From: Desulfobacca sp.
Lineage (GTDB): Bacteria > Desulfobacterota > Desulfobaccia > Desulfobaccales > Desulfobaccaceae
Assembly (NCBI GenBank): GCA_020725545.1
Contig: DYEV01000030.1
Location: 62,001 to 126,000, forward strand
DNA length: 64,000 bases
Direction of reading: 5' to 3'
In this document: piece after piece, positions 1 to 64,000 of the stretch
Layout: every line of letters begins with the position of its first letter
Numbering within the stretch: position 1 is the first letter of the stretch
Program-made: the position numbers and the translations under genes
The notes under the pieces: generated by a model
Database searches by the model: none
Told to the model about the DNA's origin: nothing
Seen by the model: only the letters and a program-made list of their open reading frames with translations

Positions 1-49
1 CCCACCCCTCCGTTAGGCAGTTCCCTAACTGCTGCAATAACGCCTTGCA

Positions 50-1378
50 CTAGAGAATAGGCAGATACCGTTCAATCTCGTAGTCGCTGACGTGCATGCG
101 GTAGCGATCCCATTCGATCTTTTTGTTATCCAGGAATTTGGTGAAGATGTGTTCACCCAACGCGTCACGCACGAGTTCGCTCTTTTCCACCTCTTCGATG
201 GCTTCGTACAAGCTGCCGGGCAAGGACTTGATGCCGAGCTGCTCCCGTTCGGCGGCTGACATATGGTAGATGTCCACTTCCACCGGTTCAGGCATGGGAT
301 ATTTATTTTCAATCCCCTTGAGGCCGGCGGCCAACATCACGGCGAAGGCCAGATAGGGGTTGCAGGCCGGATCGGGGGCCCGATACTCGATGCGGGTGGC
401 CGCTTCTTTGCCAGGCTTATACATGGGCACCCGCACCAGGGCGGAGCGGTTGCGCCGAGCCCAGGCGATATAGACCGGAGCTTCGTAGCCGGGCACCAGC
501 CGTTTGTAGGAATTCACCCACTGGTTACAGATGCCGGTGATCTCCCGGGCATGGGTCAGGATGCCGGCGATATATGACTTGGCCACGTCGGATAAATGAT
601 ACTGGTCTTTGGGATCATAAAAGGCATTTTTGCCGCCCTGGAAGAGGGACTGGTGGGTATGCATACCGCTGCCGTTGATACCAAAGATGGGCTTGGGCAT
701 AAAGGTGGCATAGACGCCGTGCTGCCGGGCGATTTCTTTCACGGCCAGCCGATAGGTCATGGTCTTGTCGGCCATCTTCAGACCTTCATCATAGCGGAGA
801 TCGATCTCGTGCTGCGAGTCGGCCACCTCGTGATGGGAGTATTCCACCCGGATGCCCATTTTTTCCAGAGCGAAGATAGTCTCCCGGCGCAGGTCGTTGC
901 CCCGGTCCAAAGGCGTGGTGTCAAAGTAACCGCCCCGATCCAGGATTTCCGTGCTTTCGTTGTCGACGAAATAAAAATATTCCAATTCCGGACCGGTGTA
1001 ATAGGTGTAGCCTTTCTCCGCGGCTTTGGCCAGCATCCGCTTCAACACATAGCGGGGGTCGCCGGGATAGGGGGAGCCATCCGGCAGCAGGATGTCACAG
1101 AACATCCGGGCCACCGGCTGGTCATCGGGGCGCCACGGCAGGATCTGAAAGGTGGTGGGATCGGGTTTGGCGATCATATCGCTCTCTTCAATGCGGGAAA
1201 ACCCCTCGATGGAGGAGCCGTCGAACCCCATCCCTTCGGTCATGGCTTCTTCCAATTCTGAGGGCCGGATGGAAAAACTCTTTAACACCCCCAGGATATC
1301 GGTGAACCAGATCTGAATAAAACTGATCTGCCGATCCTTCACAGCCTGAAAGACATCTTCTACGGTCTGACAATTCAT
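50..1378 (-). CDS. glnA: Glutamine synthetase, type I
   Basis: 442-aa ORF; GS motifs such as MGFDGSSIEGF, NGSGMHTHQSLF and NRSALVRVP. Confidence 0.97.
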   Translation of the reverse strand: MNCQTVEDVFQAVKDRQISFIQIWFTDILGVLKSFSIRPSELEEAMTEGMGFDGSSIEGFSRIEESDMIAKPDPTTFQILPWRPDDQPVARMFCDILLPDGSPYPGDPRYVLKRMLAKAAEKGYTYYTGPELEYFYFVDNESTEILDRGGYFDTTPLDRGNDLRRETIFALEKMGIRVEYSHHEVADSQHEIDLRYDEGLKMADKTMTYRLAVKEIARQHGVYATFMPKPIFGINGSGMHTHQSLFQGGKNAFYDPKDQYHLSDVAKSYIAGILTHAREITGICNQWVNSYKRLVPGYEAPVYIAWARRNRSALVRVPMYKPGKEAATRIEYRAPDPACNPYLAFAVMLAAGLKGIENKYPMPEPVEVDIYHMSAAEREQLGIKSLPGSLYEAIEEVEKSELVRDALGEHIFTKFLDNKKIEWDRYRMHVSDYEIERYLPIL

Positions 1379-1436
1379 ACGCTATTACCTCGCTGGTTAA
1401 AATTAAGATTCGAGCTCTCTATCGAAAATAATCATT

Positions 1437-1452
1437 AGCAAACCCTATGCCA
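1437..1452 (-). promoter_or_regulatory. Candidate sigma-54 promoter of glnA
   Basis: Minus strand reads TGGCAT-AGGGT-TTGCT, matching TGGCAC-N5-TTGCW with correct spacing, about 60 nt upstream of glnA. Confidence 0.7.
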
Positions 1453-1463
1453 ATCAGATATTC

Positions 1464-1481
1464 ACTAATGATTTCATTAGT
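1464..1481. promoter_or_regulatory. Perfect inverted repeat upstream of the glnA sigma-54 element (candidate regulator site)
   Basis: ACTAATGA-TT-TCATTAGT, 8-bp arms. Confidence 0.45.
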
Positions 1482-1560
1482 TATCATTAATATGGGAAAC
1501 AAGCAAGCAACAATATTGTTAGGGAATTATCCTTTGATTACTTTTTTGTGCTCGAGGCTA

Positions 1561-1965
1561 TTATGTGGGTATGCCGTCATTAATGAAGCGCCGTTTTTTC
1601 CGCTCATCAATATCGCCGGGATACATCACGGCCTCGTGTCCCCGCTCCCGGGTGCGGATGCGGATGGCCTCTTCCACAGCATAGACAAAGATCAGGCCAT
1701 CCCCGGCTTCCCCGGTATAAGCCGCGTCCAGGATCGTTTGGATGGTCTCCTCCAGATTAGCTTCGGAGAGGATGATATTCACCTGGATCTTGGTAAGCAT
1801 ATCCACCTGATAGGTGCCGGAACGGCCGGACAGGCGGATCCCGCCCTGCCGCCCATGCCCGCGGATTTCAAAGATATTCAGGCCGACGATGCCGATGGCT
1901 TCCAGGGCCGACTTGACATCATTGACTTTATCTTCCCGAATAATGGCCTCAATTTTTTTCAGCAT
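1561..1965 (-). CDS. glnB: Nitrogen regulatory protein P-II
   Basis: MLKKIEAIIREDKVNDVKSALEAIGIVG start and P-II signature; 134 aa with a C-terminal extension. Confidence 0.93.
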   Translation of the reverse strand: MLKKIEAIIREDKVNDVKSALEAIGIVGLNIFEIRGHGRQGGIRLSGRSGTYQVDMLTKIQVNIILSEANLEETIQTILDAAYTGEAGDGLIFVYAVEEAIRIRTRERGHEAVMYPGDIDERKKRRFINDGIPT

Positions 1966-1978
1966 TTCACACTGCCCT

Positions 1979-3205
1979 TTAAGAGTAAGCCCGTTCGCCG
2001 TGGGCGCTGATGTCTAAACCGACCTCTTCTTCCATGGGGGTCACCCGCAAGCCGATGCTCAGATCCAGCAGTTTGGCCACGAGAAAGGTGATGCCGAAGC
2101 TGAAGACTATGGTAACCACAATGCCCAGGAGCTGCACCCCGATTTGGGCCGGATTGCCGAAAAACAGCCCGTTGGCGCCGGCTCTATTCACCTGCACGGT
2201 GGCAAACAGACCGGTGGCGACCATGCCCCAGGTGCTGGCCATGCCATGGCAGGCCCAGACATCCAGAGATTCATCAAGCCCCCGCTTATCCCGGAAGCGG
2301 ATGGCATAGTAACTCAAGGGCGCCGCTACCGCACCGATGACCAGAGCCGCCAGCGGCTTCACAAAACCGGCGGCCGGCGTCACCGCCGCCAGACCCACGA
2401 CCATGCCTGTGGAGATGCCCAAAGTGCTGGGCCTGCCGTCCAACCAACTCAGCACCATCCAGACCAGGCCGGCCATAGCCGCCGAACTGTTGGTCGTCAG
2501 CAGGGCATTTACCGCCACGCCGTTGGCCGCCAAGGCACTGCCGGCATTAAAGCCGAACCAGCCGACCCATAAGAGTCCCGCGCCCAAGACCGTGAGCGGG
2601 ATGTTATGCGGTTCCATGGTAAATCTGCCGTAACCCTTGCGCGGGCCGATGACCAAGGCAAAAGCCAGAGCCGAAAACCCGGCGGCAATATGGACGACCG
2701 TGCCGCCGGCGAAATCCAAAAGTCCCATGGTATTGAGCCAACCGCCTTTGCCCCAGACCCAGTGGCACAACGGGTCATAGACCAACGTGGCCCACAGGAT
2801 GCTGAAGAGAAGGAAACTTTTAAATCGCACCCGCTCCACAAAGGCCCCCGTGATCAGGGCCGGGGTAATCACCGCAAACATCATCTGATACGCGGCAAAC
2901 AAACCATGGGGAATGGTCGGGCCGTAGTCTGGGCTGGGTGCAGCCCCGACACCTTCGAAACCCAAATAATTCAGCCCCCCGATGAGACCGCCGATATCCT
3001 CTCCAAAGGCCAAGGAATAGCCATACAACACCCACTGCACCCCGATGAGCGCCATGAAGATAAAGCTGAGGGTCAGGGTCGACAGAATATTTTTCCGGCG
3101 CACCATGCCGCCGTAAAAAAAGGCCAAGGCCGGCGTCATGAGCAATACCAGAGAACAGCAGACCAGAATCCAGGCAGTGTCGCCGGCGTTGATGGCAACC
3201 TCCAT
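1979..3205 (-). CDS. amt: Ammonium transporter
   Basis: Amt/Rh family (AFFYGGMVRRKNILS, GFNAGSALAANG); start chosen at MEVAINAGDTAW. Confidence 0.95.
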   Translation of the reverse strand: MEVAINAGDTAWILVCCSLVLLMTPALAFFYGGMVRRKNILSTLTLSFIFMALIGVQWVLYGYSLAFGEDIGGLIGGLNYLGFEGVGAAPSPDYGPTIPHGLFAAYQMMFAVITPALITGAFVERVRFKSFLLFSILWATLVYDPLCHWVWGKGGWLNTMGLLDFAGGTVVHIAAGFSALAFALVIGPRKGYGRFTMEPHNIPLTVLGAGLLWVGWFGFNAGSALAANGVAVNALLTTNSSAAMAGLVWMVLSWLDGRPSTLGISTGMVVGLAAVTPAAGFVKPLAALVIGAVAAPLSYYAIRFRDKRGLDESLDVWACHGMASTWGMVATGLFATVQVNRAGANGLFFGNPAQIGVQLLGIVVTIVFSFGITFLVAKLLDLSIGLRVTPMEEEVGLDISAHGERAYS

Positions 3206-3356
3206 ACGCTTGCCTCCTTCGGGGGCGCAAATATATTTGCCGTGCAATAAGACCGGAGAGCAAGAGTCTCGAGAAACTTCTCAAATCAAAGTAGGCAGAA
3301 TGATTCGCTCTCGGACTCCTCTTTTCCCACAGTAATAAAGTTGACCGTTATCTTAG

Positions 3357-3373
3357 ATCAAAGATCGTGCCAA
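3357..3373 (-). promoter_or_regulatory. Candidate sigma-54 promoter of amt-glnB
   Basis: Minus strand TTGGCACG-ATCT-TTGAT; one deviation in the -12 element. Confidence 0.5.
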
Positions 3374-3479
3374 GTAATAAAATTAACAATATTAAAATGT
3401 TATAAAAATACCCCAAAGATTGACGTTACAATATTGTCTATTCTATCGGATGAATAATTACAACATTGTAAATCTGGGC

Positions 3480-3805
3480 AGGTTGCCGCGGTCGTCGGAG
3501 GCCCACAAGAGGTCTGGGTCCCTCTAAGGCTCCCCCGAAAACCGCTTTTAGATCCGAGACCCTCTGTGGGCGGTTCCCGCTCTCCCCCGCGTCCAAAGGA
3601 TTTGCGGTTATCCCTAAGTCTGTGGGGAAGTCCGCCCGAGATGCAGAAGCGCGGCTCGCTCACAGGTCCGTGGCGGGGAAGAAAGGAAAAGGGTCTTTGC
3701 CGGTCGGTTGCCAGACCGGGGGCTCCCTCCGATCATTTGGCTATGCTGACATATCTGTCAGGTTTCTGATGGTGACGGTACTCCGCCCCTTGGCGGCTCG
3801 ATTTT
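3480..3805 (+). ncRNA. Candidate structured non-coding RNA (identity unknown)
   Basis: ORF-poor, GC-rich gap with several hairpins: 3501-3571 (GCCCACA/TGTGGGC plus further pairs), 3700-3719 (CCGGTC/GACCGG), 3746-3761 (CTGACA/TGTCAG), 3783-3796 (CCGCC/GGCGG, then CTCGATTTTG). Confidence 0.3.
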
Positions 3806-3982
3806 GATTTACCTGAATTAATTCTAAGATGACAAGAACAGAGGTTTTGCAGCAACTTGCAGAGATTCAGTGGAGAGGCGCGTTGCCGATCAAGAAAAAC
3901 CGGGCGGCGAGGTCTTGTTTGGGGTATAAAAAGGTCTTAATTTATTCATCAAGGGAGACGGTTAATTCCTGTTCAGGAGGTT

Positions 3983-4147
3983 ATGACGTTGGCAACCTTT
4001 TTTTATGTGGTCCTGTTGGTGGCGGTCTGGGTGGCCCTTAATGCCTGGATCCTACCCAAATTTGGCATTCGCACCTGAATGAGTAAGGACTCCTGCGCCG
4101 TGCCGCGCCGGGAGGAAATAGCAGAGAAAGACAGACCCAGCCGTTAG
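3983..4147 (+). CDS. Candidate small membrane selenoprotein (UGA at 4076-4078 read as Sec); otherwise a 31-aa membrane peptide ending at 4078
   Basis: AGGAGG-like RBS (ttcaggaggtt) before ATG. Translation MTLATFFYVVLLVAVWVALNAWILPKFGIRT-U-MSKDSCAVPRREEIAEKDRPSR. Hairpin 4090-4114 starts 11 nt after UGA, with G in the second loop position. Confidence 0.5.
4090..4114 (+). promoter_or_regulatory. Candidate bacterial SECIS element
   Basis: CUCCUGCGC-[CGUGCC]-GCGC(C)GGGAG: 9 bp with one bulge; 21 nt between UGA and the loop G. Confidence 0.4.
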
Positions 4148-4191
4148 AGGCTGACTGCAGCGGTCATTAGGTCAACCGGCAGCGGTTGCCA

Positions 4192-4228
4192 AAAAAACAG
4201 CGTCGGCTTAAAGCCGGCGCAGTTTTTT
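4192..4228. terminator. Bidirectional intrinsic terminator
   Basis: aaaaaaacaGCGTCGGCttaaaGCCGGCGCagtttttttt between convergent genes. Confidence 0.85.
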
Positions 4229-4299
4229 TTCCGGCAAAACCTTAGGGCTGATGTGGCCCTGGCATTTTTCCGGTCGGCAATCGGTCCGCAGCCAGCGTT

Positions 4300-5130
4300 T
4301 TATTTGCGTTTTGCCTGGCGTTTATCGGTTTCGATATAGGCATAGGCAGAATGGTTGTGGATGGATTCAAAATTTTCCGAGTCCACGGAGAACCAGGTAA
4401 AATTATCATCACTGTCCAGCTTCAGGGCTATTTCCCTGACTATATCCTCCACAAACCGAGGATTGGCATAGGCCCGTTCGGTGACGTATTTTTCATCCTG
4501 GCGCTTCAGGAGCGAATAGACTTCGCAGGAGGCGGAGTCCTCGATCAGCCTGATTAAATCCTCAATCCAGAAGAATTTTTTAAAGCGCACATTGACCCGC
4601 ACCTCGCCCCGCTGGTTGTGGGCCCCCACCGAGCTGATCTCCTTGGAGCAGGGACACAGGGTGGTCACCGGCACTTTGACACAGGCTACCAAGTCAATAT
4701 GGCCGTTTTCATTCAAGGAGCCTTTGATGGTGCAGATATATTCCATCAAAGCACTGGCCTTAGAGACGGGAGCCTGTTTTTCGATGAAATAGGGAAAAGT
4801 CATCTCAATGTGCGCAGATTGGGCGTGCAACCGCCGCCGGGTCTCTTCCAGAATCTGGGGGATATTGCGAATGCTGATATGCCGGCGAAATTCACTGAGA
4901 ATTTCAATAAACCGGCTCATATGGGTGCCCTTGTGGCGATAGGGCAGGTTTACATAAACGTTAATGCAGGCAATGGTGTGTTGTGTGCCGTTGAATTTGT
5001 CCAACACCACGATGGGATAGGAAATATTTTTCACCCCGACCTTGTCGATATCGATCCGCCGATGGTCCGGGCGGCTCTGCACGTCAGCAATGTCGGCTAA
5101 AACGGCAACAGTGGCTTCCCCTTGGTGCAC
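4300..5130 (-). CDS. folE2: GTP cyclohydrolase FolE2 (type IB)
   Basis: COG1469-type sequence (PCSKEISSVGAHNQRG); 276 aa. Confidence 0.94.
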   Translation of the reverse strand: MHQGEATVAVLADIADVQSRPDHRRIDIDKVGVKNISYPIVVLDKFNGTQHTIACINVYVNLPYRHKGTHMSRFIEILSEFRRHISIRNIPQILEETRRRLHAQSAHIEMTFPYFIEKQAPVSKASALMEYICTIKGSLNENGHIDLVACVKVPVTTLCPCSKEISSVGAHNQRGEVRVNVRFKKFFWIEDLIRLIEDSASCEVYSLLKRQDEKYVTERAYANPRFVEDIVREIALKLDSDDNFTWFSVDSENFESIHNHSAYAYIETDKRQAKRK

Positions 5131-5230
5131 ACCCGTTCTCCTTGTGAGAGTTGAACCGCGCCTTGGTGGCAGAGAGGTTGGCGGCGGTTCGCCGCCCCGA
5201 GAAATAGCTCAGCACAGGGCTGCTTTTGCA

Positions 5231-5259
5231 AGTGTAGCCGATTTTTTTGGTATTCACAA
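5231..5259 (-). promoter_or_regulatory. Candidate sigma-70 promoter upstream of folE2
   Basis: Minus strand TTGTGA-N17-TACACT. Confidence 0.35.
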
Positions 5260-5334
5260 GTAGCCGCCCATAAAAAGCCTGTGGCTGTATCCCGCCGTAA
5301 GCATCGGCCAGGCTCAGCCCAGGCGTCAGTTCGC

Positions 5335-6645
5335 TTAGACATAGCGAAAGCGTTCCGCCACGGCCCGGGCGTGGAGGGGCAGACCCTCGGCTTCAGCCAT
5401 GAGAATGACCGCGTCCTTGAGGGATTCCAGGCCCTCTTTGGTCAAATGCTGAAAGGTCGGTTTTTTAAGGAAATCGTCGACCGAGAGGCCGGAAAACATC
5501 CGGGCTGTCTGGCCGGTGGGCAGGACGTGATTGGTGCCCGAGGCATAATCGCCCACGGGGACCGGGGCATAGCGTCCCAGAAAGATGGAACCCGCGTGGC
5601 GGATGCGCGGCAGGATTGCAAAAGGTTCCCGGGTGACAATTTGGAGGTGTTCCGGGGCATAGAGATTGACAAAATCCATGGCTTCGTCGAGATTCTGGGC
5701 CATGAGCACCGCCGAGTGATGGTTGATGGCATTGAGGAGGATCTCTCGCCGGGGCAGGCTTGGCAGCTCCTCTTTGATAAAGTCGATTACCTTATGGGCC
5801 AGAGGCTCCCATGTGGTGACCAACACTGCGGCAGCGTCCGGATCATGCTCCACCTGGGAAAGGAAGTCCAGGGCCACCATGCGGGCTTCGGCGGTCTCAT
5901 CGGCCAAAATCAGAGTTTCGCTGGGTCCCGCCGGATTATCGATGCCCACCTCCCCGAAGACCAGCAGCTTGGCCGCGGTGACGTATTTATTGCCAGGTCC
6001 GACGATTTTGTCAACCTTGGGTACCGTGGCGGTGCTGTAAGCCATGGAGGCCACGGCCCAAGGGCCGCCGATCTTAAAGATGCGGTGGGCGCCGGCCAGG
6101 TGTGCAGCTGCCAAAGTCGTCGCGTTGGCGGTCATCCCTTGATCCGGGGGAGTACAAGCAATGATTTCCCCGACTCCGGCTACGCGGGCGGGGATAATCG
6201 TCATGAGCACCGTGGAGGGATACTTGGCCAGCCCACCGGGAATATAACAGCCGACCCGATCCAAGGGTCGCAACAGCCGGCCCGCCAGGATCCCGGGCTG
6301 GACTTCAATGGCCCACATCTCCCGATCCAATTGCGCCCGGTGGAACTTTTCGATATTGCCGGCCGCAATCTTGAGGGCAGCCAGAAGTTTGGGGTCCAAA
6401 CTTTCATAGGCCGCCTTAATCTCCTCAGGTTTGGCCTCTAAATCGTTGGCGCTGATCTGGGCCTTAAACTGCCGGTGATACTCCAGGGTAATGCGGTCGC
6501 CGTATTGGCGGACATCTTGGACGATTTTGCGGATATCCTCAAAGACGGCGGACACATCCACCGCCGACCGCTTGACGATGGCCTCGCGACGCTCCAGCGT
6601 GAGACCGGCAACGGTTTCAACCATTAATTTTATCATGGTAGACAT
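5335..6645 (-). CDS. hisD: Histidinol dehydrogenase
   Basis: 436 aa; VGPGNKYVTAAKLLVFGEVGIDNPAGPSE motif. Confidence 0.97.
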   Translation of the reverse strand: MSTMIKLMVETVAGLTLERREAIVKRSAVDVSAVFEDIRKIVQDVRQYGDRITLEYHRQFKAQISANDLEAKPEEIKAAYESLDPKLLAALKIAAGNIEKFHRAQLDREMWAIEVQPGILAGRLLRPLDRVGCYIPGGLAKYPSTVLMTIIPARVAGVGEIIACTPPDQGMTANATTLAAAHLAGAHRIFKIGGPWAVASMAYSTATVPKVDKIVGPGNKYVTAAKLLVFGEVGIDNPAGPSETLILADETAEARMVALDFLSQVEHDPDAAAVLVTTWEPLAHKVIDFIKEELPSLPRREILLNAINHHSAVLMAQNLDEAMDFVNLYAPEHLQIVTREPFAILPRIRHAGSIFLGRYAPVPVGDYASGTNHVLPTGQTARMFSGLSVDDFLKKPTFQHLTKEGLESLKDAVILMAEAEGLPLHARAVAERFRYV

Positions 6646-6808
6646 CCCGATTAGAAGGTTGGCTGCTCAAGCTACGGCAATGTATCAGCATAACAGAAGA
6701 TTGCGAAGGAACCAGATTCAGGTCCTACTAGGTCGCGCCAGACTCGCGGTGCTGCTTTTCTGCAGCCGGCTGCGACATTCCTTGGAGCCACCGCCAGTGC
6801 TCCTGGCT

Positions 6809-7387
6809 TCAGGGCGTGGCCAGGGTCCGGGCTCGGAGGCGATCCCGGCGGGCTTCCACATCGCAGACCATAACAATCATGTCGGCGTTATTGCCATATT
6901 GATCTTTGACCAGATCTTCAAAGACTGCCTTGACCCCAAAGCCCGCCCTCTTAAAGGCCGCCAGGGCTCCGGGAGCATGAAAATATATCTCCGAGACCAG
7001 CTTTTCCAGGCCGAATTCAGTGGCCAGTTCGGCAATTTCATTGATCAACAGGGTTCCCAGGCCGCGGCGTTGATATTCTTTGGCCACAACCACCCGGACA
7101 TTGCCCAGATGGCGTTTCCAGCCGGAGCGTCGCATGTGCAAGGTGGCGTCACCGATGATTTTGTCATCCACCTCAGCCAGGAGGGGAAAGACCTTGTGGT
7201 AATCGATGTTATTCACCCACGTATCAATGACCTTGGGATCACGCACATTGTTCCGGAGGAATTGACGGTCCTCATCGGCCACCCGGCTGAAAAAATCGAT
7301 GAGCTTGTCCCGATCTTCCCGGACCATGGGGCGCAAAATCACTCTGGTGCCGTCTTTGAGTGTGCCCTCTTTCCGAAATCCTCGCAT
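6809..7387 (-). CDS. GNAT-family N-acetyltransferase
   Basis: VVVAKEYQRRGLGTLLINEIAELA acetyl-CoA-binding motif. Confidence 0.88.
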   Translation of the reverse strand: MRGFRKEGTLKDGTRVILRPMVREDRDKLIDFFSRVADEDRQFLRNNVRDPKVIDTWVNNIDYHKVFPLLAEVDDKIIGDATLHMRRSGWKRHLGNVRVVVAKEYQRRGLGTLLINEIAELATEFGLEKLVSEIYFHAPGALAAFKRAGFGVKAVFEDLVKDQYGNNADMIVMVCDVEARRDRLRARTLATP

Positions 7388-7428
7388 AATGGTCCTCCCT
7401 CTCAGGTGCCGTTCTGCCAGCCCCGCCA

Positions 7429-8175
7429 TCAGACGCCCTCGGCAAGGCGTTCGGCCAGATAAGTGGGCAATTTGGCGGCTAAAATCTTTCTTTGGGCCGC
7501 ATCGATATTGTATGGGACCAGCTTAAACTGCAAGACAAACTCAGAGGTATCAAAAATTGCCCAGGAAGCCAACGGAATCCGATTGCGGGGCTGACCGACG
7601 CTCCCAGGATTAATCAGATACAAGTTTTCCTGATCCAAACGGATGGGGTCCTCGGAAATAGATAATTGGGCCACTTTCCCCCGGACATCCCGATACCACA
7701 CGGCCCGGCGATGGGTATGGCCGAAAAAACAGACGGTGGCCGGATTAAAATCCCGGCGCAGCATATTCAAGACGTGTTTCCCCTGAAAATGATGAGAAAT
7801 ATAGGCATCCGGATTGATGGGGTTGCCATGGCAGACCAGGAAACGGTCCTGGATAATCCGATTCAAGGGCAATTGCTGCAAAAAAAACCGGTGCTTCTCG
7901 GTCAATTGCTGTCCGGACCAGATCACCGCCTGATAGGCCAAGATATTAAAATCTTCGGCCAGAGTGGGGTCCAGAACCGCCCGATCATGATTGCCAGCCA
8001 CACAAACAATCTGATGCTCGAGAATAAGATCGATGCACTCCCGGGGATTGGCATTATAGCCCACCAGATCGCCCAGATGTAGGATAATGTCCACGTCCTC
8101 CCGGGTCAGGGCCTGTAAGACGGCCTCCAAAGCCTCCAGATTGGCGTGTACATCTGAGATGAGGGCCAGCTTCAT
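7429..8175 (-). CDS. Metallophosphoesterase (YfcE/MJ0936-like)
   Basis: MKLALISDVHANLEALEAVL, LGDLVGYNANP, VAGNHDRAV, FFGHTHRR. Confidence 0.93.
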   Translation of the reverse strand: MKLALISDVHANLEALEAVLQALTREDVDIILHLGDLVGYNANPRECIDLILEHQIVCVAGNHDRAVLDPTLAEDFNILAYQAVIWSGQQLTEKHRFFLQQLPLNRIIQDRFLVCHGNPINPDAYISHHFQGKHVLNMLRRDFNPATVCFFGHTHRRAVWYRDVRGKVAQLSISEDPIRLDQENLYLINPGSVGQPRNRIPLASWAIFDTSEFVLQFKLVPYNIDAAQRKILAAKLPTYLAERLAEGV

Positions 8176-8362
8176 GCCGCCTGTCGTCGGCCTCCCGAGA
8201 TCATGGAACTTCGGTATCTTAGAAAATATTATTATATCAAGCGGCCAAAAGGTTGCCAAGGGAAAGCTGTATTGCCGACAGGCGCCGGTGATTGCAATTT
8301 ATAAAAGTTATCCTGATTGCAAAGTGAATTCTCACCCCTCCTTTCCCTCTCCCACTGTCCTT

Positions 8363-9028
8363 CTACCCCCAGACAATGCCTGATTTCGTATATGGTTTGG
8401 TGTTCAGCCGCCGCAGGTTCTGTTGGGCCGGACCATAAGCAGGGTCGATCTTTACGGCCACCTGGTAGTGGGTCAAAGCCTCCTTGCGCTGGTCCCGATT
8501 TTCATAGAGTCCGCCCAGGATATTAAAGGCCTCCGGCCGGTGTGGGTCCACTAAAATGGCCTTATGGGCATAGACAAAAGCGGCGCTAAATTTCTTCTGG
8601 GCAATACTTTTTTGAGCCAGGCCGAGATACTCATCGTACGAGAAAGCCAGCGGGCCGCCCTCGGGCCGGTCCAGCGCCCGGCTGACGATCTCCCGTACCT
8701 CGGGGGGCTCGAAGGGTTTTTGCAGGAAATCCACCGCTCCCAATTGCATGGCCTCCAGGATCGCCTCCACCGTGCCATAGGCCGTAATAATGATGACCCT
8801 GGTCTGGGGGTAGCGCGCCGTCACCTGCCGCAGGACGGTCAGGCCATCCATGCCGGGCAGCCGTAGATCCAGGAGCATGGCGTCGTAGCGGCTGTCGCTC
8901 AGCTTCTGCAGGGCCTCCTCCCCTTGAAAGACTGCGTCCGCTTCGAGGCCAATGGCCTCTAAAGCGCCCTTCAGGGTGAGGCGGATATTGCGTTCGTCAT
9001 CCACGATCAATACTCGTGGTGTTGCCAT
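8363..9028 (-). CDS. Response regulator with C-terminal TPR region
   Basis: REC domain (VLIVDDERNIR, DAMLLDLRLPGMDG, ITAYG, LQKPF) followed by TPR-like repeats. Confidence 0.9.
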   Translation of the reverse strand: MATPRVLIVDDERNIRLTLKGALEAIGLEADAVFQGEEALQKLSDSRYDAMLLDLRLPGMDGLTVLRQVTARYPQTRVIIITAYGTVEAILEAMQLGAVDFLQKPFEPPEVREIVSRALDRPEGGPLAFSYDEYLGLAQKSIAQKKFSAAFVYAHKAILVDPHRPEAFNILGGLYENRDQRKEALTHYQVAVKIDPAYGPAQQNLRRLNTKPYTKSGIVWG

Positions 9029-10880
9029 CGGTTTCTATCTCCTTGCTCTGGTCAGCCAGGGGCAGGGTGAAGGTAAAGGCGCTGCCCTGGCCAGGTTCCG
9101 ATTCCAACCAAATAACGCCCCGGTGAGCCCGGACGATCTCTTTGCTGATGGCCAGACCCAGGCCGCTGCCAGGAGTCTCCCCCTGATCAAGACGGACAAA
9201 TTTGTCAAAGATGCGCGACTGCATGTCCCAGGGTATACCGGGGCCGTTATCCTGGACGGTCAGATGGACCTTGGGGCCGAGCTGGGCGCCCCGCAGATGA
9301 ATATGACCGCCGGCCGGCGTAGAGCGCACTGCGTTGGCCAGCAGATTGACCAGGACCCAGACGATCTTGTGGGGATCGACCAGGACCTCCGGGAGATTTT
9401 CCGGGACCTCCAGAGATACGGCAATCCCCTTGGCTTCAGCCTGAGTTTTTATTACCATCCAGGCCTGCTGGCCAAGGAAGGCGGGGGCAACTGGCTCCAG
9501 GGCCAACTCCAATCTGCCTGCTTCAATTTTTGACAACTCCAACAGATCATCCACCAGAGCCTTAAGGCGCAGCACTTCTTCGTGGCAGATATCCAGCAAT
9601 TGCCGTTCCTGTTCGCTGAGCTTGGCCGCCGCTGATTCCTTGAGCATACTCACCGACATGCCGATACTGGTCAACGGCGTCCGCAGCTCGTGGGATGCGG
9701 TCATGACAAACTCGCTTTTTAACCGGTCCAACTCTTTCAGCCGGGTGACGTCCCGCAGAACCAGGACGGCGCCGGGGATGACCCCGGCCCGGGAATGTAT
9801 CGGCAGGATGGCTGTCTGGTAGTGCTGCACGACTTCCCCCTGTGACACTGTCAGAATATTTTCATCTGCCTCATAATGCGGTTCCTGACCGGTAGCGATG
9901 GCCCCTTGCAGAGACCGATAGATCGTTTCATCCCGCACCACTTCCAGGATATGTTTGCCCAGGGACGCAGCCGCCTCAACATGGAAGATGGCCGCGGCTT
10001 TGGGATTCATATTGGTAATGATGAGTTTCTCGTCCACCACCACCAACCCGTCATCCACACTCCGAATAATGGCGTCACTCTTGCGTTTTTCCGCCAGGAT
10101 CTGGTCAATGTCCAACTCATGAAAATGCTTTAATTTATTGGCCATGCTATTGAAGGCCGTGGCCAGGAGGGCCAATTCATCCCGGCCTTGCACCGGCACC
10201 TGGACGCCATAATTACCTTGGGCCAGGGAGGCCACAGCCTGGTTAATCTCGGTGACCGGCCGGGAGAGGCGCTGGGCCAGCATGACGCTGAAAGAAATCC
10301 CCCCAAGAATGGTCAGAGTCCCGATGATGGAGATGAACCAGACCGCCTGTTCGGCGATGCGACGGGCCCTCTTGCTGGCGGCAAACATCACTTCGTGATT
10401 GAGGTTGCGCAGCTTCAGACAGGCATCCCGCACGGTCCAGAATCGAGGCAGCACTTGATCGTGGTAACGGCTGGCCAGTCGCGTCCCATCGTCCCGACTG
10501 CCGAGGTGCAGCTGCTGGATTTCCTGGAGATAGAGCGTATAATTTTTCTCGATGGCCGCGACAATCTCCTGCTCCCCGGTGATGGTGACGTTGTCTTTGG
10601 CACGCCCCAGCCACATAAGAAAACTGACTTCGCTCTCCCGCATCTCTTTAAAGCCCAATTCGGGGAAATTCAGCAAAACCAGCAGCAGCCCAGAATCCTG
10701 CCGTTCGATGTCATTGATCATATTCTCGGCCGCCAGGGTGCTCAGGTAATTCTCCTGCAGGATGGCGTCGGAAGCCCGGCCCAGGCGTAACAGTAAAACG
10801 ATGCCCAGGATAAGAATCAGGGCCACAATAAACAGACTGGCGCCGAAGCCCAGGAGGATTTTGGCTCGCAAGGTTTTCAT
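8997..10880 (-). CDS. Membrane sensor histidine kinase (HAMP, PAS, HisKA, HATPase)
   Basis: ASHELRTPLTSIGMS H-box, DNGPGIPWDMQSRIFDKF, GSGLGLAISKEIVRAH; overlaps the response regulator by 32 bp. Confidence 0.95.
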   Translation of the reverse strand: MKTLRAKILLGFGASLFIVALILILGIVLLLRLGRASDAILQENYLSTLAAENMINDIERQDSGLLLVLLNFPELGFKEMRESEVSFLMWLGRAKDNVTITGEQEIVAAIEKNYTLYLQEIQQLHLGSRDDGTRLASRYHDQVLPRFWTVRDACLKLRNLNHEVMFAASKRARRIAEQAVWFISIIGTLTILGGISFSVMLAQRLSRPVTEINQAVASLAQGNYGVQVPVQGRDELALLATAFNSMANKLKHFHELDIDQILAEKRKSDAIIRSVDDGLVVVDEKLIITNMNPKAAAIFHVEAAASLGKHILEVVRDETIYRSLQGAIATGQEPHYEADENILTVSQGEVVQHYQTAILPIHSRAGVIPGAVLVLRDVTRLKELDRLKSEFVMTASHELRTPLTSIGMSVSMLKESAAAKLSEQERQLLDICHEEVLRLKALVDDLLELSKIEAGRLELALEPVAPAFLGQQAWMVIKTQAEAKGIAVSLEVPENLPEVLVDPHKIVWVLVNLLANAVRSTPAGGHIHLRGAQLGPKVHLTVQDNGPGIPWDMQSRIFDKFVRLDQGETPGSGLGLAISKEIVRAHRGVIWLESEPGQGSAFTFTLPLADQSKEIETDGNTTSIDRG

Positions 10881-10952
10881 GGGAAAATATCGGAGAGGCT
10901 CAGACCCCCGGCTGATTTTTACCGGCGCATCTGCTGGGAATCACCACAATTA

Positions 10953-11618
10953 TCAATCAGACACTTTCTGTAGCTTGGCCAAATGTTCTTCCCGGCCGAT
11001 CATCACTAAAACATCACTGGGTTTGATCACGAAGCTGGGATCCGGCAGAAAGACGAACCGTTCCGGAATCAGTTCTTTGACGGCCAGGACAAAGACCCCG
11101 TATTTTTTTCGCAGTTCCAACTCCATGAGGGTCTTGCCGTAAAAACTATTGGGTGGGGCCACATCCATGACCCGGTAGCCGGCCTCCAAGGGTATATAAT
11201 CCAGGAGGTTGGGGTTGACAATCTGGGCCGCCAAGCGCCAGGCCGTCTCCCGTTCCGGGAAGATGACCTCCTGCACCCCCAGAGAGTGGAGGATGGCGGC
11301 GTGGTCTTCGCTGATTACCTTGGCCCGGATCATTTTGATGCCGATTTTCTTGAGATGCAGGGTACAGAGGATACTGGCTTCCAAGCTTTCCCCCAGGCTG
11401 ACCACCACTTCGTCAAAATCAGCGGTCACCACCTGTTTCAGGCTGGCATAATCCCGGGCATCCACCACCAGGGCCCGTTGGACGTCGTCAGCAATGCTAT
11501 AGACCAGGTTTTCGTCTCTGTCCAAGGCCAGCACTTCACAATTTCTGGCCAGTTCCCGAGCCAATTCCATGCCAAACTGGCCTAAGCCGATGACGCAGAT
11601 ATACTTCTTTTTTTTCAT
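10953..11618 (-). CDS. ktrA: KtrA/TrkA-type potassium uptake regulatory subunit
   Basis: MKKKKYICVIGLGQFGMELARELA Rossmann motif plus TrkA-C domain; ATGA overlap with the upstream gene. Confidence 0.9.
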   Translation of the reverse strand: MKKKKYICVIGLGQFGMELARELARNCEVLALDRDENLVYSIADDVQRALVVDARDYASLKQVVTADFDEVVVSLGESLEASILCTLHLKKIGIKMIRAKVISEDHAAILHSLGVQEVIFPERETAWRLAAQIVNPNLLDYIPLEAGYRVMDVAPPNSFYGKTLMELELRKKYGVFVLAVKELIPERFVFLPDPSFVIKPSDVLVMIGREEHLAKLQKVSD

Positions 11619-13018
11619 CCGATCATAATCCTGGCTTTGGGATACCGTATGCTCACGTGCCGTTCCGGGATAATCCACATGGCCACGGTCAATGGTCCCA
11701 CCCGGCCGACAAACATGGTCAGAATAACCCACAGGCGACCGGCCACGGAGAGTTTCTCGGTGAGACCCGTGGACAGACCTACTGTGCCGAAGGCGGAAAT
11801 CTGTTCAAAAATGACATCATGCAGGCCGATGTCGGGATGGGTTTCGGTAAACAACAACAGGAAGATACCCAAGATGTTCCAGGCCGCAGCCAAGCGGATC
11901 AGAATGGTGTTGCGCCATAAAATTTCGGCGGGCACCTGCCGACCGGAGATATTCACCTCCCGGAAGCCTCGCAATTTGGAACGCATCTCCACCAGCCAGA
12001 TGGCAAAGGAAGTGGTCTTGATCCCCCCGGCGCACGACCCCGGCGATCCGCCGATGAACATGAGAAAGATGATGATCAGAATGGTTCCCAAGGGCAGAGC
12101 CCCGCAGTTCACCGTATTAAATCCTGCGGTCCGGGCCGTGACCGATTGAAACAGGGCCCCCATCAGTTTCTCCCCCCAACCCGTTTCCTCGGGAGTGAGG
12201 CCGAACACCAGGATTGCCAGCGCCCCACCGCTGATAAGGAAGATGGTCATTCTCCAGACGACCTTGGCGTGCGTGGACAAGACCCGTTGCGACAGCACCG
12301 TTCCATTTCTGTCTACCTTACTCGAGAGCCAACGCCAGGTCTCCAACAAGACCGCGTGGCCCAGGCCGCCGGTGACGATCAGGAGCATGATCATGAAGAG
12401 GATGACCGGATTATCCCGGATATCCATGAGGCTATTCCGATAGATGGAGAAGCCGGCGTTGCAGAAGGCGGAAATGGCATGGAAGACGGCGCTATAGAAC
12501 GATTGCCCCAGATCGCCGGTCCGGACCAGCAGGGCCAGAGCAATAACGACTATCCCCACCGCCTCGATAATCGCCGTGGTCAATAAGATCCGATAAAACT
12601 GGCGGCGGAAGTCTGAACCGATATCCTGCTGAAAGAAAGAATCGTGCAGCACCATCTGGGATTGCAGTGACAGGCGCCGCCCCAACATCTGAAAGGTCAG
12701 GGCGGCAAAGGTCATGACACCCAAGCCCCCGGTCTGGATCAACAGCAGGATAATGATCTGACCGAAAGGCGTGTAGGCCGTGCCGGTATCCACGACGATC
12801 AAACCGGTGACGCAGACTGCCGACGTGGCGGTAAACAGGGCGGTCAGATAACTCACCTGCCCGGCTTGATGGGCCCAAGGCAGCCACAAGAGCATGGACC
12901 CTGCGAAAATTACGCCGGCAAAGCCGCCGATCAGGAGGAATTGGGGCGATTTCAGAAAGGGCAGGACCTTTTTCGGCAAGGCTTTCTTGGCTTCGGAGGA
13001 TGGATAGGACACGTTCAT
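11615..13018 (-). CDS. ktrB: KtrB/TrkH-type potassium transporter
   Basis: TSAVCVTGLIVVDTG, SAFCNAGFS, TARTAGFNT and AFGTVGLSTG pore-loop motifs. Confidence 0.92.
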   Translation of the reverse strand: MNVSYPSSEAKKALPKKVLPFLKSPQFLLIGGFAGVIFAGSMLLWLPWAHQAGQVSYLTALFTATSAVCVTGLIVVDTGTAYTPFGQIIILLLIQTGGLGVMTFAALTFQMLGRRLSLQSQMVLHDSFFQQDIGSDFRRQFYRILLTTAIIEAVGIVVIALALLVRTGDLGQSFYSAVFHAISAFCNAGFSIYRNSLMDIRDNPVILFMIMLLIVTGGLGHAVLLETWRWLSSKVDRNGTVLSQRVLSTHAKVVWRMTIFLISGGALAILVFGLTPEETGWGEKLMGALFQSVTARTAGFNTVNCGALPLGTILIIIFLMFIGGSPGSCAGGIKTTSFAIWLVEMRSKLRGFREVNISGRQVPAEILWRNTILIRLAAAWNILGIFLLLFTETHPDIGLHDVIFEQISAFGTVGLSTGLTEKLSVAGRLWVILTMFVGRVGPLTVAMWIIPERHVSIRYPKARIMIG

Positions 13019-13074
13019 GCAGACCTTGCTTCCGGCTTGGCGGTCACGTATTTACCAGCAGCGTTGTTTGCCCC

Positions 13075-15039
13075 TTAAATTTCCACCTGGCTGCCCAACT
13101 CTACTACCTGCCCAGGCGGGATGCCGAAAAAGGTGGAGACGTTCCAGGCGTTACGGCTCAGGAAGGCAAAGAGGGCCTTGCGCCAGGCGGCCATCTTGGT
13201 GGGGCCGCTGGTGAGCAAAGACTCCCGCCCCAGATAAAAAGAGGTGGCGTAAATATCAATGTCCAGGCCCTGTTCATTCAACATTTCGATAATTTCAGGC
13301 ACTCGGGGCGTTTCCATAAATCCATAGGAGGCCACCACCCGGTAGAAGCCATACCCTTTGTCGGTCACGTCCAACTTTTGCTCTCTGGGCACATGCGGCG
13401 TATCGGTGGAGACGATGGAGAGGATAAAGACCCGTTCCGGCAGGGCATCAGTGTGTTTCAACAGGTGCAGCAGGACGATGGGGGTGCCGAGGGGGGAGAC
13501 GGACAGAAAGAAGGCCGTGCCGGGGGTGCGCACCAATTTATAGGTGGCGATGTCATACATCAGAACATCCAGCGGCACCTGGGCTTCCTCAAAGCGCTTG
13601 CGCAACGCGGCCCGCCCGTCCCGCCAGGTGACCATGATGGTAAAGAGCACTACAGCCACACTGACGGCAAACCAACCGCCGTCGATAAACTTCAGTAAGT
13701 TGGCACTGAAAAAAGAAAAATCAAAAAAGAAAAAGAGGCCCGCCAGGGGGAGGGCCTGCCAGAGGGGCCAGTTCCAATTATAACGGCAGATATAAAAATA
13801 AATAATGGTGCTGATGCACATGGTGCCAGTGACCGCGATGCCATAGGCCGCAGCCAGGTTGCTGGATTCTTTAAAAGCCAACGCCAGACCCAGGCAGCCG
13901 ATCATCATAACGCTGTTGATCCAGGGCAGATAAATCTGCCCCTTGGTCTCCCCCGAGGTGTGGATAATGCGCAGGCGGGGGGCGTAACCGATCTGGATGG
14001 CCTGCTGCATCAGGGAAAAGACCCCGGAGATCATGGCCTGGGAGGCAATGACCGTGGCAGTGGTGGCCAGGGCCACCATGGGATAGAGGAGAAAGCGGGG
14101 CACCAGACCATAGAACGGGTGGACCGCGGCCTGAGGTTGCTCCAAAAGCAGAGCCGTCTGGCCCAGATAATTGAGCAGCAGGGCCGGAAAGACCAACACC
14201 AGCCAGGAAAAGCGGATGGGCCCCCGGCCAAAATGACCCATGTCGGCGTACAAGGCCTCGCAGCCGGTGATGCACAGGACCACCGCGCCCAGGACGAGGA
14301 CGCCGTGCAAACGATTCTCAATAAAAAAAATAATGGCGTGGCGGGGATCAAAGGATTGCAGAATGATGGGCGTGCGGATGATTTGGGCCAGCCCCAGGAG
14401 GGCCAAGGACACAAACCAGACGATCATGATGGGGCCGAAGACCTTGCCGATGCGCTCCGTACCTTTGCTCTGCACCAGAAACAGTCCCAGGAGAACGCCG
14501 CAGGCCAGCGGCAGGACAAAGGGCTCGGCCGCGTGGGTGGCCACATTCAGGCCTTCGATGGCCGAGAGCACCGAGATGACCGGAGTGATCAGGCCTTCGC
14601 CGCAGAGCAGGGCCGCCCCAAAGATGGCCAAGAGCATGAGGCGGTTCACAACTTTCGGGTTCACCCGCTCCCGGCCTTTGCTCAGGAACAGGGCCGCCAG
14701 GGCATAAATCCCGCCCTCGCCGTGGTTGTCGGCCCGCAGAATGAAGATGACATATTTTACCGTCACCACCATGGTCAAAGACCAGAAGATCAGGGACATG
14801 ACCCCCAGGATGTTGCTGGTGCTGATGATCATGGCATGGGGGCCGTGAAAACATTCCTTGACCGTATACAACGGGCTGGTGCCGATGTCGCCATAGACCA
14901 CCCCCAAAGCCCCCAAGGCCAGAAGCAGTTTCTTAGAAGGGGCGGATTGCGCGTTGGGCTCGGTCTGAGATGGAGAAGCAGGCGGAGGTGGTGCGGATTG
15001 AGGCGAGGCTTCGGCCTCAGAAGTGGAAGACGAACTCAT
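13075..15039 (-). CDS. kup: KUP-family potassium transporter
   Basis: LGALGVVYGDIGTSPLYTVKECF, GEGGIYALAAL; start MSSSSTSEAE after a GGAGGGGGGGAG SD. Confidence 0.96.
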   Translation of the reverse strand: MSSSSTSEAEASPQSAPPPPASPSQTEPNAQSAPSKKLLLALGALGVVYGDIGTSPLYTVKECFHGPHAMIISTSNILGVMSLIFWSLTMVVTVKYVIFILRADNHGEGGIYALAALFLSKGRERVNPKVVNRLMLLAIFGAALLCGEGLITPVISVLSAIEGLNVATHAAEPFVLPLACGVLLGLFLVQSKGTERIGKVFGPIMIVWFVSLALLGLAQIIRTPIILQSFDPRHAIIFFIENRLHGVLVLGAVVLCITGCEALYADMGHFGRGPIRFSWLVLVFPALLLNYLGQTALLLEQPQAAVHPFYGLVPRFLLYPMVALATTATVIASQAMISGVFSLMQQAIQIGYAPRLRIIHTSGETKGQIYLPWINSVMMIGCLGLALAFKESSNLAAAYGIAVTGTMCISTIIYFYICRYNWNWPLWQALPLAGLFFFFDFSFFSANLLKFIDGGWFAVSVAVVLFTIMVTWRDGRAALRKRFEEAQVPLDVLMYDIATYKLVRTPGTAFFLSVSPLGTPIVLLHLLKHTDALPERVFILSIVSTDTPHVPREQKLDVTDKGYGFYRVVASYGFMETPRVPEIIEMLNEQGLDIDIYATSFYLGRESLLTSGPTKMAAWRKALFAFLSRNAWNVSTFFGIPPGQVVELGSQVEI

Positions 15040-15113
15040 ACTCCCCCCCTCCAAACTCTGATTCCTGGAGGTCAGGCCTCCGGGCATGGAGTCCGGAAGG
15101 TCTTTCCCCATCG

Positions 15114-15225
15114 ACGCCGACGAGGTTAGCTGCAGGGCTCGGACCGATGAGGTTGTCCTACGCCCGCTGGCGATGCGCCCCTAATGCCCGGGTCCCCCGT
15201 TTCCGCGACTAGTGCAGAATTAGGC
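15114..15225 (-). ncRNA. ydaO-type (c-di-AMP) riboswitch upstream of kup
   Basis: Minus strand contains the conserved core CGGGGGACCCGGGCATTAGGGGCGCAT...GTAGGAC...GGTCCGAGCCCTGCAGCTAACCTCGTCGGC. Confidence 0.9.
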
Positions 15226-15288
15226 ATTGGGAAATGTTTACTCTATTTTTGCGGCTTCGGCAAGCTTTGGGCGGCATTTTATTGGAAC

Positions 15289-15690
15289 TTATTGATCCCC
15301 AACGATGAGCAAGAGGTCGGCCGCCTCAGCAATATACCGGGCATATTCCTTTTTAAGATCACGAAGAATGTCTTCTTCTCCGGGAACGGTAACATTATCT
15401 TTGGCGCGGCCTAGCCACTGCCAGAAAACCGCCTCCTGGGAATGAAACTCCTGCAGCCATGGTTCTTGAAAACCCAACAAGAGCAGGAGAATTGACGAAT
15501 CCTGCCTCTCCAAGGCATCTATCAGGTGCTCTGCTGCCATGATACTGCGCTAATTGTCCCGCAGAATGGCTTCCGAAGAGCGCCCCAGCCTGAGAAGGGC
15601 CAGGGCTGACCAGGTCAGGACCAGAGGTATCAAAAGGAGACTGGGAGCATACCCCAAAAGGATCTTATTGCGAAACGTTTTTATTGTCAT
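15289..15690 (-). pseudogene. Decayed 5' remnant of a sensor histidine kinase paralogous to 8997-10880
   Basis: Reads MTIKTFRNKILLGYAPSLLL...LRLGRSSEAILRDN*RSIMAAEHLIDALERQDSSILLLLLGF...WLGRAKDNVTVPGEEDI...DQ*; collinear with the intact kinase N-terminus, with an in-frame TAG and loss of all catalytic domains. Confidence 0.88.
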
Positions 15691-17543
15691 GGTATGAGAT
15701 TACCGGTTTTACCCGGATAGGACATATTAAAGCGGAATTGGGGGAAGAGCCGGGGCAAACGCATGAGATTGAAGACCATGACGCCGATGGCCAGGCGATC
15801 CAACCAGGAACTCATGGGCCAACCAAAGGTTACTGTCACGGTCCGGTCGGGAAATTCATATTCAACCACTTTGAGCAAGCCGATCATGTCATGGAATAGG
15901 CCTGCCTTGGTTAGGACGAAACGGAAGTGATTGGGGGCTAACTTGGCCGGGGCCTTCTCTCTGGGATTATAAAAAGATATGAAGACCTCATTATCTCGAA
16001 CCGTTTGCAATGTCTCCTCTTTAGGACGGCGAAACACGAGGTGTAACTCAGGGGCATCTGATTGCGACAGGTATAGGACCAGGTCCATCTGGGCGTCGGT
16101 CTTTTGCCGCTCCATGATTTCTGGGGCTCTTTTTTGGGCCATCAGGATACCAGCCAAGAGTACCACCAGCGTTACCGAGGCCCATAATAAGGTGCCGTGT
16201 GGCTTGTCCAGGGCTAGGAAAATAAAGCAACTCACAAGAATTACCCAAAGAACCAGAGTGCCTAGCCGGCTGGTAAAGTAGGCGATTACCTCTTTAGTCC
16301 CTTTGGAATAACGGTAAATGAGCAGGGCTCCCAAGTTGATACAAAAACTGGCCACCAAGCCGATGGCATACATATCCGCCAGGATTTGCTGACTGCCATG
16401 GGTAATGAGAATAATTATGGAAAAAAACAGGGCGCTGATCAGGTGAATGCGGTACAAGGATTGGCGTTTATTGGTAGCAATGAGCCAGAAAAAACCATAC
16501 CGGTGGGCTACTCTCTCCAGGAGTTCGCTGGAGGCGACAAAGGCTGTATTGACCGCCATGGTGAGAGTAAAACTGGCCAGAGTTGCCACCAGAATGCCAA
16601 AGGGAACCCCATTAAGCAGAGAGGCATAGTGAGTAATGAGGTCTCCTTCATGCTGCTTAAAATCAATGGGTGCCGAAAGAACCAGAGCGGCAATTAAGGG
16701 AGTGCTGATGCCCACCGTAAGAGCCAGGAACCAATAAGCCCGGTGGATCTCCCGCCAGCTCCGAAGCAGACCGGCTGTTTGCAATACAGACTCAACGCCG
16801 GAATAGGCCAGGATACAAAAAGCAATGTTGGAGACCAGATTGCCATAATTCGTCAACCAGGAATCGGTGGTTAACTCCTTGGCGGCATAATGCACCGATT
16901 CTTTCAGGCGTGTTAATGATGGTGCATCCAGGGCAAGGATTCCCGAGGCAATGAGATTAACCATGATAAATGCGGCAAAGATGAAAATGCCGAACGTGAA
17001 GCGGGCATTTTCCCGAATCCCCAAAATATTCAAACCGGCCACCAGCCAGATAATGGACAGCACCAGGCTAATTGTTAACGGGAAGGAAGCAGACAGTCCG
17101 GGAAAAAACGAGAGGGCGTTGGCAACGGCGCTCACCGCCGAGATGCAGGCCGTGAGAATATAATCCACCATAATGGAAGACACGGCGATGAAAGACACTA
17201 CCGGTCCCAGGACGAGGTACGAAAATGAATAGACGCCCCCACCGATGAGGTTGTGATGCTCCAGGATCTCGGCGATTTCAGTGAGTCTGGTAGTCAGAAA
17301 CCGCACCAACAGGCTGGTTAGTGCTATGAAGACAATGGCGCCCACGCCAATAAAACGATAGGATTCTGCCGGCACATAGAAGATGGAGGTAAACTCATCC
17401 ATCAACGTAATAACTGCCACGGCCAGCCAGGTAAGCCAGACTCGACCCCCCTCAGAAAAGGAGAGAAGGCCTGGCCGGCGCAGGAGATAAAAAAAGAGGA
17501 CCAGCAGACCTAGGTTGAGAACCGTTAAGATGGCAAATTTCAT
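15687..17543 (-). CDS. APC-superfamily permease, KimA-like (putative potassium importer)
   Basis: Multi-TM protein with GGGVYSFSYLVLGP and VDYILTACISAVSAV motifs and a C-terminal soluble domain; preceded by a ydaO riboswitch. Confidence 0.75.
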   Translation of the reverse strand: MKFAILTVLNLGLLVLFFYLLRRPGLLSFSEGGRVWLTWLAVAVITLMDEFTSIFYVPAESYRFIGVGAIVFIALTSLLVRFLTTRLTEIAEILEHHNLIGGGVYSFSYLVLGPVVSFIAVSSIMVDYILTACISAVSAVANALSFFPGLSASFPLTISLVLSIIWLVAGLNILGIRENARFTFGIFIFAAFIMVNLIASGILALDAPSLTRLKESVHYAAKELTTDSWLTNYGNLVSNIAFCILAYSGVESVLQTAGLLRSWREIHRAYWFLALTVGISTPLIAALVLSAPIDFKQHEGDLITHYASLLNGVPFGILVATLASFTLTMAVNTAFVASSELLERVAHRYGFFWLIATNKRQSLYRIHLISALFFSIIILITHGSQQILADMYAIGLVASFCINLGALLIYRYSKGTKEVIAYFTSRLGTLVLWVILVSCFIFLALDKPHGTLLWASVTLVVLLAGILMAQKRAPEIMERQKTDAQMDLVLYLSQSDAPELHLVFRRPKEETLQTVRDNEVFISFYNPREKAPAKLAPNHFRFVLTKAGLFHDMIGLLKVVEYEFPDRTVTVTFGWPMSSWLDRLAIGVMVFNLMRLPRLFPQFRFNMSYPGKTGNLIP

Positions 17544-17607
17544 TCTTGCCGCTCCTTTCTTGCCGCTCTTAATCTGAAACATCCAGGAGAGCAATCGCCA
17601 GGAGGAC

Positions 17608-17642
17608 AAAAAAAACCGCTGGCAAAGGCCGCGGCAAGCGTT
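17608..17642 (-). terminator. Candidate expression-platform terminator of the second ydaO riboswitch
   Basis: Minus strand CGCTTGC-cgcggccttt-GCCAGCG followed by GTTTTTTTT, between aptamer and ORF. Confidence 0.7.
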
Positions 17643-17659
17643 CCGGAGCGGTTGCCCTT

Positions 17660-17775
17660 CCAAATGCCTACGAGGTTAGCTGTCGGGCTCGGGCTTGGAA
17701 GTGCCCTATCCATAGTGGAATTCGCCCCAAAAACCTGGGTCCCCCGCACCCGTGGCGAGGCACGGGTTTCGGCTG
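17660..17775 (-). ncRNA. ydaO-type (c-di-AMP) riboswitch upstream of the KimA-like permease
   Basis: Minus strand GTGCGGGGGACCCAGGTTTTTGGGGCGAATTCC...ATAGGGC...AAGCCCGAGCCCGACAGCTAACCTCGTAGGC. Confidence 0.93.
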
Positions 17776-18091
17776 CACATATAAATTTTACTGTAACTCT
17801 TGTAAGGAGTTTGTCAACCCGGATTTTTTCCCTGCGCTACCACTCTGTCTGGATCGGGGGCGTGCCTCTCTCCTTGCCTTGAGGCTGCACTTTAACTTCA
17901 GCCGCTCCACCGCTCCACCCGTTATCATTCTAAAGCTGGCAAAGCACCATGACTCTTGGTCAGGCGGCATTAAGCGACGTATTCGAATTTCAATCAGAGA
18001 TTCATGGCATTGCTTCAATCCTGGCGCAATGGGTTGGTATTTGAAATATTATATGATAAATTCTACTAGTTCTTAGGTTAAGGAGAGGGAT

Positions 18092-19087
18092 ATGTGGGGG
18101 AGGTCGGAGCATGCCAGCTTTGGCTTGGCGCCTGGCATGGTAGAGCGGGCCCAGGGCTGTCTGCTGAGTCAACTGGCCGGGGATGCTTTGGGGGGTCTGG
18201 TGGAATTTCGGAGCCCGCGTGACATCCAAAAAGACTATCCCAATGGCGTCCGCTTGCTGCAAGACGGCGGTACCTGGGGAACAATCGCCGGGCAGCCCAC
18301 CGATGATTCAGAGTTGGCCCTGGCCCTGGCCCGTCTGTTGGCCGCCCAGCGGCGGTACGACCTGGCTTTGGCACGGGCTGCCTATCAGGAGTGGTTGGCC
18401 TCCAACCCCTTTGATTGTGGCCATACCATCCGCCGGGGCTTGCGGGGGCAGCCCGATCCTGACAGCCAGGCCAATGGTGCCCTGATGCGTATCAGCCTCT
18501 TGGGGATCTTCGGCGCCAGGTATCCCCCGGCCCAGGTGGCCGAGTGGGCCCGCCAGGATGCGGCCCTGACCCATCCCCACCCCATCTGCCAACAGGCCAA
18601 TGCCCTCTTTGCCATGGCCATCGCCCAAGCCGTGCGCACGGGGTGCGGCCATCAGGAGTTGTATCAGCAGATTTTGAGCTGGGCTGAGGAGATGCAGGTT
18701 GACCCAAGGCTGCTGGCGGCCAGCCGCCGTGCCCAGGAGGCGCCTCCCCCTGATTACCGCCGCCATCAGGGCTGGGTCCTTATTGCTTGGCAAAACGCCC
18801 TTTGGCAGCTGCTGCATGCCCCCAATTTAGAGGAAGGGGTGGTCCATACCGTCATGCAGGGCGGCGATACGGATACCAACGCTGCCATTTGTGGGGCCCT
18901 TTTGGGCGCCGCATATGGCCGGAAAGATATTCCCCTCCAGTGGCAAGAGGCACTCCGGCAGTGCCGTCCACTGGCTGGCGATCCCCACGTCCGCCACCCC
19001 CGCCCGCCCTGTTATTGGCCGGTGGATGCCCTAAAATTAGCCGCACAGTTGTTGGCCCCAACCGGAGGCGAAGACTATAGCGACTAA
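18092..19087 (+). CDS. ADP-ribosylglycohydrolase (DraG-like) family protein
   Basis: GCLLSQLAGDALGG, TDDSELALALA, GGDTDTNAAICGALLGAAYG. Confidence 0.88.
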   Translation: MWGRSEHASFGLAPGMVERAQGCLLSQLAGDALGGLVEFRSPRDIQKDYPNGVRLLQDGGTWGTIAGQPTDDSELALALARLLAAQRRYDLALARAAYQEWLASNPFDCGHTIRRGLRGQPDPDSQANGALMRISLLGIFGARYPPAQVAEWARQDAALTHPHPICQQANALFAMAIAQAVRTGCGHQELYQQILSWAEEMQVDPRLLAASRRAQEAPPPDYRRHQGWVLIAWQNALWQLLHAPNLEEGVVHTVMQGGDTDTNAAICGALLGAAYGRKDIPLQWQEALRQCRPLAGDPHVRHPRPPCYWPVDALKLAAQLLAPTGGEDYSD

Positions 19088-19252
19088 CCACCAGCTCCTG
19101 GAGCAGTTTCTGGCGGAGAGCATCATCAATCTGCGCTTGGGCGTCATTTTTACTGGAGTACCCAGATCTCTTGAATCGAAGCGGATTTCCCCCTGGATAG
19201 AAGGGGGTTGCCGAGGGCGGGAATAGTATGATCGGGTGAGAAGAAAAACCTG

Positions 19253-19280
19253 GGGCGGGTCTCAGACCCGCCCGTTTTTA
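19253..19280 (+). terminator. Intrinsic terminator
   Basis: GGGCGGGTctcagACCCGCCCGTTTTTATT. Confidence 0.85.
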
Positions 19281-19304
19281 TTATCCTCCCCGTCGAGAGG
19301 GGTC

Positions 19305-20120
19305 TCAGGCTGCCAGGCGCCGCTTCAACTCTGCCAGGTCCTGCTCCAAGACCCGGAGGCGCGACGCTAAGTCAAAGTGCTCCTCTTTCCTGACGACGAC
19401 TCCAAAGAGATTATCCAGGCGTTTGTTGGCACCCTCGATGAGCCTGTTCAAATCGGCCCGCACCCCATCACTACGACCGGTCAATTCTTCCCGGACGGCG
19501 TCGATGCGTTTGTTCGTCTCGTCAATACGGCTAGTCAGCTTCTCCCGGACGGAGTCGATGCGGGCAGTCAGCTCTTCTCGAAAAGCGTCAATGCGTTTGT
19601 TGGTTTCATCAATGCGACCGGATAACTCCTCCCGAACGCTGTCAATGCGTACGGACAACTCCTCCCGGAGGGTGTCGATGCGATTATTGGTTTCATCAAT
19701 GCGATCGGATAACTCCTCCCGGACGCTGTCGATGCGTGCGGACAACTTTTCCCGGACGGCGTCGATGCGATTATTGGTTTCATCAATGCGACCAGATAAC
19801 TCCTCCCGGACGGTGTCGATGCGACCGGATAACTCCTCTCGGACGGTGTCGATGCGACCGGATAACTCCTCCCGGACGCTGTCGATGCGACCGGATAACT
19901 CCTCTCGGACGGTGTCGATGCGTTTGTTGGTCTCGTCGATGCGGCGGCTCTGATCAACCAAATGCGTGTTCATGTCGTTAAGACGTTGGTGCACATCATC
20001 CAGACGCTGGCTCACCAACTGTAGTTTGGTGTCAATTTGACCCAACTCCTGCCGCATTACTGCCAATTCCGGCAGGATGACTTCTTTCAGGGCGCCAAGC
20101 ACCGCTTCTTTGATTTCCAT
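19305..20120 (-). CDS. Repetitive coiled-coil protein
   Basis: 271 aa; tandem RID(S/T)VREELSG 11-mers and RIDETN(N/K)RIDxxREELxx 18-mers. Confidence 0.8.
   Translation of the reverse strand: MEIKEAVLGALKEVILPELAVMRQELGQIDTKLQLVSQRLDDVHQRLNDMNTHLVDQSRRIDETNKRIDTVREELSGRIDSVREELSGRIDTVREELSGRIDTVREELSGRIDETNNRIDAVREKLSARIDSVREELSDRIDETNNRIDTLREELSVRIDSVREELSGRIDETNKRIDAFREELTARIDSVREKLTSRIDETNKRIDAVREELTGRSDGVRADLNRLIEGANKRLDNLFGVVVRKEEHFDLASRLRVLEQDLAELKRRLAA
19490..19950. repeat. In-frame 33/54-bp (29-codon, 87-bp super-repeat) tandem repeats
   Basis: Repeated 'cggataactcctcccggacgctgtcgatgcg' units. Confidence 0.85.
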
Positions 20121-20271
20121 TGTCCGCCTCCAAGTCCCGCTGAAGTCATTTTACTGCGTTATTTAAAAAATCGCAAGGCGCCCTCTCTGGGCTCAAACCC
20201 CGATGGGTTGAGGCGTGGCGTTCTTTCCCTTTTTGCTGCGCGGTTCTTTCAACAAGCAAATGTCCCATTCA

Positions 20272-22020
20272 TCATCTCATCAGCACCAAATAAGCCCCAC
20301 TGATACCGACCGTGAGCAGCATGGGCAGGAAACAGGCCCGGGCGTAATCCAGGAAAGAGATGGGGTGTCCGGCCCTTGCTGCCAAGCCCACGGTGACGAC
20401 GTTGGCCGAAGCGCCAATGAGGGTGGCGTTGCCGCCCAGGCTGGCGCCCAGGGCCAGGGCCCACCACAACACCCCGCGCTCGGCCCCAGGCAGGGTGGTA
20501 CTTAAAGAGGAGATAACGGGCAGCATGGTCAACGTAAAGGGGGTGTTGTCGATGCATGCCGACAACAGGGCCGAGACCCAGAGGACCAGCAGGAGGGCCA
20601 GAGTCAGATTCCCCTGGGACAGGTTTCTCACCTCTTGGGCGATGAGCTGCAACACACCGGTGGCCTCGACCCCGGCGATGAGCATAAAGAAGGCCATGAA
20701 AAAGATCAGGGTGGGCCACTCAATTTCCTCGGTTAGGAGGGTGGCGACGTTGACTCGAGAAACAGCCACCAGGACCGTGGCCCCCATGAGCGCCGCGATG
20801 GAGGGTTCCATCCCCAGGAAGCCATGGCAGATGAACAGGAGGACCGTCAACCCCAGAATGGTTAGACAGAGGCCGAGCAAACGCCGGTCGGTTATGCGGT
20901 AGTGCCGCCGCAGGCCGGCAATGGCGGCTCCCACATCGGTTATCGAGGTCCGGACATAGTCCCGACGATAATACCAAAGGAAAAAGCAGGAGGATGCGGC
21001 CATGCAAAGGAGCAAGACCGGAGTCAGATGCATGACAAAATCACCGAACGTCAGGTTGGCATACGAGCCAATAATGATGTTGGGCGGATCACCGATCAGC
21101 GTTGCGGTACCCCCAACATTGGCGGCAAAGACCTGGGGAATCAGGAGGGCCATGGGATTCATCTGCAGCGTTTTGGCCAACTCCAGGGAGACCGGGAGCA
21201 AGAGCAGCATGGTGGTGACATTCTCCAAAAAGGCGGAGACCACCGCCGTCACCCACATGAGGAGGAGCACCAGGATAACCACCCGCCCCCGGACCCAAGC
21301 AAAGGATTTATAGGCCAGCCATTGAAACAGACCGGTTTTTTTGGTGACGCCCACCAGTAACATCATGCCCAACAGCAGCAGGATGACGTTCATATCAATG
21401 GCGGCAATGGCCTCGTCAAAAGAAATAATAAAGAAATTATCGGAAAATTGCCCAATGGTATAGGAAAGGAATAACATTAAGGCCGCGCCCAGGAGGGCCG
21501 CCAGGGCGCGATGCAGCCATTCCAGGACAATGATGAGATACACAGCCAACAGGATGCCGGCGGCGAGCCAAAAGGCCGGCGTGCTCTGACGATTCAGGGT
21601 GATAACGCCCATCGCCTGGTAGACCCGCTCGGCTGGAGCCGGTTGAGGCGATGATGGCAGCGTAATCCGTGCTGACTGCGGTTGCCAGGAGGGTTTGCTG
21701 GCCTGCAACACCACCTCACCGGGGGGCTCCATCTCGGCCGCCAGGAGAAAACTGCCGTGGAACCGCCCCTGTTTATCGGTGACCAGCGGCTCCTCTATCT
21801 CCGGCGCCAGCGGCTGAGCCGACAGCTCAACCTTTATCCGGACCCCGGCGATGCCCCGCCCCTGGATGTCCTGGACTGCACCCACTACCTTTAGGACCGG
21901 GCCATTTTCGGCTGCGCCCACCTGGCTGCATCTCAATAACCACCATAGCAAGAGCGCGACTATCGGCCAGACTTGCCAGCCTGACCGGCCAACCGTGGCG
22001 AACCTATTAAGGCAAGACAT
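20272..22020 (-). CDS. ArsB/NhaD/SLC13-type ion transporter with an N-terminal Ig/carboxypeptidase-regulatory-like domain
   Basis: Multi-TM with VFAANVGGTATLIGDPPNIIIGSYANLTF; N-terminal GAVQDIQGRGIAGVRIKVELS...VTDKQGRFHGSF. Confidence 0.88.
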   Translation of the reverse strand: MSCLNRFATVGRSGWQVWPIVALLLWWLLRCSQVGAAENGPVLKVVGAVQDIQGRGIAGVRIKVELSAQPLAPEIEEPLVTDKQGRFHGSFLLAAEMEPPGEVVLQASKPSWQPQSARITLPSSPQPAPAERVYQAMGVITLNRQSTPAFWLAAGILLAVYLIIVLEWLHRALAALLGAALMLFLSYTIGQFSDNFFIISFDEAIAAIDMNVILLLLGMMLLVGVTKKTGLFQWLAYKSFAWVRGRVVILVLLLMWVTAVVSAFLENVTTMLLLLPVSLELAKTLQMNPMALLIPQVFAANVGGTATLIGDPPNIIIGSYANLTFGDFVMHLTPVLLLCMAASSCFFLWYYRRDYVRTSITDVGAAIAGLRRHYRITDRRLLGLCLTILGLTVLLFICHGFLGMEPSIAALMGATVLVAVSRVNVATLLTEEIEWPTLIFFMAFFMLIAGVEATGVLQLIAQEVRNLSQGNLTLALLLVLWVSALLSACIDNTPFTLTMLPVISSLSTTLPGAERGVLWWALALGASLGGNATLIGASANVVTVGLAARAGHPISFLDYARACFLPMLLTVGISGAYLVLMR

Positions 22021-22215
22021 CAACACTACCCGGAGAAAATTTTCTTGTTCCAAAAGATTGGCCCAAAATGCCTGAGCCCGCAGTCGGCCTCCCAAAAAAC
22101 CTGACTCTTATTGTATCCATCTTGATATTTAGAAATAAAGCATAATTATATAAGGTAAGCTCTCTGAACCGCAAAGCGGTTATACAGAATGATTCATAGA
22201 TTAAGGAAGACCAAG

Positions 22216-23352
22216 ATGTCCCTCTCGAGAAAAAACCCTTGGTGGGTCGCAGTGATGATGCTTAGCCTCGCCCTGCTGGCCGGCCCGGCCGTTGGCAGCC
22301 AACCCCACCAAACCAAGGAGAAAGTCAAACCCATGGAAAAAAAACCGCAACTCAAGCTGGCCACCTTTGCCGGCGGCTGTTTTTGGTGCACCGAAGCGGA
22401 TTTTGCCAAACACGAGGGTGTCGTAACCGTCACCTCGGGCTATACCGGGGGCCAGAACCCCAACCCCACCTATGAGGAGGTCTGTTCCGGCCAGACCGGC
22501 CACCTGGAAGCGGTGCAGATCCAATATGATCCGGTCAAGATCACCTATGAACAACTCTTGGACATCTTCTGGCGCAGCATCGACCCCACCGATGCCGGCG
22601 GCCAATTCGTGGATCGGGGCAGTCAGTACCGCCCGGCCATCTTTTATCACGATGCTGAGCAGCAGCGGTTGGCCGAGGCCGCCAAGGCGGCTCTGGCCGC
22701 CTCGGGCAGATTCAGCAAACCCATTGCCGTGGCCATCTTGCCGGCTCAGACCTTTTACCCGGCGGAAGAGTATCACCAGAAGTATTACCAGACCTGCCCC
22801 CTCAGGTACCAGACCTACCGGAGTCACTCCGGCCGGGACCAGTTTCTGGCCAAGGCATGGGGGGAAGAGGCCAAAATGAAAAAACCAGACCCAGGCTCTG
22901 GCCAGCCCCGCCAATTTACGAAACCGGATCCCGCAGCTCTCAAACAAAAACTGACGCCCCTGCAGTACCAAGTCACCCAGAAGGAGGGCACCGAACCGGC
23001 CTTCCAGAATGAATACTGGAACAATCATCGAGAAGGTATCTATGTGGACATCGTCAGCGGCGAACCGCTCTTCAGCTCCCGGGATAAGTTCGACTCGGGC
23101 ACCGGCTGGCCGAGCTTCACCAAACCCCTGGAGCCGCAGAACATCATCGAAAAGATTGACCGCAAACTCTTCATGACCCGGACCGAGGTACGCAGCCGCC
23201 ACGGCGACTCCCATTTAGGGCACGTCTTTCCCGACGGCCCGCCACCCACCGGGCAACGCTACTGTATCAATTCCGCCGCCTTACGCTTTATCCCCAAGGA
23301 AGACCTGGAAAAGGCAGGTTACGGCGAGTACCTTAAATTATTTACTGATTAA
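22216..23352 (+). CDS. msrAB: Methionine sulfoxide reductase MsrA-MsrB fusion with signal peptide
   Basis: [11 protein letters not shown] (MsrA), [11 protein letters not shown] and [13 protein letters not shown] (MsrB); hydrophobic N-terminus. Confidence 0.95.
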
Positions 23353-23378
23353 GATCAGATTAGCCCCAATTTCTGACG

Positions 23379-23410
23379 TTCCCAAGCTCCGGCTTGGGAA
23401 TTTTTTTTTT
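23379..23410 (+). terminator. Intrinsic terminator after msrAB
   Basis: CCCAAGCtccgGCTTGGGaa followed by ten T. Confidence 0.9.
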
Positions 23411-23615
23411 GGGGAGTCCACGGCCTGTTGGGGATGAAAGCGGACCCAGCAAGCTGGCGTTATTTACGAGGAAGCCGGAAAATGATTTAAGGCAAAAAAT
23501 TCACGAAATAAAAAATCTATCGGATTTGTTTCAGTGCTTGACAATGGGTTTTGGGCTTGCTATATCGATAGAGAATGTTTTCACATTTTCTTCAGCCCTC
23601 GCTGTGGAGGTAAAC

Positions 23616-24008
23616 GTGGACATTACGCCGGTTCTCCGTGACTACGGCTATGTGCTGATCTTCCTGATCGTCGGTGCCCTCTTTGCCGTGGGCCCCCTGA
23701 TCATTGCCCATTTTGTGGCGCCCCGCAGTTTTGGTCCAAGCCGGGATGAAATCTATGAATGTGGTATCCCAACCTTCGGCAGCGCCTGGGTCCAGGTGGC
23801 TGTCCTCTACTATCTCTTTGCCCTGATCTTTTTGGCCTTCGATGTGGATGTGATCTTCCTTTTCCCTGTCCTCTTGGCTTATGGCAAAGGGTATGTGTGG
23901 CGTGATTTCATCGAAATCGTCATTTTCATCGGCATCCTGTCCCTGGTGATTGTTTATGCTTGGTGCAAGGGGGTTTTTGCGTGGAAAAGAAAACCGGAGA
24001 GCCGCTGA
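23616..24008 (+). CDS. nuoA: NADH-quinone oxidoreductase subunit A
   Basis: GTG start with [33 protein letters not shown]. Confidence 0.93.
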
Positions 24009-24469
24009 TTCATCTGGCGGTACTCGAAGACGTTTTAAATCTCTGTCGGGCCAACTCGCTCTGGCCGTTGACCTTTGGTCTTGCCTGCTGTGCCATTGAG
24101 ATGATGGCGGCCGGCGCGGCCCGATTCGACTTGGACCGTTTCGGGGCCGGCGTCTTTCGGCCCTCGGCCCGCCAGTCGGACCTGATGATCGTGGCCGGTA
24201 CCATCGCCAAGAAAATGGCTCCAGCAGTGCAGCGCCTCTATGATCAGATGCCGGCCCCCAAATGGGTCATTGCCATGGGCAATTGCGCCATATCCGGGGG
24301 GCCGTTCATGTATGAGGGTCAATATGCCATCGTGCCTGGGGCTGATTTGATCATCCCGGTGGATGTCTATGTCCCCGGCTGCCCGCCCCGGCCCGAAGGT
24401 CTCATTGAGGGCATTTTGCAACTGGAAGAAAAGATTACCAACCGACCCAGGTTAAGAAAGTATAGATAA
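23981..24469 (+). CDS. nuoB: NADH-quinone oxidoreductase subunit B
   Basis: [38 protein letters not shown] start. Confidence 0.96.
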
Positions 24470-24470
24470 A

Positions 24471-24911
24471 ATGCCTGCGCAGACTGTTATCGAAAAGGTT
24501 ACGCCCATAGTCGGCCCTGAGAAGGCGGCCGCGGTGGATTATGCCACCACTGGCTGCCACGTCCGGGTGGAGGCCCAGCCCGAGCAGATGCCCACCTTGG
24601 CCGCGGCCATGTTAGAGCAGAAGTTTTTCCTGGAATCCCTCACTGCTTTGGATCTTCAGGAATCCTTCGAAGTGGTTTACCACTTTGCTTCTTATTATGA
24701 GTTGTGTCGGACCGTGGTGCATGTGCCATTGCCGGTGGGCACGGAAGTTCCTACCATCAGTACGATTTATCCCGGTGCCGATTGGTTCGAGCGGGAGGTT
24801 TTTGAGATGTTTGGGATCATTTTCAGCGGTCATCCCAATCTGAAGAACCTGATTCTCCCTGAAGATGCCGATTTTCATCCGCTGTTAAAAGACTTTGTGG
24901 CGAGCAGTTAA
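24471..24911 (+). CDS. nuoC: NADH-quinone oxidoreductase subunit C
   Basis: PGADWFEREVFEMFGIIFSGHPNLKNLILPED. Confidence 0.95.
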   Translation: MPAQTVIEKVTPIVGPEKAAAVDYATTGCHVRVEAQPEQMPTLAAAMLEQKFFLESLTALDLQESFEVVYHFASYYELCRTVVHVPLPVGTEVPTISTIYPGADWFEREVFEMFGIIFSGHPNLKNLILPEDADFHPLLKDFVASS

Positions 24912-24912
24912 C

Positions 24913-26028
24913 ATGATGCTGGAAAAAGGCCTTGAAGAAAAGACGTTTTATCTGAATCTGGGGCCGCAGCATCCCAGCACTCACGGCGTCTTGCGCATCG
25001 TGCTGGAGATGGACGGCGAATTCATCGTGACGGCGGATCCGGTCATCGGCTATGGCCACCGGGCCCACGAAAAGATGGCTGAACTGCGGACCTACCAACA
25101 ATACCTTCCCAACATGGGGCGGGTGGACTACCTGCACGCCCTGGCCTATAATCAGTGCTATTGTATGGCGGTGGAGAAGCTGGCCGGGATCGTGGTACCC
25201 GAGCGGGCGGAGTTTATCCGGGTGATCACCAGCGAATTGAACAGGATCTCTTCCCACCTCCTCTGGTTCGGGGCCTACCTGCTGGATTTGGGGGCCTTCA
25301 CACCCTTTCTTTACTGCTTCGACGATCGGGAGCAGATCCTGGATCTGTTGGACCGCCTGACGGGTTCCCGGTTGACATACTGTTTCTACCGCTTCGGTGG
25401 TGTGCCGGTGGATATTGACGATGACTTCATCGCCGGTTGCCGGGCTTTTATCCAACGATTGCGGAGTCGCTGGGACGATTATGACAACCTGGTCACCAAG
25501 AACGTCATTTTTATCCACCGCACCCGGGATGTGGGCATTCTGCCACCCGAACTGGCGTTAAAATATGGCGTCACCGGCCCCACCCTGCGAGGCAGCGGCA
25601 TCCCCTACGATATCCGCAAAAGCGAGCCATTCTCGGTCTATCCCCTCTTCGATTTCGAGATCCCCATCGGCGAACGGGGCGATGTCCTGGACCGGTATCT
25701 GGTCCGGCTGCGGGAGATGGAGCAGAGCCTGCGGATTATCGAACAAGCCCTGGATAAGCTGCCCGCCGGCCCCATCATGGCCGAAAAGGTGCCCAAGCGG
25801 CTCAAGCCGCCGGAAGGGGAAGTGTATACCGCGGTGGAGACGGCACGCGGCGAGTTCGGCATCTATCTGGTGAGCAAAGGCGACGTCAAACCCTACCGGG
25901 TGAAACTCCGGGTCCCCTGTTTCTCCAACTTGAGCGTCCTGCCGGAACTCATCAAAGACACCATGGTGGCCGATGCCGTGGCCATCTTGGGCTCCATTGA
26001 TCTGGTCATTCCGGAGATCGACCGGTAG
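24913..26028 (+). CDS. nuoD: NADH-quinone oxidoreductase subunit D
   Basis: NLGPQHPSTHGVLRIVLEMDGE, GYGHRAHEK. Confidence 0.97.
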   Translation: MMLEKGLEEKTFYLNLGPQHPSTHGVLRIVLEMDGEFIVTADPVIGYGHRAHEKMAELRTYQQYLPNMGRVDYLHALAYNQCYCMAVEKLAGIVVPERAEFIRVITSELNRISSHLLWFGAYLLDLGAFTPFLYCFDDREQILDLLDRLTGSRLTYCFYRFGGVPVDIDDDFIAGCRAFIQRLRSRWDDYDNLVTKNVIFIHRTRDVGILPPELALKYGVTGPTLRGSGIPYDIRKSEPFSVYPLFDFEIPIGERGDVLDRYLVRLREMEQSLRIIEQALDKLPAGPIMAEKVPKRLKPPEGEVYTAVETARGEFGIYLVSKGDVKPYRVKLRVPCFSNLSVLPELIKDTMVADAVAILGSIDLVIPEIDR

Positions 26029-26106
26029 CCGGGCCGGTTTCTTGGCGGTCTCTAAAGCATAGACGCGTTTCTGTCTCCCGGACTTTGTGATGATGAGGTT
26101 TTTGCC

Positions 26107-27072
26107 ATGCAGTTCTTGTTAGCCGAAGGGGCACGCCTCGGCCTGAGTCTGATCGGCGTGATCAGCCTGGTGGCCGTTAACGCCCTGTTTCTGATCTGGA
26201 TGGAGCGGAAGGTGTCAGCCCACATCCAGCTCCGGCCCGGCCCCATGGAAGTGGGCTTCCACGGTGCCTTGCAGACCATCGCCGATGCCCTGAAGTTGAT
26301 CGGCAAGGAACTGATTACGCCGGAGGATGTTGACAAACTGATCTACCTGTTAGCCCCCATCGTCATGTTCCTGCCGGTGTTGGTCAGCTTCCTGGTGATT
26401 CCCTTCTCGCCGACGCTGCTCATCCGGGACCTGAATGTGGGCGTGCTGCTCATCTTTGCCTTCAGCACGCTGACAGTCTTGGCCATCCTCATGGCCGGTT
26501 GGGCCTCCAACAATAAATACGCCTTGCTGGGGGCCATCCGCTCCGTGGCCCAGAACGTGGCCTACGAAATTCCCCTCTTGCTCACTGCCATGAGCATCAT
26601 TATTATGGCCGGGTCTTTCCAACCGTCGGTCATTGTGGCCCAGCAGGGATTGGTCTGGAATATCTTTGTCCAGCCCCTGGCTTTTATCCTCTTTATTATC
26701 TGCGGCACGGCGGAGACCAACCGGGCCCCCTTTGACATTCCGGAAGCGGAATCTGAACTGGTGGCTGGTTTCCACACGGAATATTCGGGTATGCGTTTCG
26801 CCATCTTTTTTCTGGCCGAATATACCAATATGTTCATCGTCTCGGCTGTGGCCACTATCTTCTTCTTGGGAGGGTGGCAGGGACCATTCCTACCGCCGGT
26901 GGTCTGGTTCCTCTTGAAAGTTTATGCCCTGATCTTCCTGATGATGTGGTTCCGCTGGACCTTTCCGCGGCTGCGCTTTGACCAACTCATCACCTTTGCC
27001 TGGAAGATCTTGATCCCGTTGTCTCTCGTAAATCTCATCGTGACCGCGTTCGTGCTGAAGCTGGTGCGCTAA
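26107..27072 (+). CDS. nuoH: NADH-quinone oxidoreductase subunit H
   Basis: [46 protein letters not shown]. Confidence 0.97.
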
Positions 27073-27118
27073 GTGCGGTGGCCGGTATCATGCCTTGTTA
27101 TGGATTTTTAGATAAAGG

Positions 27119-27658
27119 TTGGCGGCAATGAAGGCATACGTAAAGGAAACCTTAACTGGATTTTACAGCCTCTTGGCGGGGTTGGGCGTGACGATCCGCT
27201 ATTTTGTCAAGCCCATCGTGACGGTCCAATACCCCCGGGAAAAGCTGGACATGAGCCCCCGCTATCGGGGTCATACCGAATTTCTCATCGATCCGGAAAC
27301 CGGCAGTCATCGCTGCAATGCCTGCGAGAATTGCGCCCGCACCTGTCCTTCCGGGGTCATCACCGTCACCGGCGTCAAAGTGCCGGGCACCAAGAAAAAG
27401 CGGGCGGTAACGTATAGCATCGATTACTCCCTCTGCAGTCTCTGCGGCCTCTGTGTGGAGGTCTGCCCCACTCATGCCCTAAAATTTTCCAACGAATACC
27501 GCCTGGCCGGGTATTCCCGGCAGGACATGATCATTGATATCATGGCCCGACTCAAGGCTCAGCAGCGGGCCCTGGGGTTGCCTGAAGAAGTGCCGCCGGC
27601 CCCTGAGGCCGAGGCCGCGGCGCCGGAAGCGGCCGCGAGCGGGGAGGCAGAGTCATGA
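27119..27658 (+). CDS. nuoI: NADH-quinone oxidoreductase subunit I
   Basis: Two 4Fe-4S motifs CNACENCARTCP and CSLCGLCVEVCP. Confidence 0.95.
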   Translation: MAAMKAYVKETLTGFYSLLAGLGVTIRYFVKPIVTVQYPREKLDMSPRYRGHTEFLIDPETGSHRCNACENCARTCPSGVITVTGVKVPGTKKKRAVTYSIDYSLCSLCGLCVEVCPTHALKFSNEYRLAGYSRQDMIIDIMARLKAQQRALGLPEEVPPAPEAEAAAPEAAASGEAES

Positions 27659-28176
27659 GTGAGTTGTTCAGCCTGGCGGGTCTCAGTTTTCTCCTCGTTG
27701 TGGGCATGACCCTGGGTGGGGCTTTTATTGCGGTGGGTGCCAGAAATATCTTCCACAATGTTCTGGGCCTGGCCCTTTCCCTCTTCGGAGTTGCCGGTAT
27801 TTTTCTCTATCTCAACAGTCCGTTCCTGGCGATGATGGAAATTCTGATTTACGTGGGGGCCATCTGTATCGCCATCTGTTTTGCTATCATGCTCTCCGAA
27901 CCGCTCTATCGACCGCGGCCCCCACGTAAACCCATCAAGCTTTTGGGGGCGGCCGTAGGTGCTGGCCTGGTCTTTGTGGTCTTCGCCGCCTTGGTCAAGA
28001 AAACGGCCTGGGTACCCGCGGCCATGCGCAGCGATGATTGGTCCGTGACCACCATCGGCCATTACCTGTTGACCCGCTATGCGCTCATCTTCGAGGCCAT
28101 CTCCCTTATCCTGCTGGTGGCCATGCTGGGGGCCATTGTCAATGCCAAAAACGGGCGCGGTCGGGAAGAATCTTAG
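27655..28176 (+). CDS. nuoJ: NADH-quinone oxidoreductase subunit J
   Basis: Membrane protein in nuo order; ATGA overlap with nuoI. Confidence 0.92.
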   Translation: MSELFSLAGLSFLLVVGMTLGGAFIAVGARNIFHNVLGLALSLFGVAGIFLYLNSPFLAMMEILIYVGAICIAICFAIMLSEPLYRPRPPRKPIKLLGAAVGAGLVFVVFAALVKKTAWVPAAMRSDDWSVTTIGHYLLTRYALIFEAISLILLVAMLGAIVNAKNGRGREES

Positions 28177-28200
28177 CGACTGTGGGAGTGAGAACTGACC

Positions 28201-28512
28201 ATGTATAACAATTTGCAGACCTTTCTCTTGCTTGCGGCCCTCCTCTTTGCCATCGGCCTCTACGGCGTCCTGGCCCGGCGGTCCCTCATCGCCGTCCTCA
28301 TCTCCGTGGAGTTGATGTTGAACGCCGCCAGCATCAATTTCATGGCCTTTAACAGGTTTCTGATCCCTGAGCCTGCCGTCGGCCAGATCATTACCCTCTT
28401 TATTATGGCCGTGGCGGCGGCGGAAGCGGCTATTGCCTTGAGCATCATCATCGCGGTCTATCGGAAGCTCAAGTCCATCAACGTTGAACATGTGAATGAA
28501 CTGCGAGGATAA
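28201..28512 (+). CDS. nuoK: NADH-quinone oxidoreductase subunit K
   Basis: GVLARRSLIAVLISVELMLNAASINFMAF. Confidence 0.95.
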   Translation: MYNNLQTFLLLAALLFAIGLYGVLARRSLIAVLISVELMLNAASINFMAFNRFLIPEPAVGQIITLFIMAVAAAEAAIALSIIIAVYRKLKSINVEHVNELRG

Positions 28513-28514
28513 GC

Positions 28515-30443
<1,929 letters not shown>

Positions 30444-30496
30444 TAGGCTGCAACGAATAATCGGCTATCTTATCTTACGTTTGAGGACGGCTTTCT

Positions 30497-31969
30497 ATGG
30501 CTGAGCATCTCACCAATTTTCCGTATCTGACCTGTATGGTGCTGTCGCCGGTGATCGGCATTGCCATCATCCTCTTTCTGAAAGAGGAACAGAAGTTTCT
30601 GATCCGGGCTGTGTCCCTCGTTTCTGCAGGCATATCCTTAGGTTTTTCCATTTACACCTTTGTGGCCTATGATCGGGCCCTGGGCGGCCTGCAATTTGTG
30701 GAAAAATATGAATGGGTGAAAGGCTTCGGCATTTCCTATTTCGTCGGGGTGGATGGCCTCAATGCTCCCCTGCTCCTGCTTACCGGCATCGTCATTTTTA
30801 CCGGCGTGCTGACCATGTGGGAGTTGGAACTGCGGGTCAAAGAATATTTTGCCTTCATGCTTTTTTTGGTCACCGGCGTTTTCGGCGTCTTCATGTCCAT
30901 GGACATGTTTTTCTTTTTCCTTTTTTATGAAATCGCCGTGGTGCCCATGTATGTCCTGATCCTCATCTGGGGGTCCACCCGCAAAGAGTATGCCGCTATG
31001 AAGCTGACTTTGTATTTGATGGCGGGCAGCGGCCTCATCATCCCGGGTCTGTTGTTACTTTATGCCACCTCCGGCCTGTACACCTTTGATCTCCTCAAAC
31101 TGCACGGGGTGCATTTTTCGCCTTGGGTGCAGAAACTGACCTTTGTGCTTTTGCTGTTTGGCTTCGGGGTCTTGGCAGCGATGTGGCCGTTCCATACATG
31201 GTCGCCGGTGGGCCACGTGGCTGCACCCACCGCCGTCAGTATGCTGCACGCCGGCGTGCTCATGAAGCTGGGATCCTATGGTATCTTACGGATTCCCATG
31301 TATCTCTGTCCGGAAGGCTTCCAATACTGGTCCTCGCTTTTCGGGCTCTTGGCCATCTGTGGCATTGTCTACGGGGTTTTTGTGGGCTTGGCCCAGACCG
31401 ATTTGAAATACGTCATCGGCTATTCCTCCGTGTCCCACATGGGCATCGTGGCCCTGGGTTTGGCCACCGGCACGGTGGATGGCTTGAACGGCTCCGTTTT
31501 CCAGATGTTCGCCCATGGCATCATGACGGCCCTCTTCTTTTCCGCGGTGGGCTATATCTACGACCGGACCCATACCCGGGAGATTCACGAATTGGGGGGG
31601 TTCTGCAAGATCATGCCGGTGGCCTCGGCCTTTTTCATCACTGCGGCCTTGTGCGGCGCCGGCGTCCCGGGTTTTGCCAGCTTCTGGGCCGAACTGTTGG
31701 TCTTTATTGCGGCGGTGCGGGTCTTTGGCATCGGCGGGCTCATTGCCTTGGCTTCCATCGTCGTCGGCGCCCTCTTTGCCCTGCGGGTGGTGCAAAATTC
31801 TTTCTATAACGAACCGAACCCGAAATTTACCCATTTGGAGGATGTCAGTCCTTTTCTGGGACTGCCCCGGATGATTCTCATTGCGACTCTGATTCTCTTT
31901 GGGATCTTCCCGAGTCTAATGTTGGATCTTATCAAAACGGCGGTGGTGCCGTTCATCAGTGGGTTGTAA
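30497..31969 (+). CDS. nuoM: NADH-quinone oxidoreductase subunit M
   Basis: MFFFFLFYEIAVVPMY, HTWSPVGHVAAPTAVSMLHAGVLMKLGSYG. Confidence 0.95.
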   Translation: MAEHLTNFPYLTCMVLSPVIGIAIILFLKEEQKFLIRAVSLVSAGISLGFSIYTFVAYDRALGGLQFVEKYEWVKGFGISYFVGVDGLNAPLLLLTGIVIFTGVLTMWELELRVKEYFAFMLFLVTGVFGVFMSMDMFFFFLFYEIAVVPMYVLILIWGSTRKEYAAMKLTLYLMAGSGLIIPGLLLLYATSGLYTFDLLKLHGVHFSPWVQKLTFVLLLFGFGVLAAMWPFHTWSPVGHVAAPTAVSMLHAGVLMKLGSYGILRIPMYLCPEGFQYWSSLFGLLAICGIVYGVFVGLAQTDLKYVIGYSSVSHMGIVALGLATGTVDGLNGSVFQMFAHGIMTALFFSAVGYIYDRTHTREIHELGGFCKIMPVASAFFITAALCGAGVPGFASFWAELLVFIAAVRVFGIGGLIALASIVVGALFALRVVQNSFYNEPNPKFTHLEDVSPFLGLPRMILIATLILFGIFPSLMLDLIKTAVVPFISGL

Positions 31970-31972
31970 GCC

Positions 31973-33397
31973 ATGAAAGCTGTTGCGCTCTTTTTGCCTG
32001 AATTGTATTTCCTGTTGATGGCTTTGGTCCTGTTTTTCTGCTCCCTGCGGCGGCAGACCGAGCCCAGCAAAGATTTTCGCCTCTTTCTGGCCATGTCCGC
32101 CGGTGGCATCCTGGTGGGCGCTCTGAGTCTGTTCCAGCAGGGGTCATTATTCTTTGCCTCCTATCAGGTGGACCTTTTTAGTCAGGTTTTCAAGCTGGCT
32201 CTGGCGGGAGGGGTCTTTCTGGTTGCCCTCATCTGCCACCGTCTGCCCGGGGTGGAAGACCGTTTTCATGCGGAATTTTATCTCTTCTTGACCACCTGCA
32301 CGGTGGGGATGATGATGTTGGTCAGTGCCGTGGAACTGCTCACCATCTACATCTCCTTGGAATTGGCCTCTTATTCTCTGTATATCTTGATACCCATGCG
32401 CCAAGGGGACGGCATCGACGTGGAGGCGGGGGTGAAATACCTCTTCATCGGCGCGGTGTCATCCTGCTTCATGCTCTTCGGCTTAAGCTACCTGTTCGGC
32501 GCGACTCATAGCACCTACCTAGTGGATATCCTTCCAAAGATGCCAGCTCTCCTGGCCAGTCCGGTGGGTCTGTTGGGTCTCATCCTGTCTCTGGCCGGTT
32601 TCTTCTTTAAATTATCGCTTTTTCCAATACACTTCTGGGCGCCGGACGTTTATCAGGGTGGTGCTAACCAATTGGTGGCCTATATTGCCACCGCCTCCAA
32701 AGTCGCGGCCGTGGCCATTCTGCTGCGCTTTGCCGCATTGGGCAGCTCCTATGGCTATTCCTTTGCCCAGATTCTGGTCTTCCTGTCCATCGTCTCCATG
32801 ACCTTGGGAAATTTGGTAGCCATTATCCAGAAAGATTTCAAACGCATGTTGGCCTATTCCTCCATTGCTCATGCCGGTTATATTCTCATGGGGGTGTTGA
32901 CTTTAAGCGAGTCCGGTTATACCAGCGTCATTTATTATGCGGTAGCCTACCTCATCATGAATTTCACCTGTTTCATGGTGCTCTCGGAGGTGGCCGACGA
33001 TGGCCGTGATCTGCAGATCGCCGAATTTGCCGGGCTCTACCACCGCTCCCCCCTCTTGGCCCTGGCCTTGATGATGGGCCTTTTCTCCCTGGCCGGGGTG
33101 CCGCCCTCCATCGGTTTTACCGGCAAACTGCTTATTTTTACGTCGGCCATGAACCAGGGCTACTTCTGGCTGGTCCTCATCGGCGCCGTCAACGGCACCA
33201 TCTCCCTTTATTACTATCTCCGGGTGGTCTATGCTGCCTACTTCATGGACCCGGGGGACCTGCCGAAAGTGGTCCCTTCGCCTGCCATCCGGTGGACGAC
33301 CTACGCCCTCATCTTGATCATTATCGGCTTCGGCGTCTTTCCCATGCATGTCGTTGATTTGGCCCGAACAGCCGTTAAGTTTGTCTTGTATACCTAA
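31973..33397 (+). CDS. nuoN: NADH-quinone oxidoreductase subunit N
   Basis: PIHFWAPDVYQGGANQLVAYIATASKVAA, LAYSSIAHAGYILMG. Confidence 0.95.
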   Translation: MKAVALFLPELYFLLMALVLFFCSLRRQTEPSKDFRLFLAMSAGGILVGALSLFQQGSLFFASYQVDLFSQVFKLALAGGVFLVALICHRLPGVEDRFHAEFYLFLTTCTVGMMMLVSAVELLTIYISLELASYSLYILIPMRQGDGIDVEAGVKYLFIGAVSSCFMLFGLSYLFGATHSTYLVDILPKMPALLASPVGLLGLILSLAGFFFKLSLFPIHFWAPDVYQGGANQLVAYIATASKVAAVAILLRFAALGSSYGYSFAQILVFLSIVSMTLGNLVAIIQKDFKRMLAYSSIAHAGYILMGVLTLSESGYTSVIYYAVAYLIMNFTCFMVLSEVADDGRDLQIAEFAGLYHRSPLLALALMMGLFSLAGVPPSIGFTGKLLIFTSAMNQGYFWLVLIGAVNGTISLYYYLRVVYAAYFMDPGDLPKVVPSPAIRWTTYALILIIIGFGVFPMHVVDLARTAVKFVLYT

Positions 33398-33425
33398 CAA
33401 TCTATCCTTACTTTTCTCTCCCCAG

Positions 33426-33466
33426 CAGAGCGCTCGGCGACGGCGGCCGCAGCGCTCTGTTTTTTT
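33426..33466 (+). terminator. Intrinsic terminator of the nuo operon
   Basis: CAGAGCGCT-N16-AGCGCTCTG followed by TTTTTTT. Confidence 0.9.
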
Positions 33467-33569
33467 GACATGGCATGGCAAATTGATAAAATAACAGGCA
33501 AACGATGGCGCGATCTGTTTTGCTGCTATAAGAACTGCTGTTCTCTTCATGGCTTAGAGAGGTACGTCC

Positions 33570-36500
33570 ATGGCCTTCACGGATTTTTTTTCCAGAAAGA
33601 AGACCTGTGATTTTGTCGTCAATGCTGACGAACGGATAACCAAAAAATATCAGAAGTATCGTGAGTTTTTAGAATATAACCGGGATACCTTGGAGATGTT
33701 GGCCGAGCTGGAACAGCTCTACTACGGCAGCCGGATCAACCTCTTGGCGGTTCGCAGGCAGGTCGAGGAGTTACTGGCCACGTTGCGTCGCTTGGTACAA
33801 GCACTGGACGAATTGGGAGGCGGCCGCTATGGGCAGCTGGAGCAGGCCTGTCAGCGGGTGGAAGAAGAGTTGGCCCTGGCTTTTGAAGCGGGGCCTACCT
33901 GTCTCATAGGGGATCTGGTCCTGCCCTTGGAGGCCCTACGGCCGGAGACCATGATGGAGGCGGGTGGCAAGGCCACCAACCTGGCCACCATTGCCCGCTT
34001 TTTGAAGCTACCCATACCCCCTGGATTTGCCATTACCTCATATGCGTTTGAACGTTTTTTAGAGGAGAACAAATTAGCAGTTCCCATTGAACTGATCCTG
34101 ACCTCCTTAAAGCCGGATGATCTGGCCGATCTGGAGGTGCAAAGCAGCATCATCCAGGAGAGCATCAGAAAAGCGCCGGTGCCGCCATTCCTGGCGGCCA
34201 AGATTATCCAGGCCTACGAGGAACTGGAGGCCAAGACTTGGAAAAACGTGCGCATTGCCATGCGGAGCAGCGCCGTGGGTGAGGATACGGAAGCATCCTT
34301 TGCCGGCCAACATCTCACCGTCCTGAATGTCACCCGCGACGACCTCTTGGAGGCCTATAAAGCCGTGGTGGCCAGCAAGTATTCGCCCCGGGCCATCCTC
34401 TACCGCCTCAATTTCGGTCTGAACGATCGGGAAACCCCCATGTGCGTGGCCGGCATTACTATGATCGACTCCCGGGCCAGCGGGGTCATGTATACCGTGG
34501 ATCCCACCGATCCTACCTCTGGTCTCCTCAAGATCAGTTCTATCTGGGGCTTGGGAGAACACCTGGTAAGCGGTGAAGCCTCCCCTGACGAGTTTTTTGT
34601 GGACAAATCTACCGGCCGGATCGTGCAACAGACCATTGGCCAAAAAAAGGAAAGGCTGGTTAACCGGCCGCAGGGTGGCATCCAACTTGTGGCCGTGCCG
34701 GAGGCAGAAATTTCCCAACCCTCTCTTACCCCGGCCCAGCTCCAGACCCTGGCCTTCTATGGCCAAAAATTAGAGGGGTATTTTCAAGCCCCGCAAGATG
34801 TGGAATGGGCCATTGACCAGGAAGAGCGGCTTTACATTTTGCAGAGTCGGCCGTTGGGAGTAGTGCACAGTAAAGCCGGTGCCGAGGTTCTGATGGTTGA
34901 TGCCAAGAACCATCCGGTACTGTTATCCCGGGGCAAGATGGCCTCCCCGGGCATTGCCGTGGGCCAGGTGGTGTTAGCCAGCGCTCAACCGGCATCGTTG
35001 CCAGAAAACGCCATCCTGGTGGCCCGGACAGCTTCCCCCGACTATGCGACCCTTATGGCCCAGCTCAAGGGTTTGATCACAGATTTGGGGAGCATCACCA
35101 GTCACTTGGCCTCCGTAGCCCGGGAGTTTGGCGTGCCGGCCATCGTGGACGCAGGGAATGCCACCGAACTTTTGAAACCTGGCCAGGAAGTTACTTTAGT
35201 TGCCAAGGCCACCACTGTCTACCAAGGTATTGTGCCGGAATTAGCCGAGCAGATAAGGCCTGCGAAAAAACATTTGTTTAACAGTCCGGTGCATGAACGC
35301 CTTCGCAAGGTTTTGGACCGGATTTCCCCTCTCAACCTCACGGATCCGCAGGCGGCCGATTTTAACCCGGAAGGTTGCCGGACCGTCCATGATATTATCC
35401 GCTATGCCCACGAAAAGGCCATGCAGGAGATGTTCGGCCTCACCAAGCTCGGCCCTCAGGGGATCAATGTTGTACAAATGAGGAGCAACATTCCTCTGGT
35501 GCTGCATCTCATCGATCTGGGCGGCGGTTTACGAGCCGGCCTGACGACTTGCGATACGGTCACACCGGACGATGTGGAGTCCATCCCCATGAAAGCTCTC
35601 TGGCGGGGTTTTAGTCATCCTGGGATTACCTGGAAGGGAGTGATACCCTTTGATGTTAAAAATTTTATGACTTTAATGGCCCAGAGTGCCATGCAAACCG
35701 AGGATAAACTGCCGGGCGGCGACAGCTTCGCTTTGGTGGCCCGGGACTATCTGAATTTAAGCGCTAAATTCGGCTACCATTTTGCCAATCTGGATACGTT
35801 TGGCAGCGATGACCCGATGCAGAATTACATCAATTTACAATTTGCCGGTGGAGTGGGCAGCTATATGGGCCGTTCCCTGCGCCTCGCTTTTTTGGGGGAG
35901 GTCCTCCATCGGCTGGGGTTTACCCTGAAGATGACCGGCGATCTGCTGGAGGCCTCCATCACTGGGCTAAGCCGAGCGGTGCTGGAAGAGGCACTGGATC
36001 AGGTAGGCCGGTTGCTGGCTTCCAGCCGACTCCTGGACATGGCCATTACCGGCGAAGCTGATATTCCGCCGATGGTTGAGGCCTTTTTTCATGGTGACTA
36101 TGATTTTTTACAGCAGTCAGAAAGCATCCATCTGCCCGGATTTTATACCCATACCGGCAACTGGCGCTTGGCAACGGCACAAGGGCAAACCATCATAGTT
36201 CAGGATGGCTCCAATTATTTGGGGAGGTTTTCGGCACGCTTGGCAGGTATGCTGACCACCATGATCGGGGAAACCTATTTAGAGATTCTGGATAATATCG
36301 GCGCCTATTTTTATTTTCCGTTAGCCATTGCCAAGGAGAGCTATTTGCCGGCCGGGTCAGGCCAGGTGCGGGTCCGACCGGTCTCCGGTCGCATTGATCA
36401 GGCGGCGGGGCTGGCTTTTGGCATTCGCAACGTGGGGAATTATTTCGTCTTTCGGGTGAATACCTTGGAAGAGGATGTGGCCCTCTTTGAATTTGTCGAC

Positions 36501-36731
36501 AATAAAAGATATAAGCGGTCCTCGGCCTCGGCCAGCCTCACCCCGGGGCATTGGTATGAATTGCGCGTCGACTTTGCGGGGCAACAGTGTCTCTGCTGGC
36601 TTGATGGCAAACCGCTGATCGATTACACTGCCCTGCGCTCCCTGGATGGCTATGTGGGGCTGTGGACTAAGGCCGATGCCGTGAGCCATTTCACCGACCT
36701 GAAAATTGCGGGGCAGAGGGAACCGGCATGA
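33570..36731 (+). CDS. PEP synthase/pyruvate-phosphate-dikinase-like protein with novel middle region and C-terminal LamG/concanavalin-like domain
   Basis: ATP-grasp part (GGKATNLATIARF, IAMRSSAVGEDTEASFAGQH, DVEWAIDQEERLYILQSRP), swivelling His domain (GSITSHLASVAREFGVPAIVD); C-terminus LTPGHWYELRVDFAGQQCLCWLDGKPLIDY...GYVGLWTKADAVSHFTDLKI. Confidence 0.85.
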   Translation: MAFTDFFSRKKTCDFVVNADERITKKYQKYREFLEYNRDTLEMLAELEQLYYGSRINLLAVRRQVEELLATLRRLVQALDELGGGRYGQLEQACQRVEEELALAFEAGPTCLIGDLVLPLEALRPETMMEAGGKATNLATIARFLKLPIPPGFAITSYAFERFLEENKLAVPIELILTSLKPDDLADLEVQSSIIQESIRKAPVPPFLAAKIIQAYEELEAKTWKNVRIAMRSSAVGEDTEASFAGQHLTVLNVTRDDLLEAYKAVVASKYSPRAILYRLNFGLNDRETPMCVAGITMIDSRASGVMYTVDPTDPTSGLLKISSIWGLGEHLVSGEASPDEFFVDKSTGRIVQQTIGQKKERLVNRPQGGIQLVAVPEAEISQPSLTPAQLQTLAFYGQKLEGYFQAPQDVEWAIDQEERLYILQSRPLGVVHSKAGAEVLMVDAKNHPVLLSRGKMASPGIAVGQVVLASAQPASLPENAILVARTASPDYATLMAQLKGLITDLGSITSHLASVAREFGVPAIVDAGNATELLKPGQEVTLVAKATTVYQGIVPELAEQIRPAKKHLFNSPVHERLRKVLDRISPLNLTDPQAADFNPEGCRTVHDIIRYAHEKAMQEMFGLTKLGPQGINVVQMRSNIPLVLHLIDLGGGLRAGLTTCDTVTPDDVESIPMKALWRGFSHPGITWKGVIPFDVKNFMTLMAQSAMQTEDKLPGGDSFALVARDYLNLSAKFGYHFANLDTFGSDDPMQNYINLQFAGGVGSYMGRSLRLAFLGEVLHRLGFTLKMTGDLLEASITGLSRAVLEEALDQVGRLLASSRLLDMAITGEADIPPMVEAFFHGDYDFLQQSESIHLPGFYTHTGNWRLATAQGQTIIVQDGSNYLGRFSARLAGMLTTMIGETYLEILDNIGAYFYFPLAIAKESYLPAGSGQVRVRPVSGRIDQAAGLAFGIRNVGNYFVFRVNTLEEDVALFEFVDNKRYKRSSASASLTPGHWYELRVDFAGQQCLCWLDGKPLIDYTALRSLDGYVGLWTKADAVSHFTDLKIAGQREPA

Positions 36732-36797
36732 GGCAAAGGAACCCCCTGTTCTGCCTAACCCCCGGGCCGCCTCTGGGGCGCGCCCGCGGCCCAGCGG

Positions 36798-37610
36798 TCA
36801 GCGGGGCAGGACGTGCCAAAACTCCAGGGCCAGCACAAGCAGGGCGACTGCCAAGCGATAGACCACAAAAATGAGAAAGCTATGGCGCTGCAGGAATTGC
36901 AGAAGATATTTGATAGTAAGATAACTCGAGACAATGGCCGCCAGGAAACCCAGGAAATAGGCAAGATTGAACGATACCGGCTCCGTGTTTTTTAGCAGCT
37001 TGAGGGCATGATACAGCCCGGCCCCGAAAATGATGGGGGTGGAGAGGAGAAAGGAGAACCTGGCCGCGGTTTCCCGGGTAAAGCCTAGGAACAGGCCCAT
37101 GGTAATAGTGCTGCCGCTGCGGGAGACGCCGGGCATGATGGCCAATGCCTGGGCACAGCCGATGAGAATGGCGTCACCCAAAGTAATGCCCGGCAGCCGG
37201 CGTTGATGCCGGGCCAGACGGTCGGCCAGAAAGAGGAGAATGCCCATAACCGCCAACAGGACGGCGATGCGGGTCGGGGTCCGGAAGACGGTCTCGGCCT
37301 GCTTCTCCAGAAAGAAGCCGGCCACGGCGCCAGGGATGCTGCCCACCACCAAGTACCAGAACAGCCGTCGCTCCAAACGGTTGAACCGCTCCGGCCGGAG
37401 CAGGGCCCGGCCCATATCCCACCAATCCTGCCAGAAATAGGTAATCAGAGCCAACAAGGTCCCCACATGCAGGAGGACGTCAAAGGCCAGGCCGGCCTCC
37501 TGAACATGGAAATAATGTTCCAGGAGGGCCAGATGGCCAGAACTGGAGATGGGCAAGAATTCCGTCAGCCCTTGAATGAGGCCGAGAAAAATGGCGTGCA
37601 GGATATCCAT
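36798..37610 (-). CDS. uppP: Undecaprenyl-diphosphatase
   Basis: FLGLIQGLTEFLPISSSGHLAL, MPGVSRSGSTITMGLFLG. Confidence 0.96.
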   Translation of the reverse strand: MDILHAIFLGLIQGLTEFLPISSSGHLALLEHYFHVQEAGLAFDVLLHVGTLLALITYFWQDWWDMGRALLRPERFNRLERRLFWYLVVGSIPGAVAGFFLEKQAETVFRTPTRIAVLLAVMGILLFLADRLARHQRRLPGITLGDAILIGCAQALAIMPGVSRSGSTITMGLFLGFTRETAARFSFLLSTPIIFGAGLYHALKLLKNTEPVSFNLAYFLGFLAAIVSSYLTIKYLLQFLQRHSFLIFVVYRLAVALLVLALEFWHVLPR

Positions 37611-37653
37611 AGGCAAAGTCTCGCTTTCGGGGCTTAGGGGATGCGGCCGCGCT

Positions 37654-39120
37654 TCATTCCACAGGCGGTTTGAGGCGATGAAACGCCGTCGTCCGTTCAA
37701 AGGCGTAAGCGGCGGTCAGGAGCGTCAGTTCGTCAAATGGCCGGGCCAGAAGCTGGAGACCGATGGGTAGTCCCTGCGACGTGAGGCCACAAGGCAGCGA
37801 TATGCCGGGAATGCCGGCCAGATTTGCTGATATTGTAAAGATATCAGAGAGATACATGGTAAGCGGGTCGGCTGTCTTTTCCCCCAAGCGGAAGGCAGCC
37901 GTAGGCGCCACCGGGGTGGCAACCACCTGACAGGTCTGAAATACCTGGTCAAAGTCCCGGCGGATGAGGGTCCGGACCTGGGAGGCCTTGCGATAATAGG
38001 CATCATGATATCCGGCGGAAAGGGCATAGGTGCCCAACATGATGCGGCGGCGAACTTCGGTCCCCAGCCCCTGGGAGCGGCTGGCGGTATACATCTCCAT
38101 TAATTCTCTGGCATTGGGGTCGCGCCAGCCGTATTTCACCCCGTCATAGCGGGCCAGATTGGAGCTGGCCTCGGCCGTGGCAATGAGATAATAGACAGCC
38201 ACGGCATACTCCGTATGGGGCAGGCTGACTTCCACCAGTTGGGCCCCCAAGCCTTCGTAATGGTTCAAGGCAGCCTGGACGGCCTGTTCCACCTCCGGGT
38301 CCAGACCGGCCTGAAAATACTCCCGGGGCACGCCGATCTGCATCCCTTTGACATCTTTCTCCAGGGCCTGGCTATAATTGGGTACGGGCAGCGGCGCCGA
38401 AGTGGAATCCTGGGGATCATGGCCGGCGATGGCTTGCAAGAGCAGGGCACAATCGGTGACATCCTTGCTTAAAGGACCGATTTGGTCCAAAGAGCTGGCA
38501 TAGGCCACCAGACCGAAGCGGGAGACCCGGCCGTAGGTGGGTTTGAGCCCCACGACGCCGCAATGGGAGGCGGGTTGACGGATGGAGCCGCCGGTATCGC
38601 TGCCCAGCGCCGCCAGGCAGAGGTCCGCGGCCACCGCCGCGGCCGAACCACCACTGGAACCGCCGGGAATGCACTCCAGGTGCCATGGATTACGGGTGAC
38701 GCCAAAGGCGGAGTTTTCCGTGGAAGAGCCCATGGCAAACTCATCCATATTGACCTTGCCCAAGATCACGGCCCCGGCCTGGCGCAGTTTCTGCATCACC
38801 GTGGCGTCATAGGGCGGAATGAAGTTTTCCAGATATTTGGAGGCACAGGTGGTCCGCAGGCCTTTGGTGGCAATGACATCTTTTATGGCCAGGGGCATGC
38901 CGGTGAGCGGGGTGGCTTGGCCGGTGGCCAGCCGTTTGTCCGCCTCCTGGGCCTGAGCCAGGGCTCCCTGGGCGTCCACGGTCAGATAACAATGGAGCAT
39001 GCCATCCAACGCGGCAATTCGCTCCAAAAAGCCGTGGGTGAGCTCCACGGCCGAGATTTCTCTTTTTTGCAGCAAAGACTGCACCTCATGCATGGTGAGA
39101 TGCTGCCAGGAAGAGGTCAT
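37654..39120 (-). CDS. gatA: Asp/Glu-tRNA amidotransferase subunit A
   Basis: [32 protein letters not shown] amidase signature. Confidence 0.97.
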
Positions 39121-39137
39121 AACGCCACACTCCGGAC

Positions 39138-39422
39138 TTAGATGATTTTGGGGACCACAAAGGCCTGCCGCTGTTGCTGGGGTGCATTGGCCAGGGCCTC
39201 GTCGGGAGAGAGACCGGCGCCCACCGCATCCGATCGGAAAGCGTTGGTCAGGTCCAGGACATGGGTCATGGGGGGGACATCAGTGGTATCCAATTCGTTG
39301 AGTTTGGCCACATACACCAAGACATCGTTCAACTGCCGGGTAAACGTCTCCACCTCCGTGGCCGAGAGGCGCAACCGGGCTAACTGGGCGATTTGGGTGA
39401 CAACTTCCGGGGTCAAAGACAT
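39138..39422 (-). CDS. gatC: Asp/Glu-tRNA amidotransferase subunit C
   Basis: [35 protein letters not shown]. Confidence 0.94.
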
Positions 39423-39752
39423 GCTTGCTCCTTCTTTCGTCAGGAGACGAGCGGGTGTTTGCTCAGCTTTATAAATTTTTGATTGTATCTCATTGCCGCA
39501 AAAACGCAATGTTTGAATTAACCAAGAAAATACCTTTGCCAGTTGTTAGAAAATATCGTCCCGAGGATTGGAAGGGGGCCCCGCGTGTCCGGCCGCCCCG
39601 GGCTGCATAAATTCGGCCCGCTGCCCTGGACCTGACCGGGGTATTGCCCCGCTACCGGAGAGGAAGGGGGTAATCTCAGAAACCACAGCGCGGCGCTGTG
39701 GCCGCCAGATGGTGTGAGGCCGGGAGTGTTGCAGAGTTAGGGGAGATTTACC

Positions 39753-39986
39753 TCAGTCGAGGGCATCAATGGCTTTCAAAGGGGCACGGACCGGAGGATT
39801 TGGCTGTTTTTCCTCTGACTGACCGGCTTCATTGATCCGCCGGTAGATTTCCTCCCGATGGATGATGACCTCGGGAGGGGCTTCGATACCCAGGCGAACC
39901 TGTTTCCCTTTAATATCGATAATTCTCAATCGAATGTCATCGCCGATGCGAATTTCCTCCCCTATCCTGCGTGTAAAGATGAGCAC
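39753..39986 (-). CDS. csrA: Carbon storage regulator CsrA
   Basis: VLIFTRRIGEEIRIGDDIRLRIIDIKGKQVRLGIEAPPEVIIHREEIY; GTG start. Confidence 0.95.
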   Translation of the reverse strand: MLIFTRRIGEEIRIGDDIRLRIIDIKGKQVRLGIEAPPEVIIHREEIYRRINEAGQSEEKQPNPPVRAPLKAIDALD

Positions 39987-40251
39987 GGGTACCTTCCTCG
40001 TCGGCCTCCCTCGCAAAGCGATGTGCCTTGGTGATCTCCACCGGTTGGCAGGGTAGACCTACTTTCTGCTAGCATTTTCTGCTGGTTCTTATTGTAGAGC
40101 AATTAACCGGAAAAAGACAATGAGAAATTTCGCCTTCGGGGCTATTTTCCAGGAAACTGAGCTGGCTGGATTTCCGGGAGGATTGTATCGAAATATTTTG
40201 ACCATGAAGACAGAGATCTTGCCAGATTCATGAGAAATGTGATAAGTTGCC

Positions 40252-40551
40252 ATGAGGGGTGTAAGAGAAATGCGGCCGTATAATCGCTGGCTTTTTTATG
40301 AACACTTTGAGTTGGTAGTCACCATCAGCTCTCTGTATAAAAGTCTGCCCACGGCCAAATTATTGGAGATCATCAATCTGCATTTTGCCAAGCCGGTGCC
40401 GCCGCCGGATTTGACTTCGCCTCTGAATCTGCCGCCCTGGTCCAAATACGACATTGACTCCCTGGCCGAGGATTTTCGCCTCCTGTTTAGCCGTTTACCA
40501 TCTGCGGAAAAGATTGAGCCTCAAGCTAACGGGCCCCAGGCGCGCGGCTGA
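40252..40551 (+). CDS. Hypothetical protein, 99 aa
   Basis: MRPYNRWLFYEHFELVVTISSLYKSLPTAKLLEIINLHF...; not antisense to a gene for most of its length. Confidence 0.5.
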   Translation: MRGVREMRPYNRWLFYEHFELVVTISSLYKSLPTAKLLEIINLHFAKPVPPPDLTSPLNLPPWSKYDIDSLAEDFRLLFSRLPSAEKIEPQANGPQARG

Positions 40552-41512
40552 CCTCCCTAGCCAGTCTGGCGGCGCCCACCAAGCCGGCATTGTCGCCCAA
40601 GCTGGCCGGGCGCAGGCGCAAGGCCTGGCGGGGAAAAAAGGTCAGACGGCGGCTTAGTTCTTCTTCCAAGGCCGGGATGAATTGCTCCCAGGCGTTGGCA
40701 AAATTCCCTCCCAGGATCACCGTCGGTATCCCCAACAAATGAACCACGTTGGCAATGGCGATACCTAAGGCCCGGCCGACCCGGGCCAAGGCTTGCTGAG
40801 CCAAGGCATCACCAGCTGCCGCCGCCTCAGAGAGGCGCCGGGCGGTGAGTTCCTGGGGGGATTGTCGCCAGAGCGGCGCCAGGCTGGAGGGTGCCCCCTC
40901 CTCTAAACGGGCAAGCAACCATTTGACCGTCCAAGTGGCCGACGCCAGGGTTTCCAGACAACCGGTATTGCCGCAGTTGCAGCGTTCGCCGTCTGGTTCA
41001 ATGGTCATGTGACCGATCTCAGCGGCAGTGCCGCCGCTGCCGTGCCAGAGTCTGCCGTCCAAAACCAGGCCGCCGCCGACACCGGTGCCGAGGGTGATAC
41101 CCAGGAGATTAGGCTCACCCTGACCGGCGCCCAGATAGGCCTCCCCCCAGACAAAGAGATTGGCATCGTTATCCAACACCACCGGCCACGGCAAGAGGCT
41201 CTCCAGGGCCGGACCCAAAAGAAAGCCATCTAATGCCGGAATATTGGGGGCTTTGACGACCCGCCCCGGTTGCAGTTCTACCAAGCCCGGTATACCCAGC
41301 CCCACGGCGGCGATGTGGTCAGCCGCGATGCCAGCCCGTTGGGGGATGGCCATAATGCCATTGGCCAGGCGTTGCACCAGGGTGTCGCGGCCGTGTCCCG
41401 GAGCGGTGGCTTCGGACTGGCGATGCACGATGTCACCGGCGGCGTTGAGCAAGGCAAAGCGCAGGTTAGTGCCACCCAGATCTACGGCAATGACGAAAGA
41501 TTCCCTTGCCAT
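40526..41512 (-). CDS. ROK-family sugar kinase (glucokinase-like)
   Basis: FVIAVDLGGTNLRFAL, GVGGGLVLDG, CNCGNTGCLETLAS. Confidence 0.93.
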   Translation of the reverse strand: MARESFVIAVDLGGTNLRFALLNAAGDIVHRQSEATAPGHGRDTLVQRLANGIMAIPQRAGIAADHIAAVGLGIPGLVELQPGRVVKAPNIPALDGFLLGPALESLLPWPVVLDNDANLFVWGEAYLGAGQGEPNLLGITLGTGVGGGLVLDGRLWHGSGGTAAEIGHMTIEPDGERCNCGNTGCLETLASATWTVKWLLARLEEGAPSSLAPLWRQSPQELTARRLSEAAAAGDALAQQALARVGRALGIAIANVVHLLGIPTVILGGNFANAWEQFIPALEEELSRRLTFFPRQALRLRPASLGDNAGLVGAARLAREVSRAPGAR

Positions 41513-41531
41513 CGCTCTCTTTCCCGCTTGA

Positions 41532-42197
41532 TTAGCCAAGGTCGTGGTCTGGGGCAGGGGCGACCAAGTTGCCGAGGTATGGTGCCAATACTGCCGCGGT
41601 GAGGATACCGGCCCGAAGGATGCGGGGCGGCTGGTGCACCACATCCACAATGGTTGACGGCAGGCCGCCCGGGCAGGGGCCATCCTGCAGAATTAAATCA
41701 ACTTGGGCCCCCAAGGCGGCCTCCACCTGAGAAGCTGTCTGCAAGGCTTCCTGGCCGGAAAGATTGGCGCTGGTGCCGGTGATGGGCCTGCCAAAGACCT
41801 CCACCAGCCGCCGGGTCAATGCCAACCCCGGTTGCCGGACGCCGATGGTGCCGCTGCCCCCCGTCAGGGGGAACGGCAAATCCGGTCGGGCTGGCAGGAT
41901 GAGGGTCAGCGGCCCGGGCCAGAAGCGGGCCATCAAGGTCTCGGCCAGGGGTGGTATGGCCGCAGCCACTTTACCCACCATACCCTTATCGGCCACCAGG
42001 ACAAGCAGGGGCTTGGACGCGGGCCGACCTTTGAGGGTCAGGATCCGGGCCAAGGCCGTTTCATTGCCGGCGTCCACAGCCAGGGCATAAAAGGTTTCGG
42101 TGGGGCAGGCTACCAAACCGCCGGCGGCCAAGACCTGCGAGGCTTGCCGCAGGACCTGGTCATCCTCCGGCCCGCGCCAGGAAAAGATATCAGCCAT
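41532..42197 (-). CDS. L-threonylcarbamoyladenylate synthase (Sua5/YrdC family)
   Basis: GGLVACPTETFYALAVDA, RFWPGPLTLIL, TSANLSGQEA. Confidence 0.93.
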   Translation of the reverse strand: MADIFSWRGPEDDQVLRQASQVLAAGGLVACPTETFYALAVDAGNETALARILTLKGRPASKPLLVLVADKGMVGKVAAAIPPLAETLMARFWPGPLTLILPARPDLPFPLTGGSGTIGVRQPGLALTRRLVEVFGRPITGTSANLSGQEALQTASQVEAALGAQVDLILQDGPCPGGLPSTIVDVVHQPPRILRAGILTAAVLAPYLGNLVAPAPDHDLG

Positions 42198-42341
42198 GGC
42201 TCATCTTATCCTGAGGTGATCGTCTTGACAAGTGAGGGCGCCGGTTTTTTTGTCCGGCCCTGGCTGGCCGGGGCCTCTTGACGTGGCGGGGCGCCGGGGT
42301 CACAATAGTATGGTCGTTCCCATTGACTTCCAAGGTGATCT

Positions 42342-43199
42342 ATGTCCGCCATGTCTATCCGGCAGGAATGTTATACCTGCCTGACGAAACTCATTGAGCA
42401 AACCGCGGCTCAGGCAACTGCTGATCCGGCTCTGCAGGCGGCCGCCCGGTTCCAGGCTCAGGCCATCTTGGCGGCGGCCTTCACGCCGCAAGCTATCCCG
42501 GCCGTCATTGCCAATCGCTTTCACCGGGTCATCAAAGAGGTGACCGGCAATCCTGATCCCTTCCGGGCCCGCAAACAACGGGAAACGGAACTGGCCCGCC
42601 ATCTGGCGGCGCGGCTGCTGGACCGGCAGCCCAACGAGCCGGCCAACCTGGTGGCCCTGGCAGCCACAGGCAATGCCTTGGATTTCTTCCGGCCAGAGGC
42701 GGACATCAGCCGGGATATGGTCGCGCCGGCGGTCTTTGTCCGTGCCGATCTGGACGCCTGGTGGAGCCGTTTGCAAGGCGGTCCTGGTTTACTCCTTTAC
42801 TTGGCCGATAACGCCGGGGAGCAGTTTTTTGATCTACCTCTGGTCCATCTCTTGCGGGATATGGCCTGGCAGGTATATTATGTGGTCAAAGGCGGTCCCA
42901 TTCAGAATGATCTGACCCGGGAGGATCTGACATTCTCAGGCGTGGCCGCGGACTTGGCCCCGGTGGTGGATACGGGGGCCGAAACCGTCGGGCTGGAACT
43001 GGAGTTGACCAGTCCAGAGTTTCAACGCCTGTTCCGGCAGGCTGATCTGATCCTGGCCAAGGGCATGGGCCATTATGAGACGCTGGCCCATCTCTCTGAT
43101 TCCCGTCTCTTTTTCCTGTTTCAGGCCAAATGTGCGCCAGTGGCGGCCTCCCTAACGGTGCCCCTGTGGTCCTTTGTCCTGTGCCAGTCCGGCAGGTGA
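42342..43199 (+). CDS. DUF89/ARMT1-like protein
   Basis: N-terminal CYTCLTKL, LLYLADNAGEQFFD, AKGMGHYETL, LFQAKCAPVA. Confidence 0.88.
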   Translation: MSAMSIRQECYTCLTKLIEQTAAQATADPALQAAARFQAQAILAAAFTPQAIPAVIANRFHRVIKEVTGNPDPFRARKQRETELARHLAARLLDRQPNEPANLVALAATGNALDFFRPEADISRDMVAPAVFVRADLDAWWSRLQGGPGLLLYLADNAGEQFFDLPLVHLLRDMAWQVYYVVKGGPIQNDLTREDLTFSGVAADLAPVVDTGAETVGLELELTSPEFQRLFRQADLILAKGMGHYETLAHLSDSRLFFLFQAKCAPVAASLTVPLWSFVLCQSGR

Positions 43200-43300
43200 G
43201 ACCTTCAACAGTTCTATGCGTGTCAATTCAGGAAAAGCCAGGGCCATAAGCCGATGTTGCCGGTGGCTCAGCTCCTCGAGGTTGAGGAGATAAGGCAGCC

Positions 43301-44014
43301 ATGGCAATTCCCATCCGCGGCCAGGCTGCCCAACGAACCTGGCCCTTCGCCACCCTCGGGCTCATCGGCCTGAACCTCATCATCTTTTTCGGCCAACTAC
43401 AGCTGGGCGAAGACGCCACCTTGAAGCTCTTCTGGCAGGGGGGGGCCATTCCCGCCAAACTGTCCCAGGTGAAGCTCTTCGGTTCCTGGCAGTCCCTGAA
43501 ATTGGTGGCCACCATGTTCACCTCCCTCTTTTTGCACGCCGGGTGGGTCCACCTGCTGGGCAACCTCTTATTTCTCTGGGTGTTTGGCGAAGCCTTGGAG
43601 GATGAGCTGGGTCATTGGCGTTTTCTGGGATTTTATCTTTTTTGCGGCTTCTTTTCCCTGTTGCTGCATACGGTGGTGGCCAGCCGGTTGTCGGTGCCCA
43701 TCATTGGGGCGAGCGGCGCCATTGCCGGCCTGCTGGGGGCGTATCTCATCCGCTACCCCCAGGCGCCGGTGCAGACCCTGGTCTATCTTCTCGTGCGCTT
43801 TCAGATTGTGGCCGTCCCGGCCTATGTCTGGCTGGGCTTATGGCTCCTTTTGCAATTCTACGGCCTGCGTCAGGGAGGGCCGGTGGCTTGGTTTGCTCAC
43901 CTGGGCGGCTTTCTCACCGGCCTGCTGGGGGTCGGCCTGTTCGTGCCGGCCACAGCTCCATCAAGGTCAACCAAGACCAGGAAAGCCCCGGTCCGGAAAA
44001 AAAGCCGCCGCTGA
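43301..44014 (+). CDS. Rhomboid-family intramembrane serine protease
   Basis: HLLGNLLFLWVFG, IIGASGAIAGLLGAYL, WFAHLGGFLTG. Confidence 0.92.
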   Translation: MAIPIRGQAAQRTWPFATLGLIGLNLIIFFGQLQLGEDATLKLFWQGGAIPAKLSQVKLFGSWQSLKLVATMFTSLFLHAGWVHLLGNLLFLWVFGEALEDELGHWRFLGFYLFCGFFSLLLHTVVASRLSVPIIGASGAIAGLLGAYLIRYPQAPVQTLVYLLVRFQIVAVPAYVWLGLWLLLQFYGLRQGGPVAWFAHLGGFLTGLLGVGLFVPATAPSRSTKTRKAPVRKKSRR

Positions 44015-44148
44015 CCCCCAGAGTTGCCAACTTTCGCCATTCTCAGGGGGTAGTTGCCGCCCCCCATATGCGGATTTTCAGTTCCCGGTGAGGCAAAAAT
44101 CTGCCATAATGAGGCAGAATATTCGAGAGCAAGGACAATCAGTCTCCC

Positions 44149-44937
44149 ATGCTGAATCTCCAAAGAGCTTTGTCATGGCGCAACGCGGCCGGCAAGGCCT
44201 GCATGCTTTTCTGTCTGCTGGCCTCCCTGGCCGTGTTGGACGGCGTGGTCGCCAAGTTCTTAGAGCCGACCAACGTCTTCCACGTTCTGGCCGGGGAGTC
44301 CGTGGAGGCCAACGGGCCGCTGCCGGAGAACATCAAACGGACCGATGAGTTGCAGTATGCCAGCGATTCCCCCCAGCTGCGCCTCGCTTTTGACGCTATT
44401 CATGCCGGCTATTTTCTGGGCGGCAACATGTGGCGGGGCCGGATCCTGACGGGCGAGACCCTGGCTCCGGGAAAATATACCATCAGCATCCGCCCCAAAG
44501 ATTATCCGCCGGAGAAACCGGGCTATCAAATCCGGGTAGTGGTCCACCCCGATCAGTTGAGTCAGCGGACAGGATTCGCCTCCATCATCAAACGCCAGAC
44601 CGGCCGCTCTCCCTATTTGGTTGCCCTGGCCTGTCTGCCCTTGATCGGCCTCACCTTGGGGGTGGTCTTTTTTCTATCCCGGCGCATTGACGAGCTCGAA
44701 GCGGCCAGCGGTATGGCGGAAATCTACCATGTGGCCAAACAGGAAGGCTTGTATCGGGTCACCTTTGGATTGGGGTTGCGCCACGGCGTCCACGTAGGCG
44801 ATCAAGTCACTCTCCTGGACCCCGACGGCCAGTATGTGGGGGCCGGCCAGGTGGTGGAGGCCTCAGAAAACGACGCCGCTGCTGTGGTCGCCATCGATCA
44901 GATTATTCGCCCCGGGTATTTCATTTCGCGAAACTAA
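44149..44937 (+). CDS. Hypothetical membrane protein, 262 aa
   Basis: Two predicted TM segments flanking a soluble domain, small C-terminal beta-rich domain. Confidence 0.7.
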   Translation: MLNLQRALSWRNAAGKACMLFCLLASLAVLDGVVAKFLEPTNVFHVLAGESVEANGPLPENIKRTDELQYASDSPQLRLAFDAIHAGYFLGGNMWRGRILTGETLAPGKYTISIRPKDYPPEKPGYQIRVVVHPDQLSQRTGFASIIKRQTGRSPYLVALACLPLIGLTLGVVFFLSRRIDELEAASGMAEIYHVAKQEGLYRVTFGLGLRHGVHVGDQVTLLDPDGQYVGAGQVVEASENDAAAVVAIDQIIRPGYFISRN

Positions 44938-45093
44938 CAATCCGTTGAGAAGAATCTTCCCGCAGAGTTTCCTCCCAGGTAATTGCGACGCGTTGTCGCA
45001 ACGTTTTAGACTGGCCCCCATGGTCAGACTTGAGCGGGTGCCGAGGCTCGCCCTCCAGAAGATCATGGCAAGAGGGCCAGAGTGAGCAGCCCG

Positions 45094-45119
45094 GAGAATG
45101 CCTGCCCGTTGGCATTCTC
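45094..45119. other. Perfect 9-bp stem hairpin (possible weak terminator)
   Basis: GAGAATGCC-tgcccgtt-GGCATTCTC followed only by TTGG. Confidence 0.4.
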
Positions 45120-45198
45120 TTGGCGCGCCGGCCGCGAAAGCACTTGCGCCTCCCGTTGATATTGGATAGATAGTAGTGGCTGAGGAAAGGAGCAGATC

Positions 45199-45822
45199 AT
45201 GGGGATTTATGCCAAATCTCTGAGCTTTACCCGTTATTTTGTTCGCGGGGAGACGCCTGCTGATTTTTATAGTTGGGTGGATGAACGGCTGCAGGCCTTT
45301 CTCTTCCGGGAAATCGACGATACCACCGACGAAAAGGCCTGGGGTTGGGTGGAATTGGACAACCTGCTACAGACCTCCTTTGGGGGCGGTCAGGCCCATA
45401 AGGGCGAATACCTGGCCTTTTCCCTGCGGGTGGATACCCGCAAGGTGCCGGCCGCGGTCTTTCGCAAACATTTCCTCCTGGCGGAGCGCGCTCTGCTGGC
45501 GCAGCAGAAATTCCGGCGTCTGAGCCGGAACCAGAAATTGGAGTTGAAAAAGACGGTGCTGCAGGATCTCCTCCGCCGGCAGATGCCGCAGCCGAGCCTC
45601 TTTGACGTGGTCTGGCATCCGGGCCGGCAGCGCCTCTGGCTCTTTGCCACCAGCCCCAAGGTCCGGGAGATCTTTGAGACCCTGTTTCGGGAAACCTTTG
45701 AGATGGATCTCTATCTCCTCTTTCCCTATACCTTGGCCCAGGATATTTTGGATCCGGCGGCTTTGGATAAACTGGAGCTGCTGGAGCCGGCAGTCTTTGC
45801 CTTAGGAGGGGTGAGGTCTTAG
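45199..45822 (+). CDS. RdgC-like (recombination-associated) protein
   Basis: FSLRVDTRKVPAAVFRKHF...RRLSRNQKLELKKTVLQDLLRRQMP...DVVWHPGRQRLWLFATSPKVREIFETLFRETF. Confidence 0.65.
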   Translation: MGIYAKSLSFTRYFVRGETPADFYSWVDERLQAFLFREIDDTTDEKAWGWVELDNLLQTSFGGGQAHKGEYLAFSLRVDTRKVPAAVFRKHFLLAERALLAQQKFRRLSRNQKLELKKTVLQDLLRRQMPQPSLFDVVWHPGRQRLWLFATSPKVREIFETLFRETFEMDLYLLFPYTLAQDILDPAALDKLELLEPAVFALGGVRS

Positions 45823-45952
45823 AGTGGCCGGGTTGGCCAAGCCTTGCCGGTGGGAGCTTCCGACGGCACAGTCCTCTAATAGGCTGTTGCCAGGCATTGT
45901 TATAACAACTTGCGCAAGTTGCACTCTTGACGCTGCACAAGAAGGATAGATC

Positions 45953-46483
45953 ATGCGGGATCTGGTGGAATTACTGTTTGCGTATCGCTTTTTGGGCCGG
46001 GAGTTCCTCGCCTGGCTTTGGTTTCAGAGCGAAACCAGCGGCGATGAACTGATCTCGGTGCCCGAGCAGGAACCGGTCAACCTCATGGTTGGCGACAAGA
46101 TGGTTCTGGAAACAGGGGATGGCGAGTATCGGGAGACGTTGGTCCTACAGGGCAGCCATTCGGAGCACCGGGAGGCCCGCTTGGGGCTAGTGCAGGGCAA
46201 ACTGCCGGAGGAGATGCAGCTCAGGCTGCAGCGGGGCCAGGACGAATGGCAGTTTACCCTTAAAGCCGCGACCCTGGAGATCAAGGGTCTGAAGAATAAG
46301 AACGCTCCTGGGCCTCAGGAAGGTGACGACGACCAGGAAGGGTATTTTTTTGATCAGATGTATCAGGTGGAAGCGGTGTCGGCCATTCTGGACGGCCTCT
46401 TTCGTTCCTTTCTGCAGATCCGTTTGTCGCCGGCCTGGGAGGAGGAGGAGATGCCCCGACTGCTGGATTGGCTGGAGGCCTGA
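45953..46483 (+). CDS. Hypothetical protein, 176 aa
   Basis: Starts MRDLVELLFAYRFLGREFLAWLWFQSE; lies between rdgC-like and mutM. Confidence 0.7.
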   Translation: MRDLVELLFAYRFLGREFLAWLWFQSETSGDELISVPEQEPVNLMVGDKMVLETGDGEYRETLVLQGSHSEHREARLGLVQGKLPEEMQLRLQRGQDEWQFTLKAATLEIKGLKNKNAPGPQEGDDDQEGYFFDQMYQVEAVSAILDGLFRSFLQIRLSPAWEEEEMPRLLDWLEA

Positions 46484-46573
46484 AGGGGGCGCCGCGGCCG
46501 GAGCGGCTCAGGGAGCGAGGCGAGGAAGGGGCCCATGACCAGAGGCAGGATATTATCAGGAAAAATCTAAAAA

Positions 46574-47440
46574 ATGCCTGAGCTACCTGAAGTGGAGGTT
46601 ATTCGCCGGGGGTTAGCCAAAAAACTCATCGGCCAGACCTTTCGGGAAGTCTGTCGGAATGACCAGCGCCTGCGCCGCCAATCAGAGGCGCCGGCCCTGG
46701 CCGGCCTGGTCGGTCGAACGGTGAGCCGCCTGACCCGGCGGGGGAAATATCTGCTCATCCACCTCGATGATGGCCAGACGTTCCTGGTCCATCTGGGCAT
46801 GACCGGCCGGCTGTTTCTCCTGCCCGCCGCCTGTCCATTGCCCTCCCATGTCCATCTGCTCCTCGAGTGTCAGAGTGGCCAACGGCTGATTTACCAGGAT
46901 GTGCGCCGTTTCGGCCAACTTATCCTGTATCCTGCCGGGGTCACGCCGGCGGAACTGCGGCAGGTGGGTCTGGAACCCTGGTCAAGGCGTCTGACGCCGG
47001 AGTGGTTGGCCCAGAAGAGTGCCGGACGGACCCGGCCCATCAAAAACTTCTTGCTGGATGGGCGCTTTATCGCCGGCATCGGCAATATCTATGCTTCGGA
47101 AATCCTCTTTGCCGTCGGCCTGCACCCGCAGAAACCGGTGGGCCAGATCAGCCTGATGGAGTGGGCCGCGGTGCTCCAGGCCTGTCGCCGCATCCTGGCT
47201 CGAGCCATCCGGGCCGGCGGCACCACTATCGCCAATTTTGCCGATTGCGAAGGGCAAGCGGGTCTCTTTGCCCTGCAGCTGCAGGTCTATGGCCGGGCCG
47301 GGGAACCCTGCCCGGTTTGCGGCACGTCCATCGAACGCCTGGTTTTGGCCGGTCGCAGTACTTTTTGGTGCCCCCGGTGTCAGCCGGCAACGTTGGCCAC
47401 GCCAACCGAGGGCAGGAATTATCAATCAGTTAGAGGATAA
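46574..47440 (+). CDS. mutM: Formamidopyrimidine-DNA glycosylase
   Basis: MPELPEVEVIRRGL, IAGIGNIYASEILFAVGLHP, zinc finger CPVCGTSIERLVLAGRSTFWCPRCQ. Confidence 0.97.
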   Translation: MPELPEVEVIRRGLAKKLIGQTFREVCRNDQRLRRQSEAPALAGLVGRTVSRLTRRGKYLLIHLDDGQTFLVHLGMTGRLFLLPAACPLPSHVHLLLECQSGQRLIYQDVRRFGQLILYPAGVTPAELRQVGLEPWSRRLTPEWLAQKSAGRTRPIKNFLLDGRFIAGIGNIYASEILFAVGLHPQKPVGQISLMEWAAVLQACRRILARAIRAGGTTIANFADCEGQAGLFALQLQVYGRAGEPCPVCGTSIERLVLAGRSTFWCPRCQPATLATPTEGRNYQSVRG

Positions 47441-47444
47441 AGCC

Positions 47445-47927
47445 ATGGAGCAGAGGTTGCCTAACTGGCTGCGCAACAGCTTTTTGGTGCTGGGGATCAT
47501 TCTGGGGCTGGCCGGACCGGCAGCAGCCCTCAAACTGGTCAAAGGCCAGACCATCTATATCCCCAGTTACGCCAACATCATCAGCGGCACGCAGCGCATT
47601 ACCTTAAGGGCCAACCTCATCATTCATAACACCGATCCGAGCCGCGCCATCGAAGTCCTGCGGATCGACCATTATGATACCAGCGGCCAGTTGGTGGAGC
47701 ATTATCTGCAGCAAGCTCTGAAACTGCCGCCATTGGGAGCAACGCGGGTCATTGTCAAGGCGCCGCGGCCAGGCGATGAGGGGGCGGGGGCCAATTTCAT
47801 CGTGCAGTGGCGGGCTGACGCCAAGGTTACCGAGCCTCTGATGGAATGCGTCATGGTGGGGGCTGCCGGGACCCACAGCTACTCGTTTTCTTCTCTCGGG
47901 CGGATTATCCAGGAAGACGGTGAGTAG
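47445..47927 (+). CDS. DUF3124-like exported protein
   Basis: Signal peptide then GQTIYIPSYANIISGTQRITLRANLIIHNTDP. Confidence 0.75.
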   Translation: MEQRLPNWLRNSFLVLGIILGLAGPAAALKLVKGQTIYIPSYANIISGTQRITLRANLIIHNTDPSRAIEVLRIDHYDTSGQLVEHYLQQALKLPPLGATRVIVKAPRPGDEGAGANFIVQWRADAKVTEPLMECVMVGAAGTHSYSFSSLGRIIQEDGE

Positions 47928-47941
47928 ACAAGTAGCGCGGT

Positions 47942-48988
47942 GTGAGATTGAGGATGCGGATTCCGCAACTTTTTGATATTTTTGCGACTATGCCTTTTGT
48001 AAAGCGCCCCGTTCGGGCTCTAGGCTTGTTTTCCGGCGGGCTGGACAGCATGTTGGCGGCGCTGGTGCTGCGGCAGCAGGGCATCGACGTCACCGGCCTG
48101 GTCTGGGTGACGCCCTTTTTCACGGCGGCGCGGGCCCAAATTTCAGCGGCTGCCATCGACCTCCCTATCCGCATCGAAGATTTGACGGACCGTTATCTGC
48201 ATCTTCTTTACGCGCCGCCCCGGGGGTTCGGCAAATGGATGAACCCCTGCATCGATTGCCATCTCCTCATGCTCCGAGAAGCGGGGCAGATCATGACCGC
48301 CGAAGGTTACGATTTCCTTTTTACGGGGGAAGTGGTAGGGCAGCGGCCTTTTAGTCAGAACAAGGGGTCTCTGAATCTCATTGCCAAAGGATCTGGATAT
48401 GGCGACGTCTTGTTGCGGCCGCTCAGTGCTCGCCTCTTGAAAATGACGAAGCCGGAGCGGGAAGGATTGGTGGATCGGGAGCGGCTCCTGAACATCAGCG
48501 GCCGGGGCCGCAAACGCCAGATGGAGTTGGCTGTCCAGTTTGGCATCACCGACTACCCGGCCCCGGCCGGCGGCTGCCTGCTCACCAATCCAGGGTATGC
48601 CGCCCGCCTCCGGGATTTGGTCCAGCATCTGCCCCAGGCCGAGCTGACCCGGGAGGACCTGGAACTCCTCAAACATGGGCGGCAGTTCCGCCTGAGCCCG
48701 ACCCTGAAAGTACATGTGGGCCGGGACCAACGGGACAATGAGGCCATGGAACAATTAGTCCGCGACGGAGACCTTCTCCTCAAAACGGTGGGCTACCCCG
48801 GCCCCCTGGTCCTCATCCCCCGGGCCCCCCGGGACGCGGACCTGACCCTGCCGGCGGCCTTATGCGCCAGTTATAGCGACGCCCCTCTGGGAGCCAGGGT
48901 TGTGGTCCAGGTGGAAGGCCGGCCCCAGATCAGGCAGCTGGTCAGCCAACGCCAACCGCGGGAAAATTTTCAGGAATTCTTGTTATAA
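47942..48988 (+). CDS. PP-loop ATPase, tRNA thiouridylase-like, with C-terminal NFACT-R/DUF814-like region
   Basis: ALGLFSGGLDSMLAALVL, MNPCIDCHLLMLREA, FLFTGEVVGQRPFSQ, YPAPAGGCLLTNPGYAARLRDL. Confidence 0.8.
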   Translation: MRLRMRIPQLFDIFATMPFVKRPVRALGLFSGGLDSMLAALVLRQQGIDVTGLVWVTPFFTAARAQISAAAIDLPIRIEDLTDRYLHLLYAPPRGFGKWMNPCIDCHLLMLREAGQIMTAEGYDFLFTGEVVGQRPFSQNKGSLNLIAKGSGYGDVLLRPLSARLLKMTKPEREGLVDRERLLNISGRGRKRQMELAVQFGITDYPAPAGGCLLTNPGYAARLRDLVQHLPQAELTREDLELLKHGRQFRLSPTLKVHVGRDQRDNEAMEQLVRDGDLLLKTVGYPGPLVLIPRAPRDADLTLPAALCASYSDAPLGARVVVQVEGRPQIRQLVSQRQPRENFQEFLL

Positions 48989-49084
48989 AAGGTTGTTCCA
49001 GAAGTACTTTTAGGAGGGGGGCAGAACCCCTATCCCCTCGCCCAAAAACCCAAGGCTGTTGAATGAAGCAGGGCTTTTATGGGT

Positions 49085-49171
49085 GTCATTCTAAGCGAAG
49101 CGAAGAATCTAAACTAGTATAATAGGTTAAATCCTTCGCCGCCTGCGGCGGCTCAGGATAACGAAGGGATG
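49085..49171. repeat. Intergenic palindromic element (REP-like)
   Basis: GTCATTCTAAGCGAAGCGAAGAATCT...ATCCTTCGCCGCCTGCGGCGGCTCAGGATAACGAAGG. Confidence 0.45.
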
Positions 49172-49256
49172 CAACGCCTTATTTCAGGAGAATTGTTTTA
49201 AAAACCCCTCCCCCAACCCTGCCTTTCGGCTGCGCCCCCAGGCAAGAAACCAGGTC

Positions 49257-49874
49257 TTACGCCGCCACCTTCACCGCCAAGGCCAGGCCGTCCTGCTCCG
49301 GCGAATGCTGGGGTAGGAAGGTAAGGAGATGCACCGACCGCCAGCGGTGGTCCTGGCGCAGAGCCGAGTTAAAATCAGCCGCGCCTTGGAAGCCGGTGTT
49401 GTCCACCACCAAGAGACCGCCCGGCCGCAGGAGACGATGAATACCGGGCAGGGCCGGCAGGTAGCTTTCCTTGTCAATATCCATGAAGACCAGGTCAAAG
49501 GGTCCTATCATGCCGGCCAAGAGTTCCTGAGCATCCCCCAGCCGTACTTCGGCGTGCGCCGCCAATCCGCCTGCCACCAGATTTTCCCGGGCCCGGCGGG
49601 CCATGTCCGCATCCCACTCCAGGCTGATGACCCGGCCGCCCACGGCCGCGGCAGCCTCGGCCAGGTAGATGGCTGAATAGCCGGTGGCCGTGCCTAACTC
49701 GAGGATGTCCCGGGCCCCCATGGCCGTGGCCAGGATAAAGAGCAGCTCCCCCACCACCGGCCCCACGATGGGGATGCGCTCTTGGGCCGCCTCTTCCTCC
49801 AACCGCCGCAGCAGCTCTCGCCGGGGCGGTACCAGGCCTCGAAAGTGGCCTTCTAAATCTGTGATCATTGCCAT
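49257..49874 (-). CDS. SAM-dependent O-methyltransferase (COG4122-like)
   Basis: ILELGTATGYSAIYLAEAA, FDLVFMDIDKESY, GGLLVVDN. Confidence 0.9.
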   Translation of the reverse strand: MAMITDLEGHFRGLVPPRRELLRRLEEEAAQERIPIVGPVVGELLFILATAMGARDILELGTATGYSAIYLAEAAAAVGGRVISLEWDADMARRARENLVAGGLAAHAEVRLGDAQELLAGMIGPFDLVFMDIDKESYLPALPGIHRLLRPGGLLVVDNTGFQGAADFNSALRQDHRWRSVHLLTFLPQHSPEQDGLALAVKVAA

Positions 49875-49965
49875 GGAGGTAGTGTACAAGGAAAAGGGCG
49901 ACGGGAAAAGGAGAAAATGGAGAGGGCGGCGATATGGGGTGAGGAAAGGATTCGAAAGCCTTTTT

Positions 49966-51297
49966 TCAACCACCTTTCAGGAGCGGCGTGGCCGGCCCCG
50001 GCGTATAGGGCTGGTCCACCGGTGCGTCCCTGAGGCCAAAGAGTTTACCCCGATCCAAGAAATTGAGGATCAGGTACATGAGTTCGGCGCCCCGCACCAG
50101 ACTGAAGGCGCCGCTGGCACAACTGACCTCATCAAAACGGTTGACTCCATCTCGGCGGGTAAAGGCCCCGACCATGGTCAGGGGCACGGTTTCGCCGGAG
50201 TGGATCATGGCCCCGGCGCTGTTGGTGGAGTGGTCTGCGGTGATGACCAAGAGCAGGTTGGGATCGGGCACGATGGCTTGGAGGGCATAGGTGAAGGCCC
50301 GGTCCAATCGGGCGATGAGCCGTTGTTTGTGCCGTGGATCTTTCGTGTGGGCCGCTTCATCCGGGGCCTTGGTGTGGATATAGACAAAATCAAAATCAGC
50401 CAACTTCCGGGCTAGTTCCAGGCGTTTCCTCAGGTCAACCTCCGGATGGGCGCTGTCGGTGACCGGTAGCAGGGTCATCCCCAGATACCGGCTCAAGCCC
50501 CGATAAAGGGGGCCGGTGGCCAACGCCAAAGGTTGCAGCCCCCATTTTTCGGCAAAGGGCGGAATGGGTTTATAGCGCCCTGGCCGCTGCAATCTTATGG
50601 CATTGAGGGGCAACAGGCCCAGGGCCTGCCGCCGTCGGTTCAAGGGGTGCTGGGAGAGGACTCGATGGGACCAAAGGAGATAATCGTTCAGAGCCCGGCA
50701 GGTCCGCTGCACAGCCAGGTCAGCTTCTCGCCCGGCGAGAGGCAGGACCTGCATGAGCGGCCGGCCTTCCTGGATGGGGTTGCTGTCGGTGATGTCAGGT
50801 GAGACTTGCCCCCGCAGGCGCACCAGTCCCTGGATGCTTTTGGTAGGGATAAACTCCACTTCGACGCCGTGCGCCTGAAAATGTTGGATCTCCCGGTGCA
50901 GTGTCAGACAGGTGTCATCATCAACTTGGGGGTCTTCCACCGTCAGGATGAGCTGGCCCGCCTCCTCCTGGACGCAGAAAAGCCGCCCCAACAAAGCCAC
51001 GTCATTATCGGCCAAGGTAATGTTGGCGCCCAGGGCCTCCAGATAGCTCCGACCGGGAAAGTCCGCCAAGTTATATCCGAACATGAGGAAATGGGCGATC
51101 TCGCTGGGCAGCGCCACCCCCTGCAAATAGGCATGATACAGGCCGTTCATGCCCAAAGCTGCCAAACGGTCCAGGTTGGGAGTAGGGGCCGCCATGAGCG
51201 GTGTGCGCCCTTGCAGCATGGTATGGCCGTGGTCACCCAGGCCGTCCAAGATGACCAGAATACAGCGTCGCAGTGTCAGCGCCTTGCCGGTCCCCAT
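49966..51297 (-). CDS. apgM: Cofactor-independent phosphoglycerate mutase, archaeal (ApgM) type
   Basis: RCILVILDGLGDHGHTMLQGRTPLMAAPTPNLDRLAALGMNG, ALPSEIAHFLMFGYN, ITADHSTNSAGAMIHSGETVPL. Confidence 0.88.
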   Translation of the reverse strand: MGTGKALTLRRCILVILDGLGDHGHTMLQGRTPLMAAPTPNLDRLAALGMNGLYHAYLQGVALPSEIAHFLMFGYNLADFPGRSYLEALGANITLADNDVALLGRLFCVQEEAGQLILTVEDPQVDDDTCLTLHREIQHFQAHGVEVEFIPTKSIQGLVRLRGQVSPDITDSNPIQEGRPLMQVLPLAGREADLAVQRTCRALNDYLLWSHRVLSQHPLNRRRQALGLLPLNAIRLQRPGRYKPIPPFAEKWGLQPLALATGPLYRGLSRYLGMTLLPVTDSAHPEVDLRKRLELARKLADFDFVYIHTKAPDEAAHTKDPRHKQRLIARLDRAFTYALQAIVPDPNLLLVITADHSTNSAGAMIHSGETVPLTMVGAFTRRDGVNRFDEVSCASGAFSLVRGAELMYLILNFLDRGKLFGLRDAPVDQPYTPGPATPLLKGG

Positions 51298-51308
51298 GTC
51301 CTCGCCCT

Positions 51309-52079
51309 TTATTGCAAAGAAAACTCCAGACCTACCTGCTTCAGAAAGGTCAAGACCGCCAACTGCTGCAGGTCGATCCGCCGCAGCAGGTCAAAGGCCC
51401 GCCAGGTCTCCACAGCAAAGCCCCCTTTCAGTCTGAGCTCCCGGACCATAACATCGGTGGCGCCGTATTCCTGAGGGCAGTAGTAATGGCAAAACTTTTC
51501 CTTTATGGGCAGATCCTTGTTTAAGGCTTGCAGCCAAGACCACAGGAGGCGGGGCGGCGGTTCGATGCCGTAAACGATGGTCTGGCCAAAGGATTTGTAT
51601 CGCAGCGGGTTATGCAGGGTCCGGGCTTCGTGCAGAGTCAGAGTATATTCAATCCGGTTATCTTTCACGAGGTTATAGATTTCCCGGGCTAGGGCGAATT
51701 CATAGGGGTCGGGCACCGGCACACCGGGAAAGACCCGGTTTAAATCGATATTAAAAAAGCGCCGGTTGATGGCAATGGCCGGCGGATTCATCCGAGGGAA
51801 GATGATCAGGAGGCCCGAATGCACCCGCAGGCGGGGGAGGAGCTGCTCCAGGGCATAGATCCCGGCTATTTCATCGCCATGGATGCCGGCCTGTATCAAG
51901 ATCCTGGGGCCAGGTCGGCCGCTGTCAAAGATATAATAGGGTGTCTGATAAAACTGCTTAAGGCCGATGAGACCCCGCTGCCGTGTGGCTGCATTCTCGG
52001 CGGCCACGCCAGCGGCTGTAATGATCAAGGATAACAGGCCAAAGAGCAAGAAAACCGCACTGCCAGACAATCGCTGCAT
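51309..52079 (-). CDS. Exported M14/aspartoacylase-like zinc carboxypeptidase
   Basis: Signal peptide; ILIQAGIHGDEIAGIYALEQLLPRL, NPPAIAINRRFFNIDLNRVFPG. Confidence 0.82.
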   Translation of the reverse strand: MQRLSGSAVFLLFGLLSLIITAAGVAAENAATRQRGLIGLKQFYQTPYYIFDSGRPGPRILIQAGIHGDEIAGIYALEQLLPRLRVHSGLLIIFPRMNPPAIAINRRFFNIDLNRVFPGVPVPDPYEFALAREIYNLVKDNRIEYTLTLHEARTLHNPLRYKSFGQTIVYGIEPPPRLLWSWLQALNKDLPIKEKFCHYYCPQEYGATDVMVRELRLKGGFAVETWRAFDLLRRIDLQQLAVLTFLKQVGLEFSLQ

Positions 52080-52201
52080 ATCTCAATGATTCCTTGGAGA
52101 AAAACACAAGAAGGTCAAGGGTCAAGGTTAGGAATTTTGACAATTCCTTTTTTCTTATCCGCCTCGCCGACAACTGACAACCGGCCCCTGAGCGCTCCTG
52201 G

Positions 52202-53158
52202 TTAGCGGAAAAAGCCAATAATATAAGTTCCGGCCAGATACAACAAGATGGCCGCCAGGATGATCTTGATGATCTTGGCCGAGACGAATTTCTGTGTCCG
52301 GGCACCCAGATACATACCGGCCATGCCGCCCAGGCCGAAGAGCAGACCCAAAAGCCAATCCGGGGCGATGGCCTGCTGGGGATACCAAGGGGCGATGAGC
52401 ATATAGAAGAGGACGCCGGCGACAGAGGTAATGAAGGTCCCCATGAGGGCGGCGCCGGCCACGGTGTAGACCGGCAGGCCGAAGACCGCCACAAAAAAGG
52501 GCGCCACAATGGCCCCGCCGCCGATGCCATAGGTGCCGCCGACGATCCCGACGATGAAGCTTAAGGCAAAAATGCCCCAGGTGGAAAATTCAAAGGTCTC
52601 GCCATAAAATTCATAGGCAATGCGGGTGGGGGTGAATTTCAAGGTGCGGACCACCGCCTCCGGCGGAAGACCGGACGCCAGCCGGCTCTGGCTGGCCTGT
52701 TTCAAGGCCGCCACCCGTTCGTTGAATTTGGCCTCCAGGGCCTTCATGCCCGGCCGCGGCCGCCAGAGGTCATAGAGGAGCCGGACCCCGATATAGAGCA
52801 GCACAAAGCCAGCAAAGAGTTTAAAGGCTTTGGGATCGGGCAGGTATTTGATGCGCAGGAAGGCCCCGATGAAGACCCCGGGCAGGGTGCCGACGATGAC
52901 CACCCAGGTCAGCGGCCAGGCCATGCGGCCTTCCCGAATATACCGGTAAACGCCGCTGGGAATGGCCACCACATTAAAGACCAGGTTGGTGGGGCTAACC
53001 GCTGGACTGGTAAAGCCTAAGACGCTCACCTGAAATGGCAAAAGCAAAAAGGCACCAGAGACGCCGCCCATGGAGGTGAAAAAAGAAATTACCAGAGCCA
53101 CGAGAAAGGGTACCGCCGGATGAACTACGACACCGCTGACCGGAAAGAGCATGCGCAC
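52202..53158 (-). CDS. TauE/SafE-family (TSUP) transporter
   Basis: SPAVSPTNLVFNVVAIPSGVYRYIREGRM, VGGTYGIGGGAIVAPFFV. Confidence 0.92.
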   Translation of the reverse strand: MRMLFPVSGVVVHPAVPFLVALVISFFTSMGGVSGAFLLLPFQVSVLGFTSPAVSPTNLVFNVVAIPSGVYRYIREGRMAWPLTWVVIVGTLPGVFIGAFLRIKYLPDPKAFKLFAGFVLLYIGVRLLYDLWRPRPGMKALEAKFNERVAALKQASQSRLASGLPPEAVVRTLKFTPTRIAYEFYGETFEFSTWGIFALSFIVGIVGGTYGIGGGAIVAPFFVAVFGLPVYTVAGAALMGTFITSVAGVLFYMLIAPWYPQQAIAPDWLLGLLFGLGGMAGMYLGARTQKFVSAKIIKIILAAILLYLAGTYIIGFFR

Positions 53159-53308
53159 CTCCTACAGAACCGCTGCCACCAAAGACAACAAGGGCTGTGA
53201 CCAGGGAATGGGTCCCAGGTAATGAGAATAGTTTCATTATATCAAGGTGACCGAGGCTGTCAAGGAGGTTAACTGACTTGGGTAAAACGAAGATATCCCT
53301 GCCGGCCG

Positions 53309-53893
53309 TTAGGCTTGGAAATACGGGGCCAGCTTCTGGCGCAGGGTCTGGCGGGCCCGTTTTATGAGGCCGTCCACCGCCTGAGGGCTGAGGTCCATGA
53401 GGGCGGCGATTTCCTGATAGGAAAAATCCCCGAAACGCTTCAAGAGCAAGGCCTGGCGCTGGTTTTCGGGCAAAGCTGCCACTGCCTGCTCAATCTGCCT
53501 GGCACATTCCTGGCCGGTGAGCTCTGCCAGAGGATCAGGAGCGGCCGGATCGGGCCGGCAGGCCGCCGACCCGGTTCCGGTTCCCCCCTCCAGGTCGTCC
53601 CAAGCCACTTCCCGGCGGATCTTCCGGGCCCGGAGGAGATTTAAGCAGTGGTTCGCGGTGATGCGATTGAGCCAAGCCGCCACCGTGCCCGTGGGCTGGA
53701 AACGGCCGGCGTTTTGATAGGCCTTCAGAAAGACTTCCTGCACCGCATCTTCAGCCTCCTGGGATTGCCGCAGGAGGCGCAGAGCCAGACGATACACCCG
53801 GTCCTGATGGCGGCGCATGAGCTCAACGAAGGCCTGCTCGTCACCCTTGCTGACCCGCCGCAGCAGGGCGTAATCCACATCAACGGTCATCAT
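53309..53893 (-). CDS. ECF-type RNA polymerase sigma factor
   Basis: FVELMRRHQDRVYRLALRLLRQSQEAEDAVQEVFLKAY; region 4 RQALLLKRFGDFSYQEIAALMDLSPQAVDGLIKRARQTLRQKL. Confidence 0.93.
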   Translation of the reverse strand: MMTVDVDYALLRRVSKGDEQAFVELMRRHQDRVYRLALRLLRQSQEAEDAVQEVFLKAYQNAGRFQPTGTVAAWLNRITANHCLNLLRARKIRREVAWDDLEGGTGTGSAACRPDPAAPDPLAELTGQECARQIEQAVAALPENQRQALLLKRFGDFSYQEIAALMDLSPQAVDGLIKRARQTLRQKLAPYFQA

Positions 53894-54262
53894 GCCGGGC
53901 CTTGGTTTCCCGTTTGTGGCTGCTCATGCCGTTAGGCAAGTCGCCAAAGGCACCCGCCACTGTGTTGGGGGGCTACGCCGCCCAATTGCCAGCGGCAGCA
54001 GGCCTCTGAGGCAACGAGGGCCGCTCCCCGGCAATTGCCAAAACAGCCCCTGGTCCACAAGACGGGGGCCCGCCGGACTCCGATAACCCGATTATTTGCT
54101 GGCTACCCCCGGCCACCGAGGCAACGGCCAGACCCTGTTTCCCTGGACCTGAGGCGGCAGTTCCAGGTGGCTGCTTGCCTGCCCAGGCAGATTACAAGAT
54201 TTTCCTGCTAGTTGAGCGCTTGTCCCGCGTGGGCCGGCAGTGGGTGCTGTGGCGGTGGCGGT

Positions 54263-54436
54263 TTAGGGATTGCTGGAACTACGGCTCAGCTCGGCTTCCA
54301 GCTTATTGATGTGCTGCTCCAGCAGGGCAATTTTTATCATGGACTGGTGCCAGGCCTCTTCCAAAGCCAGTATATAGCCCTGCACTTCTGGAAGAAGCTG
54401 TTCCCAAACCTCTGGTCCAAAAAGTCTTGTTTCCAT
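54263..54436 (-). pseudogene. Possible IS66-family transposase N-terminal remnant (57 aa)
   Basis: METRLFGPEVWEQLLPEVQGYILALEEAWHQSMIKIALLEQHINKLEAELSRSSSNP*; a +1 frame shift continues as KPPPPQHP, resembling the IS66 'NSSKPPSSD' region. Confidence 0.35.
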
Positions 54437-55041
54437 GGGATCAGTATTACTAAATCAACAACAAAAATACAAGGGTATAGGGCATCTTCTTGGAAATTTT
54501 TTGCTTCCCGACAGCGCCTGACCGTTTGCCGAAACAGGCCGGCCAGCAGGCAACGGTGGCAAATTATCCCGTGCTCACCACCTGGGGCTAGCCGTGGCGG
54601 CAGTAAGCCCTGATCTCAATTAAGCAGCTGGAAAGATTAATCTTGTGTCCATCCGGAAACGCGGTTCAAGGGAATATGGGGCAACGCCAGGCCAAACTCC
54701 CGCACTGCATAACTCTAAGGAAAAATAATTATTAGCCCTCACCCCAAACCTCTCCCCTCATAGCACTTTGGCAACAACCGGCTGAGGCCGACGCGCCGCA
54801 CTTCGCCCGTTTTAGAGCGGCTAAGGCGTAAAAAGGCTTGAAAAATGACCGACCGTGCGATATAATCGCTTCACCTACAAGTGTATACCTGCCGGACTTC
54901 GGTCCATGTCGTTGGCCGCCGCGGCCTCTGGCGTCTTCCCATGTTCCAAACCGTCTTCCTCGAGGAAAGATTTGCCGCTCCCAGCAGACGCCCGACGCCG
55001 CCGGCAGACTTATGAGGGACACTCACAAAGGTAGGCCTTAC

Positions 55042-55878
55042 ATGAAAACACCTCGGGGCTTCCTCCCCCTGCTTCTCCTGGCAATCGTCTTGCTGCCCAC
55101 CCTGGTTGCCGCCCGGGCCAGTTCTTTCAAACCCATCTATGTGGAAAGCATCTTTAATCAAAACCCAGGACCCACGCTGCCGCCAGGGGCGGTGCCGGAG
55201 CCCCAAAGCAGCCGGATACAGGTTTTCATTTTCAAAAAGGGCACGATTTTATGGGCCCAAAAACCGGCCCTGCTGCCGGCTCTCGTTCCCGGGGTGACCG
55301 CGCGGCGGCTGCCCCTCTTGGCCACTGATCCCCGCCTCAGCAAAATTATCAACAAATACGCCAGTCAGCAAGGGGTTGACCCCAGGCTCGTGCAGACCGT
55401 TATCCGCCATGAATCGGGTTTTGATCCGGTGGCCGTCTCTCCCAAAGGCGCCATGGGGCTGATGCAGCTCATGCCCGAAACCGCCGCCTCGCTGGGGGTG
55501 GAAGACCCCTTTGATGTGGAGCAGAACATCAAAGGGGGGGTTCGCTTCCTGAAGATCTGCCTGAACCGGTTTGATCAGAATCTTCCCTTGGCTCTGGCCG
55601 CCTACAATGCCGGGCCCGGCCGGGTCGTGGAACACCAGGGCATGCCGCCCTTTAAAGAGACCCAGGACTACGTGAAAAAAGTGGTCCAGGATTACAACGG
55701 TCAAAGCCTGGATTTGGCCCAGATCAAGCTCCAGGACGCCGCGGCCGTGCCCGCGCCGCCTGAGGCAGCCGCGGCGTCGGCAACGCCGCCCCCGGCGGCC
55801 ACGTCCAAGCCGTTAAACCTGCTACCCTTATTTCTGCCGCCCGCTCTCAATATGCCCAGCGGCAGCGTCGTCCCTTGA
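55042..55878 (+). CDS. Lytic transglycosylase (SLT domain), exported
   Basis: RHESGFDPVAVSPKGAMGLMQLMPETAASLGV, AYNAGPGRVVEHQGMPPF. Confidence 0.93.
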   Translation: MKTPRGFLPLLLLAIVLLPTLVAARASSFKPIYVESIFNQNPGPTLPPGAVPEPQSSRIQVFIFKKGTILWAQKPALLPALVPGVTARRLPLLATDPRLSKIINKYASQQGVDPRLVQTVIRHESGFDPVAVSPKGAMGLMQLMPETAASLGVEDPFDVEQNIKGGVRFLKICLNRFDQNLPLALAAYNAGPGRVVEHQGMPPFKETQDYVKKVVQDYNGQSLDLAQIKLQDAAAVPAPPEAAAASATPPPAATSKPLNLLPLFLPPALNMPSGSVVP

Positions 55879-55910
55879 GCCCTCATTCAAGGAAATGCCC
55901 CGGTCGGTCG

Positions 55911-57089
55911 ATGTCAACAGAAAATCCACCGATTACAATGCCTGCGGGAGGTGAGGTGGCGGCAACCACCAGCAAACCATATCTGTTCTTGACCTGGCTG
56001 GCCTGGCTGCTGGGGGTCGGGGTCTGTTTTGCCGTTTTGTTCTGCAGCGATAATGGTGGCGGACCGCCGCTGGTCAGTCATCATTCGGTAATCACTGATC
56101 AATCTGCCCAATCGCCAGAAGTGCCCCGGCCGCTTCAAGGCCCCCCAAGTCTCCTGACGCCGCCGGAGGTCAACGCCCTGCTCCCCACCCTCAACAACCG
56201 TGGCCAGGTGGTGGTCGCACCGGAAAATGACGCGGACTTGTTGGCGGCCTTCCACCCGCCGCCGGCCAAGCAGGCTGAGGCACCGACCCTGAGCCTAGCC
56301 CCCAATCCGGAAGAAGTGCATCGGAAGATCGTAGCCAAACAGCAGGAGATGATGGACGACGCCGCCTTCCAGGCGGCCTTAAAAAAATACGAAGCGGCCC
56401 TGGCCCAGCGGCAGGCCAAGAAGCCGCCTGAGCAGGTGCCCGCAGCCGGCTGGGGGCCACTCATCAATAAATATGCCCGGCAGCATGGGGTCGACGCCCG
56501 CCTGGTTTGGGCGGTGATGCGCCACGAATCAGGCTTTAACCCCAATGCGGTTTCGCCCAAAGGAGCCATGGGGCTGATGCAGCTCATCCCCAGCACCGCG
56601 GCACTCCTGGGCGTCACCGATCCCTTCAACCCCGAAGAGAATATCAGCGGCGGCGTCCGCTACCTCAAGATCTGTCTTACCAAATTCAATAACAATGTGG
56701 TCTGGGCCCTGGCCGCCTACAACGCCGGACCCGACAACGTCAGCAAATATCAGGGCTGCCCGCCCTTTGCCGAAACTCGGACCTATGTTCTCAAGGTCAT
56801 GCGCGACTACACCGGCGCCTGGATAGACCTGCCGCTGCCGCCCCAGACCGCTGGCATGGCCCGCCGGGCCGGCACGGACTCCAGCACCACTCTGGGGCAA
56901 GCGGTTGCCGCGCCACCCTCGGGGTTGGATTGGAAGATTCCCACCGCCACCTTTAAAGTGGCCAAACCCTCCTGGAAAATTCCGTTGGCCGCCACCATCA
57001 TGGCCAACCGCTTGCCTGTGGACGTGCGTCAGCATCCCGAAGTGATCCGGCTACTCGCCAAAAAGGCCAACCAGAAAGCAGGACCTTGA
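55911..57089 (+). CDS. Lytic transglycosylase (SLT domain), membrane-anchored
   Basis: RHESGFNPNAVSPKGAMGLMQLIPSTAALLGV, AYNAGPDNVSKYQGCPPF; N-terminal TM segment. Confidence 0.93.
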   Translation: MSTENPPITMPAGGEVAATTSKPYLFLTWLAWLLGVGVCFAVLFCSDNGGGPPLVSHHSVITDQSAQSPEVPRPLQGPPSLLTPPEVNALLPTLNNRGQVVVAPENDADLLAAFHPPPAKQAEAPTLSLAPNPEEVHRKIVAKQQEMMDDAAFQAALKKYEAALAQRQAKKPPEQVPAAGWGPLINKYARQHGVDARLVWAVMRHESGFNPNAVSPKGAMGLMQLIPSTAALLGVTDPFNPEENISGGVRYLKICLTKFNNNVVWALAAYNAGPDNVSKYQGCPPFAETRTYVLKVMRDYTGAWIDLPLPPQTAGMARRAGTDSSTTLGQAVAAPPSGLDWKIPTATFKVAKPSWKIPLAATIMANRLPVDVRQHPEVIRLLAKKANQKAGP

Positions 57090-57162
57090 CCGGTTCCGGT
57101 ACAATTCCTGGCCCCTTCCCCTCAAAAACTCCTACCCCACATTTTCTCTCAACCCGGGTTTC

Positions 57163-59856
57163 CTATTGCTCGTCGGGCTCGGCTGGCATGATCACCAGTG
57201 GGGCCGGGATGGGGGGTGGGGGCGGCGCCGGCATGGTGCGCAGATGCACATCCAACTGCGGATACGGGAATTCGATGCCCCTTTCCCGGAAGATGTCAAA
57301 AATGGCCGCATGTAATTCATGGGTGGCCGGCACCCGGTCTGCCGGGCTGCGCAGGAAGACCCAGATGGTAAAGTCCAGGGAGCTGTTCCCATAGGCGCTG
57401 AAAAAGATCTGGGGCGGCGGTTCCGACAGAACCCGATGGTTCCGGCGACAGACCTCGGCAATGATTCGGGTGACTTGGTGAACATCCGAGCCATAGGACA
57501 CGCCCACTTTTAAGGCCAAGCGGTTGGCGCCCTGGCCGTAAAAGGTCCAATTGAGGATTTTCCCGGATAAGAGATCCGAGTTGGGGATGATGAGCACCGA
57601 ACGGTCGGAGTTCTCAAAGACCGTGCTCCGGACCCGAATGGCCTTGACCGTGCCCCATTGGCCGTCGATGACCAGCAGGTCCCCCACCTTGATGGGCCGT
57701 TCAAACAAAAGAATGAGGCCGCTGAAAAAATTGTTGACGATGTTTTGCAGGCCGAAACCGATGCCCACCCCCAAACCGCCGACGATGATGGCCAGGTTGG
57801 CAAAATTGATTCCTAAAAACCCCAGGGCCACAAAGACGCCCAGGGTCATCAGGGCATAATGCACCGTATTGGCAATGGTATGCTGGATGCCCAGGTCCCA
57901 CTGGCGCCGGCGAAAGATGCCGCTTTCCAGGGCCAGACGGCTGAACTGGGAAAGTTTGCGGGCAAACCACAAACTGGCCCCGGCCAGAAAGACGGCCAGC
58001 GGGGCCAAGGTTACCGGTCCGATTGACGGCCCTTGGGACAGGGCCGCCAGAATCTTTCTAATATCCCGCCAGTCTACCCCCCAGCTCAAAAAGATACCGG
58101 CGGCTATGGCCAGAACGATTAGAATATTAAGGGAATAGTTCAGAAAAAAGCGGACCCCCTCCAGGGTCTTGGCCTCCCATGACAGGCTGGTGGCCAAAAA
58201 ACCCTTAGGAGCCGTAAGAAAATTGATCAGGTCTTGCCCCAATTGTTTCAGCAGCCAGCCGCCGGCCAACACCAGGGCGCTCAGGAAGGCAGCGCCGGCC
58301 AGATACAGGGCCAGATTCTGAAACCCCAGCAGGTCGATGATAATAATGAAGCTGAGCCCCAGGAGGACGAGAAGCCGGAGGGTGCGGATAGACCCTGCCC
58401 AACGTCGGGGCAGCGTCGTTTCCTCACCGAGGAGGAGAATCTCCAAGTGTGGTTTGCGCAGCAGCCAACCGAACCACAGGATGACCACAAGCATATAGAA
58501 CAGAACGGCAAAGGTATAGCCGGAACCTTCCAGGCCCACCAGGCGCAGACACCAGAGGAGGTAATAACCCACCAGGAGAAATATGGCGGCCGCCAAGCCG
58601 TAGCGATAATAAAAGCGCGCCGTGGCGTCGGGCAGGCGCAGGATGCCCTCAGCCGGTTTGCCGGGAGCAAACATGGCCCAAAGGAAATGTTTCAGGAGGC
58701 TGATGCCGGTGGCCACCAGGAGGCCGCCCAGAACGATCTGGGCCGGGGTTCGGCCCAGAACCTTCATAACTCCCAAGGTTAGGCCGAGCCAGATAATCAT
58801 GGCCAATAAATAATAGTTATGGGCCAAGGCATTGACCACGGCCATGATCAGTTTCAGGCTGAAGGTCTGGGCCCTGGCCGCCAGGTTTTGTCGAAACTCT
58901 CGGCTGGCCCGGCGCAGCAGCCACATACTATACAGCAGCAAGACGAGAAAGATAAAGAGGCCGAGGAGTTCACTGCGATACGCCCGCAGCAGCCGGGCGG
59001 CATTGCCGGAAGCAATGTTTTCCTGAGCCATGGCCACAAGCTTCTGCGGCAAGGCCAGACCGGCGTCGATGCCCTCCAGGGCCAAGGCAATGATATCCGT
59101 GGGCTTCTGGCGCTCCAAGAGCTGCTGCCGGGATTTTTCCGCCACGAAGGTTTCCAGTTGCAGGGTAAAATCCCTTAGGAGCTCTTTTTCCTGGTTCAGT
59201 AGATCCAGGTGTGTTAGGAAGGTTTTTTGGATTTCCTCCAGCCTGCTGATGGCCGTGTTGGCCAAGGTCTGATACTGCTGCCGCTGCTGCTCCAGAGCCC
59301 GTTGGGCCGGGGTTTTGGCCGGGGGCTGATCAGCTTTTGGCAAAGCCGTTTTTTTGCTGGCCTCGGTCAATTCGCTGAGAATTTTGCCGAATTTTTCCTG
59401 CTCCTGCTCCAGGGTGGTGGCAGCCTTAACCCGCTGCTCTAACAGCCGGGCATAGTACTGCTGCAATTCTTTGGCCTGCTCCACGCTGACTTTGTCCAAA
59501 GAGAGGGCCGTTTTGTGCGTGCTGACGGCCACGGCCAAAGATTGGAATTCCTCCTGAGCCTTGGCCAACCGGCGTTGCAGTATCTCTCCTTGGGCCGTGA
59601 GCTCCTGGATCTGCTCCTGCAGGGTCTTGGTTATATCAGGGAGTGTGGTGCTCGGCGGCGGCGCCGGCAGTGGTGTGGTCTTGGGCTGCGGCTTTGGTGG
59701 GGCCGCCACTGCCGCCGCCTTTCCCAGGGTGCAACAGATCAGGATAAGGAGGAAAATCGTCAGAAATTGCTGAACACGTTTTTTAGGCATAGCGGCCTTT
59801 CCGTCTATTTCTACCGACCTTTGGCCGGTTGGCAGAAGCAAACAAAATTCTAACAA
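57163..59856 (-). CDS. Large mechanosensitive channel, MscS/MscK family
   Basis: 897 aa; coiled-coil periplasmic part, multiple TM, GGLGVGIGFGLQNIVNNFFSGLILLFERPIKVGD. Confidence 0.94.
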   Translation of the reverse strand: MLEFCLLLPTGQRSVEIDGKAAMPKKRVQQFLTIFLLILICCTLGKAAAVAAPPKPQPKTTPLPAPPPSTTLPDITKTLQEQIQELTAQGEILQRRLAKAQEEFQSLAVAVSTHKTALSLDKVSVEQAKELQQYYARLLEQRVKAATTLEQEQEKFGKILSELTEASKKTALPKADQPPAKTPAQRALEQQRQQYQTLANTAISRLEEIQKTFLTHLDLLNQEKELLRDFTLQLETFVAEKSRQQLLERQKPTDIIALALEGIDAGLALPQKLVAMAQENIASGNAARLLRAYRSELLGLFIFLVLLLYSMWLLRRASREFRQNLAARAQTFSLKLIMAVVNALAHNYYLLAMIIWLGLTLGVMKVLGRTPAQIVLGGLLVATGISLLKHFLWAMFAPGKPAEGILRLPDATARFYYRYGLAAAIFLLVGYYLLWCLRLVGLEGSGYTFAVLFYMLVVILWFGWLLRKPHLEILLLGEETTLPRRWAGSIRTLRLLVLLGLSFIIIIDLLGFQNLALYLAGAAFLSALVLAGGWLLKQLGQDLINFLTAPKGFLATSLSWEAKTLEGVRFFLNYSLNILIVLAIAAGIFLSWGVDWRDIRKILAALSQGPSIGPVTLAPLAVFLAGASLWFARKLSQFSRLALESGIFRRRQWDLGIQHTIANTVHYALMTLGVFVALGFLGINFANLAIIVGGLGVGIGFGLQNIVNNFFSGLILLFERPIKVGDLLVIDGQWGTVKAIRVRSTVFENSDRSVLIIPNSDLLSGKILNWTFYGQGANRLALKVGVSYGSDVHQVTRIIAEVCRRNHRVLSEPPPQIFFSAYGNSSLDFTIWVFLRSPADRVPATHELHAAIFDIFRERGIEFPYPQLDVHLRTMPAPPPPPIPAPLVIMPAEPDEQ

Positions 59857-59930
59857 TATTAGGTTACTCTTGGAGATAAAAAGATTATATCATAGGTATT
59901 GACCAGACTGTTGGCAAAACCGGGGGGCAA

Positions 59931-61271
59931 ATGGATGACTTGGCGGAAATCTTAAAAGATTTGCTGGCCCAGCAGCGGTGGGACGAATTGAAGGCCTTGT
60001 TGAGCCAGAAAAATCCCACTGACCTGGCCGAGGTCCTCCCTTCTTTGCCAACCTCCGAATATGCCCTGTTTTTCCGGCTCCTGGAAAAGACCAAGGCAGT
60101 AGAAGTCTTTGAAAATTTGGAATTGGAGGATCAACAGAAGCTTTTGGCCGGCTTTCGGGATGAACAGGTGCGGGATCTGGTGGAACACATGTCCCCGGAC
60201 GATCGGGCCAACCTTCTGGATGAGCTGCCAGCCCGGGTAGCTAAACGGCTCCTCAAAATGCTCAGTCCGGCGGAGCGCGAGGCCACTTCCCTCCTCCTCG
60301 GCTATAAAGAACATACCGCCGGGCGCATCATGACCCCGGAATATATCTCCTTCAAGACGCATCTCCGAGTCAGCGAGGCCTTGGACAAAATCCGGCGCAT
60401 CGGCCTGGATAAAGAGACGGTCTACTATTGCTATGTTATCGATGAACAGCGACGCTTGCTGGGCATGGTCTCCCTCAAAGACCTGGTCCTGGCCGCGCCG
60501 GAAACCAGGATCGGCGACATCATGCTCCGGGAGGTCGTCTTTGTTCATACCGATGACGATCAGGAAGAGGTAGCCCGGCAGATCAGGAAATACGACCTCC
60601 TGGCCATTCCGGTGGTCGACCGGGAGGACCGGTTAGTGGGCATCATCACCCACGACGATATCATGGACATCATGGAGGAGGAAACTACCGAAGATATCTA
60701 CCGGTTGGGGGCTGTGCCCGTCCAGGAACAGAGCTATTTCAAAGCCCACATGATAACGGTGGCCGCCCGCCGGGTGGGGTGGCTGTTGGTGTTGCTCCTC
60801 ACCAACACCATGACCGGCTCCATTATCATGGATCAGAATACCCTGCTGCAGTCGGTAGTAGCCTTGGCTGCCTTTGTGCCTTTGCTCATCGGCAGCGGCG
60901 GCAACATCGGCTCCCAGACCTCCACGGTTATTGTCCGGGGGCTGGCTCTCAAGGAAGTGACCTTTGGCAATGCCTTCAAGATCCTACTCCGGGAAGTGGG
61001 GATCGGCTTGCTGTTGGGGAGTTTTTTGGGGGTGATCGTCGTTTTCTGGTCCCACTGGCTCCAGGGCAATTGGCTGGTGTCCCTGGCCGTGGGATTGAGC
61101 CTGGTGGTCATCTCCACTATGGCCACATTTTTTGGCGGCCTCCTGCCCCTGGTTTTCGTCCGCCTGGGCATCGATCCGGCCGTGGTCTCTGCGCCGTTTA
61201 TCTCCACCATGGTGGATGTCCTGGGGGTCTTCACTTATTTTCAGATCGCCCGGCTGATTCTTTCTCTGTGA
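59931..61271 (+). CDS. mgtE: Magnesium transporter MgtE
   Basis: MgtE N domain, CBS pair, LLIGSGGNIGSQTSTVIVRGLAL. Confidence 0.96.
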   Translation: MDDLAEILKDLLAQQRWDELKALLSQKNPTDLAEVLPSLPTSEYALFFRLLEKTKAVEVFENLELEDQQKLLAGFRDEQVRDLVEHMSPDDRANLLDELPARVAKRLLKMLSPAEREATSLLLGYKEHTAGRIMTPEYISFKTHLRVSEALDKIRRIGLDKETVYYCYVIDEQRRLLGMVSLKDLVLAAPETRIGDIMLREVVFVHTDDDQEEVARQIRKYDLLAIPVVDREDRLVGIITHDDIMDIMEEETTEDIYRLGAVPVQEQSYFKAHMITVAARRVGWLLVLLLTNTMTGSIIMDQNTLLQSVVALAAFVPLLIGSGGNIGSQTSTVIVRGLALKEVTFGNAFKILLREVGIGLLLGSFLGVIVVFWSHWLQGNWLVSLAVGLSLVVISTMATFFGGLLPLVFVRLGIDPAVVSAPFISTMVDVLGVFTYFQIARLILSL

Positions 61272-62145
61272 GGAATCTGCTCACGAGATTATTGGCCTGG
61301 GCCGAAGGCGCCTGCTTCAGGAGGGGATAGAGTTGGGCGCAGTCCTCGTAGGTCAGCCGACACATGAGGGTGCTGAGACGCAACTCCTCATCCAAATGGG
61401 GGGTCGGCGAACCGGAGGCGGGCACTTCGTCTTTGCCCAGCAATTTAATATAGATCAGGCTGCGGGCCGCGAGAAGCTTCTCGGTCTCCGGGGCAATGGG
61501 CCGCCGGAACAGGTAAGCAAAGGTCAATTCATCGCCCGGACCAAAGACCCGGGGGCGGTGGGCGCGCTGCCGGGCTACGGCGCCCAAAAGAAAATGGGGC
61601 CGCACCTCGCCCCGGCCATGTAATGCCCGTCGCAGTTCGCCGGGCAGAGACAGGTGCATGTGCCCGGTTTCCACATAGACCGACTCAAACTGGCCGGTCA
61701 GGGCAGCCAGGGCCTGCGCCCGCATGGCATCCCGCCAGCGGAAGCGGGCTGCATCACGGCGGGCAAATTCCAGCACCGTCTCCACCACCCGAGGGAACGG
61801 CGCCTGCATGGACACCTCATAGAAACGTAGCAGCGCGGCTGTCGCCTCCCGTTCCATATCATAGACCTGCCGCAGCTCCTCCCTGGACCTGACCTCCTCT
61901 GGAGGAACTTCCTGGGCAAAAAGTTCATGAATGGTCACTAGGCGTTCCAGGTAGGGTTCAATCTGCAGGATAGTCCGCCCCTCGTGCCAGAGCTCCTGCA
62001 GGATGGCCAACTGCTGCCGACTGAACTCCGGGAACTCGGCGTCCAGCTCCCAGAGATAATCCTCTATCGGGGCGGTGCCTTGCAAAACCCGGGGAAGGGT
62101 TGGAGATGGGGGTTCCTCCAAAACAATGGCCTGGTGGTTGCTCAT
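61231..62145 (-). CDS. Hypothetical protein, about 304 aa
   Basis: Long ORF with coherent composition beside the biotin genes; no recognised motif. Confidence 0.65.
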   Translation of the reverse strand: MSNHQAIVLEEPPSPTLPRVLQGTAPIEDYLWELDAEFPEFSRQQLAILQELWHEGRTILQIEPYLERLVTIHELFAQEVPPEEVRSREELRQVYDMEREATAALLRFYEVSMQAPFPRVVETVLEFARRDAARFRWRDAMRAQALAALTGQFESVYVETGHMHLSLPGELRRALHGRGEVRPHFLLGAVARQRAHRPRVFGPGDELTFAYLFRRPIAPETEKLLAARSLIYIKLLGKDEVPASGSPTPHLDEELRLSTLMCRLTYEDCAQLYPLLKQAPSAQANNLVSRFLTEKESAGRSENK

Positions 62146-62210
62146 GGCCGCCCGCGCATACGGCAGGGACTCCAAACGGTGAGTCGAGAAAGCGATGGTA
62201 AAAGTGGTGT

Positions 62211-63086
62211 TCACCGCGCCCCCCGGGACACAGGTTTCCTGCCCTGGAGCCACATCACCTCATAGGTCACCCGAATGCCGCCGGCCTGGGAGAAATTACC
62301 GTAATAGTGGTCCGCCATGGTGGCCAGGAGACGCCGGGGAAGGAATTGCGGCCGGCTGGACGTGGCCCCCATGCCCCGCACCGCCCGCAGAAAGGCCCAC
62401 AGATCTGGATAGACTTCCGGCCAAACTTCCTGGCGCCGGCTGATGTCCTCAAAACCTGTTTTTTCTAAAAATTCCTGCCAATCCTGGCCGCTGGCAAAAT
62501 GCCGGGCCGGAATGTCCGGGACGGCGAGTCCCGGCCAGAACCTCCCGGCTTGGGCAAAACTCTGGGCCAACTCCTGAAAGGTCAGAGGTCCCAATGTGGC
62601 AAAGGCTAAGACCCCGCCGGGCGTCAGGGCCTGGTAATAGCGCCGGCAGGCCAGATCCGGTCGGCTGAACCACTGAAAAACGGAGCTGCTGGTAATCAAG
62701 TCATACCGACCCGGCACCTCCTGTTCGCCATCGGCCACCAGCCAGGCAATGCCGCCGGCACCAGCCAAGCGGGCCTGCGCAGCCTGCAGCGCGGCCGGGG
62801 CCAGGTCCAAGGCGGTAATCCGGGCCTGGGGAAAGGCCCGGCGCAACAGACCAGTGAGATAACCGGTGCCGCAGCCGATCTCGAGGATGCGGTCAAAGGG
62901 CTGCCCCGACTTGGCCAGGCTGTCCACCAACTCTTCCGCCAAACGCCGCTGCACCACGGCAAACTGGTCGTAGCGGGCCGCCTGTCGGCCAAAGTTATGC
63001 CCCAGACGGATTTTGTCAACACTTTCAGGGATTACCTCCCTCCTGATCCATTTCAGGGCACAGACGCCTGCCGCTAACTGTCTCAT
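62211..63086 (-). CDS. bioC: Malonyl-ACP O-methyltransferase BioC (start uncertain; a downstream GTG at VDKIRLGHNFGRQ is possible)
   Basis: ILEIGCGTGYLTGLLRRAFP, LITSSSVFQWF, LTPGGVLAFATLGPLTFQELAQSF. Confidence 0.88.
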   Translation of the reverse strand: MRQLAAGVCALKWIRREVIPESVDKIRLGHNFGRQAARYDQFAVVQRRLAEELVDSLAKSGQPFDRILEIGCGTGYLTGLLRRAFPQARITALDLAPAALQAAQARLAGAGGIAWLVADGEQEVPGRYDLITSSSVFQWFSRPDLACRRYYQALTPGGVLAFATLGPLTFQELAQSFAQAGRFWPGLAVPDIPARHFASGQDWQEFLEKTGFEDISRRQEVWPEVYPDLWAFLRAVRGMGATSSRPQFLPRRLLATMADHYYGNFSQAGGIRVTYEVMWLQGRKPVSRGAR

Positions 63087-63140
63087 TTTCTTATCCCTTT
63101 TTGCTTTTTCCTGCCAAACCTTGAAAAAAATATGCAGCCC

Positions 63141-63833
63141 TCAGACCAGGTATGGTTCCAACAGCTCTGTGATGTCCTGGCTCCGGCTTGCCATGGGAGC
63201 ATGGCCGGCGTCCGGCAGCAGCACCAGGCGGGCCGCCGCCAGCTGTTCTGCCAAAAAATGGGCCTGAGCCACCGGCGTAATCCGGTCGGCGGTCCCATGG
63301 ACAAGGATAATGGCGTCGGCGGCCACTTGGGGCAGCTTGGGCCGCAGGTCTGTATGCCTTAGGTAATCCAACCCCGCGGCCAGCCAACCGGGGTCCTGGG
63401 CCTGAGGCAGCACGGCCGTCAAAGGCTCCCGGGCGGCGGCTTCCCGGGGGCCCAGGAGCTGCTGGTGAAACTCCTGGACCACCTGTTCCGGATCGGTGCG
63501 CAGGCGTTGGCGCATTCCCCGCACCACCGCCACCGGCCAGCCTATTTGATAATCCGGCCGCATGCAAAAACTGGCACACCCGGACAGGACTACCAGCGCG
63601 GCCGGCCGAAACCCTCGGGCACAGACCTCCAAGGCCAGCATCGCCCCCAACGACCACCCCACCAAGACGGTCTGGGCCGGAGCCAGTCCCTGGAGGTGGT
63701 TCCACAGCCAATCGGCCTCCCACACCGGCAAGTTGGGCGTCCAGAGCTCGGCGCAGGCGGCCAGCGCCCTCCGCTGATACGTCCAGATCCGGCTGTCCGT
63801 GGCCCAACCATGCAGCAATACCAAATGCTTCAC
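63141..63833 (-). CDS. BioH-like alpha/beta hydrolase
   Basis: LVLLHGWATDSRIW, VLVGWSLGAMLALEVC, LVHGTADRITP, LPDAGHAP; located between bioC and a bioF end. Confidence 0.82.
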   Translation of the reverse strand: MKHLVLLHGWATDSRIWTYQRRALAACAELWTPNLPVWEADWLWNHLQGLAPAQTVLVGWSLGAMLALEVCARGFRPAALVVLSGCASFCMRPDYQIGWPVAVVRGMRQRLRTDPEQVVQEFHQQLLGPREAAAREPLTAVLPQAQDPGWLAAGLDYLRHTDLRPKLPQVAADAIILVHGTADRITPVAQAHFLAEQLAAARLVLLPDAGHAPMASRSQDITELLEPYLV

Positions 63834-63855
63834 GGCAGTTTCCTGTTGTCCGTGG

Positions 63856-63999
63856 TCAGCGGTCCTTTATCTCTGCCCCGAGCCGTTTACTCCCGACCTC
63901 TGACCCCCGACTAATCTCCAACTCCCGACCTACCTGGACGATCGTGGCCACGGCCTGCGCCAACTCATCGGCCTGATGGGCCGCGGACAGAGAAAAACG
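63856..63999 (-). CDS. bioF: 8-amino-7-oxononanoate synthase, C-terminal 47 codons (truncated by window edge)
   Basis: RFSLSAAHQADELAQAVATIVQVGRELEISRGSEVGSKRLGAEIKDR*; typical BioF C-terminus and position. Confidence 0.6.
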   Translation of the reverse strand, partial: RFSLSAAHQADELAQAVATIVQVGRELEISRGSEVGSKRLGAEIKDR

Positions 64000-64000
64000 C

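Follow-up and report, generated by a model that had tools for sequence, protein, structure and literature searches.

The PEP-synthase-like gene at positions 33570..36731 (+) of the window (the whole stretch of 64,000 nucleotides analysed here, positions 62,001 to 126,000 of contig DYEV01000030.1 from Desulfobacca sp., assembly GCA_020725545.1) encodes a protein in which the kinase half of a PEP synthase is joined to an undescribed C-terminal domain, and this in turn to a LamG/concanavalin-like tail. The best explanation for the family to which this protein belongs, and one to which we give an even chance of being right, is that its members are regulatory phosphotransfer proteins assembled from PEP-synthase parts that act as ATP-fed phosphohistidine switches of oxyanion transport.

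Gene context and domain architecture

The open reading frame (1053 aa, about 116 kDa) starts with an ATG at 33570 and closes at 36731, the end of its stop codon, so that the coordinates and frame of the first-pass annotation were correct; no signal peptide or membrane segment is apparent in the protein. Direct reading of the sequence between nuoN and the gene revealed a terminator-like hairpin (33426..33466, +), consisting of a perfect 9-bp stem (CAGAGCGCT/AGCGCTCTG) with a 16-nt loop and T7 after it, which a pattern scan missed since the loop exceeds the loop length of the scan. A sigma-70-like promoter, TTGACA-16-TAAAAT with a TG (33465..33492, +), is suggested by a consensus match at 11 of 12 positions and lies with the ATG 77 bp downstream. 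Because this hairpin and promoter-like site intervene, and because, among relatives whose flanks were examined, only the closest showed linkage to nuo, we rejected the idea that the gene is part of the nuo operon. A role in anti-phage defence was also rejected, PADLOC having given no match. Elsewhere in the window, a response regulator with TPR repeats adjoins a HAMP-PAS histidine kinase (8363-10880, −), and a TauE/SafE-type permease (52202-53158, −) lies ~16 kb from the PEP-synthase-like gene and is unlinked to it.

An N-terminal helical domain (residues ~18-110; 33621..33899, +), common to the family and to its kinase-less short forms, precedes an ATP-grasp domain (PPDK_N, residues 130-438; 33957..34883, +; Pfam E 2.8e-88) and a phosphohistidine swivel domain (residues ~450-555; 34917..35234, +) whose Pfam PEP-utilizers core spans residues 478-543 (E 3.1e-21). 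The ATP-grasp half and swivel domain described in the first-pass annotation are therefore both present. Residues K134, R232, E238, E412, Q425, R427 and H512 are identical in 75/75 members drawn from three branches, H512 being the expected phosphohistidine (TSHLASVAREFGVP; codon at 35103..35105, +, conserved in 75/75 relatives). Given this invariance, these proteins should be able to carry out the first half-reaction, in which ATP gives rise to the phosphohistidine.

The barrel that should follow was sought and not found, as the first-pass annotation had held: the TIM barrel PEP-utilizers_C (PF02896) is absent from the window protein even at E ≤ 10 in Pfam, while the true PpsA encoded on contig C11 of the same genome, the positive control, carries it at 1e-64. 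HisKA and HATPase_c likewise gave no match at E ≤ 10, although proteins encoded beside relatives do contain them. The protein scored 78 bits against a cut-off of 843.45 for TIGR01828 (pyruvate phosphate dikinase) and 242.7 bits against a cut-off of 999 for NF041857 (RPH). Among PDB entries, an AlphaFold2 model of residues 1-853 (pLDDT 86.7, pTM 0.69) matched PEP synthase 2ols best, with chains of rifampin phosphotransferase and PPDK ranking next. The best database matches are to PEP synthase (TIGR01418 at 351.1 bits, aligned over residues 116-565 only; PDB 8a8e at 4e-67), as would be anticipated for a divergent or decayed PEP synthase, its annotation right or its activity lost. We nevertheless regard this as very improbable: neither sequence nor fold reveals a PEP-binding barrel, the TIGR01418 score is far below the equivalog cut-off of 739.75 in a genome that encodes a true PpsA elsewhere, and the invariant residues of the first half-reaction argue against decay.

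The tail, a LamG/concanavalin-like domain specific to one clade (residues ~860-1047; 36147..36710, +), is recognized best through its relatives. Alone, the window tail matched 3keto-disac_hyd weakly, at E 3.5e-3 and below the Pfam cut-off, but a profile of 11 tails matched levanase carbohydrate-binding modules in PDB (E 4e-5), and the tails of family members matched Glyco_hydro_59_C (best 4e-7), 3keto-disac_hyd (best 1e-7) and Laminin_G_3 (best 2e-4). These matches support the jelly-roll-like C-terminus proposed by the first-pass annotation as a probable LamG-like domain. Carbohydrate binding is common among LamG-like domains. The 11 orthologous tails have a mean column identity of 72%. Within the order, the tail occurs in 11/29 genomes, one copy being split by a stop; LamG-fused copies are also known from a number of other families in the phylum. 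An assembly artefact can be discounted, because many genomes have the full-length fusion, and since the 15 fused proteins form one clade (SH-aLRT 100%), the simplest reading of the tree is that the fusion arose once. The LamG-fused ortholog at locus L177 (6178-8942, G028:C30) is spread over more than one frame and contains an in-frame stop, reflecting either sequencing error or decay.

The new C-terminal domain and its family

The undescribed C-terminal domain (residues ~564-853, ~280 aa; 35259..36128, +) occupies the place of the PEP-binding barrel. Pfam and NCBIfam yielded nothing convincing for this region in the window protein or in 72 relatives scanned singly, and a 72-sequence profile found nothing credible in PDB. 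Its AlphaFold2 model is good (pLDDT 86.5, pTM 0.76) and predicts an alpha+beta domain with no fold match in PDB or BFVD (viral) at E ≤ 0.001 and no match to a barrel; weak matches to arginine kinase and UCH-L5 were judged to be chance. The first-pass annotation had called the region replacing the barrel novel, which agrees with the lack of matches in Pfam, NCBIfam and PDB, but rather than being a one-off, the region defines a large family. Residues C603, H607, D608, R611, H614, F622, G680, Y753, G760, G761, R771 and D823 are identical in 72/72 C-terminal domains, and in the alignment of these domains the first five form an invariant motif, C603-x3-H607-D608-x2-R611-x2-H614 (35376..35411, +).

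Family members are typically ~850 aa long, with the order N-helix, ATP-grasp, swivel, new C-terminal domain. The window's genome encodes eight full-length members, the window protein included, and a further member persists as a broken remnant in pieces (L011, about 2545-3346, −; G000:C24). The C-terminal domain of one paralog (L002) is 96% identical to that on an uncultured Desulfobacca contig, which assigns the window to a Desulfobacca-like bacterium. Across the phylum the domain was found in 110/296 sampled genomes, and it also occurs on named contigs of Nitrospirota and Bacteroidota/Ignavibacteria. More than a third of sampled phylum genomes thus contain the family, some with eight or more copies, and its members are likely to bear a PEP-synthase-derived name for an activity that is almost certainly absent, so that automatic annotation misreads the central carbon metabolism of these bacteria. 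The open papers searched included none on the LamG fusion, whose prior characterization would have counted against the first-pass annotation, nor on the acceptor domain, the family or its signalling and transport setting. The acceptor domain, the family and this setting appear undescribed; the kinase half and a published cluster phenotype, discussed below, are known.

Neighbouring genes were surveyed within 5 kb of 79 family loci. A histidine kinase was found at 52/79 and a single-receiver response regulator at 45/79, TauE/TSUP transporters at 16/79, SLC13 transporters at 13/79, CBS proteins at 20/79, UspA at 11/79 and a second family member at 15/79; at least one of the listed neighbour types was found at 64/79. 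At the true PpsA loci of ten genomes of the phylum, which served as the comparison, a histidine kinase occurred at one and none of the other types at any, a contrast somewhat favoured by the use of neighbour profiles trained on family neighbours, although the families concerned (TauE, Na_sulph_symp, Usp, CBS and receiver domains) are general ones. CBS and UspA proteins are known to bind adenine nucleotides, and their presence therefore suggests sensing of energy charge. A family protein and a DSP phosphatase shared a locus in 20/20 sampled cases, nearly always as adjacent genes, and such a pair is also found on contig C19 of the window's genome. At L017 (6075-7169, −) a dual-specificity-type phosphatase is paired with an 825-aa family member, a pair that recurs across the phylum.

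The LamG branch has fewer of the surveyed neighbour types than other family loci. Six of its loci carry chromate/sulfate-transporter genes, with ChrA (CHR chromate transporter family) adjoining at L171, L177, L233 and L234 and ChrB at L177, L233, L235 and L252. Free-standing LamG-like proteins with signal-peptide-like starts are encoded at L171 (3228-3923), L245 (6601-7212) and L252 (5277-6095), where their genes adjoin ChrA, ChrB or DUF1259 genes. No signalling gene or transporter directly adjoins the window gene, which stands alone behind its promoter-like site, and a search of its genome found no ChrA, for which reason ChrA was rejected as a partner of the window protein in its own organism. 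Control of an anion transporter by the window protein would accordingly be an extrapolation from its relatives.

A proposed role in phosphotransfer and anion transport

The published Desulfovibrio nitrate cluster may offer a genetic view of the family. At L203 the gene order is TauE, an unknown gene, PtxB/Phosphonate-bd, histidine kinase, response regulator, family protein and DSP phosphatase, the same as that of DVU0251-DVU0245 in Desulfovibrio (TauE-unknown-PtxB-HK-RR-X-DSP; PMC4001038, Table 3). Insertion mutants in DVU0246 (PPDK-like), DVU0247 (response regulator), DVU0250 and DVU0251 (TauE) grew as well in 100 mM nitrate as in its absence, but the mutant in DVU0245 (phosphatase) was inhibited by 100 mM nitrate; in strain G20 the phosphatase mutant was nitrate-fit too, and DVU0250 data disagree between assays (PMC4001038). 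A leaky thiosulfate transporter was suggested by the authors (PMC4001038). Since the DVU0245 mutant, unlike the DVU0246 mutant, is nitrate-inhibited, the effect of DVU0246 is probably not simply polarity onto DVU0245. We infer from synteny and annotation only that DVU0246 is a family member; if so, the genetics of others would place the protein in the same pathway, and acting in the same direction, as its response regulator and TauE. This gene order (TauE, histidine kinase, response regulator, DSP phosphatase) is found at L203 and other loci and not at the window gene.

Relatives in which the kinase half is lost or damaged point to how the C-terminal domain may work. Four short relatives of ~380-410 aa (L009 3074-4246, −, G000:C32; L285; L287; L288) keep the N-terminal helices and the new C-terminal domain without ATP-grasp and swivel, and in one further relative the ATP-grasp domain is truncated; the kinase-less forms have at least two origins (two changes on the tree, and no bootstrap tree with one). 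R611 has been lost in 5/5 of these kinase-less or kinase-damaged relatives, H607 in 4/5, and C603 and H614 in 3/5 each, whereas G680, G735, H737, N752, GG760-761, R771, D791 and D823 are kept. In 4/5 the gene adjoins TauE and a ~230-aa membrane protein. Because motif residues were lost with the kinase half and the remaining domain was kept, the simplest reading of this correlation assigns the HDxxRxxH site to the phosphohistidine and the remainder of the domain to a transporter-linked, kinase-independent function. The ~230-aa protein (L089 8721-9404, −, and relatives) matches nothing in Pfam and appears to have membrane helices at either end. Its gene regularly adjoins TauE and PEP-synthase-like family genes, and the protein is probably the counterpart of DVU0250.

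Alternatively, family proteins may be no more than auxiliary phosphoryl donors to neighbouring response regulators, passing phosphate from the swivel histidine to a receiver aspartate, with the C-terminal domain as the docking site. The order histidine kinase, response regulator, family gene is common, and single-receiver regulators without output domains need partners. We consider this unlikely, however, as many loci, the window included, have no adjoining regulator and the conserved core of the C-terminal domain outlives the kinase half.

A less remote alternative, possible though in our view doubtful, is a small-molecule kinase in the mode of RPH or hydroxyphenylethanone kinase, in which the C-terminal domain binds a metabolite that receives phosphate from H512 and the LamG domain aids binding of a glycan-like substrate or scaffold. 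The invariant polar motif could be an active site, the frequent binding of carbohydrates by LamG-like domains would fit, and the kinase half is as in RPH (PDB 5hv1, 5fbs) and HpeI (9goj). RPH-like dikinases, moreover, are a large group with unexplored substrates (PMC4844700). However, no metabolic operon recurs around the family, where signalling and transport genes do; kinase-less forms that persist beside TauE are hard to explain as small-molecule kinases; and the nitrate-resistance genetics indicate transport. Because genes for histidine kinases, response regulators, phosphatases and anion transporters surround the relatives, a regulatory phosphotransfer role is better supported than an unusual metabolic or carbohydrate substrate. 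The unusual phosphotransfer substrate suggested in the first-pass annotation therefore survives in part: a non-pyruvate acceptor is very likely, but the neighbours speak against a metabolic or carbohydrate one.

Under the preferred regulatory reading, and by analogy with the parent families, ATP would be split in the ATP-grasp domain and H512 of the swivel phosphorylated, with release of AMP and Pi. The swivel would next pass this phosphate on to the C-terminal domain, either to H607-D608-x-x-R611-x-x-H614 or beyond that site. In concert with partner histidine kinase and response regulator pairs, the state of the C-terminal domain would switch an oxyanion transporter of the TauE/TSUP, SLC13 or CHR type. 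In one branch the DSP phosphatase would act as the antagonist of the family protein. Judging from the neighbours and the genetics of the syntenic relative, transporter switching may follow both energy charge and an outside signal. The LamG domain of the window protein probably docks a partner. Counting against this explanation, eight paralogs in a single genome would be an uncommon number for a regulator, though not unheard of. More speculatively, and with considerable doubt, the family may constitute a separate bacterial phosphorelay, in which a PEP-synthase-type engine reads energy charge through AMP release and feeds single-receiver regulators or a transporter-bound domain to gate transport of sulfate-like oxyanions. 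In sulfate reducers and related bacteria, such an engine would work beside classical histidine kinases, with a DSP-type phosphatase acting against it.

Should the regulatory reading be true, cellular energy charge would be tied to the transport of sulfate-type ions, a key step of sulfate reduction, and the unexplained published genetics of the nitrate cluster would gain a concrete account. The loss of the motif in kinase-less forms also opens the idea of phosphotransfer to a direct test.

Comparison with known systems

The window protein resembles PEP synthase (PpsA, TIGR01418) in the order of its ATP-grasp and swivel domains and in their conserved catalytic residues, but differs in lacking the PEP/pyruvate barrel and in its extra N-terminal helices, new C-terminal domain and LamG tail. 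With RPH (NF041857) it shares a dikinase-type kinase half joined to an acceptor domain for something other than pyruvate, which in RPH has a fold without known relatives (PMC4844700). The order differs: ATP-grasp, acceptor (RIF-binding) and swivel in RPH (PMC4844700), and ATP-grasp, swivel and putative acceptor in the window protein. The likeness to levanase carbohydrate-binding modules and LamG-like (ConA) domains comes from a profile match to the final ~100 residues of the tail; those domains are mostly extracytoplasmic carbohydrate binders, whereas the tail belongs to a protein without an apparent signal peptide. The closest parallel with published genetics is DVU0246/Dde_0604 (PMC4001038), which combines PPDK_N with a mobile domain and whose gene order is reproduced by family members. 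DVU0246 is annotated at 744 aa, shorter than the family norm, and is expected to have no LamG domain; by synteny it would fall in the phosphatase-linked branch, whereas the window protein belongs to a different clade.
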